Positions 1 through 43,939 of a stretch of DNA of 43,939 nt are shown one piece after another; the stretch's first letter is position 1, and each line of letters opens with the position of its first letter. The translations under genes and the position numbers were made by a program. The DNA is from Pelagibius sp. (lineage in GTDB: Bacteria; Pseudomonadota; Alphaproteobacteria; Kiloniellales; Kiloniellaceae): assembly GCF_028289705.1 (NCBI RefSeq), contig NZ_JANQOI010000185.1, positions 1 to 43,939 on the forward strand, given 5' to 3'. The notes beneath the pieces were generated by a model. That model was not told the origin of the DNA and did not search any database. It worked only from the letters and a program-made list of their open reading frames with translations.

Positions 1-103
1 CGTCGCTCCTCGTCGAATATGCTTTGGCATGTCCTTCCTCGTCGCTCCTAACCGCGGGCCAAATCCGCTCGGACCACAACGGCGAAATGGATGTCAACAG
101 GCC

Positions 104-1057
104 CTAGATCAGGCTCTCGCGGCCGATGAAGCGGTGGCGGATGCGCTCGCAGATCAGGTCGATCGACGCCACGGTCACCAGGATGATGAGAAAGAGCGCG
201 GAGATGTCGGTGTAGTACTGGAAGGAGATGGCGGTGCGGATCTCCTGTCCCAGGCCGCCGGCGCCGACGAAGCCGATGATGGAGGAGGAGCGCACGTTGA
301 TCTCGAAGCGCAGCAGGGTGTAGCTCACGTGGTTGGGCAGCACCTGCGGCACCACCGCAAAGCGGACCATCTGCACCCAGGAGCCGCCGGCCGCGCGCAG
401 GCCCTCCAGGGGCTTCATGTCGATGTTCTCGTTGACCTCGGAATAGAGCTTACCCAGCGCGCCCATGGTGTGGACGGCGATGGCCAGCACCCCGGCCATG
501 GGCCCGATGCCGAAACAGAAGACGAAGATCAGTGCGTAGACCAGCTCCGGCACCGTGCGCGCGATCTCCAGGAGGCGCCGGCAGACGAAGAGGACGGGCC
601 GGTTGTTCATCAGGTTGCGCGAGGCCGGAAAGCTCAGCAGGAAGGCGCCGATGACGCCGAAGACCGTCGCCAGAAAGGCGATCAGCATGGTCTCGACCAG
701 AAGCTTCAGCCACAGCTTGTAGGGCAGGAACCATTCGGCGAAGTCGGCGCCCAGGGTCTCCCACCGCAACACCGGCAGGATCTTTACGATGAACTCATGC
801 AGCCGCGGCAGGCCGTTCCAGATCTTCACCGGATCGACCTCGCCGATGACCATGGCCACCGCCAGGCAGGCGGTGAAGATCAGCAGGAAGAGGGCATCGA
901 GGCGCCGCTTGCGCCGCCGTGCCGCCGCATAGGCGTCGTGGAAGCGGGCCACCGCATCGCTGGTGGCGGCGCCGGCGCCCGGAGAGAGGACGAGATCGGC
1001 CAAGGTCTTACCGTCCGCGTGTTGCTGGGGCTGGAAGCAAAGAGGGACCGCCGGCAC
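104..1057 (-). CDS. phnE: Phosphonate ABC transporter permease PhnE
   Basis: Inner-membrane permease of the PhnCDE importer for phosphonates or related phosphorus compounds. The 317-residue product has a basic cytoplasmic lead (RRRKRRLD), several hydrophobic membrane segments, and the binding-protein-dependent permease (EAA) loop around EGLRAAGGSWVQM, followed by the PhnE-typical GFVGAGGLGQEI. The start is a GTG with a weak ribosome site; no better start is visible after phnD ends 34 bases upstream. It is the last gene of phnC-phnD-phnE. No C-P lyase gene follows inside the window, so whatever processes the imported substrate is off the left edge or elsewhere. Confidence 0.93.
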   Translation of the reverse strand: MPAVPLCFQPQQHADGKTLADLVLSPGAGAATSDAVARFHDAYAAARRRKRRLDALFLLIFTACLAVAMVIGEVDPVKIWNGLPRLHEFIVKILPVLRWETLGADFAEWFLPYKLWLKLLVETMLIAFLATVFGVIGAFLLSFPASRNLMNNRPVLFVCRRLLEIARTVPELVYALIFVFCFGIGPMAGVLAIAVHTMGALGKLYSEVNENIDMKPLEGLRAAGGSWVQMVRFAVVPQVLPNHVSYTLLRFEINVRSSSIIGFVGAGGLGQEIRTAISFQYYTDISALFLIILVTVASIDLICERIRHRFIGRESLI

Positions 1058-1091
1058 CCCGAAGAGCGCCGGCGGCCAGGCCGCAAATCAT

Positions 1092-2021
1092 TCAGCTACC
1101 GCGGTTGCGGCGGATCTTGCGGATCTCCTCACGCATCTCGACGATCCACTGGTAGCGGTCGTGGTTGACGCGGATCCAGCCGATCTGCTTCGGGTTGGCG
1201 GTCATCGCGGCGAAGGCTTCCGGGTCCTTCTCGGGAATCTCCATCAGCAGGGTGGCGATGTCTTCCTTCATGGTCTCCGGCAGGTTCTTGCGCGCGGTGA
1301 AGGGGCCGGAGGTGATTTCCGGCGACTTCCAGATCGGGCAGATGACGCCGGCTTCGAGCATGCCCTTCTTGACCATGCGCTGGGGAATCCCGGATTCCTC
1401 GTTGGTCATGTAGGTGGCGGCGGCGTCGAACTGGCCATTGCTGACGCCCAGCACCCCGGTTTCGTGGGCGCCGGAGAAGGGCGTGGCGCCGAAGTAGGTC
1501 TCCGGATCGTAGCCCTGCTTCAGCAGGTTGTAGTAGGGCACGGCATAGCCGGAGGTGGAGTCCGGATCGGCGAAGGCCAGGGTCTTGCCCTTCAGGTCTT
1601 CGATCTTCTCATAGCCGCTGTCGCAGCGCACGGTGACGATGGAGTAGTAACCGGTGCTGCCGTCGGCCTGTTTGCGGGAAACCAGAGGGTCGACCCCGCC
1701 GTTGGTCTCCGTGTAGGCGGCGGCATAGGAGGAGGAGCCGAAGAAGGCGAACTCGATCTGGTCGGCGGCGATGGCCTGGATCACACCGTCATAGGAGGAG
1801 GCGGTGTAGATCTTGACCGGCAGACCGGTCTCTTCTTCCAGATACTTCTTGAACTTTGTGTAGCGCTGGATGCGGTCTTTCTCGTTTTCGCCGGAGAGGA
1901 TGCCGAAGCGCAGCTCCTTGAAGTCCGACTTCCAATCGCCGGCCAGGGCGGTTTGGCCGGACAGGCCGGCGGCCAGGGTCACGGCAAGGGCGGCGGTGCC
2001 CAGAAAGGTCCTACGAAGCAT
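1092..2021 (-). CDS. phnD: Phosphonate ABC transporter substrate-binding protein PhnD
   Basis: Periplasmic binding protein that delivers phosphonate-type ligands to PhnE. The product is 309 residues with a twin-arginine-like/Sec leader (MLRRTFLGTAALAVTLAAG) and a cleavage region near TALAGDW. The body carries family features: LRFGILSGEN at the mature start, the EEETGLPVKIYTASSYDGVI segment, GSSSYAAAY in the ligand pocket region, and DPDSTSGYAVPYY. An AAGGAG ribosome site precedes the ATG. It sits between phnC and phnE on one strand. Family is secure; the exact ligand (phosphonate, phosphite, methylphosphonate) cannot be read from sequence. Confidence 0.94.
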   Translation of the reverse strand: MLRRTFLGTAALAVTLAAGLSGQTALAGDWKSDFKELRFGILSGENEKDRIQRYTKFKKYLEEETGLPVKIYTASSYDGVIQAIAADQIEFAFFGSSSYAAAYTETNGGVDPLVSRKQADGSTGYYSIVTVRCDSGYEKIEDLKGKTLAFADPDSTSGYAVPYYNLLKQGYDPETYFGATPFSGAHETGVLGVSNGQFDAAATYMTNEESGIPQRMVKKGMLEAGVICPIWKSPEITSGPFTARKNLPETMKEDIATLLMEIPEKDPEAFAAMTANPKQIGWIRVNHDRYQWIVEMREEIRKIRRNRGS

Positions 2022-2135
2022 GGATCAGTTCTCCTTCGACTGGTGAATGGGATGCCAGACACTGCGGCGTTCCGGCCGGCAGCGATTGGATGGGACGGGA
2101 TGCATGGGGTGCTGCCGCGGGCGGTGGCGGCGGCG

Positions 2136-3023
2136 TCAGGCCGAGAGCACGACCCGGTCGGGTCGGGGCTCCTGTCCAGCCCGCGGCCCGATCTCTGTGC
2201 CGTTAAGCTGTCCGCTGACCGGTCTGTCCTCCGCCGCGAAGCCGGGAAGGGCTGTCGAGGTGACGCTCTCGGAGATCGCGTCCTCTTCGCCGGCGGCGCC
2301 ATAGATGGCGTGGACGGCGGCCTGGGTCAGGGCCTGCGGCGCGCCGTCGAAGACCACGGCGCCCTGGGACATGCCGACGATGCGGTCACAGTAGCTGCGC
2401 GCCTTGTCCAGGGTGTGGAGATTGCAGATGACGGTGATGCCGTCTTCGCGGTTGATGGTCCTGAGCGCCTCCATCACGCGGGTGGCGTTGCGCGGATCGA
2501 GGGAGGCGATGGGCTCGTCGGCCAGGATCAGCTTGGGCTCCTGCAGCATGGCGCGGGCGATGGCGACCCGCTGCTGCTGGCCGCCGGAGAGCGTATCGGC
2601 GCGCTGCAGCGCTTGGTCTGCCAAGTCGAGCCGGTCCAGCGCGGCGATGGCCAGCGCCCGTTCGGCCGCGGTGAAGTGCTTGGCGAGGGACGAGAAGGTG
2701 CCGTGGCGGTTGATGCGTCCGATCAGCACGTTGGTCAGCACGTCCAGCCGGTTCACGAGATTGAACTGCTGAAAGATCATGGCGCAGTCGGCCCGCCAGG
2801 CGAGCAGTTCGCGGCCCTTCAAGGTGGTGACCTCCGCGCCGGCGAAACGCACGGCCCCGGCGGTCGGTTCGAGAAGCCTGTTGAGCAACCGCAGGAGCGT
2901 CGACTTGCCGGCCCCGGAGCGGCCGATGATGCCGATCATCTGACCTTCGGGAATCTGCAAGGAGACGTCGTCGACCGCGGTGGTCCGGCCGAAGCTCTTC
3001 GAAAGTTGACGGATTTCCAGCAT
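2136..3023 (-). CDS. phnC: Phosphonate ABC transporter ATP-binding protein PhnC
   Basis: ATPase of the phosphonate importer, acting at the cytoplasmic face of the membrane. Walker [13 protein letters not shown]-loop MIFQQFNLV, signature LSGGQQQR, Walker B LILADEP and H-loop NLHTLD are all present. I chose the ATG at 3023 because GAAGGGGAAG lies just upstream and the protein then begins [12 protein letters not shown] as expected; a longer open frame reaches 3131 but adds unrelated residues. The C-terminus has about 45 extra residues after the usual end, of low complexity. It is the first gene of the operon, immediately downstream of a palindromic operator candidate at 3136-3147. Confidence 0.93.
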
Positions 3024-3135
3024 CTGCTTCCCCTTCATCGTGGGCCTGGTCCCGCTGGCCGCCCGCCGCCCAGGCAATGGGGTCCGGCGCCCGCTTGAGC
3101 CTTCGGGTTTACGACAGCTCCGCCCTAACATCCGG

Positions 3136-3147
3136 TTGTCTAGACAA
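3136..3147. promoter_or_regulatory. Candidate PhnF/HutC-type GntR operator upstream of phnC
   Basis: TTGTCTAGACAA is a perfect 12-base palindrome, about 110 bases before the phnC start. Its core GTCTAGAC fits the GT-N-TA-N-AC consensus known for HutC-subfamily GntR regulators, which includes PhnF, the usual phosphonate-operon repressor. A second, imperfect GTTGT-CCA-ACAAA inverted repeat lies just beyond it (about 3163-3176). No phnF gene is in the window. Confidence 0.5.
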
Positions 3148-3905
3148 ATTCTCCCGGTTCCAGGTTGTCCAACAAACGGCCCTTGTTTTGAAAGATCTCA
3201 GCGGCGCTTTCGGCGCCCTGCCACAGCTCCTTGTGCAGGCGGTGCGGTTTTCTCCGCCGGCCGCCTTATCGCGCAAAGAGGTTCTCTTTGTTCAACGCGC
3301 AGGACTCTATCAATTGGGCGATGACACAAATGTGACGCTGCGATCATGCTTCTGGGTCATTCCTGTAGCGCCCCACGCGGGTCTTTCTGTCCCTTGGGCG
3401 TGGCGCAGCCTTCGAGCACCAGTGTTTCCCCAAGCCAGACGAAGCGTACCAAGGCGTTGGTCGCGACCTCGTAGGTCGGCATGATCCGCACTTCGACGTG
3501 TAGCATCAGCGACATGAAGATCAGCTTGCTGAGGCCGGTCCAGATCCGCTCCGGCGAGAAGTCGTAGACCGTTGGATCGAGGCTTCGATGGACCCAGAAT
3601 GCGCACAGCGCCTCTGTGAGCCTGACCACTGGTGAGTGGCCATGCTCGTGACATGGAAATTACGGCTTGGATCGAAGGCCGCAAGGATCAAGACCCTACA
3701 AAAACCAGAGTTCTCGCACTGGCTCAGCTACGGAAAAGACAGGCACTCCGGTGTACGCAGGGGTTGCTTCACGGGAGCACGGCTCGGAGAAGTCTGTGGC
3801 GCAAGTGCAAGCTGGTCCCTTAATTTGGTGAATGCGATAATCGAGCATTTCAGATGGCTGAAACGCGCATGGCGCGCATACTAGTGATCTGATATCATTT
3901 ATTGA
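3148..3905. other. Poorly coding stretch between phn operon and repeat protein
   Basis: This 758-base stretch carries the presumed phnC promoter at its left end and one weak open frame (3357-3629, listed separately). Several short frames on both strands overlap one another with no ribosome sites or recognisable domains. From about 3650 onward base composition is visibly less GC-rich than the phn genes, suggesting an acquired or decayed segment. Confidence 0.5.
3357..3629 (-). CDS. Hypothetical protein, 90 residues, doubtful
   Basis: Open frame starting with GTG and no convincing ribosome site. The translation looks partly protein-like (VYDFSPERIWTGLSKLIFMSLMLHVEV, then PTYEVATNALVRFVWLGETLVLEG) with a hydrophobic centre, but I recognise no family. 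A shorter start at the internal Met of MSLMLHVEV is possible. It could be a gene remnant in the less conserved stretch between phnC and the repeat protein. Confidence 0.25.
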   Translation of the reverse strand: MVRLTEALCAFWVHRSLDPTVYDFSPERIWTGLSKLIFMSLMLHVEVRIMPTYEVATNALVRFVWLGETLVLEGCATPKGQKDPRGALQE

Positions 3906-5258
3906 TTGCTATTTGCGAGGGCTCTCAGAGGTATCGTGCGACCAGTGATCACCGCCGAACCAATCGGGATTCCAGTGAGATGGTTTAAGAGAGCTTTCGC
4001 CGTGCAAGAGCGTAAAGAACTTGAACCCGGCGCCCTGTTGGAGCGAGCAGTTACCTTAGCACGCCAGATCGACAACCCGTTTGAACGTGCTGTCGCCCTG
4101 GCCGATGTATCACGCTACCAGGCGGAAATGGGTGATAGGTCAGGCGCGATGAGCACGGTTCAAAATGCGCTTGCGGGTGTGGGTGGGATACGGTCAGACG
4201 CTTGGCGTGAGAGGGCGTTGGATTTTATTGCCCGTTCCCAGACTGAGATGGATGATCAAGGGGGAGCGTACGCCACCGCATGCAAAATTCAAAACGCATC
4301 GCTACGCGCCGCCGCGTTCGTCAACGTTGCCGAGGCTCAAGCAACAGCCGGTGACGTGGTCGGAGCGCTCGCAACAGCACACAATATTGACGATGCATCG
4401 TTGCGCGCCGCCGCGCTCGTTTTTATCGCCGAATCGCAAGCAAACGCCGGTGACGTGGCCAGCGCTCTCGCAACGGCGCATGGTATTGCCGACGCATTCT
4501 GGGGCGCTGCGGCGCTCGCTAAGATAGCTTCTGCTCAAGCTGGCTTGGGAGATTGGGAAGGTGCAATATCGACTGCGCGTAAAGCTCTTGCCACCGAGCG
4601 TCGAATAGCTCACGCATCCAGGCCAATCGCGGGTCCATCCTGGCGAATCTCTAGTGCGCCCTGGTGCCGAATTGCTGACTCGCCCTGGTCTTGGCAGGCT
4701 TACTTGATCACGGGAATCGTCGAGGCGCTGGCAAAAGCAGGTGACGTGGATGGAGCGCTCGCAACCGCACGCGACATCGACAATGCATGGTCGCGTGCCA
4801 CTGGGCTCGCTACCGTGGCCGCAACCCAAGCCGAAGTGGGCGATCGGCAAGGTGTAGTGTCAACGATGCGCGAAGCGTTCATCGCGATAAACGAGGTCGA
4901 AGATGCGGCGATGTGCGCCGGAGTGGTCTGTGTACTGGCAGAGATCCAGTTGAAAGTGGGAGACCTAGCAAAGGCATCGGAAACCGCAGAAACGATTCAG
5001 AGCCAAGCCCTGAAGGCGACGGCGTTGGCCGAAATCGCCCGCGCCAGGGCGCAGGCGGGCGACCGGCAAGGCGCGGCCGACACATTCCGAGATGCGCTCG
5101 CCCACGCACCCGAGGATCAGCGAGGTGCAATCTTGGGCATCCAAGCAGAAACAGGCGACGTGGCAACGGCGCTGAAAAGTGTAGAGGCGATCAAGAGTCA
5201 CGCCCTGCGGGCGATGGCCTTGGCCGAGATTGCCGCACGGCTTGCCGCAACACGTTGA
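3906..5258 (+). CDS. Helical-repeat (TPR-like) protein of unknown function
   Basis: A 450-residue protein built almost wholly of tandem helical repeats of about 33 residues, with the pattern GD-x(3)-ALATA-x(2)-I-x-D-x(4)-RA-x-AL-x(2)-IA-x(2)-QA-x-AG. Repeats are clearest at residues about 115-220 and 270-450, interrupted near residues 225-265 by a Trp/Pro-rich insert (PSWRI, APWCRI, SPWSW). Such solenoids usually bind other proteins; nothing catalytic is seen. There is no signal peptide or membrane segment. The first possible start is TTG at 3906; GTG starts at 3936 and 4002 are equally plausible, the latter giving MQERKELEPGALLERA. Near-identical repeats at DNA level suggest recent expansion. 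Function unknown; no obvious partner nearby. Confidence 0.7.
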   Translation: MLFARALRGIVRPVITAEPIGIPVRWFKRAFAVQERKELEPGALLERAVTLARQIDNPFERAVALADVSRYQAEMGDRSGAMSTVQNALAGVGGIRSDAWRERALDFIARSQTEMDDQGGAYATACKIQNASLRAAAFVNVAEAQATAGDVVGALATAHNIDDASLRAAALVFIAESQANAGDVASALATAHGIADAFWGAAALAKIASAQAGLGDWEGAISTARKALATERRIAHASRPIAGPSWRISSAPWCRIADSPWSWQAYLITGIVEALAKAGDVDGALATARDIDNAWSRATGLATVAATQAEVGDRQGVVSTMREAFIAINEVEDAAMCAGVVCVLAEIQLKVGDLAKASETAETIQSQALKATALAEIARARAQAGDRQGAADTFRDALAHAPEDQRGAILGIQAETGDVATALKSVEAIKSHALRAMALAEIAARLAATR

Positions 5259-5327
5259 GTCCCATCTTGCCTCTATCGGAGAGTAGCGCAAACCGTGGGC
5301 TCTCACTATCCATGAACGACTAACGGG

Positions 5328-6050
5328 CTAAGCCTTCGCGGTGGAGAAGAGATAGCCGGCGCCGCGCACTGTCTTGATCACCTGCGGCTTTGCCGGGTCG
5401 CTTTCGATCTTGCGGCGAATGCGCGCGATGCGAATATCGATGGATCGGTCGAAGGGCTCCCAGTCGCGGTTGTGGGCAAGGTTCAGAAGTTGATCGCGGG
5501 TCAGCACGCGGTTGGGATGGTCGGCAAAGGCCTTCAGGAGATCGAATTCCATGGAGGTCAGCGGCACCTCGGTGCCGGAGGCCTCGAAGAGTTTGTGAGA
5601 TTCCAGGTTCAGGGTGTATTCGCCGAAGCGAACCGTGCGCACCGCCGTGCCGCCGTCGCCGGCGGTCTCCTCCTCCGCCTGGGAGGCGCGGCGCAGAACC
5701 GCCTTGATGCGCGCCAGAAGCTCACGCAGGTCGACCGGCTTGGCCAGGTAGTCGTCGGCGCCCATTTCCAGGCCGACGATGCGATCCACCACTTCGCCCG
5801 CGGCGGTCAGCATGATGATCCCGACATGGGTGTTTTCGCGCAGGAAGCGGGCAAGGGTTAGGCCGTCTTCGCCGGGCATGCGGATGTCCAGCAGAACGAG
5901 ATCGACGTCCTTGTCGTCGATCACCTCGCGCAGACCGTCGCCACCATCGACGGTGGTGACCTCGAAGTCATGGAGTTCCAGGTATTCCCCGATGGTCTCG
6001 CGAATGCCCGGCTCGTCATCGACGACGACAATGTGCTTCTGCCCCTGCAT
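5328..6050 (-). CDS. OmpR/PhoB-family two-component response regulator
   Basis: DNA-binding response regulator of 240 residues. The receiver (residues 5-118) has the acidic pair D11-D12, phospho-acceptor D55 in LVLLDIRMPG, and K104 in LAKPVD. The C-terminal winged helix (about 135-235) has the typical PLTSMEFDLL, RVLTRDQLL, DRSIDIRIARIRRKIE and VRGAGYLF blocks. I chose the ATG at 6050 because AGGAG lies eight bases upstream; a start at 6089 would add 13 residues without a ribosome site. It lies 66 bases downstream of the hybrid sensor kinase on the same strand, so the two are probably a pair, with phosphate passing from the kinase's own receiver or directly. Target genes unknown. Confidence 0.93.
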   Translation of the reverse strand: MQGQKHIVVVDDEPGIRETIGEYLELHDFEVTTVDGGDGLREVIDDKDVDLVLLDIRMPGEDGLTLARFLRENTHVGIIMLTAAGEVVDRIVGLEMGADDYLAKPVDLRELLARIKAVLRRASQAEEETAGDGGTAVRTVRFGEYTLNLESHKLFEASGTEVPLTSMEFDLLKAFADHPNRVLTRDQLLNLAHNRDWEPFDRSIDIRIARIRRKIESDPAKPQVIKTVRGAGYLFSTAKA

Positions 6051-6116
6051 CTCAAAGGCTCCTGAACTCGCTGTCAGCATAAGGTTCATTTGTGCAATCC
6101 CGCCGCTCCTCGTTTT

Positions 6117-9100
6117 TCATCGGTTTTCGGTTGCGGCGGTTTGGTCATCAAGGGGACGGTCGTCCTGCCGTCCGAGAATCTGGTCGACGAGCTCGCGCAC
6201 CTCCTCCAGGCTGAAGGGCTTCTCCATGTAGGGGCGGTGCACCCTCTGCAGGAAGACCCGGGCCGAGGGGCTCAGCGTGTCGCCGGAAACGAAGGCGGTG
6301 CGACTCAGCAATTGCGGATCGCGCCGCTCCAGGGCGGCATAGAGGCTGGGGCCGTCGAGCCGCGGCATGCGGACGTCACTGAGGATCATGTCAAAGCTCT
6401 GGCGGTCGAGCAGGGCCAGTGCCTTCTCCCCGGAGTCGGCGGTTTCCACTTCATGGCCTTCCGCTTCCAGGATATCGGCCAGCATCTGGGCCACGTCGGG
6501 CTCGTCATCGATGATCAGCACCTTCGCGCTGGTGCCGGACCCGGCCGGCGTCGGCTTCGCGCTCGGGCCAGGCTTTCCTGCAGGTTCGCCGCTGGCCGGG
6601 AGGCTGACGGTGAAGACCGCGCCCTTGCCGGGCTCGCCCCCGACGCTGATGCGGCCATCGTGAGCCTCGACGATCCGGTGGGTCACCGCCAGGCCGACGC
6701 CGGTGCCCTCGCCGATGTCCTTGGTGGTGAAGAAGGGATCGAAAATGCGGCTGCGGGTCTCCTCGGGAATACCGGGGCCGGAGTCGGCGATTTCCAGGAG
6801 GATCTCCTCGCGGTGCGCATCGTAGCGGATGGCGATGGCCAGCCGGCGCTCGCCCTGAACCTCCATCATGGCCTGCTGGGCGTTGACGATGAGGTTGGTG
6901 ACCACCTGGTTCAACTGGTCGGGGTCGGCATGAATCGACGGCACCGCCGGATCGAAGTCCACCGCCACCTCGATGTTGGCGGTGCGCAGTGAATAGCCGG
7001 TGACATCCAGGGTCGCCTGGACGATTTCCTTGAGGTCCACGGCCCGGCGTTCGGGCGGGCGCTGGCGGGCCATGGCAAGGAACGACTTTACGATCCGCGA
7101 GCAGCGGTCGGCGGCGTTGCCGATCTTGGTCGCCCGCTCGACAATCCGCGGATCGCCGGCCGTCTCCTTCATCAACTGCGCATGGCCGACCACGACGGAA
7201 AGCGGATTGTTGAGCTCGTGAGCGACGCCGGCCAGAAGGGAACCGAGCGCACTCAGTTTTTCGCTCTGGTAGAGCGCTTCGCGCTGGCGTGCCATCTCGG
7301 CTTCCACGGCGCGCCGCTCGGTGAGGTCGTAGGCGCTGGCGACGACCATCTCCTCACCCTGATACTCGATCAGGCTGGAGGTGATGGAGACCCAGATGTG
7401 GTTGCCGTCGGCCTTGCGAAACTGAACCTCGAAGCCCTCCAGAGTGCCCCGCTCGCGCAGCAGCTTCAGATAGCGCTGGCGGTCGCGCGGATCGACATAG
7501 ACATCGCGCACGTAGGAGGGCTCGCCGGACTGCTGAAGCTGTCCGAAAAGCACCCGGGAGGCGGGGCTCTCATAGATGATCAGGCCGTCGCTGGCCCGGG
7601 TCATGGCAACCGGCACCGGCGAGGCCTCGAGGATGCTGCGGACCAGGTTCTCGCTTTCCCTGAGGGCGCGTTCCATCTCCTTGCGGGCGGTGATGTCGGT
7701 GCGGGTGACCACGATCCCGCCCTGGCGTGTGGGCTGGTTGGCGAACTGGAACCAGCGCCCATCGGACTGCTGGAACTCCATGTCGGTGCCGAACTGCATG
7801 CGCAGGCGCTTGCGTTCCTCCAGCCATTCGTCGACCCGACCCTCCGCGCCGACGTACTGGCCGCGCTCGGCGCCGGCGCGGATGAAGTCGATCCAACGCA
7901 CGCCCGGCTTCAGGATATCGGTGCTCAGCTTGTTGAAGTCGCGGTAGCGCTGGTTGCAGGTCACCAGGAGGTCGTCGGCATCGTAGAGCGCGAAGCCCAC
8001 CGGCAGCGACTCCACCGCGTCCTGAAGGGTTTCCTGGGCCTGGCGGATCTGGGCCTCCTTCTCGCGCTGCTCGGTCAGATCGACGACACCGCCGATGGCG
8101 ATGGTCTTGCCGTCGATCTTGCCGAGACGCGAGAAGACGGCGCCCCAGAAGACCGAACCGTCGGCCCGCCGCAGCAGCGTTTCGCGACCGTCGAGACGGC
8201 CTCGTTCCATGAGCTCCGCGGTGCAGCGCACTCGGTCCTCGGGATCGGCGTAGGAGCGTTCCGACTTGTAGAGCTCGGTGACGGGCCAGTCGTAGCCCAG
8301 CAGCGCCGCCGCCTCCGGGCTGTGGTAGAGCACGATGCCGGTCTCGACGTCGGTGAGCCAGAGCGGGAAGGGATTGTTTTCAACCAGCTCGCGGAACTGC
8401 TGCTCGCTTTTGCGCAGCGAGATCTCCGCTTCTTTCAGCTTGGTGATGTCGGTGCGCACATAAACCCGTCCGCCGCCGAGGAGGGGGTGGGTCGTGGTTT
8501 GTTTCCAGCCGCCGCTCTTCAGCTCGAACTCGATGGGTTCGCTTTCGGACTCGTGGATCTGGCGGCGCCAGACTTCGGTAACTGTGGGCAACTGCCCCTC
8601 GGGGTGGCCGCCGAAAGATTTGAACAGGGGCATGGCACGGCAATAGGTCTCGTAGGCCGTGGTGCCGACCATGGTTTCCGGCGTTTCGTCATAGAGGTCT
8701 GAGTAGGCGGTGTTGCAGAGAACGAGTCTTTCTTCGGCATCGTAGATGGCAAAGCCGTTGGGCATGCTGTTGACGGCGTCCTGCATCAGCCGCCACAGAC
8801 GCTCGACCTCCGCTTCCGCGGAGACGCGCTCGCTGACATCGCGCAGTTCCGCGACCAGCGCCGGCTCGTCGCCGAAGTCGATGATCGAGACCAAGGCTTC
8901 GACCGGGAGTTCCCGGCCGTCACAGCTCCGCGCCATGAGGTTCAGCGGCGCAGCAACCGCCTGCGCGTTTTCCCCTTGCAGGAGGTCGTCCACGGTCGTC
9001 TGAAAGGCGTCCTGGCTTTCCTGCGTAAGGATCGCGGATTTTAGCAGCGTGGTGTCGGTCTCTGCCGTCTCGCCGAGGAACAGGGTGCGGGCGGCGTGGT

Positions 9101-9638
9101 TGGACTCCAGAATCCGCCCTGCGCGGTCGCACAGAAAGATCGGATGGAGGGCCTGGTCGATGATCGTCTTGCATTGGGCGACGATTTCGTCCCGGGCCAG
9201 CGCCGCTTTGCGTTCCTCCGTGATATCGAGGATACAGCCGCTGACCAGCAGCGTGCCGTCGGGCGCGGCGGGTCCGGCCGGCGACACCGACATCTCGTCG
9301 CGGAACCAAGCGTAGCGTTTCGCGCCGAAGGCGATGCGGTATTCGGCGGTGGCCGAACCGGTCCTTGCGGCCAGGGCCAGGGCTTGCTGGTAGCCGTCGC
9401 GGTCATCGGGGTGCAGCAGGGCGGCGACGGGGTCGTCACGGCCGCAAAGGTCGTCGGGGCGCCGGCCGATGCGCTGTTCGGCAGCGGTGCTGACGAAGTC
9501 GAGAACGAGTCGGGAGCTCAAGATCCGGCCGTGGTAGAGCACGATCGGCAGACGCGCCGCCACGAGGTCGAGCAAGTGCTGCTCGGCCCGGTCAGGCAGC
9601 TCCACAGAGCGGGGGCTTTCGGGCCTCGCCCGCGCCAT
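6117..9638 (-). CDS. Soluble multi-PAS hybrid sensor histidine kinase
   Basis: A 1173-residue cytosolic sensor kinase with no membrane segment. By eye there are six PAS-type domains (about 20-148, 150-272, 285-400, 410-525, 535-650, 662-775), most ending in the PAC signature DITE/DLTER. Then come HisKA with phospho-acceptor H807 in [11 protein letters not shown], the ATPase domain with DSGPGIPEE and [10 protein letters not shown], a Pro/Gly/Ser linker, and a C-terminal receiver (about 1038-1155) with D1044-D1045, D1088 in SDVRMP and K1140-P1141. ATG at 9638 follows AGGAGG at good spacing; the frame is open further upstream to 9842 but without support. It is the first gene of an operon with the OmpR-type regulator. 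The signal is unknown; PAS stacks often sense redox, oxygen or small ligands. Confidence 0.93.
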
Positions 9639-9961
9639 CGCCTTGCCTCCTGTTGCGCCTTTTTGTTGCCTGTCCAGGGTGACAGGAGAAGCCGGTCCAT
9701 GACACTGCGTCAGACCGGCCGTGAGGCAGAGTAGCCGAGGGCTACACCATAGGAAAGAAGCGAAGGATCCGTGCGGACCCGGCGCAAAGGCCGCGCCATT
9801 GTCCGCTGTTGCCTGCCATGGTTGTTGTGAGGGACCTGCCACCGTCCTTGCCTACCCCGATGAATGTCTACCCCGTTGACTGGAGCCTTGCCGCGTTCGG
9901 CCCGGTCGTCAGGAAACCGGACCAATGCGCCACCCAACGCACCGGCCCGGCTCATCCCGAT
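9639..9961. other. Intergenic stretch between kinase and DUF1127 gene
   Basis: 323 bases holding the promoter region of the kinase operon. A short frame on the minus strand (9710-9955) has no recognisable domain and no good ribosome site, so I do not call it. No repeat, hairpin or RNA gene was seen. Confidence 0.4.
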
Positions 9962-10273
9962 CTAGCGCCAAAGGCTGTGGGCTCGCCCGCGGTGGCCATG
10001 CAATTGCTCCTCGACTTCATATGCGGTGCTGATGATCGACGAGCGGTCCAAGCCGATATCCCGCAGCATGTGGTCCTCGAGGGCGGAGAGCTGCACCACG
10101 GTCCTGCGGACCCGCATGCGACGCGCGGTGGGACCGAAGACCTGTTGTGCGATCCCCGCGGCAGTGTTCACCACCTTCTGCACCAGGGAGGGTTTGACGG
10201 CTGCGCCGAAAGGACTTGCAGGCCGCACGCCCGGCAAGACCATTGGCGAGCCAAAGACATCAGAATTACTCAT
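9962..10273 (-). CDS. DUF1127 domain small protein
   Basis: A 103-residue basic protein whose C-terminal half carries the DUF1127 (YjiS-like) helix: VVQLSALEDHMLRDIGLDRSSI, about residues 60-82. DUF1127 proteins are abundant in Alphaproteobacteria; some small ones bind RNA and affect phosphate and stress responses, but this longer form, with a 55-residue lead, is uncharacterised. AAGGAG lies seven bases before the ATG. It stands alone, divergent from the DUF1007/NicO operon. No signal peptide. Confidence 0.82.
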   Translation of the reverse strand: MSNSDVFGSPMVLPGVRPASPFGAAVKPSLVQKVVNTAAGIAQQVFGPTARRMRVRRTVVQLSALEDHMLRDIGLDRSSIISTAYEVEEQLHGHRGRAHSLWR

Positions 10274-10853
10274 CGCTCTGCTCCTTGACTGAAAAGTGAA
10301 TGCTTGGTTCGCCCATCCGGCCGACTGGACCTCCGCCTCCCGGAGACCGCCGACCGGCGTGGATGCCAGATATAGGAGCGCCCTGTTTCGCCAGGATTTC
10401 GCGACAAGCGGCTTTTGGTATCAATTGTTCGCTACCGGAGCGCGGCGCTTTCGCCGCGCGGTGCCGGGGGTTGAAGGCGGAGGAGCGAGAGACGGCCGGC
10501 AGGACCGGCGCAGCATCGGCGGACAAGGCCGCTTATTCATGATATTCAACGACTTATAGGAAGTCTTCGAGGCGAAAGGCATGCCGTCGTATTCAAGCAT
10601 TTGCTGAACCGTCACCCTGAAACACTTGAAACAATTCCTGTCGCCCGTGCCTCAGAATCTCTGAAAAGCGATCGCAAGAGCCTCTGGCGCCGATTGTCTG
10701 CTCTACAGAACGCGTCGGCCGCTTGCCGGTCGCCTCGGCAGTTGTAATCCGTTAACCTTTCGTCAGAACCGGTGACCCTAGAGTTGGCACTGCCATTTGC
10801 GGCCGTTCGCTGCGACACTGGCGCCGGCGAGGTGACGGGAAGGAAGACGTCTT
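10274..10853. other. Long divergent intergenic region
   Basis: 580 bases between the DUF1127 gene (minus) and the DUF1007/NicO operon (plus). It holds a perfect 8-base-pair hairpin, GCGCGGCG-CTTT-CGCCGCGC, at 10440-10459, without a T-run. Open frames here are in conflicting phases and look like composition artefacts. I looked for a cobalamin or NiCo riboswitch before the metal exporter and could not support one. Confidence 0.4.
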
Positions 10854-11552
10854 ATGAGGCATGGTCGGCAAGAGAGCAGGACGGGTCTGGCTGGCCGTTT
10901 GAGCGGGTGCCTTCTGGGCGCGGGCCTGCTGCTGCTGTCCTTGGGTTCCCCGGCGGCCGCCCATCCCCATGTCTGGATCGATTCCAAGACAACGCTCCTC
11001 TTCGACGCAGAGCAGCGCGTGGCGGCCTTGGAGATCGTGTGGCGCTTCGATGAGTTCTACAGCATCTATGCGATCGAGGGGCTGGACAAGAACGACGACG
11101 GCGTCCTGGAGCCGGCCGAGCTGCAGCCCCTGGCGAAGCTGAACGTGACCTCTCTGAAGGACTACCGCTACTTCACCTATGTTCGGGCGAATGGCCGGGA
11201 TACGGCTTATGGCGAGGTCGTCGACTACGGCTCGCGCTTCGAAGACGGCATTCTCAGCCTGCGTTTCGTGCTGCCCCTGAAAGAGCCCGTCGATCCCCGC
11301 CTCGCCCAGCTTTCCTTCACCAGCTTCGATCCCAGTTTCTACATCTCGATAGAGCCGCAGCCTGAGGCGCCGGTGGTCCTGTCGGGCGCTGTCCCGGAGG
11401 GCTGCAGGGTCCTGCTGGACAGGGGTGACGAGACCGAGTCCCTCAATCTTGCCGAATCCCTCTTCGTCGACGCGACGGCAGCCGACAGCATCGCCGCGGA
11501 GTTTGCCTCCCGCGCGGCGCTTGACTGCGCCACCTCCACGGGCATGCGATGA
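10854..11552 (+). CDS. DUF1007 family periplasmic protein, partner of NicO exporter
   Basis: A 232-residue exported protein. The signal peptide runs to about residue 36 (hydrophobic LLGAGLLLLSLGSPAAA, cleavage before HPHVW). The mature start HPHVWIDSKTTLLFD and the later NDDGVLEPAEL (EF-hand-like) and FDPSFYISIE segments match the DUF1007 family, which is commonly found beside RcnA/NicO-type nickel-cobalt transporters. The HPH at the new N-terminus is an obvious metal-binding candidate (inference). Its stop overlaps the next gene in an ATGA junction, so the two are translationally coupled. Confidence 0.85.
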   Translation: MRHGRQESRTGLAGRLSGCLLGAGLLLLSLGSPAAAHPHVWIDSKTTLLFDAEQRVAALEIVWRFDEFYSIYAIEGLDKNDDGVLEPAELQPLAKLNVTSLKDYRYFTYVRANGRDTAYGEVVDYGSRFEDGILSLRFVLPLKEPVDPRLAQLSFTSFDPSFYISIEPQPEAPVVLSGAVPEGCRVLLDRGDETESLNLAESLFVDATAADSIAAEFASRAALDCATSTGMR

Positions 11553-12580
11553 CAGCCGCATTCCCGCGGCCCGGCCGGGCTCTGCGGCTTGGGCTTGTCG
11601 TTGCGTCGCTGCTGTTGGGGGTCTGCCTGATCGCCGGGCCGGAGGCGCTGGCCCAGACCTCTTTGGTTCCGCCGCCGGACGCGGCAGCCGAGGAGGCGGC
11701 GCCGAGCGGTCCCTGGCGCTCTCTGCAGCTCTATGCCGCCCAGGTTCAGGAGGACCTGCGCCGGCGGCTGCCCGGCGCCTTTCGCATGCTCGAGGTCGAC
11801 GCGGTGGAGGGCGCGGCGCTGCTGGTCTTCCTGAGTTTTCTTTACGGTGTCTTTCATGCGGTCGGCCCCGGCCACGGGAAGATCGTGATCTCCACCTATC
11901 TGCTGGCCAACGAGAGCGCCGTGAAGCGCGGCATCCTGCTGGCCTTCCTGGCCGCACTGGTGCAGGGCCTGGTTGCGGTCGTTCTCGTCGGCGGCCTGAA
12001 GCTCGTCCTCGACGTGACCAATCGAACCGTCGATGCGGCCGCCGAGATCCTGGAAAGCGCCAGCTATGCCATGATCGCGCTGGTCGGCTGCTGGCTGCTC
12101 TGGTCGTTGCTGACCCGGACAGGGGCCCTGCTGGCCGGCAACTCGGCCGCAGCCGGTCCGGAGATCGGCCATGGCCACGCCGATTCGGAGAACCCGGCGT
12201 CCTGCGGCCACAACCACACGCTCGACCCCGCCCTGCTGTCCCGCGGCGGGCTCGGCGCGAAGGCTTGGGGCATTGTCGCCGCGGTCGGCCTGCGGCCCTG
12301 CCTGGGCGCCATCCTGGTTCTGGTCTACGCTACCTTTCACGGGCTCTTCCTGGTCGGCGTCGCGGCCACGGCGGCGATGTCCCTCGGCACTGCGGTCACG
12401 GTGTCGGCGCTGGCCGTGATGACGCTCTACTCGAAGCGCCTGGCGATTGCGGCTCTGGGCGGACGTAGCCGCTGGGTCGACCGCGCCTATCAGGTCCTCG
12501 GCTTTGCCGGCGCGCTCCTGCTGATCCTGCTCGGCGGCCTCCTGTTCTTCGGCTCACTGGGCGGCTCAAAACCCTTCTGA
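11549..12580 (+). CDS. NicO-family nickel/cobalt exporter (RcnA-like)
   Basis: A 343-residue inner-membrane protein of the nickel/cobalt transporter (NicO) family. It has a signal-like first helix, then membrane segments at about 88-105, 128-155, 168-190, 238-262, 265-293 and 312-335. The family signature FHAVGPGHGK is at residues 102-111, with a second conserved GLRPCLGAI at 247-255. A His-rich cytoplasmic loop (GHGHADSE...CGHNH, about 208-223) is typical of RcnA-like exporters and suggests divalent metal binding. The ATG overlaps the TGA of the DUF1007 gene. Export of Ni/Co is the family expectation; direction and metal are not provable here. Confidence 0.88.
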   Translation: MTAAFPRPGRALRLGLVVASLLLGVCLIAGPEALAQTSLVPPPDAAAEEAAPSGPWRSLQLYAAQVQEDLRRRLPGAFRMLEVDAVEGAALLVFLSFLYGVFHAVGPGHGKIVISTYLLANESAVKRGILLAFLAALVQGLVAVVLVGGLKLVLDVTNRTVDAAAEILESASYAMIALVGCWLLWSLLTRTGALLAGNSAAAGPEIGHGHADSENPASCGHNHTLDPALLSRGGLGAKAWGIVAAVGLRPCLGAILVLVYATFHGLFLVGVAATAAMSLGTAVTVSALAVMTLYSKRLAIAALGGRSRWVDRAYQVLGFAGALLLILLGGLLFFGSLGGSKPF

Positions 12581-12638
12581 ACCGACGACGGTTCATTATC
12601 CTGTTGTTTTTTCTATCAAAATCTGAAACTCGTCCTTC

Positions 12639-12654
12639 TGTGGTAATCCTCACA
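12639..12654. promoter_or_regulatory. Crp-type palindrome upstream of LuxR-type regulator
   Basis: TGTGGTAATCCTCACA matches the TGTGA-N6-TCACA layout of Crp sites with one change in the left arm. It lies about 140 bases before the LuxR-type gene at 12793. The right half plus three bases (AATCCTCACA) recurs at 15360-15369 upstream of the second LuxR-type gene. A Crp-family regulator is encoded at 22314-23030. Confidence 0.4.
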
Positions 12655-12792
12655 GACCCTTCCCACGACCCGGCGTAGTGTCCTTCTCGACGGACATTGG
12701 TCCAAACAGCCATGAAGGCGACCTGCTGGACCGGGGAGACTTTTGTCAAACCGAAGGGGTTGGTGGACAAAAGGGGAAGGGAGAGCACCGTT

Positions 12793-13521
12793 ATGTCAGA
12801 AGTAAACACGCTATTGGTGGGACGTAACCGCCTGTTCCTGGAGGGGCTGAAGAGCCTCTTGAAGGGGAGCTCTTTCGAAGTCTGCGGCGAAGTGGACTGC
12901 GTGACGGCAATCGAAGACGAGGTTGCCGCTGCCGGGGAGCTCGATCTGATCCTCATCGAACTGCGCGGCGACATCTCGCTGCTGGTGGAGGATCTGCGCC
13001 GGTTGCAGGACGAGATGCCGGATACACCGGTTGTCGTGCTGACCGACGAACGGGACCCGCGCACCCTGGCCGCCTGCTTGAATGCCGGCGCCGATGCCTT
13101 TCTGCTGAAGGACATCTCGCTGGAGGCGCTGATCCACTCGCTGAAGCTGGCCATGATGGGCCAGAAGGTCATGCCGACCGATCTGGCAGCGGCCTTAATC
13201 AACGGCGCGGTGGGCGTTGCCGCCCTCGGCAACAAGCGCATCGAAGAGTACGGCCTGTCGGACCGCGAGCAGGAAATCCTGCGCTGCCTGGTCTATGGCG
13301 ATGCCAACAAGGTGATCGCCAACCGCCTCGACATCACCGAGGCGACGGTGAAGGTCCACATGAAAAGCCTGTTGCGCAAGATCAAGGCGGGTAACAGGAC
13401 GCAAGCCGCGATCTGGGCGCTGAACCACGGTTTGGCCCCGGGCTTGCCTCTGGGAGGTGGGGCCGATCCCATGTTTCCCGCTTCCAACGGGGCGCCGGTT
13501 CTCTCTCAGCTGACCGGATAA
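12793..13521 (+). CDS. LuxR/NarL-type regulator with atypical receiver
   Basis: A 242-residue transcription factor. The N-terminal receiver-like domain (5-120) lacks the paired acidic residues (VGRNRLF in their place), and the phospho-acceptor position is Glu (E56 in LILIELRGD), while the Lys of FLLKDIS is kept. The LuxR helix-turn-helix (about 165-225) is canonical: LSDREQEILRCL, NKVIANRLDITEATVKVHMKSLLRKI. Glu at the acceptor can mimic phosphorylation, so it may be active without a kinase (inference). ATG at 12793 is preceded by GGGAAGGGAG; the frame extends upstream to 12697 without support. Near the HfaB-type operon, its design recalls CsgD, the curli activator. Confidence 0.88.
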   Translation: MSEVNTLLVGRNRLFLEGLKSLLKGSSFEVCGEVDCVTAIEDEVAAAGELDLILIELRGDISLLVEDLRRLQDEMPDTPVVVLTDERDPRTLAACLNAGADAFLLKDISLEALIHSLKLAMMGQKVMPTDLAAALINGAVGVAALGNKRIEEYGLSDREQEILRCLVYGDANKVIANRLDITEATVKVHMKSLLRKIKAGNRTQAAIWALNHGLAPGLPLGGGADPMFPASNGAPVLSQLTG

Positions 13522-13671
13522 GCGTCAGCTCTTTGCAGGGCGTCAGCCGGCCTTCGGGCCTATGGCCGGCGCCACGACCGGCTCCCTTTCCTCACGCTTC
13601 GGCGGTCGGCTGCCTCGGTGGCCGACCGCCTCGCGCTTTCTCTTTTCCCAACAATCAGAGCGTTTCGTGTT

Positions 13672-13772
13672 TTGACGGCACCGGCCCGCTCCCCCTCCCG
13701 GCCACCCATAGGATACTGGCGCTGGGTGGTCGGGAGGGGGAGCGGGCTGGAACCGCTTCGACGCAAGTCGGA
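13672..13772. repeat. Dispersed two-hairpin intergenic element, copy 1
   Basis: The 25-base arms 13684-13708 and 13723-13747 pair at 24 positions plus one G-T wobble, around a 14-base loop. A small hairpin follows, TTCGAC-GCAA-GTCGGA, with a GNRA-type loop. Copies 2 and 3 are at 33245 and 35099. Here it sits between two convergent genes and could act as a bidirectional terminator, though there is no T-run. Confidence 0.85.
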
Positions 13773-13773
13773 T

Positions 13774-14346
13774 CTAACCGCCGACCTGTGCCGTCCAGGC
13801 ATCGATGGACCCGCCGCTGCCGGGATAGACGATGATCGCCCCCCGGCCGGAACCGGCGGTCACCATGTTGGTCCAGGATGCGATGGTGGCCGCGGTGCGC
13901 TGGCTGGTGAGAAAGCTCGGGGTCGAGGATCCGCCACTGCGCGGCGCGAAGAAGGGATTGAAGATCCCCGCACCGTCGACCGGGCTGCGCCGGAAGCTGC
14001 TGCCGCGCCCGGCAAAGCCGGGAAGGAAGGGGTTGGCCTGTGCGGTGACGAAGGCGTTGGATCCCGGGCCCTCGAAGACGTCGACCAGGGCACCGCTGGG
14101 CCCGCGCAGCAGATTGTCCGGCGTCAGGCCGAAGATTTCCTTTTGCAGGATCGCCTGCCGGCCCGCGAGGCTCATGCCCGCGCCGCCGCTGCCGCTGAAG
14201 GAGAAGGGCCGGTTGTTCCACTGGGCCTTGGCCTCCGGCACGGCGGTGGCCATTGCAAAGGCCAGGAGCAGGCCCGCCAGGCCAAGCTGCGCAAAGCGAC
14301 GGCCCTTCGGGCCGGATTGAGTCCAGGATTGAAAACGGAGCGCCAT
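13774..14346 (-). CDS. Secreted protein, possible fibre subunit related to the 17672 product
   Basis: A 190-residue exported protein with a signal peptide (hydrophobic LGLAGLLLAFAMATA, cleavage after AKA, about residue 41). The mature chain begins QWNNRPFSFSGSGGAGM and has few charged residues, many Gly, Ser and Phe, and no Cys. Its start follows the pattern Q-x3-RP-[FW]-x-F, then GG, Met and [RK]Q, also found in the product at 17672-18109. The ATG at 14346 follows GGGAG; the frame is open to 14400. It lies 159 bases downstream of, and on the same strand as, the second LuxR-type regulator. Family not recognised; role as a surface-fibre component is inferred from the neighbours. Confidence 0.7.
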   Translation of the reverse strand: MALRFQSWTQSGPKGRRFAQLGLAGLLLAFAMATAVPEAKAQWNNRPFSFSGSGGAGMSLAGRQAILQKEIFGLTPDNLLRGPSGALVDVFEGPGSNAFVTAQANPFLPGFAGRGSSFRRSPVDGAGIFNPFFAPRSGGSSTPSFLTSQRTAATIASWTNMVTAGSGRGAIIVYPGSGGSIDAWTAQVGG

Positions 14347-14505
14347 GTGATGACTCCCAAGGTGAGCGATGGAGCGCACCGTCGGGCGTCCGCGGCTCAC
14401 CGGTCCAGGAGCGAGCCTGCGGACTTCCGGGATGCGTAATCTATCACTTTTGGGGAATGGCGCCGGGAATCAATGTGCCGGAAGAGGTAATACCCCCATA
14501 TAGCC

Positions 14506-15258
14506 TCAGGACCAGCCGCCTGAGCCGTTTCTCGGGGTGCCGTTGGGGGTAGGCGCCGGCGGCTCGTCGTCGTCATCGGCGGCGTCTTGCCCGCGCAGGC
14601 TTTCGCGCAGCGGCAGCAGGGCCGTTGCCGCCAGCACGGCGGCCTCGGTGCGGTTGCGGCATTCCAGTTTGACCAGGATCGTGCGCACCAGCGATTTGAC
14701 CCTTGTCTCGCTTTCGCCGAGCCGCTCGGCGATCCCGCGGTTGCTCTCGCCGACCGCGAGCAGCGGCAGGATTGCCTGTTCGCTCTCGCTCAGGCGGCAG
14801 AGCATGTCGAGATGGCAGTAGGCGCCGGAACCGCCCTCACGCGGCGCCGCCATCACCGAGTAGCCCTCGGCCGCGAGGCTGAGGCTTTCCTCGAGGAAAT
14901 CGAGCCCGGCCTCCAGGAGGATCAATCCGTCGGCACGGGTGGCCAGGTCGCCGAGATAGGCGCATTTCGATTCGGGAACGGCCAGGAGGATGCGGGTGTT
15001 CTCTCCCGACCAGCGGTCGATCTGCTGGTCGAGACGGCCGAGCCGGCTGCCGTCCTCGGCCGCCAGGATCAGATAGTCGGCGTCGGGCTCGCCGCGCCCG
15101 TTGGCCGGAAAGATGCAGATGTCTCCGATTCGCGTGTTGGGGACGCGGCGCAGGGCCTCCAAAAGGGGCGCCGTATCGATCCCCGATGCCAACAACGCGC
15201 AGCGCCGGTCGCCGGGCTCTGCGCTGTGGTTCGGATCTTCAGCGGTGTGATCGAACAT
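14506..15258 (-). CDS. LuxR-type regulator with fully degenerate receiver (CsgD-like)
   Basis: A 250-residue transcription factor. The N-terminal 150 residues have a receiver-like alternation of strands and helices (CALLASGID, ADYLILAAEDG, RILLAVPES, DGLILLEAGLDF) but none of the catalytic residues: no acidic pair, no acceptor Asp, no conserved Lys. The C-terminal LuxR domain is clear: LSESEQAILPLLAVGESNRGIA, then ERLGESETRVKSLVRTILVKL. The tail is acidic and Pro/Gly-rich. The ATG at 15258 has GGAGG ten bases upstream; a GTG at 15330 is an alternative. It is divergent from the HfaB-type operon and upstream of the secreted protein at 13774-14346, as expected for their local regulator. Confidence 0.85.
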   Translation of the reverse strand: MFDHTAEDPNHSAEPGDRRCALLASGIDTAPLLEALRRVPNTRIGDICIFPANGRGEPDADYLILAAEDGSRLGRLDQQIDRWSGENTRILLAVPESKCAYLGDLATRADGLILLEAGLDFLEESLSLAAEGYSVMAAPREGGSGAYCHLDMLCRLSESEQAILPLLAVGESNRGIAERLGESETRVKSLVRTILVKLECRNRTEAAVLAATALLPLRESLRGQDAADDDDEPPAPTPNGTPRNGSGGWS

Positions 15259-15611
15259 CTTGGGACAACCTCCAGTCAGACAAGCATCGGTGCGATCGGC
15301 GCCGTTCCCAGGGATTCTGCGGATATTCACGCCTTCATATCGGGAATCCTAGCACGGGAAATCCTCACAATCTTTTGCGCAGGCATAGTAATACTTTGGT
15401 ATAGGGTATTAATACTCGAGTAGAAAAAGCCGAGATAGTTACCCAGTCTGATAAGTATTAGTGCGTTTTCATTTTTAAATACACGTTCGCTCACTTTATC
15501 ATTCAAATAGATCCCGTACCATCCCCGAGCATTGATCCGGCATCGCGAAGCAAGCACGCCGGGTCGCCAGAGACAGATCCCAGAGACAGATCGATGCATA
15601 GGGGATGGATC
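15259..15611. promoter_or_regulatory. AT-rich divergent control region of the HfaB-type operon
   Basis: 353 bases, strikingly AT-rich from about 15385 to 15510 compared with the genes around it. The heptamer TAATACT occurs at 15389-15395 and 15410-15416 and inverted (AGTATTA) at 15454-15460. The second copy lies in the perfect palindrome GTATTAATAC (15406-15415). AATCCTCACA at 15360-15369 repeats part of the Crp-like site at 12639. GGGTATTA at 15404-15411 also occurs, inverted, at 14488-14495 before the secreted protein gene. Confidence 0.45.
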
Positions 15612-16442
15612 ATGCGTGCAAGGGCTTGCGCCTTTATGGTCGCGGCCGGGATGGCACTGACGGCTTGCGCCGGCCCGCCGTTTCCGGATTCCGGTGTGCC
15701 GCCGGTCTTCAGCTTTCCGGTCACAAGCAACCAGACACCGTACAGCCAGTGCCTGAGCAGCCTGTCGCAGGCGCCGGGCAACAACCTGCCGGTCTTTTCC
15801 GTGGGCGAGGTCGCCGACAAGACGGGCCAGGTGAACTACGACGACAACGGCCATGCCCTGACCCAGGGCGTTTCCGAGATGGTCATCTCCGCGCTCTGGA
15901 AGACGCGCAAGGCAAGGCTGATCGAACGCCTCGACCTGCGCATTCCCCTGGCGGAAATGAAGCTCTCGGAGCAGGGCCGCCTCGGCCGTGGGCTGACGGA
16001 GTATCAGCTTCCGGCCAGCGACTTCATCGTCGTCGGCGCGCTGACGGAGCTGAACTACAACATCACCTCCGGCGGTGCCCGCCTCTTCGTCAACGGCATC
16101 GGCGGCGGCGGACGCACGGTGGTGATCAACGTCGCGCTGGACCTTCGTGTGGTCAACGCGCGCAACTTCTCGGTCGCCTATGCGACCTCCCTGCAGAAGC
16201 AGATCTACGGCTTCGAGGTCGAGGCCAATGTGTTCCGCTTCTTCGGCAACACCCTCATCGAATTTGACGCCGGCATGATCCGCAACGAGCCGTTGCAGCT
16301 CGGCGTCAGATCCGTCGTGGAGATGGGTGTCTACCTCCTCATGACGGACTTCCTAGGTCTTCCCGCTATCCAAGGCTGCGATCTCGTGGAGACCGACCAT
16401 TTCGCTGGATATCTGAAGGAGACAAACGATGAAAGCGAGTAA
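15612..16442 (+). CDS. CsgG/HfaB family outer-membrane secretion lipoprotein
   Basis: A 276-residue lipoprotein with lipobox ALTAC (Cys19). The body matches the CsgG/HfaB family along its length: VFSVGEVADKTGQVNYDDNG near the start, KARLIERLDLRIPLAEMKL, ASDFIVVGALTELNYNITSGGARL, INVALDLRVVN, FEVEANVFRFF, and NEPLQLGVRSVVEMGVYLL. CsgG forms the ungated outer-membrane pore that secretes curli subunits; HfaB does the same for the Caulobacter holdfast anchor. PVTSNQTPYSQCL after the lipid anchor is closer to HfaB. ATG 15612 follows AGGGGATGG; an in-frame ATG at 15594 is less likely because the lipobox would be too far in. It overlaps the next gene by 14 bases. Confidence 0.9.
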   Translation: MRARACAFMVAAGMALTACAGPPFPDSGVPPVFSFPVTSNQTPYSQCLSSLSQAPGNNLPVFSVGEVADKTGQVNYDDNGHALTQGVSEMVISALWKTRKARLIERLDLRIPLAEMKLSEQGRLGRGLTEYQLPASDFIVVGALTELNYNITSGGARLFVNGIGGGGRTVVINVALDLRVVNARNFSVAYATSLQKQIYGFEVEANVFRFFGNTLIEFDAGMIRNEPLQLGVRSVVEMGVYLLMTDFLGLPAIQGCDLVETDHFAGYLKETNDESE

Positions 16443-17574
16443 GTCCTTGTTGCTTTGCGGGGCCGCAGTCGCTGCGCTCGGCCTCGCGGTGTCGCCTGCT
16501 GCGGCCTTCGATGAGGTCGACTGGCACTGGGATCTGGAAATCCTCGAGCATGTCAACAAGACGGTGGATATCAACGTCGATATCGATCCGGAAGGTCTGA
16601 TCCTGCTTGAGGACCTGCAGATCTTCATCGGCGACGTGACGGCCGAGTCCTACGTGAACGGCGTCTACAACAACCAGCCGATGGAAGACGGCGGCATGGC
16701 CAGCGGGACCATCGACTTCACGGTCACGCTCGACGGCATGACCGACGATGAGACCGATCCCAGCACCGTCACCGGTACCGCGGATCTCGGCGGCGACCTC
16801 ATGGGCTCCACCAACGACGTGTCCGGCACCCTCGACGAGGGTGACGACCAGCTCGACGTAGTGATGGCCTTCGAGGACATCCCGGTGGAGAACATCGAGA
16901 TCCAGCCCGGCGGGTCCTTCGACGCCGTTACCGAGCTGCCCGAGGTGGTCAGCGCGGCAACTGCGGTGGGCAACAACGTCAGCATCGACAGCGACGTGAT
17001 GGTGGAGATCCACGAGGGTCAGTTCGTCTTCGGCGGCAGCAACTTCGGCGATGACGACGATCCCTTCCCGACGCCGGTTCCGATCGGTCCGGGCGGCGGG
17101 ATTGCCCTTGCCTCGCTGGAAGACGGCGAGACCTTCGGCGCCAACAACAACGTCTACCCTGAGGCCGCCGCGCTGCTGACCCTGGCCGCGCTGTTCAACC
17201 TCCTCGACCCGGCGGAGATCTCTGCCGTGTCGCAGGTGGACGACATCCTCAACGCCTCGGTCGACTCTGCCGCCACCGCGGTTGCCAACAACAAGTCGCT
17301 CAAGGTGGAGGCCAAGGTGCGGGACGACGCCGTGGTGATGGGTGACGTCACCCAGTTCGCCGTCGCCAACGTCTCGGCCCTGTCGCAGGTCGGCACCAAC
17401 TTCTGTGAGGACGAGTGCTTCGGCGCCCAGCCTTACGGCGTCCAGGTGAACAACTACACCAACCTCGGTCAGCTCGACCGTCCGCTGGTGTCGTCGGTCG
17501 CCACTGCCGTGGGCAACAACCTGTCCATCAGCGTCAGCACGCCGAATCCCGGCGGCGCGATCATCACGGACTGA
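16429..17574 (+). CDS. Secreted HfaD-like repeat protein, putative surface fibre/adhesin
   Basis: A 381-residue exported protein with signal peptide MKASKSLLLCGAAVAALGLA and cleavage near AAA-FDEV. It is very acidic in residues 27-220. A motif occurs three times, ATAV[GA]NN[VKL]S[IL], at 177-186, 282-291 and 358-367, each after a Val/Ser/Ala strand and spaced by 105 and 76 residues. Such ATA-x-GN repeats recall the Caulobacter holdfast protein HfaD and beta-solenoid adhesins. The two Cys of FCEDEC (326-330) may bond. AAGGAG lies before the ATG, and the gene overlaps the HfaB-type gene by 14 bases, so the pair is co-translated and this protein is the likely cargo (inference). Exact family not certain. 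Confidence 0.72.
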   Translation: MKASKSLLLCGAAVAALGLAVSPAAAFDEVDWHWDLEILEHVNKTVDINVDIDPEGLILLEDLQIFIGDVTAESYVNGVYNNQPMEDGGMASGTIDFTVTLDGMTDDETDPSTVTGTADLGGDLMGSTNDVSGTLDEGDDQLDVVMAFEDIPVENIEIQPGGSFDAVTELPEVVSAATAVGNNVSIDSDVMVEIHEGQFVFGGSNFGDDDDPFPTPVPIGPGGGIALASLEDGETFGANNNVYPEAAALLTLAALFNLLDPAEISAVSQVDDILNASVDSAATAVANNKSLKVEAKVRDDAVVMGDVTQFAVANVSALSQVGTNFCEDECFGAQPYGVQVNNYTNLGQLDRPLVSSVATAVGNNLSISVSTPNPGGAIITD

Positions 17575-17600
17575 TCATCACTCAGCCCACCAACCCCGGG

Positions 17601-17627
17601 GAGGGAGCAGAACACCTCTGCTCCCTC
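17601..17627. terminator. Intercistronic stem-loop in fibre operon
   Basis: A perfect 11-base-pair stem, GAGGGAGCAGA / TCTGCTCCCTC, closes on the 5-base loop ACACC between the two secreted-protein genes. There is no T-run, so an RNA-stabilising or partial-termination hairpin that sets subunit ratios is more likely than a full terminator. Confidence 0.6.
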
Positions 17628-17671
17628 TTCCCCGCCCCGGCGGGACCCGGTCCGGCCTCGAGGAGGTTGAC

Positions 17672-18109
17672 ATGAAACAGACAGTGATGCGCATTGCGGC
17701 GGGGGCTTCGAACCTCTTTGTCTATTCGCTCGTGACCATAGCCATGATCGGGCGCCTGGCCGGCGATGCCTCGGCGCAGATGTACGAGCGGCCCTGGGGC
17801 TTTGCCGCCCGCAGCGGCGGCAGCATGGCCATCTTCATGAAGCAGGTGGACGAGGGCATGCTCTCCTCCAGCAGCGGCAGCGGCCAGGCGGCAATTGCCG
17901 GCACCACGACCTATCTGGTCTGCGGCGGCGAAGGCTCCGCCGGTGCCCGCGGCAACTCTTCCTGCATCATCCTGAACAACTCCGACAGCGCGCTCAGCCT
18001 CGGCCAGGACGCCGTCGGCGACCAGACCGCGGAGAGCACGGTAACGCAGACCCAGAACAACGGCGCCGATGAGGTCAGCGAAATCCTCGAAGGCGACTCG
18101 ACCAACTGA
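17672..18109 (+). CDS. Small secreted protein, putative fibre subunit (HfaA-like role)
   Basis: A 145-residue exported protein. A long hydrophobic lead (to about residue 36) ends in ASA, giving a mature chain starting QMYERPWGFAARSGGSMAIFM. Residues 40-58 share the pattern RP-[FW]-x-F, GG, M, [RK]Q with the product at 13774-14346. The C-terminal half is rich in Ser, Gly, Asn and Gln (GQDAVGDQTAESTVTQTQNNG), reminiscent of amyloid-type subunits, with two Cys (84 and 98). GAGGAGG precedes the ATG. It is the last gene of the HfaB-type operon, followed by a strong terminator. Size and position match Caulobacter HfaA, but I cannot align it with HfaA, so the family may be new. Confidence 0.7.
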   Translation: MKQTVMRIAAGASNLFVYSLVTIAMIGRLAGDASAQMYERPWGFAARSGGSMAIFMKQVDEGMLSSSSGSGQAAIAGTTTYLVCGGEGSAGARGNSSCIILNNSDSALSLGQDAVGDQTAESTVTQTQNNGADEVSEILEGDSTN

Positions 18110-18166
18110 GACGACGGGATGGATCCCGCGATTTCTCGCGCGATACCAACCAAAGGCACAGAGCAG

Positions 18167-18196
18167 CGGCGGCCCCCGGCCGCCGTTTTGCTTTTT
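18167..18196 (+). terminator. Rho-independent terminator of the HfaB-type operon
   Basis: Stem CGGCGGCC / GGCCGCCG with loop CCC, followed by TTTTGCTTTTT. It lies 58 bases after the last stop of the operon. Confidence 0.88.
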
Positions 18197-18305
18197 CCGG
18201 GAAGGCTTGCGGCGGAGAGGTTGACACCTCCGCTCCATTGAGGGGGCAATTATATACTTAACTGAACAGAATGTGGCACCATCTGAGCATGGACAGGCCC
18301 GCGTT

Positions 18306-19130
18306 TTAGAAGAAATGCCGCTGGGCAATTTTGGTGATCCGCTCCGCGAGCTTGACGAAGTTTTTGAGTGTTTCAACGACAGGCTCACCATCAACGACCT
18401 GTCCCTCGCCAAACGCTACCTCAAAAATGAACTGTGGCTCGGGTTTGGGTTGGCCTGGCTCGGGGGTGGGACAGGAAAACAGTACCGCGCCGTCTTGCAT
18501 CGGGAACTGCCTATCGGCGGGGCGGAGGAAGATTGGGCGTTCCTTGAGAAAGCTACGCATGGCTTCCCAGAGCTTGGTGATCTCCTCGGCCTCCCCCTTC
18601 GTTGGGACGTTGGAAGCAAGGTCGGGATTCACGGATCGGTGTGCAGCCCCTACAGGTATGATCGATCGGTGTTTGTCCAGAAGGTCGAGGGAGTGGAGCA
18701 TCCAGAGGGCTTCGTTCCCTCCTGGGTGTGGTTTGAGTCGCCTCGCGAACTTCATTGCTTTGGGGCTGGCGCCACGCATTCTTTCGTTGACCCTAGCCCC
18801 GATGTCCCCTGGGATTTTGGCGAAAGGGAAGTAAGCGGTTTTTGGATTTCCTCCGTTTGCGACAACCAATGCCGTGGCCAGCAAGTCAAGCGAGGAGCGT
18901 AAGTTGTGGATGATGTCGCCAATAATCGCGCTCCATCCAGCGGGAACGCATTCGATGATTTTGACCCGGAAGAGAATCTTGCCAGGCTCGCTACTGTTAT
19001 CTGCGATGATGCGATAGGGTTTGCGCCCGTGAAAGGCTTCGACCTCTACCCTCAAGTTGTTGAGGTGTGTTTGGGCACGTTCGATCTTCATCCATACCCC
19101 TTGGAGGGGATCTTGAGTTGGTTGCGACAC
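18306..19130 (-). CDS. Conserved hypothetical protein, orphan
   Basis: About 274 residues from the GTG at 19130 (VSQPTQDPLQGVWMKIERA), which has GAGGCG upstream; an ATG at 19091 (MKIERAQTHL) with AGGGG is the alternative. Visible blocks are KIERAQTHLNNLRVEVEAF, AGWSAIIGDIIHNLRSSLDLLATALV, FPFAKI, HSLDLLDKHR, and a C-terminal helix. The GD-x2-HNLRS-x-LDLLA helix recurs in uncharacterised proteins scattered through many bacteria, often in genomic islands; I know no function. No signal peptide or membrane helix. Base composition is less GC-rich than the surrounding operons, in keeping with acquisition. Confidence 0.7.
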   Translation of the reverse strand: MSQPTQDPLQGVWMKIERAQTHLNNLRVEVEAFHGRKPYRIIADNSSEPGKILFRVKIIECVPAGWSAIIGDIIHNLRSSLDLLATALVVANGGNPKTAYFPFAKIPGDIGARVNERMRGASPKAMKFARRLKPHPGGNEALWMLHSLDLLDKHRSIIPVGAAHRSVNPDLASNVPTKGEAEEITKLWEAMRSFLKERPIFLRPADRQFPMQDGAVLFSCPTPEPGQPKPEPQFIFEVAFGEGQVVDGEPVVETLKNFVKLAERITKIAQRHFF

Positions 19131-19302
19131 GATGAGCGCCTCTAACAAAAAGAAAAGGTCTGGTGACGAGAGATTTAAGGAAGTGGTGCGACACTTCCTG
19201 AACACCCCGCCGAAGCCGAATACGAAGAACAAATCAGTTGACAGGAAGAGCGGCCAGGACAAGCCTGACCGCTCAACCCGTGCAAATAAGTCGTGCTAGG
19301 AC

Positions 19303-19404
19303 CTACTTGCACTTACGGGGCGCACGGCGGGGATGCGAACGCACCCTCACCCTCTTTGGCCCCTTGGGCGGGGTCTTACACCCGCCGCAATTGCGCTTTG
19401 CCAT
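19303..19404 (-). CDS. 33-residue Arg/Lys-rich small protein
   Basis: A short frame with a near-ideal ribosome site: GAAGGAG six bases before the ATG. The product starts MAKRNCGGCKTPPKGPKR and ends PRRAPRKCK, with 14 Arg or Lys of 33 residues, and a CxxC pair plus a third Cys near the end. It may be a nucleic-acid-binding or zinc-ribbon-like peptide, but I recognise no family. It lies between the orphan gene and the transposase remnant. Confidence 0.5.
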   Translation of the reverse strand: MAKRNCGGCKTPPKGPKRVRVRSHPRRAPRKCK

Positions 19405-19620
19405 TGGAATCTCCTTCCGTTGGCAGGAGAGGTTGAGCCTCTCGCCCTGACGCACTCCATGCACGTCAACGGTAACCGCGATGGAAATGCCAGGCAGCGC
19501 AACTGCGTACACTGCCAAAAACGAGTCCGAGTCGGCTAGCCTTTCAACCGACGCTTGCTCCAATTGCGGGCGAGCGGGCGCAGGGTGATTTCCTTGAAGG
19601 TGAGCCGCTTGGTGACGTCC

Positions 19621-20130
19621 TTACCGAGCGTCAATCCGCCGATAGGTGAGGCGCTTACCCTCGATGCTCTGAATGGCTTTGGTGGTGCGCTCCATATCCT
19701 CAGTACCGAGGGCTGAGCGTTCGTTGTAGCGGAAGCCAAACTCCGCCAGGTGGCGCTTGAGGTGCTGTTCGCTGACGTGGTGATAGGTGCCGTTGATGCC
19801 GCGTTTGAGCAGCGAGAAGTAGCCTTCAATGGTGTTGGTGTGGGCATCGCCGCGAACGTACTCGTCAATGCGGTGGTTGACTGATTCGTGGCGGGCGAAC
19901 TCAGGGCCAAGAAGGCGGTACTGGCCCGCGTCGTCGCTCATGAGCGTTGAGGCGCGGTCAACCTGAGCAAACAGGATGGGGCGCAGGTTCTTAGCGCTGA
20001 CGCTCTTAACGTGGTAGGAGCGCACGCGGCCACCGCGCTCGACCAGGGTGAAGGCAGTCTCCTTGCCGGCGCTGCCGATGTTCTTCGGGTTGCGCTCGGG
20101 GACATGTTTAACTTCAATGAACTGCCGTCG
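19621..20130 (-). pseudogene. IS1595-type (ISXO2-like) transposase remnant
   Basis: The C-terminal half of an IS1595-family DDE transposase. It keeps FIEVKHVPERNPKN, the second catalytic Asp region (FAQVDRASTLMSDDAG), and the family end block HRIDEYVRGDAHTNTIEGY, followed by FSLLKRGINGTYHHVSEQHL and RHLAEFGFRYNERSA. The natural C-terminus KRLTYRRIDAR is intact. Upstream of about 20130 the frame loses similarity and meets a stop, so the N-terminal half, including the first catalytic Asp, is missing. It cannot transpose by itself. Confidence 0.85.
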
Positions 20131-20166
20131 TCGTCCCTCCCGACATCGTCACCCTCGCGCTTGACG

Positions 20167-20457
20167 CACGGCTGTCCGGTTTAGCGCGCCAGTGCGCAAG
20201 CTGGCGATCATCGCGCGTGTGGCTCACCCCCCTCCCAACCTCCCCCCGTCAAAGGGGGGGGAGATTTTCTAAGCCGCTTCAATAACTTCCCCCTCCCCCT
20301 TCGATGGGGGAGGGATGGGGTGGGGGTGACACCCCACCCGCCGCAAGCCGTCCGTTACGCAAGTCCGATCTCGCGTCCTGCGACCCTCTCTTGGCTCCGA
20401 CGCCTCGCGAATCAACCCTCTCCGCCAAACAGAAAGACGCTAAACCGGACAGCCGTG
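20167..20457. repeat. Non-coding element bounded by 20-base inverted repeats
   Basis: Positions 20167-20186 (CACGGCTGTCCGG...) and 20438-20457 are exact inverted copies, bounding 291 bases. Inside are two C/G-run palindromes (CCTCCCCCC GTCAAA GGGGGGGG near 20241-20263, and CCCCTCCCCC TTCGAT GGGGGAGGG near 20290-20315) and no coding frame. It abuts the broken 5' side of the transposase remnant and may be a MITE-like or degraded insertion-sequence end. Confidence 0.65.
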
Positions 20458-20576
20458 GGACAAGTCCGAGGGTAACGATTTGGGAAGTGAAAGTGTTGGC
20501 GGGCTGTTGAAATCAGATCTTTCGGTGCGAGCCGGCTCCTCGGCACGCCGTGGAAGTCGCCGCTGCGCGGTGACCT

Positions 20577-20993
20577 CTAGTCCTGCCGGCAGACCATCAT
20601 CTCGGTGGGCTGGGCGGCGCCGGGCAGGCAGATGCGCTGCAGGCTGCAGCGGCCATGCGGGCCCTTTGCCGGCGTGGACTCCGGGGGCGTATCTGCTGCG
20701 GTCTGCGGTGCCATGTCCGCCTTTGCCCGGCGGCACTGCGGCGAGACGCTGTCGTCGGTCTGCGACAGTGCCTGCTGCAGATCGTCGGGTGAATTGGCGC
20801 CGAAGGCGCCTGGCTGGTCCGTTGATCCCGAATCTGACGAGCCGCCGCCGGTGACTGCGCTCAGCACCATACCGGCCGCGCCCATGGCGCCGGTCACGCA
20901 GCCGCCCAGGCAGAGGGGCGACAGCAGAACGAACGCAGCCAGGGCTGCGCGCCGCAGGGACAAAGCCTCAGGTCCGGCTCCACGCTGGCGCAT
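20577..20993 (-). CDS. Small hypothetical lipoprotein
   Basis: 138 residues, with a lipoprotein signal ending in the lipobox LGGC (LSPLCLGGCVTG, Cys at about residue 32). After it come a Gly/Ser-rich tether and a C-terminal region with four further Cys (QCRRAK, GRCSLQRICLPG, MMVCRQD), probably disulfide-bonded in the periplasm. I recognise no family. It is ten bases downstream of the cytochrome c gene, on the same strand, and is probably co-expressed with it and the IalB gene. Confidence 0.65.
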   Translation of the reverse strand: MRQRGAGPEALSLRRAALAAFVLLSPLCLGGCVTGAMGAAGMVLSAVTGGGSSDSGSTDQPGAFGANSPDDLQQALSQTDDSVSPQCRRAKADMAPQTAADTPPESTPAKGPHGRCSLQRICLPGAAQPTEMMVCRQD

Positions 20994-21003
20994 CCTCGGG
21001 GCT

Positions 21004-21432
21004 CTAGAAGGCGGGCTGCAGCAGGGCGTCGCTCTTGATCGAGGACAGGTAGCTGCGCAGCATGAAGATCTCCTCGGCCGAGAGCACGAAGCGCGGCATC
21101 GGCGGATGGTCCGCCGCCAGCCAGGCTTCCAGCCGGATGGTCGACCAGTCGGCGGCCTGGGCGATCTGGCTCAAGGTCGGCGCCGCGGTGGTGCTGTAGG
21201 GCGCCTCAGGGGCCGCGTGGCAGCGCTGGCAGTGCTCAGCAACCAGGGCCTGGCCGCCGGCGACGGCATCGCCGCGGGCCTGGCCGATGGTCGGCAGGTG
21301 GGCCCAGAACGCCGCCACGGCCAGGCAGAGCCAGGCGGCGATCAGGCCGTCCCTGACGGTCCAGCGGTCCCCCTCGCCCTTCCCGTCGCCCTTTCCGGTG
21401 GAGCGGTTGCTATTGGATCTGGCTGAGTGCAT
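21004..21432 (-). CDS. Membrane-anchored monohaem cytochrome c
   Basis: 142 residues. An uncleaved-looking N-terminal anchor (DGLIAAWLCLAVAAFWAHL, about 28-46) precedes a small class I cytochrome c domain. The haem site CQRCH is at residues 68-72. A likely axial Met lies in HPPMPRF near residue 112, followed by the usual helix LSAEEIFMLRSYLSSI. It should carry electrons in the periplasm. The gene overlaps the 3' end of the IalB-family gene by 23 bases, which implies coupled expression. Donor and acceptor are unknown. Confidence 0.85.
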   Translation of the reverse strand: MHSARSNSNRSTGKGDGKGEGDRWTVRDGLIAAWLCLAVAAFWAHLPTIGQARGDAVAGGQALVAEHCQRCHAAPEAPYSTTAAPTLSQIAQAADWSTIRLEAWLAADHPPMPRFVLSAEEIFMLRSYLSSIKSDALLQPAF

Positions 21433-21907
21433 GGGTGAAGCCCTTCAGTGAGAAGCGGGCGACCACCGTGCCGTCGTTGACGCGGTAGGCCGCGACGCCC
21501 TCCAGGTCGTGGCGAAAGCGCTGCAGCACCTCGTCGGTTGCCTCCAGCTTCACGGCGGCCTGGCAGAACAGATGGTTGCAGGCGCTGGTCATGAGGCTGG
21601 TCTTCCAGCCGCTGTCCAACTGCACCGCGATGGGGGCATTGGCCCCGGCCTGGTGGCTGATGCGGAAAATTGCGCGCAGCCGGCGGGTGCCCCGTTCCGG
21701 GGCAATCAGGATCTGCAGGCCCGGCGCCTGATAGTCGGCGAGGCAGGCCGTCTCGCCGCAGACCACGGTCCAGCGTTCGGTTGCCGCCTGGGCGGACCCT
21801 GCGGGCAGACTGGCCGCTGCGAGCAGGCCCGCGGCCAGGCAAAAGCCCGCAAGGCCGAGGGATGCGGTCCGGCTGAAGCGGCTCTTTGCGTTGACTAAGT
21901 TGATCAT
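21410..21907 (-). CDS. IalB (invasion-associated locus B) family protein
   Basis: A 165-residue exported protein with a signal peptide (LGLAGFCLAAGLLAAASLPAG, cleavage near AQA-ATERW). The mature domain matches the IalB family: WTVVCGETAC, GTRRLRAIFRIS, PIAVQLDSGWKTSLMTSACNHLFCQAAV, and the hallmark end VARFSLKGFTHAL. Four Cys probably make two disulfides. IalB homologues are widespread periplasmic proteins in Alphaproteobacteria, named for Bartonella but not specific to pathogens. ATG 21907 has GGGAG eight bases upstream; the frame is open to 22105 without support. It is the first gene of a three-gene set with the cytochrome c and lipoprotein. Confidence 0.85.
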   Translation of the reverse strand: MINLVNAKSRFSRTASLGLAGFCLAAGLLAAASLPAGSAQAATERWTVVCGETACLADYQAPGLQILIAPERGTRRLRAIFRISHQAGANAPIAVQLDSGWKTSLMTSACNHLFCQAAVKLEATDEVLQRFRHDLEGVAAYRVNDGTVVARFSLKGFTHALSQIQ

Positions 21908-22090
21908 GGCGCGATCTCCCAGCTCTGCGAAAGGCGCAGCGATAGAGCGGAGTCTGATCCTTCGACGGGAAACGCGCGAGTGAGCAGGGGGAGCAGAGGC
22001 TGGCACTTGTGGCTTAGACCCCCCGGGGGAGATCCGCCTAAGCCCTAGGAATGGGGCCTGGCGCGAAATGTGCGGCTTTTGTGCTCCCGG

Positions 22091-22106
22091 TGTGAGATTC
22101 CCCACA
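22091..22106. promoter_or_regulatory. Crp-type palindrome
   Basis: TGTGAGATTCCCCACA has the TGTGA-N6-TCACA layout with one change. It lies between the IalB operon (minus strand) and the candidate small RNA (plus strand), about 30 bases before the TATATA box of the latter. The inverted reading TGTGGGGAATCTCACA resembles the site at 12639. Confidence 0.42.
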
Positions 22107-22135
22107 CGGTCTTCGCCGCACCCTGCCTATATATG

Positions 22136-22236
22136 AATTGTCGTTGTGGAGGTCCTCCCTCAAGCCACGATGACGGACCTTAGGTGAGCCTCAAAAGCCC
22201 CGTCCGCTGCCCATCGGACGGGGCTTCCTCCTTTTG
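22136..22236 (+). ncRNA. Candidate trans-acting small RNA with exposed CCUCC loop
   Basis: A non-coding block of about 100 bases. TATATATG at 22128-22135 could be its -10 box. A 6-base-pair hairpin, TTGTGG / CCACGA, exposes a 15-base loop containing CCTCCC (22154-22159), complementary to Shine-Dalgarno sequences. A small ACCT-T-AGGT hairpin follows, then a 12-base-pair terminator stem with CCTCCTTTT tail. Exposed CCUCC loops are typical of several alphaproteobacterial sRNA families; I cannot assign this one. Confidence 0.45.
22195..22235. terminator. Strong intrinsic terminator, possibly bidirectional
   Basis: A perfect 12-base-pair stem, AAGCCCCGTCCG / CGGACGGGGCTT (22195-22206 and 22215-22226), with an 8-base loop. 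On the plus strand it is followed by CCTCCTTTT. On the minus strand it is followed by TTGAGG after the stem's own TT, and could end the Crp-family gene's transcript. Confidence 0.75.
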
Positions 22237-22313
22237 CGCCGGGTATTCCAGCGGCTGTACGGCTTGAGGGGATCTGCGAAGACGTCGAGAGGGCCGCTAC
22301 GGCCCCGGGGGGA

Positions 22314-23030
22314 TCAGTCCCCGGAGACCTCGTGCACCATCCGCTCCAGTTCGCTGATATCGGCGACGATGAGCGTACGGCCGTCGCGTTTGATCAGCCC
22401 GGACTTCATCAGTTCGTTGAGTTCCCGGGTGACGGCTTCGCGATGGGTGGAGATGCGGCTGGCGATATCGGCATGGGTCGGCGCGGGCGCGAGGCGGGCG
22501 GTGTTGTCCTCCTCCACGTGGTCGCGCGACAGCCTCAGCAGCTCCGAGTGGATGCGGTTTTTCACGGCAAGGGTGCTGAACTCGAAAATCCGCTCGCTGA
22601 GCGAGCGCACCAGCCGCGTCAGATAGGTCAGCATGGCCATGGAGACGGCCGGGTATTCCTGCAGGATCGTGCAGAAGGTCTCGGCCGGGACGGAACCGAT
22701 CATCACGTCGGTGAGGGCGATCACATTGGCGGACCGCGGTGCCCCGTCGATGGCGGCGAACTCGCCGAAGCAGTCGCCCGCGGAGATATCGCGAAAGGCG
22801 ACTTCCTTGCCGGCGCTGGAAAACAGGATCACCCGCACCGTCCCCGACACCATGAAATAGACGTCGGTGGAGATCTCCTGATGGCCGATGATCTGCTGGT
22901 GAGCCTTGTAGTTGCGCCAGTTCACGCGCTGCGACAGGCGCTCGATCTCGCGCGACTGGAGACCTTTGAAGATCTCGATCCGCTCAAGCGCGTATCCCGT
23001 ACCTCCAGAAAGCCGCTGGTTGGCTGTCAT
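22314..23030 (-). CDS. Crp/Fnr-family transcriptional regulator
   Basis: A 238-residue regulator. The cyclic-nucleotide-type beta-roll covers about residues 15-130 (IEIFKGLQSREIERL, VYFMVSGTVRVILFS, GDCFGEFAAIDGAPRSA). A dimerisation helix follows (VSMAMLTYLTRLVRSLSERIFEF), then the Crp helix-turn-helix (THADIASRISTHREAVTRELNELMKSGLI). FGEFAAIDGAPRSA is close to the Crp cyclic-AMP pocket motif, and there is no Fnr-type N-terminal Cys cluster, so a nucleotide ligand is more likely than an iron-sulfur sensor. ATG 23030 is preceded only by a weak GGGG site; a start at 23078 is possible. Crp-type palindromes at 22091 and 12639 are candidate targets. Confidence 0.9.
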   Translation of the reverse strand: MTANQRLSGGTGYALERIEIFKGLQSREIERLSQRVNWRNYKAHQQIIGHQEISTDVYFMVSGTVRVILFSSAGKEVAFRDISAGDCFGEFAAIDGAPRSANVIALTDVMIGSVPAETFCTILQEYPAVSMAMLTYLTRLVRSLSERIFEFSTLAVKNRIHSELLRLSRDHVEEDNTARLAPAPTHADIASRISTHREAVTRELNELMKSGLIKRDGRTLIVADISELERMVHEVSGD

Positions 23031-23382
23031 CGCCCCATCGTTTCGTTTTTGGGTCTCGGCGGCCGCGGCGTACCTCACCGCAAAGGTCGCAAGACCAGAT
23101 CAAGCGGAAGCGTAACGCTGCCGAATTCGGAACCGCCCCGCTACGGATTGCAAGCGTAGCCACCAGGGGAGCGGAAATTTGCGCAATACTACTCCGCGTC
23201 GGGCGGGATGCAACCGGCTGATGATGGTAGTTCGATCGCGATTGCCGCTTATGCGCGTGCACGCCGCTAGCGGGGTATGCTGCCGTGGTCGGCTGCCGGC
23301 CCTTGAGTCGCCCGGCGCATCGGGCTAAGAGGCCGACTGCAGCTCAAATCCGCCAAGACCGAGAGAAATCGCGACCCCAAGA
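23031..23382. other. Divergent promoter region
   Basis: 352 bases between the Crp-family gene (minus) and the AGE-family gene (plus). It includes TTGCGCAA at about 23180-23187, an 8-base palindrome. No RNA gene, terminator or coding frame was supported. Confidence 0.35.
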
Positions 23383-24597
23383 ATGTCACAGCCGCAGGAA
23401 TCCTTCCCCTACGGAAGTCTCAATAACTGGTTGATCGATATCGTGCTGCCGTTCTGGGCGACGACGGGGTTCGATTCGCACCACGGCGCCTTCGTCGAGA
23501 AGCTGGATCTCTCGGCCGAGCCCAGCGCGGATGATTACACCCGTGTGCGGGTGCAGGCCCGGCAGATCTACGTCTTTGCCCACGCCGCCCACCTCGGGCT
23601 CTATCCCCAGGGCCTGGACCTGGCCCGCCGGGCCTGGGGGTTCCTGGATCGCAACGCCTGGGACCGGGCGGAGGGCGGCTGGTTCCACCTTCTGCGCCGG
23701 GACGGCGGCGTGCTGGACCGGACCAAGGATTGCTACGATCACGCTTTTGTCCTGCTGGCCCTGGCGTGGCTCTATCGCGCCGGCGGCGATGCGGCCGTCC
23801 TGGGGCGGGCCAGGGAGACGGTGGCCTACCTCGATTCCTCCCTGCGCCTCGAACGGAACGGCGGCTTCGACGGTTATGCCGAGCGGGCCCGGGCTGACGG
23901 TGAGGAGATCCCGCTGCCACGCCGGCAAAACCCGCACATGCATCTCTTCGAGGCGCTGCTGGCACTCTACGAGGCAACGGAAGAGCCCGAGTGGCTCGAG
24001 CGTGCCGACGCCATCCGCGGCCTCTTCGAAGCCCACTTTCACGATGCCGACACCGGACAGCTCATCGAGTTTTTCGATGGCGACTGGAAGGAGGTCAGCG
24101 TCGACGGCGCGCTGATCCGCGAGCCCGGCCACCATTTCGAATGGGTCTGGCTGCTGCACCGCTTTGGCCAGCTCTCCGGCAGCGATGCCGTCCTGCCCGC
24201 CATGCAAAAGCTCTTTGCCTGGGGCTGGGAAGCTGGATTGGACCGCAGACCGGAGGGGCTGTTCGCCGCCTATGACGCAGCCGATCCGGATGGCCGGATT
24301 TTGCAGGGCGGCAGCAAGCGGCTCTGGCCGCAGACCGAAGCCCTGAAAGCCTGCCTCGCTCTTGCCGAGCGCCGGGCCAGCCCTGACGCGGAGGCCGGTA
24401 TCGACGCGCTGCTGCGTGGGATGTTCGCGGGCTTCGTCAGCTTCGATCACGCGCTCTGGCAGGATCAGTTGGATGGCACAGGCCGGATGATCGCGCCGGC
24501 GATTCCCGCCAGCAGCCTCTACCACCTGTTCCTGGCCATGGCCGAAACCCTGCGCGTGATGCCGGCGCGCGCTGTGGCTGCCCCGGGTTCGCCATAG
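23383..24597 (+). CDS. AGE-family sugar epimerase/isomerase (possible mannose isomerase)
   Basis: A 404-residue cytosolic enzyme of the N-acylglucosamine 2-epimerase (AGE) superfamily, an (alpha/alpha)6 barrel of usual size. Family active-site elements are present: RVRVQARQIYVFAHA (catalytic Arg), HMHLFEALLALYE (His), EPGHHFEWVWLL (His and Glu), KRLWPQTEALKA, and SLYHLFLAMAE (His). Members interconvert mannose and fructose or glucose, epimerise GlcNAc/ManNAc, or act on disaccharides. Its neighbours, a GH63-like hydrolase and sugar importer, fit isomerisation of the hexose they release, for example mannose to fructose (inference). It is convergent with, and 12 bases from, the GH63-like gene. 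Substrate cannot be fixed from sequence. Confidence 0.85.
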   Translation: MSQPQESFPYGSLNNWLIDIVLPFWATTGFDSHHGAFVEKLDLSAEPSADDYTRVRVQARQIYVFAHAAHLGLYPQGLDLARRAWGFLDRNAWDRAEGGWFHLLRRDGGVLDRTKDCYDHAFVLLALAWLYRAGGDAAVLGRARETVAYLDSSLRLERNGGFDGYAERARADGEEIPLPRRQNPHMHLFEALLALYEATEEPEWLERADAIRGLFEAHFHDADTGQLIEFFDGDWKEVSVDGALIREPGHHFEWVWLLHRFGQLSGSDAVLPAMQKLFAWGWEAGLDRRPEGLFAAYDAADPDGRILQGGSKRLWPQTEALKACLALAERRASPDAEAGIDALLRGMFAGFVSFDHALWQDQLDGTGRMIAPAIPASSLYHLFLAMAETLRVMPARAVAAPGSP

Positions 24598-24599
24598 GT

Positions 24600-24635
24600 C
24601 GAAAAGAGGTCAGTCCTCGGCGAAGTGCTTTGCCC
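24600..24635. repeat. 36-base imperfect direct repeat, copy at operon end
   Basis: CGAAAAGAGGTCAGTCCTCG and the 16 bases after it match 31551-31586 at 31 of 36 positions in the same orientation. This copy spans the C-terminal codons and stop of the GH63-like gene. Confidence 0.6.
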
Positions 24636-25947
24636 AGGCGAGCCACATCGCCGCTGTCCAGGTGAAGCGGTCGCCGCCCAGACCACGTCCGCTGATGGGA
24701 TCGAAGTATTCCCAGAAGCCGCTCTGGCGCACCAGGTCCGCCGTCGAGCGGGCCAGCCGTGCGGCCCACTCGCCGTGGCCGTTCTCGCTCAGTCCTTCGG
24801 CGATCATGTAGTTGACGATCCCCCAGGTCGGCCCGCGCCAGTAGCGCAGGCGGTCGAAGCGGGAATCCCCGGGGTCGAAGCTGGGCAGGGGATAGGCGGT
24901 CCGTTCGGTCCAGCGCTGCAGGACTTCGACCAGTCTTGCCGTCCGTTCCGGTCCTGGATTGCCGGCATAGAGCGGCAGGAAGGACGCGCTGGTGGCGCTG
25001 TCGCTCATGGCCTCTGCGCTGAGGTCGTAGGAGCGGAAGACGCCGGCCTGCTCGTCCCACAGCCGGTCCAGGGCGGCATCGCCGCGCGCTTCCCAGTCTT
25101 GCAGTTCCGCCAGGTCGTCTTTGTGGCCCAGGTCCTCCGCCAGGTGCCGCAGGTCGCGGTCGGCCCGGCGCAGGATCGAGAGGGTGCCAATGTCCACCAT
25201 CTTGAACGGTGAAGCGTCATAGGCCGCCTTCGGCTCGTAGCCTGCGCCCTTGAGGCTGAGGATCAGGGAGAGATAGCGGTTGTACTGATCGTGGCGCGGT
25301 CTCTGGTCCGCATCGATGCGGTCGAGGTCGCGGCGCTCGAATGGCGGCAGGCCGTCTGTCGGCACAGGGTTCAGGGCAGCATCCCAGTCGGGGCTGTTGT
25401 CGCGCCCCGATTCCCAGGGATGAAGAATGGCCACCATGCCATCGGACTGCGGATCGCGGGCGGAGTGGAACCAGCGGTGCCAGGCCAGCAGCTTGGGATA
25501 GAGGCGTTCGGCGGCGGCCTGGGCCTGGTCCCTGTCGCGGGCGCCGCGCCACAGCTTCAGGGCGATGCTGGCGGCTACCGGCGGATCGGAGATGCCGGAG
25601 GTCTGAACCGCGAGGCTGCCGTCCCAAAGCGATTCCGTTCCCCAGACGTCCGGCCCCGGGAAATAGCCGCTGTCCTCCCGGTGGAAGGCAATGTGGGGCA
25701 CCATGCCGTCGGGCCACTGGGCGTTGAAGAGGCTCTCGATCTCCTGCCAGGCGCGGGCTTCGTCGAAGGTGGCCCAGCCCAGGGCGACGAAGCAGCTGTC
25801 CCAGTTCCATTGAAAGGGATAGAGAGCGGGGCTCGGCACCGTGTAGCCGCCGCGGTCGTTGTCCTGCAGAATGCGCCGCGCCTCGCGGCTGCAGTCCTCG
25901 GGGTTGCTCAGGTTCCTGCGCTCTTCGGGCGCCGTGGCATCAACCAT
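24610..25947 (-). CDS. GH63-like glycoside hydrolase (mannosylglycerate/glucosylglycerate hydrolase type)
   Basis: A 445-residue cytosolic (alpha/alpha)6 hydrolase. The blocks YPFQWNWDSCFVALGW, FPGPDVWGTESLWDGS, HPWESGRDNSPDWD, RYWRGPTWGIVNYM and EYFDPISGRGLGGDRFTWTAA match the GH63-related group that includes mannosylglycerate and glucosylglycerate hydrolases, in both length and order. By analogy with that group, the catalytic acids should be the Asp in GRDNSPDWD and a Glu in the C-terminal block. No signal peptide, so it acts on imported substrate. It follows the importer ATPase gene by 63 bases and ends the LacI-controlled operon. Other GH37/GH63-type alpha-glucosidase activities are possible. 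Confidence 0.8.
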   Translation of the reverse strand: MVDATAPEERRNLSNPEDCSREARRILQDNDRGGYTVPSPALYPFQWNWDSCFVALGWATFDEARAWQEIESLFNAQWPDGMVPHIAFHREDSGYFPGPDVWGTESLWDGSLAVQTSGISDPPVAASIALKLWRGARDRDQAQAAAERLYPKLLAWHRWFHSARDPQSDGMVAILHPWESGRDNSPDWDAALNPVPTDGLPPFERRDLDRIDADQRPRHDQYNRYLSLILSLKGAGYEPKAAYDASPFKMVDIGTLSILRRADRDLRHLAEDLGHKDDLAELQDWEARGDAALDRLWDEQAGVFRSYDLSAEAMSDSATSASFLPLYAGNPGPERTARLVEVLQRWTERTAYPLPSFDPGDSRFDRLRYWRGPTWGIVNYMIAEGLSENGHGEWAARLARSTADLVRQSGFWEYFDPISGRGLGGDRFTWTAAMWLAWAKHFAED

Positions 25948-26010
25948 TTTTCATCGACTACCCAGATCACATCCAATGGTTAGGGGGAGGCTCCAGCGCG
26001 GGGGCCCCAG

Positions 26011-27063
<1,053 letters not shown>

Positions 27064-27114
27064 GGCGGTTGTGCTCCCTTGTTCGGGCGGCCGAGCGCGG
27101 CGCCCGGTGATTGC

Positions 27115-27984
27115 TCAGCGGTTGGCGATGCCCCACATGCTGAAGAGGTACTTGCGCACCGCGAAGATGAAGATCAGCGCCGGCACCACCAGGAAGAAGC
27201 CCCCGGCGAAGCGGAAGTAGAGCGGCGATTCCGACAGGGTGGTCAGCAGAAAGGCGGTCAATGTCGGCTGCTGCAGGGTCAGGATCGTCGCCGCGAAGAC
27301 CTCGTTCCAGGAGATCACGAAGGCAAAGATCGCCGCCGCCGCCAGCCCCGGCGTCGCAATCGGCATGACCACGCGCCAGAAGGCCTGGGCCCGGGTGCAG
27401 CCCATAGTCCAGGCTGCCTCCTCCAACTCGAAAGGGATCCCCATGAACAGGCTGGAGCTGATCAGCACGGCAAAGGGCAAGGCCAGAGCCGAGTGGACCA
27501 GGGCCACGCCGAAGACCGTGTCGTAGAGCCCGAGCTTGATGAAGGTCACGGTCAGCGGCAGCGCCAGGATGGCGATGGGAAAGGCGCGGGTCATCACGAT
27601 CATCAGGCGGAAGCTGTCCTTGCCGCGGAAGCGGAAGCGCGCCAGGGCATAGCCCGCCGGGGCACCGAGCCCGATGGAGATGATCATGGTGAGCGCCGCC
27701 ACCAGGACCGAGTTGAGAAAGGCCGAGAGCACCCCGCGGACCCCGAAGAAGAAAGCGATGGTGTCGGTGGAGATGTCGGTCGGCAGGAAGGCCTTGGGCC
27801 AGGCGAAGACGGCATCGCGCGGCGAAAAGGCGCTGAGCACCAGCAGGTAGATGGGCAGCAGCACCCAGAGGCAGAGGATTACGCAGACCGTGACGAAGAG
27901 CCACTGCCAGACGTTCCAGCGCGGCAGAATCCGGTCCAGGAAGCTGCGCTCGTCCTTCAGGCTGTCAGGGGTGATGTCGGCCAT
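27115..27984 (-). CDS. Carbohydrate ABC transporter permease (MalG type)
   Basis: A 289-residue inner-membrane permease with six predicted membrane segments, starting at about 29-50 (WLFVTVCVILCLWVLLPIYL). The EAA loop is FELEEAAWTMGCTRAQAFWRVVMPIATPG, as in MalG-type CUT1 permeases. The ATG overlaps the stop of the upstream permease gene (TGATG), so the two are translationally coupled. The frame stays open upstream within the neighbouring permease gene, but that part is out of frame with the real protein there. Confidence 0.93.
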   Translation of the reverse strand: MADITPDSLKDERSFLDRILPRWNVWQWLFVTVCVILCLWVLLPIYLLVLSAFSPRDAVFAWPKAFLPTDISTDTIAFFFGVRGVLSAFLNSVLVAALTMIISIGLGAPAGYALARFRFRGKDSFRLMIVMTRAFPIAILALPLTVTFIKLGLYDTVFGVALVHSALALPFAVLISSSLFMGIPFELEEAAWTMGCTRAQAFWRVVMPIATPGLAAAAIFAFVISWNEVFAATILTLQQPTLTAFLLTTLSESPLYFRFAGGFFLVVPALIFIFAVRKYLFSMWGIANR

Positions 27985-28829
27985 CACTGAGCCTCCTCTT
28001 TGACCCGCAGGACGCGCAGGTAAAGCACGGTGAAGGCGATGGAGATGACCAGGGTCAACACCGCATAGGCCGAGGCGACGCCGTTGTCCCGATAATCGAA
28101 CTGCCAGAGGAAGGCCTCGCCCATGAGCACCGGCAGGTCGCGTCCGCCCAAGGCGACGACCACGGCGAAGACCTCGAAGGCCAGGAGAGTGCGCAGGATC
28201 AGCGCGGTCTGCAGGCTCGGCTTCAGCAGCGGCAGGGTGACCTTGGTGAAGCGCTTCCAGGCGCTGGCACCGAAGATCTCTGCCGCCTCGTTGTATTCCT
28301 TGGGAATGAGCTGCACGCCGGCCACCAGGATGACCATGACGATGGCCGTGGCCCGCCAGGTCTCGGCCAGGACCACCGCGATGAACAGCGCGACGGGCGT
28401 TTCGTAGCTCAGCCAGAGCGCCGGGCCGTCGAGGATGCCGAGGGAGGAGAGGATCGTGTTGATGTAACCCCGTTCGCTCAGCAGCGCCAGCCAGACCACC
28501 CCGGCGGCGAGGTCGGAAATGCCCAGCGGGATGGTCCAGACGTAGAGCACAAGATCGCGGCCGGCGCGGATCTTGGTCAGCATCATCGCCATCGTCAGCG
28601 CAATGGCAAGCTGCAGCGGCACGACGATCAGCACCAGCAGCAGGGTGTTCCAGAACGACAGGCCGAAGTTGATGTCCTCGATCATGGTCCGGAAGTTTTC
28701 CAGGGTCCACTGCCCCTCGGCGCGAAAGGCGATGAAGAAGGCGTCGGCAAAGGGGTAGGCGAAGAGCAAGAGCAGAAAGATCAGGCTCGGCGCCAACAGC
28801 CAGTACGGCAGCGTGCGTTCGGTGATCAT
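27984..28829 (-). CDS. Carbohydrate ABC transporter permease (MalF type)
   Basis: A 281-residue inner-membrane permease of the MalF/UgpA kind. Membrane segments begin at residue 10 (LLAPSLIFLLLLFAYPFADAFF), and the EAA loop reads KEYNEAAEIFGASAWKRFTKVTLPLLKPSL. GAGGAAG precedes the ATG. It pairs with the MalG-type permease, whose start overlaps its stop, to form the channel. Confidence 0.93.
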   Translation of the reverse strand: MITERTLPYWLLAPSLIFLLLLFAYPFADAFFIAFRAEGQWTLENFRTMIEDINFGLSFWNTLLLVLIVVPLQLAIALTMAMMLTKIRAGRDLVLYVWTIPLGISDLAAGVVWLALLSERGYINTILSSLGILDGPALWLSYETPVALFIAVVLAETWRATAIVMVILVAGVQLIPKEYNEAAEIFGASAWKRFTKVTLPLLKPSLQTALILRTLLAFEVFAVVVALGGRDLPVLMGEAFLWQFDYRDNGVASAYAVLTLVISIAFTVLYLRVLRVKEEAQ

Positions 28830-28849
28830 GGGTCTTCCTCTTGCCGCCG

Positions 28850-28886
28850 GCCGAAGGACCGCGGCAGGGGCCTCGGGTCCTTCGGC
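28850..28886. terminator. Intercistronic stem-loop after binding-protein gene
   Basis: An 11-base-pair perfect stem, GCCGAAGGACC / GGTCCTTCGGC, closes a 15-base loop between the binding-protein gene and the MalF-type gene. Without a T-run it is more likely a 3' stabiliser or partial terminator, the usual way binding protein is made in excess of permease. Confidence 0.6.
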
Positions 28887-28909
28887 GACGGCCGGTCAGA
28901 GCGGGAAGG

Positions 28910-30196
28910 CTACTTCACGGGGCAGGCGCCGGAGCTCGGCTCGTCCGGAGCCCAGCAGGGCGCGCCCGTCTCCTCCATCAGCTTGCGCAGGTTCCCGGCC
29001 TGGCGGTCGAGGGTCTTGTCGATGTCGGCGCCGCGAATGACGATGAGCTGGAAGGTATCCAGGAAGACCTTGTTGAACTCGCGGCCCTTATCGCCCAGAC
29101 CCACCGGAAGCAGGCTGGGATTGGCGTCCGCCGAAGCGGCCTGGGCCGAAACCGCGGCCCCGGCAATCTGCACGCCCCGCGGCAGGTCGTCCGGCAGGTC
29201 CATCTCCACCGCCGGGAAGAAGCCGATGGCCTTCAGGGTCTCGATCTGGGTTTCCGGCCGGGTCATGTAGTCGATGAGCTTCACTGCGGCGGCCCGGTCG
29301 GGGGCGTTGGCCGGGATCGCGAGGCCCGCCACCACGGGCATGAAGCCGCGCCCTTCGGGGCCCGCCGGGGCGGGGAAGGCGATGAAATCATCGGGGCGCC
29401 GGTTGAAGGCGTCCATCAGCCGGGCGGTATGGTCGAAGGCGATCCAGACCTCGTCGGCCATCAGCGGTTCCTGCATGAAGTCGTAGGAGGTGGAGCGCGG
29501 GTTCACGTGCTTCCACATCTCCTTGAAGCTGGCCCACATGGCCACGGCCTTGTCGCTGCGGTACTCCGTCACCACGGAATCGGTGAAGGAGGGGTAGAGG
29601 TAACCCTGGAAGAAGCGGTGCATCAGGCCCTTGCGCCCGGCGGGAAAGCCCAGTTTGCGCTCACCCGTGGCGGCGCTCACATTGGCCGCCCACTGGGCCA
29701 ACTGGTCGTAGGTCAGCGCCATCACGTCGGCCCCCTCGGGCAGGTACTGCAGCGCCTGGCGGTTGGCGGCCATGACGTAGCTGGCCTGCATCCAGGGCAC
29801 GTAGTGCTGCTTGCCGGTGCCCAGCTTGCCCAGCTCGACGAAGGTGCCGATCAGCTTGCGGTCGCCGAGGCCGGAGAGCACGTCGTCGATGGGTTCCAGC
29901 GCATCGGCGCTGGCGAGGACCGGGAAGTTGCCGTGCAGCGCGCCCAGCAGGCCGACCGAGACCTTGCCCGCCTCGGCCTCGGCGAGGATGCGGTTCAGGA
30001 AGGGGCCGTCCTCCTGGGGGATGTAGTCCACCTCGCCGTCGTATTGGCCGAGGACCTCGTTGCGCATCGCCTCGGCTTCCTCGATGGGGCGGGCCTGGGT
30101 CGACAGGAAGATGGTTTCGGCCGTCGCCGGAAGGCCGGACAGCAAAAGGGCCGAAACGGCAGCGGCCGACAACCCTGTCTTCACGATTGCGTTCAT
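28910..30196 (-). CDS. Carbohydrate ABC transporter substrate-binding protein
   Basis: A 428-residue periplasmic binding protein (cluster B/MalE-like, family 1 extracellular solute-binding). ATG 30196 follows GGAGG with five-base spacing and gives a clean signal peptide, MNAIVKTGLSAAAVSALLLS, cleaved near ATA-ETIF; the frame is open to 30286. Typical blocks are YVPWMQASYVMAANRQAL, DVMALTYDQLAQWAANVS and MTRPETQIETLKAIGFFPAV. It is the second gene of the operon, right after lacI. Ligand unknown; the neighbouring hydrolase suggests a glycosylated solute. Confidence 0.9.
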   Translation of the reverse strand: MNAIVKTGLSAAAVSALLLSGLPATAETIFLSTQARPIEEAEAMRNEVLGQYDGEVDYIPQEDGPFLNRILAEAEAGKVSVGLLGALHGNFPVLASADALEPIDDVLSGLGDRKLIGTFVELGKLGTGKQHYVPWMQASYVMAANRQALQYLPEGADVMALTYDQLAQWAANVSAATGERKLGFPAGRKGLMHRFFQGYLYPSFTDSVVTEYRSDKAVAMWASFKEMWKHVNPRSTSYDFMQEPLMADEVWIAFDHTARLMDAFNRRPDDFIAFPAPAGPEGRGFMPVVAGLAIPANAPDRAAAVKLIDYMTRPETQIETLKAIGFFPAVEMDLPDDLPRGVQIAGAAVSAQAASADANPSLLPVGLGDKGREFNKVFLDTFQLIVIRGADIDKTLDRQAGNLRKLMEETGAPCWAPDEPSSGACPVK

Positions 30197-30282
30197 CATT
30201 TCCTCCACTGCTTTTCGTTTTGCTTGGTTACGGTTTGCTTGCTTGCCGGCGGCCGGGATCTCCGCAGGCCGCCGGATCTTTT

Positions 30283-31302
30283 TCATGCGCCTCCCGGCGC
30301 GGGCCCGGTGGACTCGCGCTCGATCAGCGGGGCCTCCAGAAGCTCTTGCAGATCGTTCACCGCCGTTCCGCCGAGGCGCGCGCAGGTCATTTCCGCGAGT
30401 CGGGCGCCGGCGCGGCGAATGTCCTGGCGCATGGTGGTCAGGGCCGGCTCGGCCTGCGCGGCCATGGGCAGGTCGTCGAAGCCGACGATGGACAGTTCTT
30501 CCGGCACCGTGATGCCCAGACGCCGGGCGATGCGCAGCGCGCCCAAAGCGACGGTGTCGTTGGCGCAGAGCAGGGCGGTGGGCCGCGTCTCCGCCTGCAG
30601 CAGGCGCTCGGCCGCGGCCGTACCGCCACGCTCGTTCAGCTTGGTCACGGCGTAGAGGTTTGGGTCGAAGGCGATCCCCGCTTCGCGCAGCGCATCTTCG
30701 TAGCCGGCCTTGCGCTCGCCGGCGGTGAAGAGTTCCTCCGGCGCGCCGATCAGGGCGATGCGCCTGTGGCCCAGTTCGATCAGGCGCCGCGTGCTGCGGC
30801 GAAAGGCGGTGCGGGCATCGGCGTCGATGAAGGCGATGGGTTCGCGGGTTTCCGCCCGGCCGTGGGTGACGAAGGGGACGCCGCGGTCGATCAGATAGTC
30901 GATCCGCTCGTCCTGGCGCCGGGTGCGGGCCACGATGATGGCATCGGCCCGCCGGCCCTCCACCAGGCGCTTGTAGGCATCCAGCTCCGCCGGGCCTTCC
31001 GGAACGGCACAGACCACCAGGTCCAGATTGGCGTTGTGCAGCCGTTCGCCGATGCCGACCAGCAGTTCCAGAAAGAAGGGATCTTCGAAATGGCCGAACT
31101 GGCTCGGCAGGATGATGCCGACGGCTTCCGCGGTGCCGCGCTGCAGGGCCTGAGCCAAACGATTGGGCACGTAACCCACCCGGCGGGCCGCATCGATGAC
31201 CTTTTCCCGGGTCGACTCACTCACGTCAGAGTAGCCGTTCAGCGCCCGGGAAACCGTGGTCACCGAGAGGTTCAGGTCCTGCGCAACGCGCTTGAGGGTC
31301 AT
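30283..31302 (-). CDS. LacI-family transcriptional regulator
   Basis: A 339-residue repressor. The N-terminal helix-turn-helix and hinge are classic (MTLKRVAQDLNLSVTTVSRALNG, KVIDAARRVGYVPNRLAQALQRG). A periplasmic-binding-protein-like effector domain follows, with VGIILPSQFGHFEDPFF, RRIALIGAP, ALLCANDTVALGALR and LSIVGFDDLPMAAQAEPALTT. The gene heads the transporter/hydrolase operon; a perfect 18-base palindrome nine bases before its start is its probable operator, so it should autoregulate and control the whole unit. Inducer probably a sugar or glycoside. Confidence 0.93.
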   Translation of the reverse strand: MTLKRVAQDLNLSVTTVSRALNGYSDVSESTREKVIDAARRVGYVPNRLAQALQRGTAEAVGIILPSQFGHFEDPFFLELLVGIGERLHNANLDLVVCAVPEGPAELDAYKRLVEGRRADAIIVARTRRQDERIDYLIDRGVPFVTHGRAETREPIAFIDADARTAFRRSTRRLIELGHRRIALIGAPEELFTAGERKAGYEDALREAGIAFDPNLYAVTKLNERGGTAAAERLLQAETRPTALLCANDTVALGALRIARRLGITVPEELSIVGFDDLPMAAQAEPALTTMRQDIRRAGARLAEMTCARLGGTAVNDLQELLEAPLIERESTGPAPGGA

Positions 31303-31310
31303 TTCCTGCG

Positions 31311-31328
31311 TTCCAAAACGTTTTGGAA
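31311..31328. promoter_or_regulatory. LacI-family operator
   Basis: TTCCAAAACGTTTTGGAA is a perfect 18-base palindrome with the central CG typical of LacI/GalR-type sites. It lies just upstream of the lacI ATG at 31302, in the position to repress the six-gene operon reaching down to 24610. Confidence 0.85.
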
Positions 31329-31550
31329 AGGATAATTCGAAATATTATTGCCGTCAATCGGTAACTTTATTGCGTTGCAATAAGAGGGCCTCAGAGAGGC
31401 CTCTGGGAGGGGATAATGGGGTATGCGCGCTAGGGTTGCTTGAGCGCTGGCCGAGGTAGCCCGCGCCAGCAGGAGGCCGGGTGCCTGCGAGAGGGAGTCG
31501 TGCCGCGCCGCGCAGGCCTGCGCGCAGCCCGGAGCAGGCTTGGCGTAAGG

Positions 31551-31586
31551 CGAAAAGAGGTTAGTCTTCGGCGCAGTGCTGCGCCC
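31551..31586. repeat. 36-base imperfect direct repeat, remnant upstream of lacI
   Basis: Matches 24600-24635 at 31 of 36 positions. Read on the minus strand it encodes QHCAED-stop against KHFAED-stop of the GH63-like gene, and the similarity runs on past the stop (CCTCTTTTCG). It looks like the relic end of a related gene. Confidence 0.55.
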
Positions 31587-31644
31587 GGATGCGCGCAGCG
31601 CCGCAAGGGCCGGCGGGTCACTGCGAAACCGGAGTCTGCAGCCT

Positions 31645-32367
31645 ATGAAAAAGACGGCAACCAAGACCGCTCTGGCCATCCGTCACGTGGCCTTCGAGGA
31701 TCTCGGAAGCTTCCGTCCGGCCCTCGAAGAGCTGGGCTACGACATCGCTTACTGCGAGGCTGGGCGCGACGACCTCGGCGACCCGGCGTTCCTGGAGGCG
31801 GATCTGCTGCTGGTTCTCGGCGGGCCCATCGGCGCCTACGAGGAGGAGGCCTATCCCTTCCTACGCCAAGAGATCGCCACCGTCGAGAAGCGCCTGGCGC
31901 AGGGCCGGCCCACCATCGGTACCTGCCTGGGCGCCCAGATCATGGCACGCGCCCTCGGCGTCCGGGTCTACCCCGGCGGCGTGAAGGAAATCGGCTACGG
32001 CCGTCTGGACTATACCGAGGAGGGGCAGCGGGTCTTAGCCCCGGTTGTGGAGGCCGGCGCCGCGGTGCTGCACTGGCACGGCGATACCTTCGATCTGCCC
32101 GAGGGCGCGGTGCGACTGGCCTCCAACGAGCACTACCCCAACCAGGCCTTCGCCCTCGGCGACTTTGCGCTGGCCACCCAGTTCCACATCGAGGCGACGG
32201 CGGCGGGACTGGAGCGCTGGTTCATCGGCCACGCGCTGGAGATCGCCACCACCCCCGGCATCGACGTCCCTGCCTTGCGCGCCGAGGCCGCCCGCGAAGG
32301 CCCGAAGCTGGAAGCCGCCGCCGGCGAGACCCTGCGGCGGTGGCTGCGGGTGACCGAACCGGCGTGA
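31645..32367 (+). CDS. Class I glutamine amidotransferase-like protein
   Basis: A 240-residue cytosolic protein with the class I amidotransferase fold. The nucleophile elbow is GTCLGAQIMA (Cys at about residue 94), the oxyanion region is LVLGGPIGAYEE, and the catalytic His-Glu are in TQFHIEAT. YPNQAFALGDFALATQFHIEA is usual for stand-alone GuaA-like domain proteins thought to hydrolyse glutamine or gamma-glutamyl compounds. ATG 31645 has GGAG eleven bases upstream; the frame opens at 31576. It is convergent with the amino acid permease gene, with no partner synthase nearby. Substrate unknown. Confidence 0.85.
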   Translation: MKKTATKTALAIRHVAFEDLGSFRPALEELGYDIAYCEAGRDDLGDPAFLEADLLLVLGGPIGAYEEEAYPFLRQEIATVEKRLAQGRPTIGTCLGAQIMARALGVRVYPGGVKEIGYGRLDYTEEGQRVLAPVVEAGAAVLHWHGDTFDLPEGAVRLASNEHYPNQAFALGDFALATQFHIEATAAGLERWFIGHALEIATTPGIDVPALRAEAAREGPKLEAAAGETLRRWLRVTEPA

Positions 32368-32406
32368 CGGCCGCTAAGGACCGTCGCGGCCCATGGCAGA
32401 GGCGCG

Positions 32407-33207
32407 CTATCGCCCCTCGGCCAGCACGTTGGCGCCCATGCGTTTTTCCAGGCGGCGCACCAGCCAGGAGACGACGAGGATCAGCACCAGGTACTCGAAG
32501 ACCAGCACGGTGTAGATTTCGAGCGGGCGGTAGACGGTGACCGAAAGCTCGTTGGCGCGCCGCGTCAGCTCCGGCAGGCCCAGCACGTAGACCAGCGACG
32601 ACATCTTCAGCATGTAGACGAACTGGTTGCCCATGGCCGGCAGGATGCGGCGGATCGCCTGGGGCAGCACCACCAGGCGCATCTTCTGATAATAGCTGAG
32701 CCCGAGGGAGTCGGCGCCGTCGATCTGGCCACGCTCGATGGACTGGATGCCGGCACGGAAGATCTCCGCCTCGAAGGCGCTGTCGCAGAGCGCCAGGGCG
32801 ACGACGCCGGCGATGAAGGGCGAGAGCGAGATGCCGAGGAGGATCGGCAGGCCGTAGTAGGTCCAGAGCAGCATCACGAGGATCGGGATGGCGCGGAAGA
32901 TCTCCACATAGATGCGGTTGAACCAGCGCAGACGTTTGTCGGCGGCGAGTCCCGGCAGCGCGACCAGCAGCCCGATCAGCACCGAGAAGAAGATCGAAAC
33001 GCCGGAAATGGCGATGGTCAGCCAGAAGCCGCTCAGGAGGAAAAAGAAGTTCTCCCGCCCGCGCGGGGTGGTGGGCAGCACTTCGTACCAGCCCCAGGAG
33101 ACGTTGCCGCCACCACAGGCGCCGAGCAGCAGCAGGGCCGCGATCAGGGTACCGAGGGTGAGGAAGAAGCGTACGGTCGGACTGGTGGTGGCTGTCAGCT
33201 TGGTCAT
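32407..33207 (-). CDS. Polar amino acid ABC transporter permease (HisM/GlnP type)
   Basis: A 266-residue inner-membrane permease. A first membrane segment (FFLTLGTLIAALLLLGACGGG) precedes the family core: GFWLTIAISGVSIFFSVLIGLLVAL, VEIFRAIPILVMLLWTYYGLP, AFEAEIFRAGIQSIERGQIDGA, and VVLPQAIRRILPAMGNQFVYMLK. The extra N-terminal periplasmic stretch is unusual but seen in some members. The ribosome site for 33207 is poor. It is downstream of a binding-protein gene but separated by a 199-base gap holding a dispersed hairpin element. No ATPase gene is adjacent, so it probably borrows one from elsewhere. Confidence 0.88.
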   Translation of the reverse strand: MTKLTATTSPTVRFFLTLGTLIAALLLLGACGGGNVSWGWYEVLPTTPRGRENFFFLLSGFWLTIAISGVSIFFSVLIGLLVALPGLAADKRLRWFNRIYVEIFRAIPILVMLLWTYYGLPILLGISLSPFIAGVVALALCDSAFEAEIFRAGIQSIERGQIDGADSLGLSYYQKMRLVVLPQAIRRILPAMGNQFVYMLKMSSLVYVLGLPELTRRANELSVTVYRPLEIYTVLVFEYLVLILVVSWLVRRLEKRMGANVLAEGR

Positions 33208-33244
33208 GAAAACAGGAACGGCGCGAGCCTTGTGTCTTTCTTGG

Positions 33245-33345
33245 TTGACGGCACCGGCCCGCTCCCCCGCCCGGCCACCCATAGGATACTGGCGCTGGGT
33301 GGCGGGGCGGGGGAGCGGCCCGGAACCGATTCGACGTAAGTCGAA
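33245..33345. repeat. Dispersed two-hairpin intergenic element, copy 2
   Basis: The same architecture as copy 1: a long stem (about 33257-33321, two mismatches), a 14-base loop identical to copy 1, and a small hairpin TTCGAC-GTAA-GTCGAA, again GNRA-type. One stem position is G-C here where copies 1 and 3 have T-A. It lies between the binding-protein and permease genes. Confidence 0.85.
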
Positions 33346-33405
33346 GACGTCCTAGGGCTCGCTCCGCCTCTCTCTGATTGGGTTAGCGGCGGATGGTCCG
33401 GCCGT

Positions 33406-34191
33406 TCAGTTGGCCGGAATCCACTTGTCCTGAACCTGCTGGAAGAACCCCTTGTTCTTCTTGATCTGGATCCAGTGGTTCAGATAGTTGAGCCAGATCT
33501 GGTCGTTCTGGTCGACCAGGAAGGCGATGTCCGCGGGGCTGGCCGGCTTGTCGACCGGCACGATCATGATGCTGTCGTGCGCTTCGATCAGCTTGGAGGC
33601 TTCAACGTTGCTGGTGACGGAGACGTCGGCGCGGCCGGCCAGGACCTCCTGGAAGTCACGGGCCGGTGCCTCGATGGTGCGGACGGTCGCATTGGGGAAC
33701 AGGGTCTTGACCTGCTGTTCCTGGCTGGTGCCCAGGGTTACCGCCACGGTCACGTCGGACTGGTTGATGTCCTCCCAGGACTTGAAACGCTCGGCGTTCT
33801 TCTTCTGCGTCAGCGGGACGGTGCCGAGCTGGTAGTAGGACTCGGTGAAGCCCACGCTGCGGATGCGCTGCGCCGTGATCGAAGCGCTGGTTGAGATATC
33901 GTACTTGTCCGCGACGATGCCCGGCACCAGGGTCTTCCACTCCGTGGGCACGAACTCGACCTCGACACCCAGGTCCTTGGCCAGTTCGGTCATCACGTCG
34001 ATATCGAAGCCGGCGTAGCCGCCGCTCGCCGGATCCTTCATCGACATGGGGTTCCAGTCGCCAGTGGTGCCGACCCGCAGCTTGCCGGACTCCAGGACCT
34101 TGGTGAGGGTGGAGTCCTGGGCCGCGGCCGGCTCCGCCCAGGCCAGGCCGGCTGCCAGCAACGCCGCCAAGATGAACTTTACCTGTTTCAT
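33406..34191 (-). CDS. Polar amino acid ABC transporter substrate-binding protein
   Basis: A 261-residue periplasmic binding protein (family 3 solute-binding). Signal peptide MKQVKFILAALLAAGLAWA, cleavage near AAA-QDST. Family blocks: LESGKLRVGTTGDWNPMSMKD, YAGFDIDVMTELAKDLGVEVEFV, WKTLVPGIVADKYDIS, AGRADVSVTSNVEA, and a C-terminal helix HWIQIKKNKGFFQQVQDKWI. GTTGDWNPMS recalls the cyclohexadienyl-dehydratase-like branch of this family, so an enzymatic role cannot be excluded; the neighbouring permease favours transport. Confidence 0.9.
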   Translation of the reverse strand: MKQVKFILAALLAAGLAWAEPAAAQDSTLTKVLESGKLRVGTTGDWNPMSMKDPASGGYAGFDIDVMTELAKDLGVEVEFVPTEWKTLVPGIVADKYDISTSASITAQRIRSVGFTESYYQLGTVPLTQKKNAERFKSWEDINQSDVTVAVTLGTSQEQQVKTLFPNATVRTIEAPARDFQEVLAGRADVSVTSNVEASKLIEAHDSIMIVPVDKPASPADIAFLVDQNDQIWLNYLNHWIQIKKNKGFFQQVQDKWIPAN

Positions 34192-34313
34192 TGTCTGTCC
34201 CCTTCGTTCCCTTCAGCTCCCTGTGAACGCCCGTTCCGGGACGCCGTCACAGCATCAAATCAAGCCCGCCGCCCGGCGGCAAGGCCGCTTCGGCAGCGCA
34301 TCCCACATTTCGC

Positions 34314-35024
34314 TTAGTCGACGACCAAGTGGTGGGGCGGGCGCGCGAAGACCCGCTGGACCATCGGCACGAAGAACTCCAGCGGCGCGGTGTCGTAGTT
34401 CGGGCAGATGGCGCGCTGGTCGTAGCGGTCGACGAAGGCGGCGGTGCACTCGAAGTAGCGGTGCCCGCGCCAGCGCTCCCGCTCGTCGGGATCGAAAGCG
34501 GGGTCATGCACGCCGGCCAGATGGACATGCTGGAAGATGGTGTGGTGGCGCAGCATCCAGTGGGTGCGCTCGGAGACGTAGCTGGCCAGCAGGCAGGCCG
34601 CAAATTCGGCATGGCTGTCGGGACAGAGGACCACGCCGACGTCGTGGAGCAGGGCGGCCACCACGATCTCTTCGTCCTCGCCGGCGCGATAGGCCAGGGT
34701 CGCCGCCTGCAGGCAGTGACGGTAGTTGTTGATCTGATAGCCGAAGCTGGCGTCACCCTCCGAACACTTCAACAGCCGGAGCACCTGGCGCAGCTGTTCG
34801 CGGGCATAGAAGGAGTCCCGCTGCCGGTTGAGCAGGGCCCAGTCCTCGGCGGTCACATCGTCCAGTTCGACGGTATCGATGTAGTGCCAGCCAGCCTCCA
34901 GCAGGGGGCTGCGGCTGTCCGGGCCGAAGCGCGCCGGGTCGCCGGGCGCGCGGCTTGCCCCTCGCGGCGGCCCAAGGCCTCCGCCCGGCCCCACTTCGGG
35001 GGCCCGCAGTCTGCGGTCTCTCAT
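34314..35024 (-). CDS. HD-domain protein (possible PhnZ/MIOX-like oxygenase or phosphohydrolase)
   Basis: A 236-residue protein. The first 38 residues are low-complexity; the conserved part starts GWHYIDTVELDD. Metal-ligand candidates in order are NNYRHCLQAATLAYRAG (His), ALLHDVG (His-Asp), SHAEFAA (His), RHHTIFQHVH (two His), and VDRYDQRA (Asp). The R-x-C-LQ-A-ATLA-x-RAG-x-DEE-x-VVAALLHD-x-G stretch resembles PhnZ-type mixed-valent di-iron oxygenases, which cleave phosphonates, more than ordinary HD phosphohydrolases. GGGGAG supports the ATG at 35024. It lies 122 bases upstream of the amino acid binding-protein gene on the same strand. Substrate unknown. Confidence 0.75.
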   Translation of the reverse strand: MRDRRLRAPEVGPGGGLGPPRGASRAPGDPARFGPDSRSPLLEAGWHYIDTVELDDVTAEDWALLNRQRDSFYAREQLRQVLRLLKCSEGDASFGYQINNYRHCLQAATLAYRAGEDEEIVVAALLHDVGVVLCPDSHAEFAACLLASYVSERTHWMLRHHTIFQHVHLAGVHDPAFDPDERERWRGHRYFECTAAFVDRYDQRAICPNYDTAPLEFFVPMVQRVFARPPHHLVVD

Positions 35025-35098
35025 GCCGTCTCCCCGTCCCCGTGCTTCGCCCGCCCGCGGCAGTTCTTGGGCTGCTGCCGCCTAGAGCCCTTTATGTT

Positions 35099-35200
35099 TT
35101 GTCGGCGCCGGCCCGCACCCCCTCCCGGCCACCCAATGCGATTATCCTGGTGGGTGGCCGGGAGGGGGTGCGGGCTGGAACCGCTTCGACGCAAGTCGAA
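35099..35200. repeat. Dispersed two-hairpin intergenic element, copy 3
   Basis: The 25-base arms 35111-35135 and 35151-35175 pair perfectly around a 15-base loop, followed by TTCGAC-GCAA-GTCGAA (GNRA-type loop). One stem pair is A-T where copies 1 and 2 have T-A, a compensatory change. It lies upstream of the HD-domain gene, between divergent transcription units. Confidence 0.88.
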
Positions 35201-35281
35201 AACGCCTTTGACTAACAAAAGTGTCGGGGAAGTCGCTGGGCCTGTCAAAGCGCGAATCCGCCGGAAACGTCATTCCAGGCC

Positions 35282-35339
35282 TTGACATCGAGCCTATCCA
35301 AACGTAAATGATAATCATTCTCAATTAGAATTATTCTAA
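35282..35339 (+). promoter_or_regulatory. Promoter with Fur box and Irr-type iron control element
   Basis: TTGACA (35282-35287) is 17 bases before TAAATG (35305-35310), a plausible sigma-70 promoter. TGATAATCATTCTCA (35309-35323) matches the Fur box core. TTAGAATTATTCTAA (35325-35339) is palindromic around a central T and matches the ICE motif TTTAGAA-N3-TTCTAA of Irr. The DUF2061 ATG is 12 bases further on. Confidence 0.65.
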
Positions 35340-35351
35340 GGAAGAGGGCCG

Positions 35352-35582
35352 ATGCGCCGGGACTTCGCAAAAACCATCTCCTTCGCCGTCCTGCACTTTG
35401 CGGTCGGCTTCGGTGTGACCTACGCGCTCACCGGCTCGGCGGTGATCGCCACCGGGGTGGCGCTGATCGAGCCAGCGGTGAATACAGTGGTATTCTTCTT
35501 CCACGAGCGCGCCTGGCGCAGAATGGACCGGCGCGACGCCGGTCCGGCCGCCGCTCTGGCAACGGCAGCAAGGGCCGCTTGA
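35352..35582 (+). CDS. DUF2061 small membrane protein
   Basis: A 76-residue inner-membrane protein. The DUF2061 core is KTISFAVLHFAVGFGVTYALTG and ATGVALIEPAVNTVVFFFHERAW, two membrane helices with the conserved His and ExxxN residues. The tail is Ala-rich. GGAAGAGG gives a good ribosome site. DUF2061 proteins have no established function; the iron-type boxes right upstream suggest expression under iron limitation. Confidence 0.85.
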   Translation: MRRDFAKTISFAVLHFAVGFGVTYALTGSAVIATGVALIEPAVNTVVFFFHERAWRRMDRRDAGPAAALATAARAA

Positions 35583-35624
35583 CCCGGGGCCGGCCCGGCG
35601 GCCGGCCGGGCAGTCGCGTGCTGG

Positions 35625-35885
35625 CTAGCGCAGGCTGGAGAGATTTGCGATCAGCGCCTTGTGAGACTGCTGGATCTGCTCGGCGATCTTGTGGGCCATG
35701 TCCTGGTCATGGCTGCAGCAGTTGCGCGCCGCTTCGCCGCTGCGTGCCGCGGTCTCCTTCATCGCATCCGCCATCGCCTGCTCGATGACCTTAGCCAAGG
35801 CCGCGCGCTGGTCTTCGGAGAGGTCCGCGCCCAAGGCCTCGCCGGCCTGTTGCACCGCCGCCTCCGATCGGTCTTTCAGATTCAT
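35625..35885 (-). CDS. Small helical hypothetical protein
   Basis: 86 residues from the ATG at 35885 (GAGGAG seven bases before it). The sequence is almost entirely predicted helix (NLKDRSEAAVQQAGEALGA, SEDQRAALAKVIEQAMADAMKE) with a conserved-looking NCCSHDQDMAHKIAEQIQQSH; the Cys-Cys-x-His could bind metal (inference). No signal peptide. Family not recognised. Convergent with the DUF2061 gene. Confidence 0.65.
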   Translation of the reverse strand: MNLKDRSEAAVQQAGEALGADLSEDQRAALAKVIEQAMADAMKETAARSGEAARNCCSHDQDMAHKIAEQIQQSHKALIANLSSLR

Positions 35886-36009
35886 CCCCGACTCCTCGCT
35901 CCCGTCCCGCTGAGAGCCCGGTTCGGCTCTCCCTCGGTACGAAACTTGTGCCATATCGCGCCGGGAAAGGCGAACGCTTCATCGGCTCCCATCTCTGGCA
36001 GAAGCGCGC

Positions 36010-37584
36010 TCACATAACCGCGCCGATCTGCCAGGGAATGAACTCGGCGTCGCCGAAGCCCAGGGCCTCGGACTTGGAGGGATGGCCGCTGGCGACGGCG
36101 AGGATCTTGTCGAAGATCTCCTGGCCGACCTCGGCGACGGACTTCTCGCCGTCGACGATGCCGCCGCAGTTAATGTCCATATCCTCCGCCATGCGCCGGT
36201 ACATGGCGCTGTTGGTGGCCAGCTTGATGGAGGGGGAGGGCTTGAAGCCGAAGACCGAGCCGCGGCCCGTGGTGAAGCAGACCACGTTGGCGCCGGCGGC
36301 CACCTGGCCGGTGACCGAGCAGGGGTCGTAGCCCGGACTGTCCATGAAGCAGAAGCCCTTGGCCGCCACCTCTTCGGCGTACTTGTAGACTCCCATCAGG
36401 TTCGTGGTGCCGCCTTTGGCGGCCGCCCCCAGCGACTTCTCCAGGATGGTGGTCAGCCCACCGGCCTTGTTGCCGGGAGAGGGGTTGTTGTTCATCTCCC
36501 CGCCGTTGCGCTTGGTGTAGTCCTCCCACCAGCGGATGCGGTCGATGAGTTTTTCGCCGACTTCGCGGCTGATGGCGCGGCGGGTCAGCAGGTGCTCGGC
36601 GCCGTAGATCTCCGGCGTCTCACTGAGGATTGCGGTACCGCCGTTGCGCACCAGCAAGTCCGCCGCGGCGCCCAGCGCCGGGTTGGCGGTGATCCCCGAG
36701 TAGCCGTCCGAGCCGCCGCACTGCAGGGCGAGGGTCAGTTCGCTGGCCGGAACGGTCTCGCGGCGGGCGGCATTGGCCGCCGGCAGCATGGCGGTGATGC
36801 GCTCGATGGCCGCATCGACGGTGCGGCGGGTGCCGCCGGTCTCCTGAATCGTCAGGGTCTGAAAGCGCTCGCCCGGCTGCAGGCCATAGGCATCGAGCAG
36901 GAAGGGGATCTGGTTGACCTCGCAGCCGAGACCGACCATCAGCACGCCGGCGAAGTTCGGATGGCGGGCATAGCCCCAGAGGGTGCGCTGCAGCGCCTCG
37001 TAGCCGTCGCCGCTGTCGGCCATGCCACAGCCGGTGGAATGAACAAAGGCCGCGACCCCGTCGACATTGGGGTAGTCGTTCAGGATGCCGGTCTTGTTGA
37101 AGGCCTCGGCGATGTAGCGGGCGACCGTGGCCGAGCAGTTCACCGAGGTGAGGATGCCGATGTAGTTGCGCGTACCGGCGCGGCCGCCGGGGCGACGGAA
37201 ACCCTGGAAGCTCGCCCGCGCGTCCTCGGTAACGAAGTCGGTCGGCTTGGCGCCTTCGCAGTAAGCATAGTCGCGCTCGAAGTCCCCCATGCCGCAGTTG
37301 TGGACATGGACGTGATCACCGGCGGCGATGGCCCTGGTGGCAAAGCCGATGACCTGGTCGTACTTCACCACCGGCGCGCCCTGGGCGATGGCGCGGGTCG
37401 CCAGCTTGTGGCCGGTGGGGATCACCGTGGTCGTAGTGACCCCCTCCTGCGGCACCGGGGTCGCCTCCAGGATTTCGGCCCGGCTCACCACCACGTTGTC
37501 GTTGGGGCTCAGGCGGACGGTCAGGCTGGCCTCGCCGCCGTCGCTACCGGTCGTTCCGCGTTGCTCGAGTTTCGTGGCGGTCAT
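36010..37584 (-). CDS. UxaA/GarD-family altronate or galactarate dehydratase
   Basis: A 524-residue cytosolic dehydratase for sugar acids. N-terminal SAF domain (about 20-110, with HKLATRAIAQGAPVVKYDQVIGFA and GDHVHVHNCGMGDFER), then the UxaA catalytic part: GFRRPGGRAGTRNYIGILTSVNCSATV, HSTGCGM, GLGCEVNQIPFL, LALQCGGSDGYSGITANPALG, LSETPEIYGAEHLL, and CFTTGRGSVFGFKPSPSIKLATN. These are metal-dependent enzymes in hexuronate or aldarate catabolism. Length suits either UxaA or GarD; which substrate cannot be told. It is the second gene after a FadR-type regulator that likely controls it. Confidence 0.88.
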   Translation of the reverse strand: MTATKLEQRGTTGSDGGEASLTVRLSPNDNVVVSRAEILEATPVPQEGVTTTTVIPTGHKLATRAIAQGAPVVKYDQVIGFATRAIAAGDHVHVHNCGMGDFERDYAYCEGAKPTDFVTEDARASFQGFRRPGGRAGTRNYIGILTSVNCSATVARYIAEAFNKTGILNDYPNVDGVAAFVHSTGCGMADSGDGYEALQRTLWGYARHPNFAGVLMVGLGCEVNQIPFLLDAYGLQPGERFQTLTIQETGGTRRTVDAAIERITAMLPAANAARRETVPASELTLALQCGGSDGYSGITANPALGAAADLLVRNGGTAILSETPEIYGAEHLLTRRAISREVGEKLIDRIRWWEDYTKRNGGEMNNNPSPGNKAGGLTTILEKSLGAAAKGGTTNLMGVYKYAEEVAAKGFCFMDSPGYDPCSVTGQVAAGANVVCFTTGRGSVFGFKPSPSIKLATNSAMYRRMAEDMDINCGGIVDGEKSVAEVGQEIFDKILAVASGHPSKSEALGFGDAEFIPWQIGAVM

Positions 37585-37644
37585 GGTCTGTGTCCTTGCA
37601 CCTTGCTCCGACCGAGCCTGTGCCGCTCGGCTCTGTTTGTTGAC

Positions 37645-38409
37645 TCATTGTGCCACGGCGCGCTGTCCGCGCCGCCGCTCTTCTTCGTCCACCTCCCCGG
37701 CGAACTCCGCTTCGGAGACCCGCAGCAGGTCGTCGGTCGCGCGCCGCAGATGGGCATCCATGGCGCGGCGCGCCAGATCGGGCGCGCGCTGGCGCAGCGC
37801 CTCGATGATCTGCAGGTGCTCGTCCAGGGAGGCCGCGCGGACCTGCACCGCGCGCACCCGCTGATGAAGTCTTGCCCACATGGGCGAGGTCTCGCGCAAC
37901 TCCCAGAGGAGCTCCACCATTTTGATCAGCGCGTTGTTGCGGGTCGCCCGGGCGACGGCGATGTGAAAGCCGCGGTCGCCGTCCTCGCTGACAAATCCCT
38001 CATCGTGCTCGCGTGCCATGAGCGCCAGGCTGGCCTCCAGGGCTTCGATATCGCTGTCCTGGATGAGCTGCGCCGCCAGAAAGGCGATTTCACATTCCAC
38101 AAGGCGCCGCGCCTCCATCAGCTCGAAGGGTCCAAGCCCGAGTTCGTCGCCCTTTGAGCGCATCGGCTGCGGGGCGCGGTCGGCCACCACGAAGATTCCT
38201 GCACCGACCCGCACCTCCACGAGGCCGGACAGCTCCAGCGCGATCATCGCCTCGCGCACGGTAGCCCGGCTGACGCCAAGCTGGCGCGCCAGGTCGCGCT
38301 CCGCCGGCAGGCGCTGCCCAAGCGGGAACTCGCCCTTGGCGATGAGGTCCGCCAACTGCTCGAAGACCTGCTGGAACAGCCGCTTGGTCTGAATCATCTC
38401 GACCGGCAT
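37645..38409 (-). CDS. GntR/FadR-family (FCD) transcriptional regulator
   Basis: A 254-residue regulator. The winged helix (about 10-75) has LPAERDLARQLGVSRATVREAMIALE and LVEVRVGAGIFV. The FCD effector domain (about 95-235) has the expected metal-binding pattern D/E-x-x-x-H in DGDRGFHIAVARATRN, and further His in SLDEHLQIIEAL and MDAHLRRATDDLL. The UxuR/ExuR branch of this family controls hexuronate genes, which fits the dehydratase gene 60 bases downstream. Starts at 38409 or 38397 are both plausible. Confidence 0.9.
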   Translation of the reverse strand: MPVEMIQTKRLFQQVFEQLADLIAKGEFPLGQRLPAERDLARQLGVSRATVREAMIALELSGLVEVRVGAGIFVVADRAPQPMRSKGDELGLGPFELMEARRLVECEIAFLAAQLIQDSDIEALEASLALMAREHDEGFVSEDGDRGFHIAVARATRNNALIKMVELLWELRETSPMWARLHQRVRAVQVRAASLDEHLQIIEALRQRAPDLARRAMDAHLRRATDDLLRVSEAEFAGEVDEEERRRGQRAVAQ

Positions 38410-38476
38410 GCGGTCATCGTCCTTTCTCCACCGCACAGAGGGGGTAAGGGAAATCCCGAAAGGTCAAGATATCAGG

Positions 38477-38487
38477 TGGTCAGGCCA
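38477..38487. promoter_or_regulatory. Candidate FadR-type operator
   Basis: TGGTCAGGCCA is an imperfect palindrome resembling the TGGT-N3-ACCA sites of FCD-type GntR regulators. It lies about 70 bases before the regulator gene start (38409), consistent with autoregulation. Confidence 0.35.
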
Positions 38488-38607
38488 ATCTAAAGCGAAA
38501 TAGGGCGTTCCGGATGAATCCCAAGAACTACCACGAGTTCCGCCTGCCGCAGGGTCCGCCGACCACAATTCCCGATAGCAGATCCGGCCCGGCACCACCG
38601 ACCGAAT

Positions 38608-38643
38608 TTGACACAGGTGCCGCTACTTCACGTTAACGTCATA
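38608..38643 (+). promoter_or_regulatory. Promoter and LiuR-like operator of the acyl-CoA operon
   Basis: TTGACA (38608-38613) is a good -35 box. The perfect palindrome ACGTTAACGT (38630-38639), in the context CTTCACGTTAACGTCATA, covers the -10 region, the usual place for a MerR-family site. It resembles, from memory, LiuR operators (TTTACG-N4-CGTCAA type). A LiuR-like MerR gene is second in this operon. The rest of the 38410-38848 gap holds no gene I can support. Confidence 0.5.
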
Positions 38644-38848
38644 TGGTTGGCGTAATCTCGGAATTCATTAAGTGTATGACGGTAGAGTTGGCCCACGAGG
38701 CGCGGGGCCACGGCCGGTCGAGGGGAAGTCTCAGATACCGGCCGTGCATCCCGTTGCCAAGGTCGGGCGACCGCCGGTTGGGACGGCAATGGGTCGGGCA
38801 TGCCTTGAACCGCACGTTTTTGCGAAGACAAGAGCAGGGTGATGGGAC

Positions 38849-40597
38849 ATGACTTTGGAAAAGGCGCATACAGGCGGCCAGCAGCGTCCTTGGGACAAGA
38901 GCTACCCGCCGGGACTTGATTGGGACAGCGAGGTCTTACAGGAACCGCTGTTCCGGGCCTTCGACCGGGCGGTGGCCGGCTATGGCGAGCGCCCCTGCCT
39001 GGACTTCCTCGGCAAGCGCTACAGCTATGCCGAGGTCAGCGTCCTGGTGGACCGGGCGGCCCGGGGCTTTCAGGACCTGGGGGTCCGCAAGGGCTCCCGC
39101 GTGGCGCTCTTCCTGCCCAATACGCCCTACTATGTGATCAGCTACTTCGCCCTGATGAAGCTGGGCGCCATTGTGGTCAACGTGAACCCCCTCTATGCCG
39201 AGGAAGAGGTCATCGGGTTGATCGAGGACTCCGGCGCCGAGGTGGCGGTCACCCTGGACCTCAAGCTGCTGCTGCCGAAGCTGGTGACGGCCTTCGAGCG
39301 CACCGCGCTGAAGACGGTGGTGGTCTGCGCCATGGGCGAGATCCTGCGCTTCCCCAGCCGCCAGCTCTTCGCCATCGCCAAGCGCGGCGACCTGGCCAAG
39401 GTGCCGAAGGGCGAGGCCTACCTGCGCTTTTCCGAGATGATCGACAACGACGGCAGCTTCACGCCCGCGGAGGTCGGCATCGACGACGTGGCGGTGCTGC
39501 AGTACACCGGCGGCACCACCGGCGTGCCCAAGGGCGCCATGCTGACCCACGGCAGCATCTCCGCCAACACCAGCCAGGTCTGGAACTGGTTCATCGGCGC
39601 GGAGATGGGTAAGGAACGGATGATGGCCGTGCTGCCGCTGTTCCACGTCTTTGCCATGACGGTGATCATGCACATGAGCATCCGCGGTGCGGCGGAGATC
39701 ATCCTGCTGCCGCGCTTCGAGATCACGCTGTTGCTGAAGACCATCGCCCGCACCCGGCCGACCTGTTTCCCCGGCGTGCCCACGCTTTACAACGCGGTCC
39801 TCCACTACCCGAAGCTGGAGCGCTACGACCTCTCCTGCGTCAAGTACTGCCTGTCCGGCGGCGCCTCCCTGCCGCAGGAGGTGCGCGAGGGCTTCGAGAG
39901 CATCACCGGCTGCAAGGTGCTCGAGGGCTACGGCCTCAGCGAGGCCTCGCCGGTGGTCACCTGCAATCCGGTGCTCGGCAACCCGAAGGACGGCTCCACC
40001 GGCTTGCCCATGCCGGGCACCACGGTGGAGATCCGCTCCCTCGACGACCCGGACAAGGTCATGCCTCTGGGCGAGAAGGGGGAGATCTGCGTGCGCGGGC
40101 CGCAGGTGATGGCCGGCTACTGGCAGCGCCCCAAGGAAACCGCCGAGACGCTGCGCGGCGGCGTGGTCCACACCGGCGATGTCGGATACATGGACGAAGA
40201 CGGCTTCACCTTCCTCATCGACCGCCTGAAGGAGGTCATCATCTCCGGCGGCTACAACGTCTATCCGCGCCACATCGAAGAGGCGATCTACCGCCATCCG
40301 GCGGTCGCCGAGGTCACGGTGATCGGTGTGGCCGACGACTATCGCGGCGAGGTTCCGAAGGCCTTCATCCGCCTGAAGGACGGCGAGAACCTGGAGACCG
40401 AAGCCCTGAAGGAGTTCCTGAAGGACAAACTCTCCCCCATGGAGACGCCGCGCCAGGTTGAGTTCCGCGACGAGCTGCCGAAGACCATCATCGGCAAGCT
40501 GTCGAAGAAGGAGCTGATCGCCGAGGAAAGGGCCAAGGCGACAGAGGGGGCGCCGCGTAAAGAGGAAACAATGACCAGCGACGCTGCGCCAACATGA
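38849..40597 (+). CDS. fadD: Long-chain fatty-acid--CoA ligase (FadD type)
   Basis: A 582-residue acyl-CoA synthetase of the adenylate-forming family. It activates fatty acids with ATP and CoA at the membrane face. Motifs in order: ATP-binding YTGGTTGVPKGAMLTH, the PGVPTLYNAVL segment, GYGLSEASPVVTCNP, TGDVGYMDEDGF, hinge DRLKEVIISGGYNVYP, and catalytic Lys in PKTIIGKLSKKEL. Length matches FadD. It heads an operon with a MerR regulator, a thiolase and a beta-oxidation fusion protein, and its last codons overlap the MerR gene by ATGA. Confidence 0.92.
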   Translation: MTLEKAHTGGQQRPWDKSYPPGLDWDSEVLQEPLFRAFDRAVAGYGERPCLDFLGKRYSYAEVSVLVDRAARGFQDLGVRKGSRVALFLPNTPYYVISYFALMKLGAIVVNVNPLYAEEEVIGLIEDSGAEVAVTLDLKLLLPKLVTAFERTALKTVVVCAMGEILRFPSRQLFAIAKRGDLAKVPKGEAYLRFSEMIDNDGSFTPAEVGIDDVAVLQYTGGTTGVPKGAMLTHGSISANTSQVWNWFIGAEMGKERMMAVLPLFHVFAMTVIMHMSIRGAAEIILLPRFEITLLLKTIARTRPTCFPGVPTLYNAVLHYPKLERYDLSCVKYCLSGGASLPQEVREGFESITGCKVLEGYGLSEASPVVTCNPVLGNPKDGSTGLPMPGTTVEIRSLDDPDKVMPLGEKGEICVRGPQVMAGYWQRPKETAETLRGGVVHTGDVGYMDEDGFTFLIDRLKEVIISGGYNVYPRHIEEAIYRHPAVAEVTVIGVADDYRGEVPKAFIRLKDGENLETEALKEFLKDKLSPMETPRQVEFRDELPKTIIGKLSKKELIAEERAKATEGAPRKEETMTSDAAPT

Positions 40598-40992
40598 CCA
40601 AGCTTTATTCCGTAACCGAGCTGGCGGCGGAGCTGAAGGTGACGCCGCGCGCGCTGCGCTTCTACGAGGACAAGGGCCTCATCGCCCCGCAGCGCGCCGG
40701 CAAGACCCGCGTCTATACGCACCGCGACCGCGGCCGCATGATCCTGATCCTGCGCGGCAAGCGCCTGGGTTTTTCGCTGCGCGAGATCGCCGAGTGGCTG
40801 GACCTCTACGATCAGGACCCCGAACAGGTCGAACAGATGCGCCTGACGCTGGCCAGGACACGTCAGCGCATCGAGACCCTTGAGGCGCAGTACAGGGACC
40901 TGACGGAAACCCTGCAGGAACTGCGCGAGATCGAATCAGCCGTCGAGGATTTTCTGAAATCGAAGGGGGCCGAAGTCGAAGCGGCCGAGTAG
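40594..40992 (+). CDS. MerR-family regulator (LiuR-like) of acyl-CoA metabolism
   Basis: A 132-residue regulator. MerR winged helix at 1-70 (YSVTELAAELKVTPRALRFYEDKGLIAPQR, then RVYTHRDRGRMILILRGKRLGFSLREI) followed by a long dimerisation coiled coil (about 80-125). No Cys at all, so not a metal or redox sensor. This type occurs in fatty-acid and branched-chain amino acid degradation clusters, where LiuR is the known example. Overlap with fadD shows it is co-expressed with its likely target. Confidence 0.88.
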   Translation: MTKLYSVTELAAELKVTPRALRFYEDKGLIAPQRAGKTRVYTHRDRGRMILILRGKRLGFSLREIAEWLDLYDQDPEQVEQMRLTLARTRQRIETLEAQYRDLTETLQELREIESAVEDFLKSKGAEVEAAE

Positions 40993-41072
40993 TCGCCGAG
41001 AGCCGCGAGAGCACCCCGGATTGAGCCCAATGCCGACCCAAACGCCGACCCAAATGCCGAAAGGTCCGAGTG

Positions 41073-42211
<1,139 letters not shown>

Positions 42212-42212
<1 letters not shown>

Positions 42213-43939
42213 TGACCATCGCATCCGCTGCCGTCATCGGCGCCGGCGTCATGGGCGCGGGGATCGCCGCCCATCTCGCCAACGCGGGCGTTCCGGTCCT
42301 GTTGCTGGACGTCGTGCCCAAGGAGGGCGACAACCGCAACGCCCTGGCCGAAGGCGCCATCACCAAGATGCTGAAGGCCGACCCGGCGCCCTTCATGTCC
42401 AAGCGTCTGGCCAGGCTGGTGACCCCCGGCAATGTCGAGGACGATATCGACAAGCTGTCCCAGGTCGACTGGATCGTCGAGGCGGTGATCGAGGACCCGA
42501 AGATCAAGCGGGCGCTCTATGAACGCCTGGAAGCGGTGCGCAAGGACGGCTCCATCGTCTCCTCCAACACCTCGACCCTGCCGCTGTCGCTTTTGACCAA
42601 GGACATGCCGGCGCGCTTTGCCGGCGACTTCCTGATCACCCACTTCTTCAATCCGCCGCGCTACATGCCCCTGCTGGAGCTGGTGGTGGGGCCGGATACC
42701 CGGCCCGAGGTGCCGCAGACGCTGGGCGCCTTCGCCGACCAGCAGCTCGGCAAGGGCGTGGTGATGTGCAACGACACCCCCGGCTTCGTGGCCAACCGCA
42801 TCGGCACCTTCTGGCTGCAGTGCGCGGTGGTGGAGACCCTCAACCGCGGCCTCACCATCGAAGAGGCCGATGCCATCATGGGCCGACCTCTCGGCATCCC
42901 CAAGACCGGCGTCTTCGCCCTGCTGGACCTCGTCGGCCTGGATCTCATGCCCAAGGTCGACGCTTCGCTGGCGGCGACGCTGGCCAAGGACGACGCCTAC
43001 CAGGGCCTGCGCCGACCCTTCCCGCTACTGGAGCAGATGATCGCGGAGGGCTACACCGGCCGCAAAGGCAAGGGCGGCTTCTACCGCCTGAACAAGGCCA
43101 ACGGCGCGCGGGTGAAAGAGGCCATCGACCTCAACACCGGCGACTACGCGCCGGCCGCCAAGGCCTCCCTTGCCAGTGTCTCTGCCGCCCGGCGCGGCGG
43201 CGCCAAGGCGCTGGTGGCGCACGACGACAAGGGCGGCCTCTTCGCCTGGGCGGTGATGTCCCAGACCCTGGGCTACGCCGCTGCGCTGGTGCCGGAGATC
43301 GCCGGCGACATCCTCGCCGTCGATCGCGCCATGCGCATGGGCTACAACTGGAAATTCGGCCCCTTCGAACTGCTCGATAAGCTGGGCGCCGCCGACTTCG
43401 CCGAGCGCCTGAAGGCCGAGGGCCGGGAGGTGCCGCCGCTGTTGGAAAAGGCCGCAGGGGCCGAAGGCTTCTACCGCGTACAGGACGGCCGCCTGCAGTA
43501 TCTGACAGTGGATGGCTCTTATGCAGACGTCGAACGCGGCGAGGGCGTGCTGCTGCTCTCCGACGTGAAGCTGCGCAGCGAGCCCCTGGCGAAGAACGGC
43601 TCCGCCTCCCTCTGGGACATCGGCGACGGCGTGGTCTGCCTGGAGATCCACACCAAGCTCAACACCATCGATCCGGAGGTCTTCAAAATCATCGGCAAGG
43701 CGCTGCAGATCGTGCCCAAGGACTACAAGGCGCTGGTGGTCTACAACGAGGGCAGCCATTTCTCCGCCGGCGCCAACCTGGGCCTGGCCATGTTCGCTGC
43801 CAACGTCGGCGCCTGGCCGATGATCGAGGACATGGTGGCCCAGGGCCAGAAGACCTACACCGCGCTGAAGCGTGCGCCCTTCCCGGTGGTCTCCGCCCCC
43901 TCCGGCCTCGCGCTGGGCGGCGGCTGCGAGATCCTGCTG
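42212..43939 (+). CDS. 3-hydroxyacyl-CoA dehydrogenase/enoyl-CoA hydratase fusion, partial
   Basis: Open from the ATG at 42212 to the window edge (576 codons, no stop). The N-terminal NAD-binding domain starts ASAAVIGAGVMGAGIAAHLANAG; catalytic blocks SSNTSTLPLSLL and ITHFFNPPRYMPLLELV (His) and NDTPGFVANRIG follow, then the C-terminal dehydrogenase domain. From about residue 480 an enoyl-CoA hydratase domain begins (VVYNEGSHFSAGANLGL, ALGGGCEILL). Dehydrogenase first and hydratase last is the FadN arrangement, opposite to E. coli FadB. With the thiolase it completes the beta-oxidation spiral. Confidence 0.92.

Follow-up and report, generated by a model that had tools for sequence, protein, structure and literature searches.

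Conserved TAATAC words before an hfaB-type operon of Pelagibius as a probable operator array for neighbouring LuxR/NarL-type regulators

What switches on export operons resembling those of curli and the holdfast anchor in Alphaproteobacteria, a class said to lack csgD? The question is left open in the cited part of a 2012 survey (PMC3521004), the source of the statement on csgD. It is raised again by a locus in which a short A/T-rich word recurs between a LuxR-type regulator gene and a divergent CsgG-family exporter gene. Here, the presence, conservation and fixed spacing of such words, the genome-wide specificity of a longer word and the linkage of NarL-like regulators to hfaB were computed.

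An hfaB-type export locus with two LuxR-type regulator genes

The window, meaning the whole stretch of 43,939 bases analysed, is part of a draft genome (193 contigs, 5.41 Mb, 97% complete); the genus members named here are Pelagibius, including P. litoralis DSM 21314 (locus L035). The genes are arranged in the order RR on the forward strand, SEC and LUX on the reverse strand and then, divergently, the exporter gene (hfaB) and the genes for a 381-aa repeat protein and a 145-aa protein (Table 1). The ATG at 15612 is the more likely start of the exporter, though the ORF opens at 15594. The exporter scores above cut-off for Pfam CsgG (PF03783), and its match to NCBIfam HfaB is better than that to NCBIfam CsgG; the HfaB score, 160.4 bits, lies below the equivalog cut-off of 300. 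Six proteins of the locus were searched against Pfam and NCBIfam, with no match to the curlin, CsgE or CsgF families. The repeat protein is a probable exported subunit. Homologues of the 145-aa protein are present in 4 of 4 near relatives and 9 of 22 distant hfaB loci, and 11 of the 23 distant loci with hfaB, in the stretches as fetched, have a homologue of SEC.

Within the genus, hfaB and SEC are found in the same five of eight genomes and both are missing from the other three (G052, G054 and G057). In these, RR, LUX and a CRP-type gene are contiguous, the genes corresponding to 16429, 17672 and 21004 not lying between them. The segment 13774-22300 of the window constitutes a presence/absence block within the genus. 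An IS1595-type transposase gene (Pfam), without a match in stretches L032-L035, lies directly downstream of the hfaB operon at 19621-20025.

Table 1. Genes and conserved sequence elements of the locus, in window coordinates
Feature	Position	Strand	Evidence
RR: NarL-type regulator, receiver without phospho-acceptor Asp, NarL-like DNA-binding helix	12793..13521	+	Pfam GerE 3.4e-19, Response_reg 1e-9; NarL E 6.5e-23
SEC: secreted protein, family not recognised	13774..14346	-	no Pfam/NCBIfam match
Conserved block between the 14487 site and SEC; candidate promoter region of SEC	14443..14461	-	18/19 columns invariant
Site upstream of SEC: GTAATACCCCCATATAG	14487..14503	+	GTAATAC-N5-TATAG 3/5, GTAATAC-N5-TATCG 2/5
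LUX: second LuxR-type regulator, divergent from hfaB operon	14506..15258	-	GerE 1.5e-10; fold nearest VpsT
Candidate extended -10 of LUX: TGCTAG (TGCTAA in L033)	15349..15354	-	within invariant run TAGCACGG
Site 1: 20-nt invariant run 15378-15397 plus GTATAG 15399-15404	15378..15404	+	invariant 5/5 except column 15398
Site 2: TAATACT	15410..15416	+	TAATAC 15410-15415 invariant, 21 bp after site 1, 5/5
Conserved TAGTTACC, faces site 3	15436..15443	+	8-nt invariant run
Site 3: inverted TAATACTT	15453..15460	-	8-nt invariant run, 45 bp from site 2, 5/5
HfaB/CsgG-type outer-membrane exporter	15612..16442	+	Pfam CsgG 1.6e-24; NCBIfam HfaB 4.7e-47
Large secreted repeat protein, 381 aa	16429..17574	+	no family match; homologues in 21/22 distant hfaB loci
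Small secreted protein, 145 aa, putatively of the hfaB operon	17672..18109	+	no family match

Recurring words and their statistical weight

An earlier note on this DNA had pointed to TAATACT, twice direct and once inverted, upstream of the hfaB operon. The three copies lie exactly where it had placed them, at 15389-15395 and 15410-15416 on the forward strand and at 15454-15460 on the reverse strand, and no further exact copy exists in the window. Three copies compare with 0.21 expected for the whole window, a number that none of 100 shuffles reached. The palindrome GTATTAATAC (15406-15415) and the word TAATACCC, inverse of GGGTATTA (14488-14495), were likewise located correctly. The related GGTATTA has two copies in the window, as many as were reached in 5 of 100 whole-window shuffles. 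In a local test with 5000 dinucleotide shuffles of 15259-15611 (GC 0.48), three copies of TAATACT never arose; some heptamer or other occurred three times in 922 shuffles, so that, with the freedom to choose a word taken into account, the cluster does not convince by itself. Thus, the argument that such clustering is unlikely by chance holds for the chosen word and is weaker than the note had made it.

A longer word, GTAATAC-N5-TATAG, had been overlooked. It is common to 14487-14503, upstream of SEC, and 15388-15404, in the gap between LUX and hfaB. Allowing one mismatch, the 5.41-Mb draft genome contains two such sites, both at this locus, which argues for a dedicated local regulator.

Conservation of the words within the genus

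The window and loci L032-L035 make up the five of eight genus genomes that carry hfaB. In the alignment of their LUX-hfaB gaps, 156 of 337 columns (46%) are invariant; pairwise identities are 65-68%, except for L032/L033 (96%) and L034/L035 (78%). All three TAATAC words of the gap sit in invariant runs in all five genomes, an outcome that favours the earlier proposal, which had named lack of conservation in orthologous gaps as its refutation. The longest run (15378-15397, 20 nt) includes the first TAATACT and was equalled in none of 20,000 column permutations; further runs coincide with TAATAC at 15410-15415 and with AAGTATTA at 15453-15460. Sites 1 and 2 are separated by 21 bp and sites 2 and 3 by 45 bp in every genome. 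The full heptamer of site 2 is present in four genomes, L034 reading TAATACA. The copy upstream of SEC is likewise kept in all five, as GAGGTAATACCCCC, followed by TATAG in three and by TATCG in two (L032 and L033).

The same alignment disposes of one element of the original motif. The GGTATTA word at 15405-15411 is conserved in four of its seven columns, L034 and L035 reading GGTGGTAATAC, and the palindrome GTATTAATAC is not conserved; neither can therefore be the recognised core, and the palindrome was ruled out as such.

That A/T-rich words should have clustered by chance, in a gap itself rich in A and T, would be in keeping with the frequency of triplicate heptamers in the local shuffles. 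Set against it are the fixed spacing and the conservation in five of five genomes in a gap with 46% invariant columns overall; this footprint largely refutes chance, which we consider practically negligible. From the conserved sequence and the fixed distances in the relatives it follows that the words are probable docking sites of a neighbouring regulator. The earlier suggestion of a site for a LuxR-type regulator is thereby strengthened, as conservation makes a linked regulator the best reading; binding itself, together with the identity of the binder, activation rather than repression and the promoter positions, is what we infer from these data.

Might the words instead be core promoter parts or features of the transcript? 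Two promoters have to fit into the gap, TATAG is similar to a -10 motif and a sigma-70-like hit is present at 15474-15502. The words, however, occur in both orientations, with 21-bp phasing, and recur before a third gene; the 5 bp between GTAATAC and TATAG are too short for a -35/-10 pair, and no Rfam match speaks for an RNA element. We regard this explanation as very improbable.

A binder encoded elsewhere, be it CtrA, a protein of the FNR/CRP type, IHF or another LuxR, is improbable too, though somewhat less so. The tie of the sites to a local protein is one that we infer; a CtrA-type TTAA-N7-TTAA with one mismatch overlaps site 3 in L032-L035, and at L108 a similar TACCCC palindrome has another GerE gene and a gene for an ABC transporter next to it. 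The CtrA-type match is, however, not shared by the window, whose gap contains neither TTAA-N7-TTAA with up to one mismatch nor TTGAT-N4-ATCAA with up to two. Two-mismatch FNR-type matches in L032 and L033 are positioned away from the TAATAC words, and the long word GTAATAC-N5-TATAG has no site elsewhere in the genome.

An altered site 1 in genomes lacking hfaB

In the three hfaB-less genomes a single site remains before the LUX gene, in the form of TACTACCTAGGGGGTA, TACCACCGAGGAGGTA or TACCACCGAGGGGGTA. All three conform to TACYACC-KA-GGRGGTA, with inverted 7-2-7 geometry, and retain the flank CAGGC[AT]T[AG]GTA upstream of LUX. TAATAC and GTATTA are absent from their stretches (L007-L009). In all eight genomes, 33 nt separate site 1 from TAGCA (forward strand), the complement of part of the candidate LUX -10. 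Since this spacing also holds where hfaB is missing, site 1 is apparently part of the LUX promoter and persists without hfaB. Estimated by hand from the candidate -10, site 1 would be centred near -57 to -61 of LUX.

The inverted 7-2-7 arrangement is of the NarL type in the cited parts of PMC4549865 and PMC2718512, the former giving TACCCCTAAAGGGGTA as an engineered NarL test site. No 7-2-7 site with fewer than three mismatches was found in the five hfaB-bearing gaps. Genome-wide, the pattern TACYMCCNNGGKRGTA with up to one mismatch falls below a control pattern in seven of the eight genus genomes and above it in G054 (3 vs 1). As it is not enriched, we claim no wider regulon. An occurrence of GTAATACTCATGTATAG in G052 (L050), judged from the ORF list alone, was set aside as probable chance.

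Properties of the two regulators

RR has receiver and GerE domains (PF00072 and PF00196, both above the Pfam cut-off), and among proteins of solved structure NarL is the nearest to it in sequence (E 6.5e-23). In RR of all eight genus genomes Glu occupies the position of NarL Asp59, and G-R-N replaces the acidic pair. All eight, including those where site 1 is altered, share one recognition helix, TVKVHMKSLLRKI; the NarL counterpart is TVKVHVKHMLKKM. In NarL, the Lys and Val that match this helix contact DNA. Residues Lys188, Val189, His190 and Lys192 (numbering from 12790) are invariant in 15 homologues picked for alignment, L041 and L043, with a KAHLN helix, being among those left out. Some distant RR homologues (L036, L037, L040, L044 and L045) have Asp at the phospho-acceptor position.

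LUX has no recognised receiver domain. Its predicted fold is closest, among solved structures, to VpsT (ranks 1-4, E 4e-9, TM-score 0.36-0.37 over both domains); the models being moderate (pLDDT 76), fold matches are used as support. VpsT is a biofilm regulator with an atypical receiver that carries the c-di-GMP motif W[F/L/M][T/S]R, of which no match was found in RR or LUX. The LUX helix of the hfaB-less genomes departs from that of the hfaB-bearing ones (T to A, L to M). Against the NCBIfam NarL equivalog RR scores 112.5 bits and LUX 34.4, against the CsgD equivalog 65.3 and 26.6, in each case below the cut-off of 250. At four distant loci where both could be compared, RR is conserved at 45-59% and LUX at 32-35%.

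Regulator genes and words at distant hfaB loci

Twenty-two hfaB loci outside the genus were surveyed for genes, L124 (on a contig of 3,881 bases) being excluded. A GerE gene lies in the stretch at 20 of them (all except L046 and L047), and a gene encoding T[VI]KVHxK at 17, several pairs of loci coming from close relatives. Upstream regions numbered 34; removal of four that overlapped and of two from L037, which resemble those of L036, left 28, of which 21 precede hfaB and seven SEC.

The NarL heptamer is given as TACYYMT in the cited part of PMC4886647. Before the 21 non-redundant distant hfaB genes this pattern has 15 copies in 11 regions against 3.6 expected, a count that none of 500 shuffles reached; for the reversed control pattern, too, the count is somewhat above expectation (12 vs 6.7 expected). 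Before the seven distant SEC genes there is one copy (0.6 expected). Control DNA was taken from 11 longer loci, where other DNA contains 29 copies against 23.4 expected and A/T-rich tiles 8 against 8.8. Out of 1260 letter permutations, TACYYMT ranks second in the distant regions, the overlapping TACTYMY standing above it. A hand tally by helix type, omitting the L096 region with its short contig, places the pattern in 7 of the 15 hfaB regions that have a KVHxK regulator and in 3 of the 5 that have none, so that it does not track helix type. In the gap of the near set, exact TACYYMT occurs once in the window (at site 3), once in L034, twice in L035 and not in L032 or L033; none is at sites 1 and 2.

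Of the 23 regions scanned upstream of distant hfaB genes (400 nt each), six contain TAATAC or GTATTA, in every case at -140 to -214; the conserved TAATAC copies of the five near genomes lie 143 to 223 bases before the hfaB ATG. Of the 28 regions, 4 contain GTAATAC (0.43 expected), and TAATACT, with 2 copies in the 34 regions against 0.65 expected, is not clearly enriched. In L042, where the word reads GTAATACCCGCTATAGGG, the only GerE gene found is RR-like. L067 (longer stretch L120) resembles L042 in having GTAATAC and an RR-like gene with no LUX-like gene in the stretch; L040 and L044, which also have GTAATAC words, contain both RR-like and LUX-like genes. A de novo EM search of 30 distant upstream regions returned A/T-rich words and recovered neither TACYYMT nor TAATAC, so that the distant evidence rests on preselected words. 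A regulator-word link throughout the class, beyond the genus, is plausible but unproven.

A proposed mechanism and the choice of binder

We propose that the TAATAC words are probably an operator array for the LuxR/NarL-type regulators of the same locus, with RR the likelier binder, which would co-activate LUX, the hfaB operon and SEC. RR, active without phosphorylation, would bind TAC-starting half-sites, occupying the three phased copies in the LUX/hfaB gap and the one before SEC. Binding would raise LUX, the exporter operon hfaB-16429-17672 and SEC together, and LUX would serve as partner or feedback regulator. A single regulon fits, because SEC and hfaB come and go together and share the site.

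The sites could instead belong to LUX: sites 1-3 would then form an autoregulatory and hfaB-activating operator, like that of CsgD beside csgBA, with RR acting elsewhere or only upstream. LUX is divergent from hfaB, site 1 lies in its presumed promoter region, and its predicted fold comes closest to that of the biofilm regulator VpsT. LUX is further favoured because its helix varies exactly where site 1 varies, between hfaB-bearing and hfaB-less genomes. On the other hand, RR is favoured because GTAATAC occurs at L042 and L067 alongside an RR-like and no LUX-like gene in the stretch, although LUX may be elsewhere in those genomes. Moreover, conservation at the four distant loci is lower for LUX than for RR, and the NarL-like helix belongs to RR. 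We therefore consider LUX as binder unlikely, if well worth keeping in mind, and lean towards RR.

More tentatively, and with somewhat less than even confidence, we suggest that a phosphorylation-independent NarL-type regulator with a VpsT-like degenerate partner, acting through NarL-type TAC words before hfaB, may be the missing master switch of CsgG/HfaB systems in Alphaproteobacteria, conserved well beyond the genus.

Comparison with known systems

The NarL/NarP operators of Escherichia coli (heptamer TACYYMT; inverted 7-2-7 pairs) resemble the present sites in the TAC-starting words, in the use of single words, in the 7-2-7 geometry of the three hfaB-less genomes and in the RR helix, which is nearly that of NarL. 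Unlike them, the sites of hfaB-bearing genomes are TAATAC-based, asymmetric and not full TACYYMT; RR, unlike NarL, lacks the acidic pair and carries Glu instead of the phosphorylated Asp, and the target is a fibre/anchor operon rather than nitrate respiration. The curli system, CsgD with csgDEFG/csgBAC, offers a similar layout, a LuxR/FixJ-type gene divergent from CsgG-family fibre genes across one control gap. It differs in that the exporter here is hfaB-type, no curlin, CsgE or CsgF accompanies it among the six proteins and two regulators are present. The likeness to Vibrio cholerae VpsT, the best fold match of LUX, amounts to a TM-score of only 0.36, and the c-di-GMP motif of VpsT is absent from both regulators. 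With the Caulobacter holdfast anchor HfaABD the locus shares an HfaB-like CsgG-family exporter with secreted partner genes, although the HfaB score is below cut-off and the partner proteins match no family; the cited part of PMC6707917 names no such regulator for HfaABD.

Literature searches on HfaB/CsgG with LuxR and on the Pelagibius holdfast, which covered few subscription papers, found nothing, and among the matches listed by a looser search no title treats this subject. LuxR/NarL operators are of a known kind, and the present instance, its target and the regulator pair appear undescribed in the literature searched. With its footprint defined and a candidate regulator named, the proposed operator is directly testable and, if the proposal is true, a nitrate-type DNA word has been reused, without phosphorylation, for surface structures.

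Two further observations concern other genomes. One 20-kb stretch of G075 (L126) combines, at 3349-13854, three genes of the hfaB type with four matches to the 16429 protein, beside NarL-like regulators; this genome has five hfaB matches in all of this type. A TACCCC-N4-GGGGTA-type palindrome recurs at G051:C44:55725-55740 and at L108 1501-1516 (G055:C20). At L108, where its context was examined, it lies between a divergent GerE-domain gene and an ABC-transporter ATPase gene (Pfam), and may be an operator for another regulator of the LuxR type.

Follow-up and report, generated by a model that had tools for sequence, protein, structure and literature searches.

A probable holdfast-anchor-type secretion operon with the gene order hfaB-hfaD-hfaA in a marine relative of Pelagibius

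The window analysed here, a stretch of 43,939 nucleotides, corresponds to contig C79 in the draft genome (5.4 Mb, 193 contigs) of a marine bacterium related to Pelagibius. It carries three consecutive genes, referred to hereafter as B, D and A, flanked by genes for a small secreted protein, E, and two LuxR-type regulators (Table 1). The B and D genes share an overlap of 14 bases, a gap of 97 bases separates D from A, and ribosome-binding-like sites precede D (AAGGAG) and A (GAGGAGG). An earlier note on this DNA had placed here a CsgG/HfaB-type lipoprotein gene, genes for secreted proteins of 381 and 145 residues, and a terminator. All three genes were found where it had put them, and a stem with a T run was recovered after A. 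Between positions 15200 and 18300, eight terminator-like sites were found, as compared with 1.7 in shuffled sequence. A promoter scan gave one site against 0.6 expected, and no prominent promoter.

Table 1. Features of the B-D-A locus, in coordinates of the window.
Feature	Position	Strand	Evidence
B: HfaB-type CsgG-superfamily outer-membrane lipoprotein, 276 aa	15612..16442	+	Pfam, NCBIfam and PDB matches; lipobox Cys
D: HfaD-like secreted acidic repeat protein, 381 aa	16429..17574	+	HfaD profile match; repeats; position beside B
A: HfaA-like secreted protein, 145 aa	17672..18109	+	HfaA profile match; A-family HMM; occurrence in loci
Intrinsic-terminator-like stem, T run after	18165..18187	+	Stem-plus-T-run scan
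E: small basic secreted protein	13774..14400	-	Family occurrence in loci; N-terminal motif test
LuxR-type regulator 2, divergent from B	14506..15330	-	GerE match; alignment; position in relatives
LuxR-type regulator 1	12697..13521	+	GerE and Response_reg matches; receiver alignment

The assignment of B to the CsgG/HfaB-type lipoproteins was confirmed. B matched the Pfam CsgG model (PF03783) at E 1.5e-24 and 87 bits, exceeding the gathering score of 20.8, and solved CsgG chains in the PDB at E 4.9e-18. The best named NCBIfam family was HfaB, at 160.5 bits, although the cut-off of 300 was missed; NCBIfam CsgG gave 61.6 bits against a cut-off of 505. The lipobox cysteine, C19, was invariant in all 18 alignment rows, the window among them. 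Among labelled genomes, the nearest relatives of B were found in a Rhodospirillales MAG (95%) and in three Pelagibius genomes (93-94%).

B shares its pore superfamily with CsgG of curli systems, and it was the only CsgG-family match in the whole genome. The absence of CsgE and CsgF claimed earlier was borne out by a whole-genome search, in which CsgF had no match at E 1e-5 and the best CsgE match (E 0.24) was below cut-off; the best match for curlin repeats was at E 1.58. Taking a CsgG-family gene for a sign of curli therefore calls for caution, because this genome has one and yet yielded neither CsgE nor CsgF at cut-off, and no curlin repeats. Paralogues, too, are caught by CsgG models, and in Alphaproteobacteria the csgE and csgF genes are often missing from curli systems (PMC3521004, in part). 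The constriction of Escherichia coli CsgG consists of Tyr51, Asn55 and Phe56 (PMC6957492, in part). The constriction-loop region comprised 12 residues in the window B, as compared with 16 in the curli-type CsgG of locus L030 and 14 in one other CsgG-labelled row, the remaining three of the five such rows not being parseable. It comprised 12-15 residues in the commonest B-D-A versions listed and 10-12 in rows above the HfaB cut-off.

Neither D nor A of the window was matched by a Pfam or NCBIfam model at E values up to 1. The curated HfaD and HfaA models likewise left them unmatched; these models recognised one of 77 D-family proteins (E 0.0037) and three of 72 A-family proteins (best E 6e-4), respectively. 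Comparison of profiles with hhalign gave a different picture from that of the earlier note, which had been unable to relate either cargo to HfaA or HfaD. D aligned at 84.8% over 120 columns, with a score of 47.8 (best of 40 column shuffles, 16.4), to six proteins in the HfaD position, three of which were scored against the NCBIfam model, L062 alone passing and L064 and L073 falling below the HfaD cut-off. A aligned at 87.8%, with a score of 43.0 (best of 40 column shuffles, 13.9), to five HfaA proteins, of which the three scored (L062, L070 and L073) all pass NCBIfam; this match covered 42 columns after realignment. It is these deep alignments that relate the cargoes to the Hfa proteins: earlier comparisons with few rows had given 31% for the P381 family with HfaD, 73% for the P145 family with HfaA and 8% for all A rows with HfaA. 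At the level of single sequences, the A protein of locus L122 matched the curated HfaA of L070 at E 7e-8, with 50% over 42 residues. The window A matched this L122 protein weakly in a pairwise comparison (E 0.062), the two being joined by profile.

The crossed pairs gave 13% (D with HfaA) and 1.5% (A with HfaD), yet each still scored above 40 of 40 shuffles. Part of the signal is therefore a repeat common to A, D, HfaA and HfaD. HfaA compared with HfaD gave 70%, so the canonical proteins themselves share this repeat; D compared with A gave 16%, with three of 40 shuffles higher. The excess of the crossed pairs over shuffles, the fast divergence of D and A, and the failure of curated models to name them could be read to mean that the secreted product of the operon is a soluble or contact effector, and that its likeness to Hfa extends to shared beta-repeats or export signals only. 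We consider this very improbable, as the D-HfaD and A-HfaA pairings were far stronger than the crossed ones and the locus has an hfa-type gene neighbourhood. By profile comparison, D looks HfaD-like and A looks HfaA-like.

Searches with the family models were run in both directions. An A-family HMM, built without A rows above 210 residues and with signal peptides retained, was run on 1179 ORFs of 25 loci. ORFs in the hfaA position of canonical loci ranked first to eighth (E 7e-12 to 1.8e-4), and one of seven HfaA proteins, the curated HfaA of L062, was missed. The D-family HMM recovered no HfaD from the 1179 ORFs, its best match (E 0.0069) being an hfaA-position ORF. Conversely, among 3789 ORFs of B-D-A loci, the HfaD HMM placed D first (6.6e-7) and matched A proteins too (6.7e-5), and the HfaA HMM placed A first (5.7e-6).

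D carries a signal peptide, as judged by eye, and its family is acidic, with a median pI of 4.05 that equals the floor of the method (n=87); the shortest members start from 219 residues. The motif VxSxATAVxNN occurs three times in the window D, at offsets 172, 277 and 353 (counted from 0). Under a strict pattern, 53 of the 87 family members had three copies, 12 had two, seven had one and 15 had none. As controls, 1740 shuffled proteins yielded 19 with one copy and none with two, and a copy was present in five of 799 other long ORFs. The repeat, VxSxATAVGNN, thus reaches three copies in D, as compared with a single copy in two of the six HfaD-position proteins.

D resembles FapC, by analogy, in having repeats parted by variable-length linkers (PMC12392863, in part). 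This would suit an independent functional amyloid, in which D and A would build long matrix fibres of the curli or Fap kind and would not anchor polysaccharide. A first AlphaFold2 model of D (21 sequences, mean pLDDT 58) had FapC as its top Foldseek match (E 0.011, probability 0.25), but the match disappeared with a second model (77 sequences, pLDDT 74), and the idea of a FapC-like fold was set aside. The second model had no PDB match below E 2.9 and, against viral models, nothing below 0.29; it showed paired strands at the repeats (57-80, 172-201, 262-294, 307-321 and then 354-370). Two models of D gave no structural evidence for the amyloid or beta-solenoid fold that the earlier note had proposed to look for by structure prediction. 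Unlike the Fap system, the operon uses another export pore and D has no stable fold match. Independent amyloid fibres are further disfavoured by a genome without CsgF, curlin repeats or CsgE at cut-off, and we give them a modest chance.

The mature N-terminus of the window A, assigned by eye, is QMYERPWGF. A loose aromatic motif near the start was present in 80 of 86 A proteins, and a strict GN...Q..G.Q unit in 38 of 86. The mature part of E is about 149 residues long, with a pI of 11.2; its true start may be the ATG near 14346, and its Pfam and NCBIfam matches were all below cut-off. E and A have a common type of start, Q-x-x-x-x-P-aromatic-x-F, together with the stretch after it. The profile score between A and E N-termini was 18.4, which none of 60 shuffles reached. 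When 11 HfaA-type N-termini were compared with A and with E, two of 60 shuffles were as high in each case, a control that is noisy because of shuffle outliers near 130. A CsgF-like plug was considered for the N-terminus of A and rejected. The A N-termini showed no profile similarity to those of curli CsgF: 85 A sequences compared with six CsgF N-termini (four from the Pfam model and two, L030 and L031, recognised by eye) scored 9.1, a value reached by five of 60 column shuffles. For E compared with CsgF, 52 of 60 shuffles were as high. At the beginning of mature A, xxPWxF and the residues that follow are conserved and make a candidate signal for docking or export.

Regulator 1 matched GerE (3.4e-19) and Response_reg (1e-9). 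Its receiver, aligned with that of a hybrid kinase encoded in the window, has Glu at the phospho-Asp site and is missing the acidic pair. Regulator 2 matched GerE (1.5e-10) and has no recognisable receiver. The curli regulator CsgD is likewise of LuxR type with a degenerate receiver. The presence of such regulators beside the operon is thus a likeness to curli, and speaks for D and A as amyloid subunits. Of the 71 loci with sufficient sequence, 43 had a LuxR-type gene within 3.5 kb upstream. Forty of 74 loci had an E gene, invariably on the strand opposite B; it lay upstream of B in 39 of them, whereas in L136 it lay downstream. In a search of 385 class genomes (best nine candidates scored per genome), seven had E, always at a B-D-A locus, and all seven were seeds of the model. 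Neither a LuxR partner nor E is essential, given that the former was not detected at 28 of 71 loci and the latter at 34 of 74.

Conservation was assessed among 58 relatives, the window genome included. B had a match in 17, which was strong (E below 1e-96) in 11, and the D-family model, searched independently of B, matched in the same 11. Within the genus, five of eight genomes had both B and D, and three had neither. In G045, B and a D fragment lay on separate small contigs, so that adjacency was not visible. The HfaB model matched in 39 of the 385 class genomes, above cut-off in 19. D matched in 10 of the 385 (best five candidates scored per genome); because the D alignment contained rows from the other listed genomes, this search and that of the 58 relatives mainly show that D is not found elsewhere, the new one being G426. 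B adjoined D in nine of the 10, and in the tenth, G426, the contig ends within the last part of B directly 5' of D, with an A gene following. G072 carries five B genes and six D genes, including one D-A pair without its own B; several operon copies in one genome would also fit the production of amyloid matrix fibres.

When the B alignment was used to scan a single genome from each species, 116 stretches were obtained, of which 77 encode a relative, in 76 loci. These loci came from Pelagibius, Thalassospira, Fodinicurvata, Oceanibaculum, Magnetospirillum and Azospirillum, and from some members of the Rhizobiales and Rhodobacterales; 12 lay in Halomonadaceae (Cobetia, Halomonas, Vreelandella and Modicisalibacter). 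The B ORF was unreadable in two of the 76. In the other 74, D was recognised beside or after B in 66 and A in 71, counts that rest partly on position and in which single assignments may be wrong, since members were found by iterated profiles. D went unrecognised in eight loci, six of which have A. Little or no sequence follows B in L097 and L126. The A counted in L095 is a wrong-frame ORF of 98 residues, the true A of L094 and L095 lying inside longer mechanical ORFs, as seen in L022 and L023. Among the 66 loci with D, B and D overlapped in 48, were within 20 bases in 15 and lay further apart in three; the overlaps are upper bounds, because ORF starts were taken mechanically. The order B-D-A is therefore conserved. 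A lack of such conservation in relatives had been named beforehand as grounds for giving up the idea of a fibre or attachment system, and that outcome was not observed.

In trees of B and its relatives, the HfaB-type proteins, B included, split from four CsgG-labelled rows with support of 100/100; the labels of L030, L031 and L090 came from a neighbouring CsgF, and those of L089 and L088 were guessed. Rows above the HfaB cut-off formed a group apart from the B-D-A rows, with support of 97 in a first tree and 93/64 in a second, which excluded L088 (a long branch) and five redundant rows. The intermediate A-B-D rows also formed a group (100/99). A node with 100/100 support united the A-B-D rows with two B-D-A rows, one from a Sphingomonas and the other from a Caulobacterales MAG. 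In no tree out of 200 bootstrap replicates did a branch set the B-D-A rows apart from all others, yet a single B-D-A clade was not rejected by the AU test (p-AU 0.283 with all rows, 0.408 without L144 and L156). The tree suggests, without establishing it, that A-B-D evolved out of B-D-A.

To our knowledge, HfaA, HfaB and HfaD have been described in Caulobacter and related bacteria alone. By profile comparison, the operon has the same three components as HfaABD (NCBIfam NF037934, NF037935 and NF037936), with the D gene placed after that of a CsgG-type lipoprotein, and with a small secreted A. It differs in gene order, which is B-D-A here and A-B-D in Caulobacter, and the window B, D and A all fall below the curated cut-offs. 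Unlike HfaABD, B-D-A loci often have an extra E gene and LuxR regulators, and their taxa extend to the Halomonadaceae. No description of an hfaB-hfaD-hfaA operon was found in the open-licence literature searched.

The resemblance of all three proteins to HfaB, HfaD and HfaA could mean that this organism makes a holdfast and that the complex, as in Caulobacter, is the tether of a polar polysaccharide adhesin. The genome encodes three Wza-type exporters, which would fit, but such exporters are common and were not tied to the operon. The separate grouping of the rows above the HfaB cut-off also argues against a true holdfast anchor, as does G095, which has both a B-D-A locus and an A-B-D-type locus (HfaB 233.7 bits, below cut-off), so that the two need not share one job. 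We regard a true holdfast anchor as unlikely. On balance, we favour the interpretation that the operon is a holdfast-anchor-type (Hfa) secretion system with the order hfaB-hfaD-hfaA. Against this weigh the missed curated cut-offs, the repeat signal in the crossed pairs, the scarcity of the strict D pattern among HfaD-position proteins, the failure of the D-family HMM to recover HfaD, the missing fold match for D, the eight loci in which D went unrecognised, and the loci in which no LuxR partner or E was detected. Rather than being without precedent, the operon is probably an attachment or surface-fibre system that is widespread but has received little study. The attachment or surface-fibre role proposed in the earlier note is retained as the best guess, with a CsgG/HfaB-type operon that is conserved in relatives.

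By homology, B would be an outer-membrane CsgG/HfaB-like lipoprotein pore. In Caulobacter, HfaA and HfaD require HfaB for outer-membrane targeting (PMC6707917, in part); by analogy, B most likely exports D and A, which would form a surface-attached polymer or anchor. At the surface, the D repeats may provide an acidic scaffold from which polymerisation of A would be nucleated, giving a stable multimer attached to the cell surface. As a short fibre or an anchor, such a multimer could keep cells within a biofilm, perhaps by binding exopolysaccharide, and the flanking LuxR regulators with degenerate receivers would control the operon.

The mode of holdfast tethering is described as still unclear (PMC6707917, in part). 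The wide range of relatives that have all three parts, such as those in Thalassospira, Cobetia and Halomonas, offers comparative material, including conserved positions, short D proteins and the conserved start of mature A as a testable export or docking signal. More speculatively, B-D-A may be a self-standing CsgG-type surface-polymer system, a third one beside the holdfast anchor and curli. It would be both older and broader than the anchor of Caulobacter, and reshuffling of its genes, with specialisation for holdfast tethering, would have given rise to that anchor; E, with the N-terminal motif of A, would dock at or cap the same pore.

The operon comprising the HfaB-type lipoprotein (B), HfaD-like (D) and HfaA-like (A) genes is multiplied in one genome (G072, loci L085–L087), which has five copies of B and six of D, among them a tandem array with one D-A pair without its own B. 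This is a local expansion of the B-D-A system.

Features in the window and in compared loci
Feature	Location	Strand	Remarks
DUF1007 and NicO-type genes	10854-12580		upstream of operon
A protein	17672-18109	+	
318-aa ORF	within 18306-20025		downstream of terminator; no Pfam match
IS1595/ISXO2-type transposase piece	19621-20025		downstream of terminator
Sel1-repeat-like protein	L122:7104-8069		recognized by eye
Sel1-repeat-like protein	L130:7801-8751		recognized by eye
1291-residue repeat protein	L029:1877-5752	-	D position of A-B-D-like locus; same-order genome G034

The region beyond the terminator (18306-20025) is apparently an insertion adjoining the operon, since it carries a transposase piece and relatives L020–L023 have other ORFs there. 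Upstream, same-genus relatives have similar-sized ORFs at the position of the DUF1007/NicO-type genes, which are probably unrelated to the operon.

A secreted Sel1-repeat-like protein, identified by eye, was found at 14 of the 76 loci with B relatives (L122, L130 and 12 others), mostly directly after A, and was not seen in the window. It is a possible fourth component of the system. In the window's A subtype, C84 and C98 are invariant across eight aligned rows and may form a disulfide; the strict cysteine-pair pattern was matched by 31 of 86 A proteins.

Another same-order genome, G029, has two separate curli-type loci (L030 and L031), each encoding CsgG and a protein CsgF-like by eye; D was not found in this genome.

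The B-D-A operon is also present in Halomonadaceae (Gammaproteobacteria; L142, L143, L146–L148, L150–L154, L165 and L167), where the D proteins are mostly short. This occurrence suggests that the operon may have been transferred between classes.
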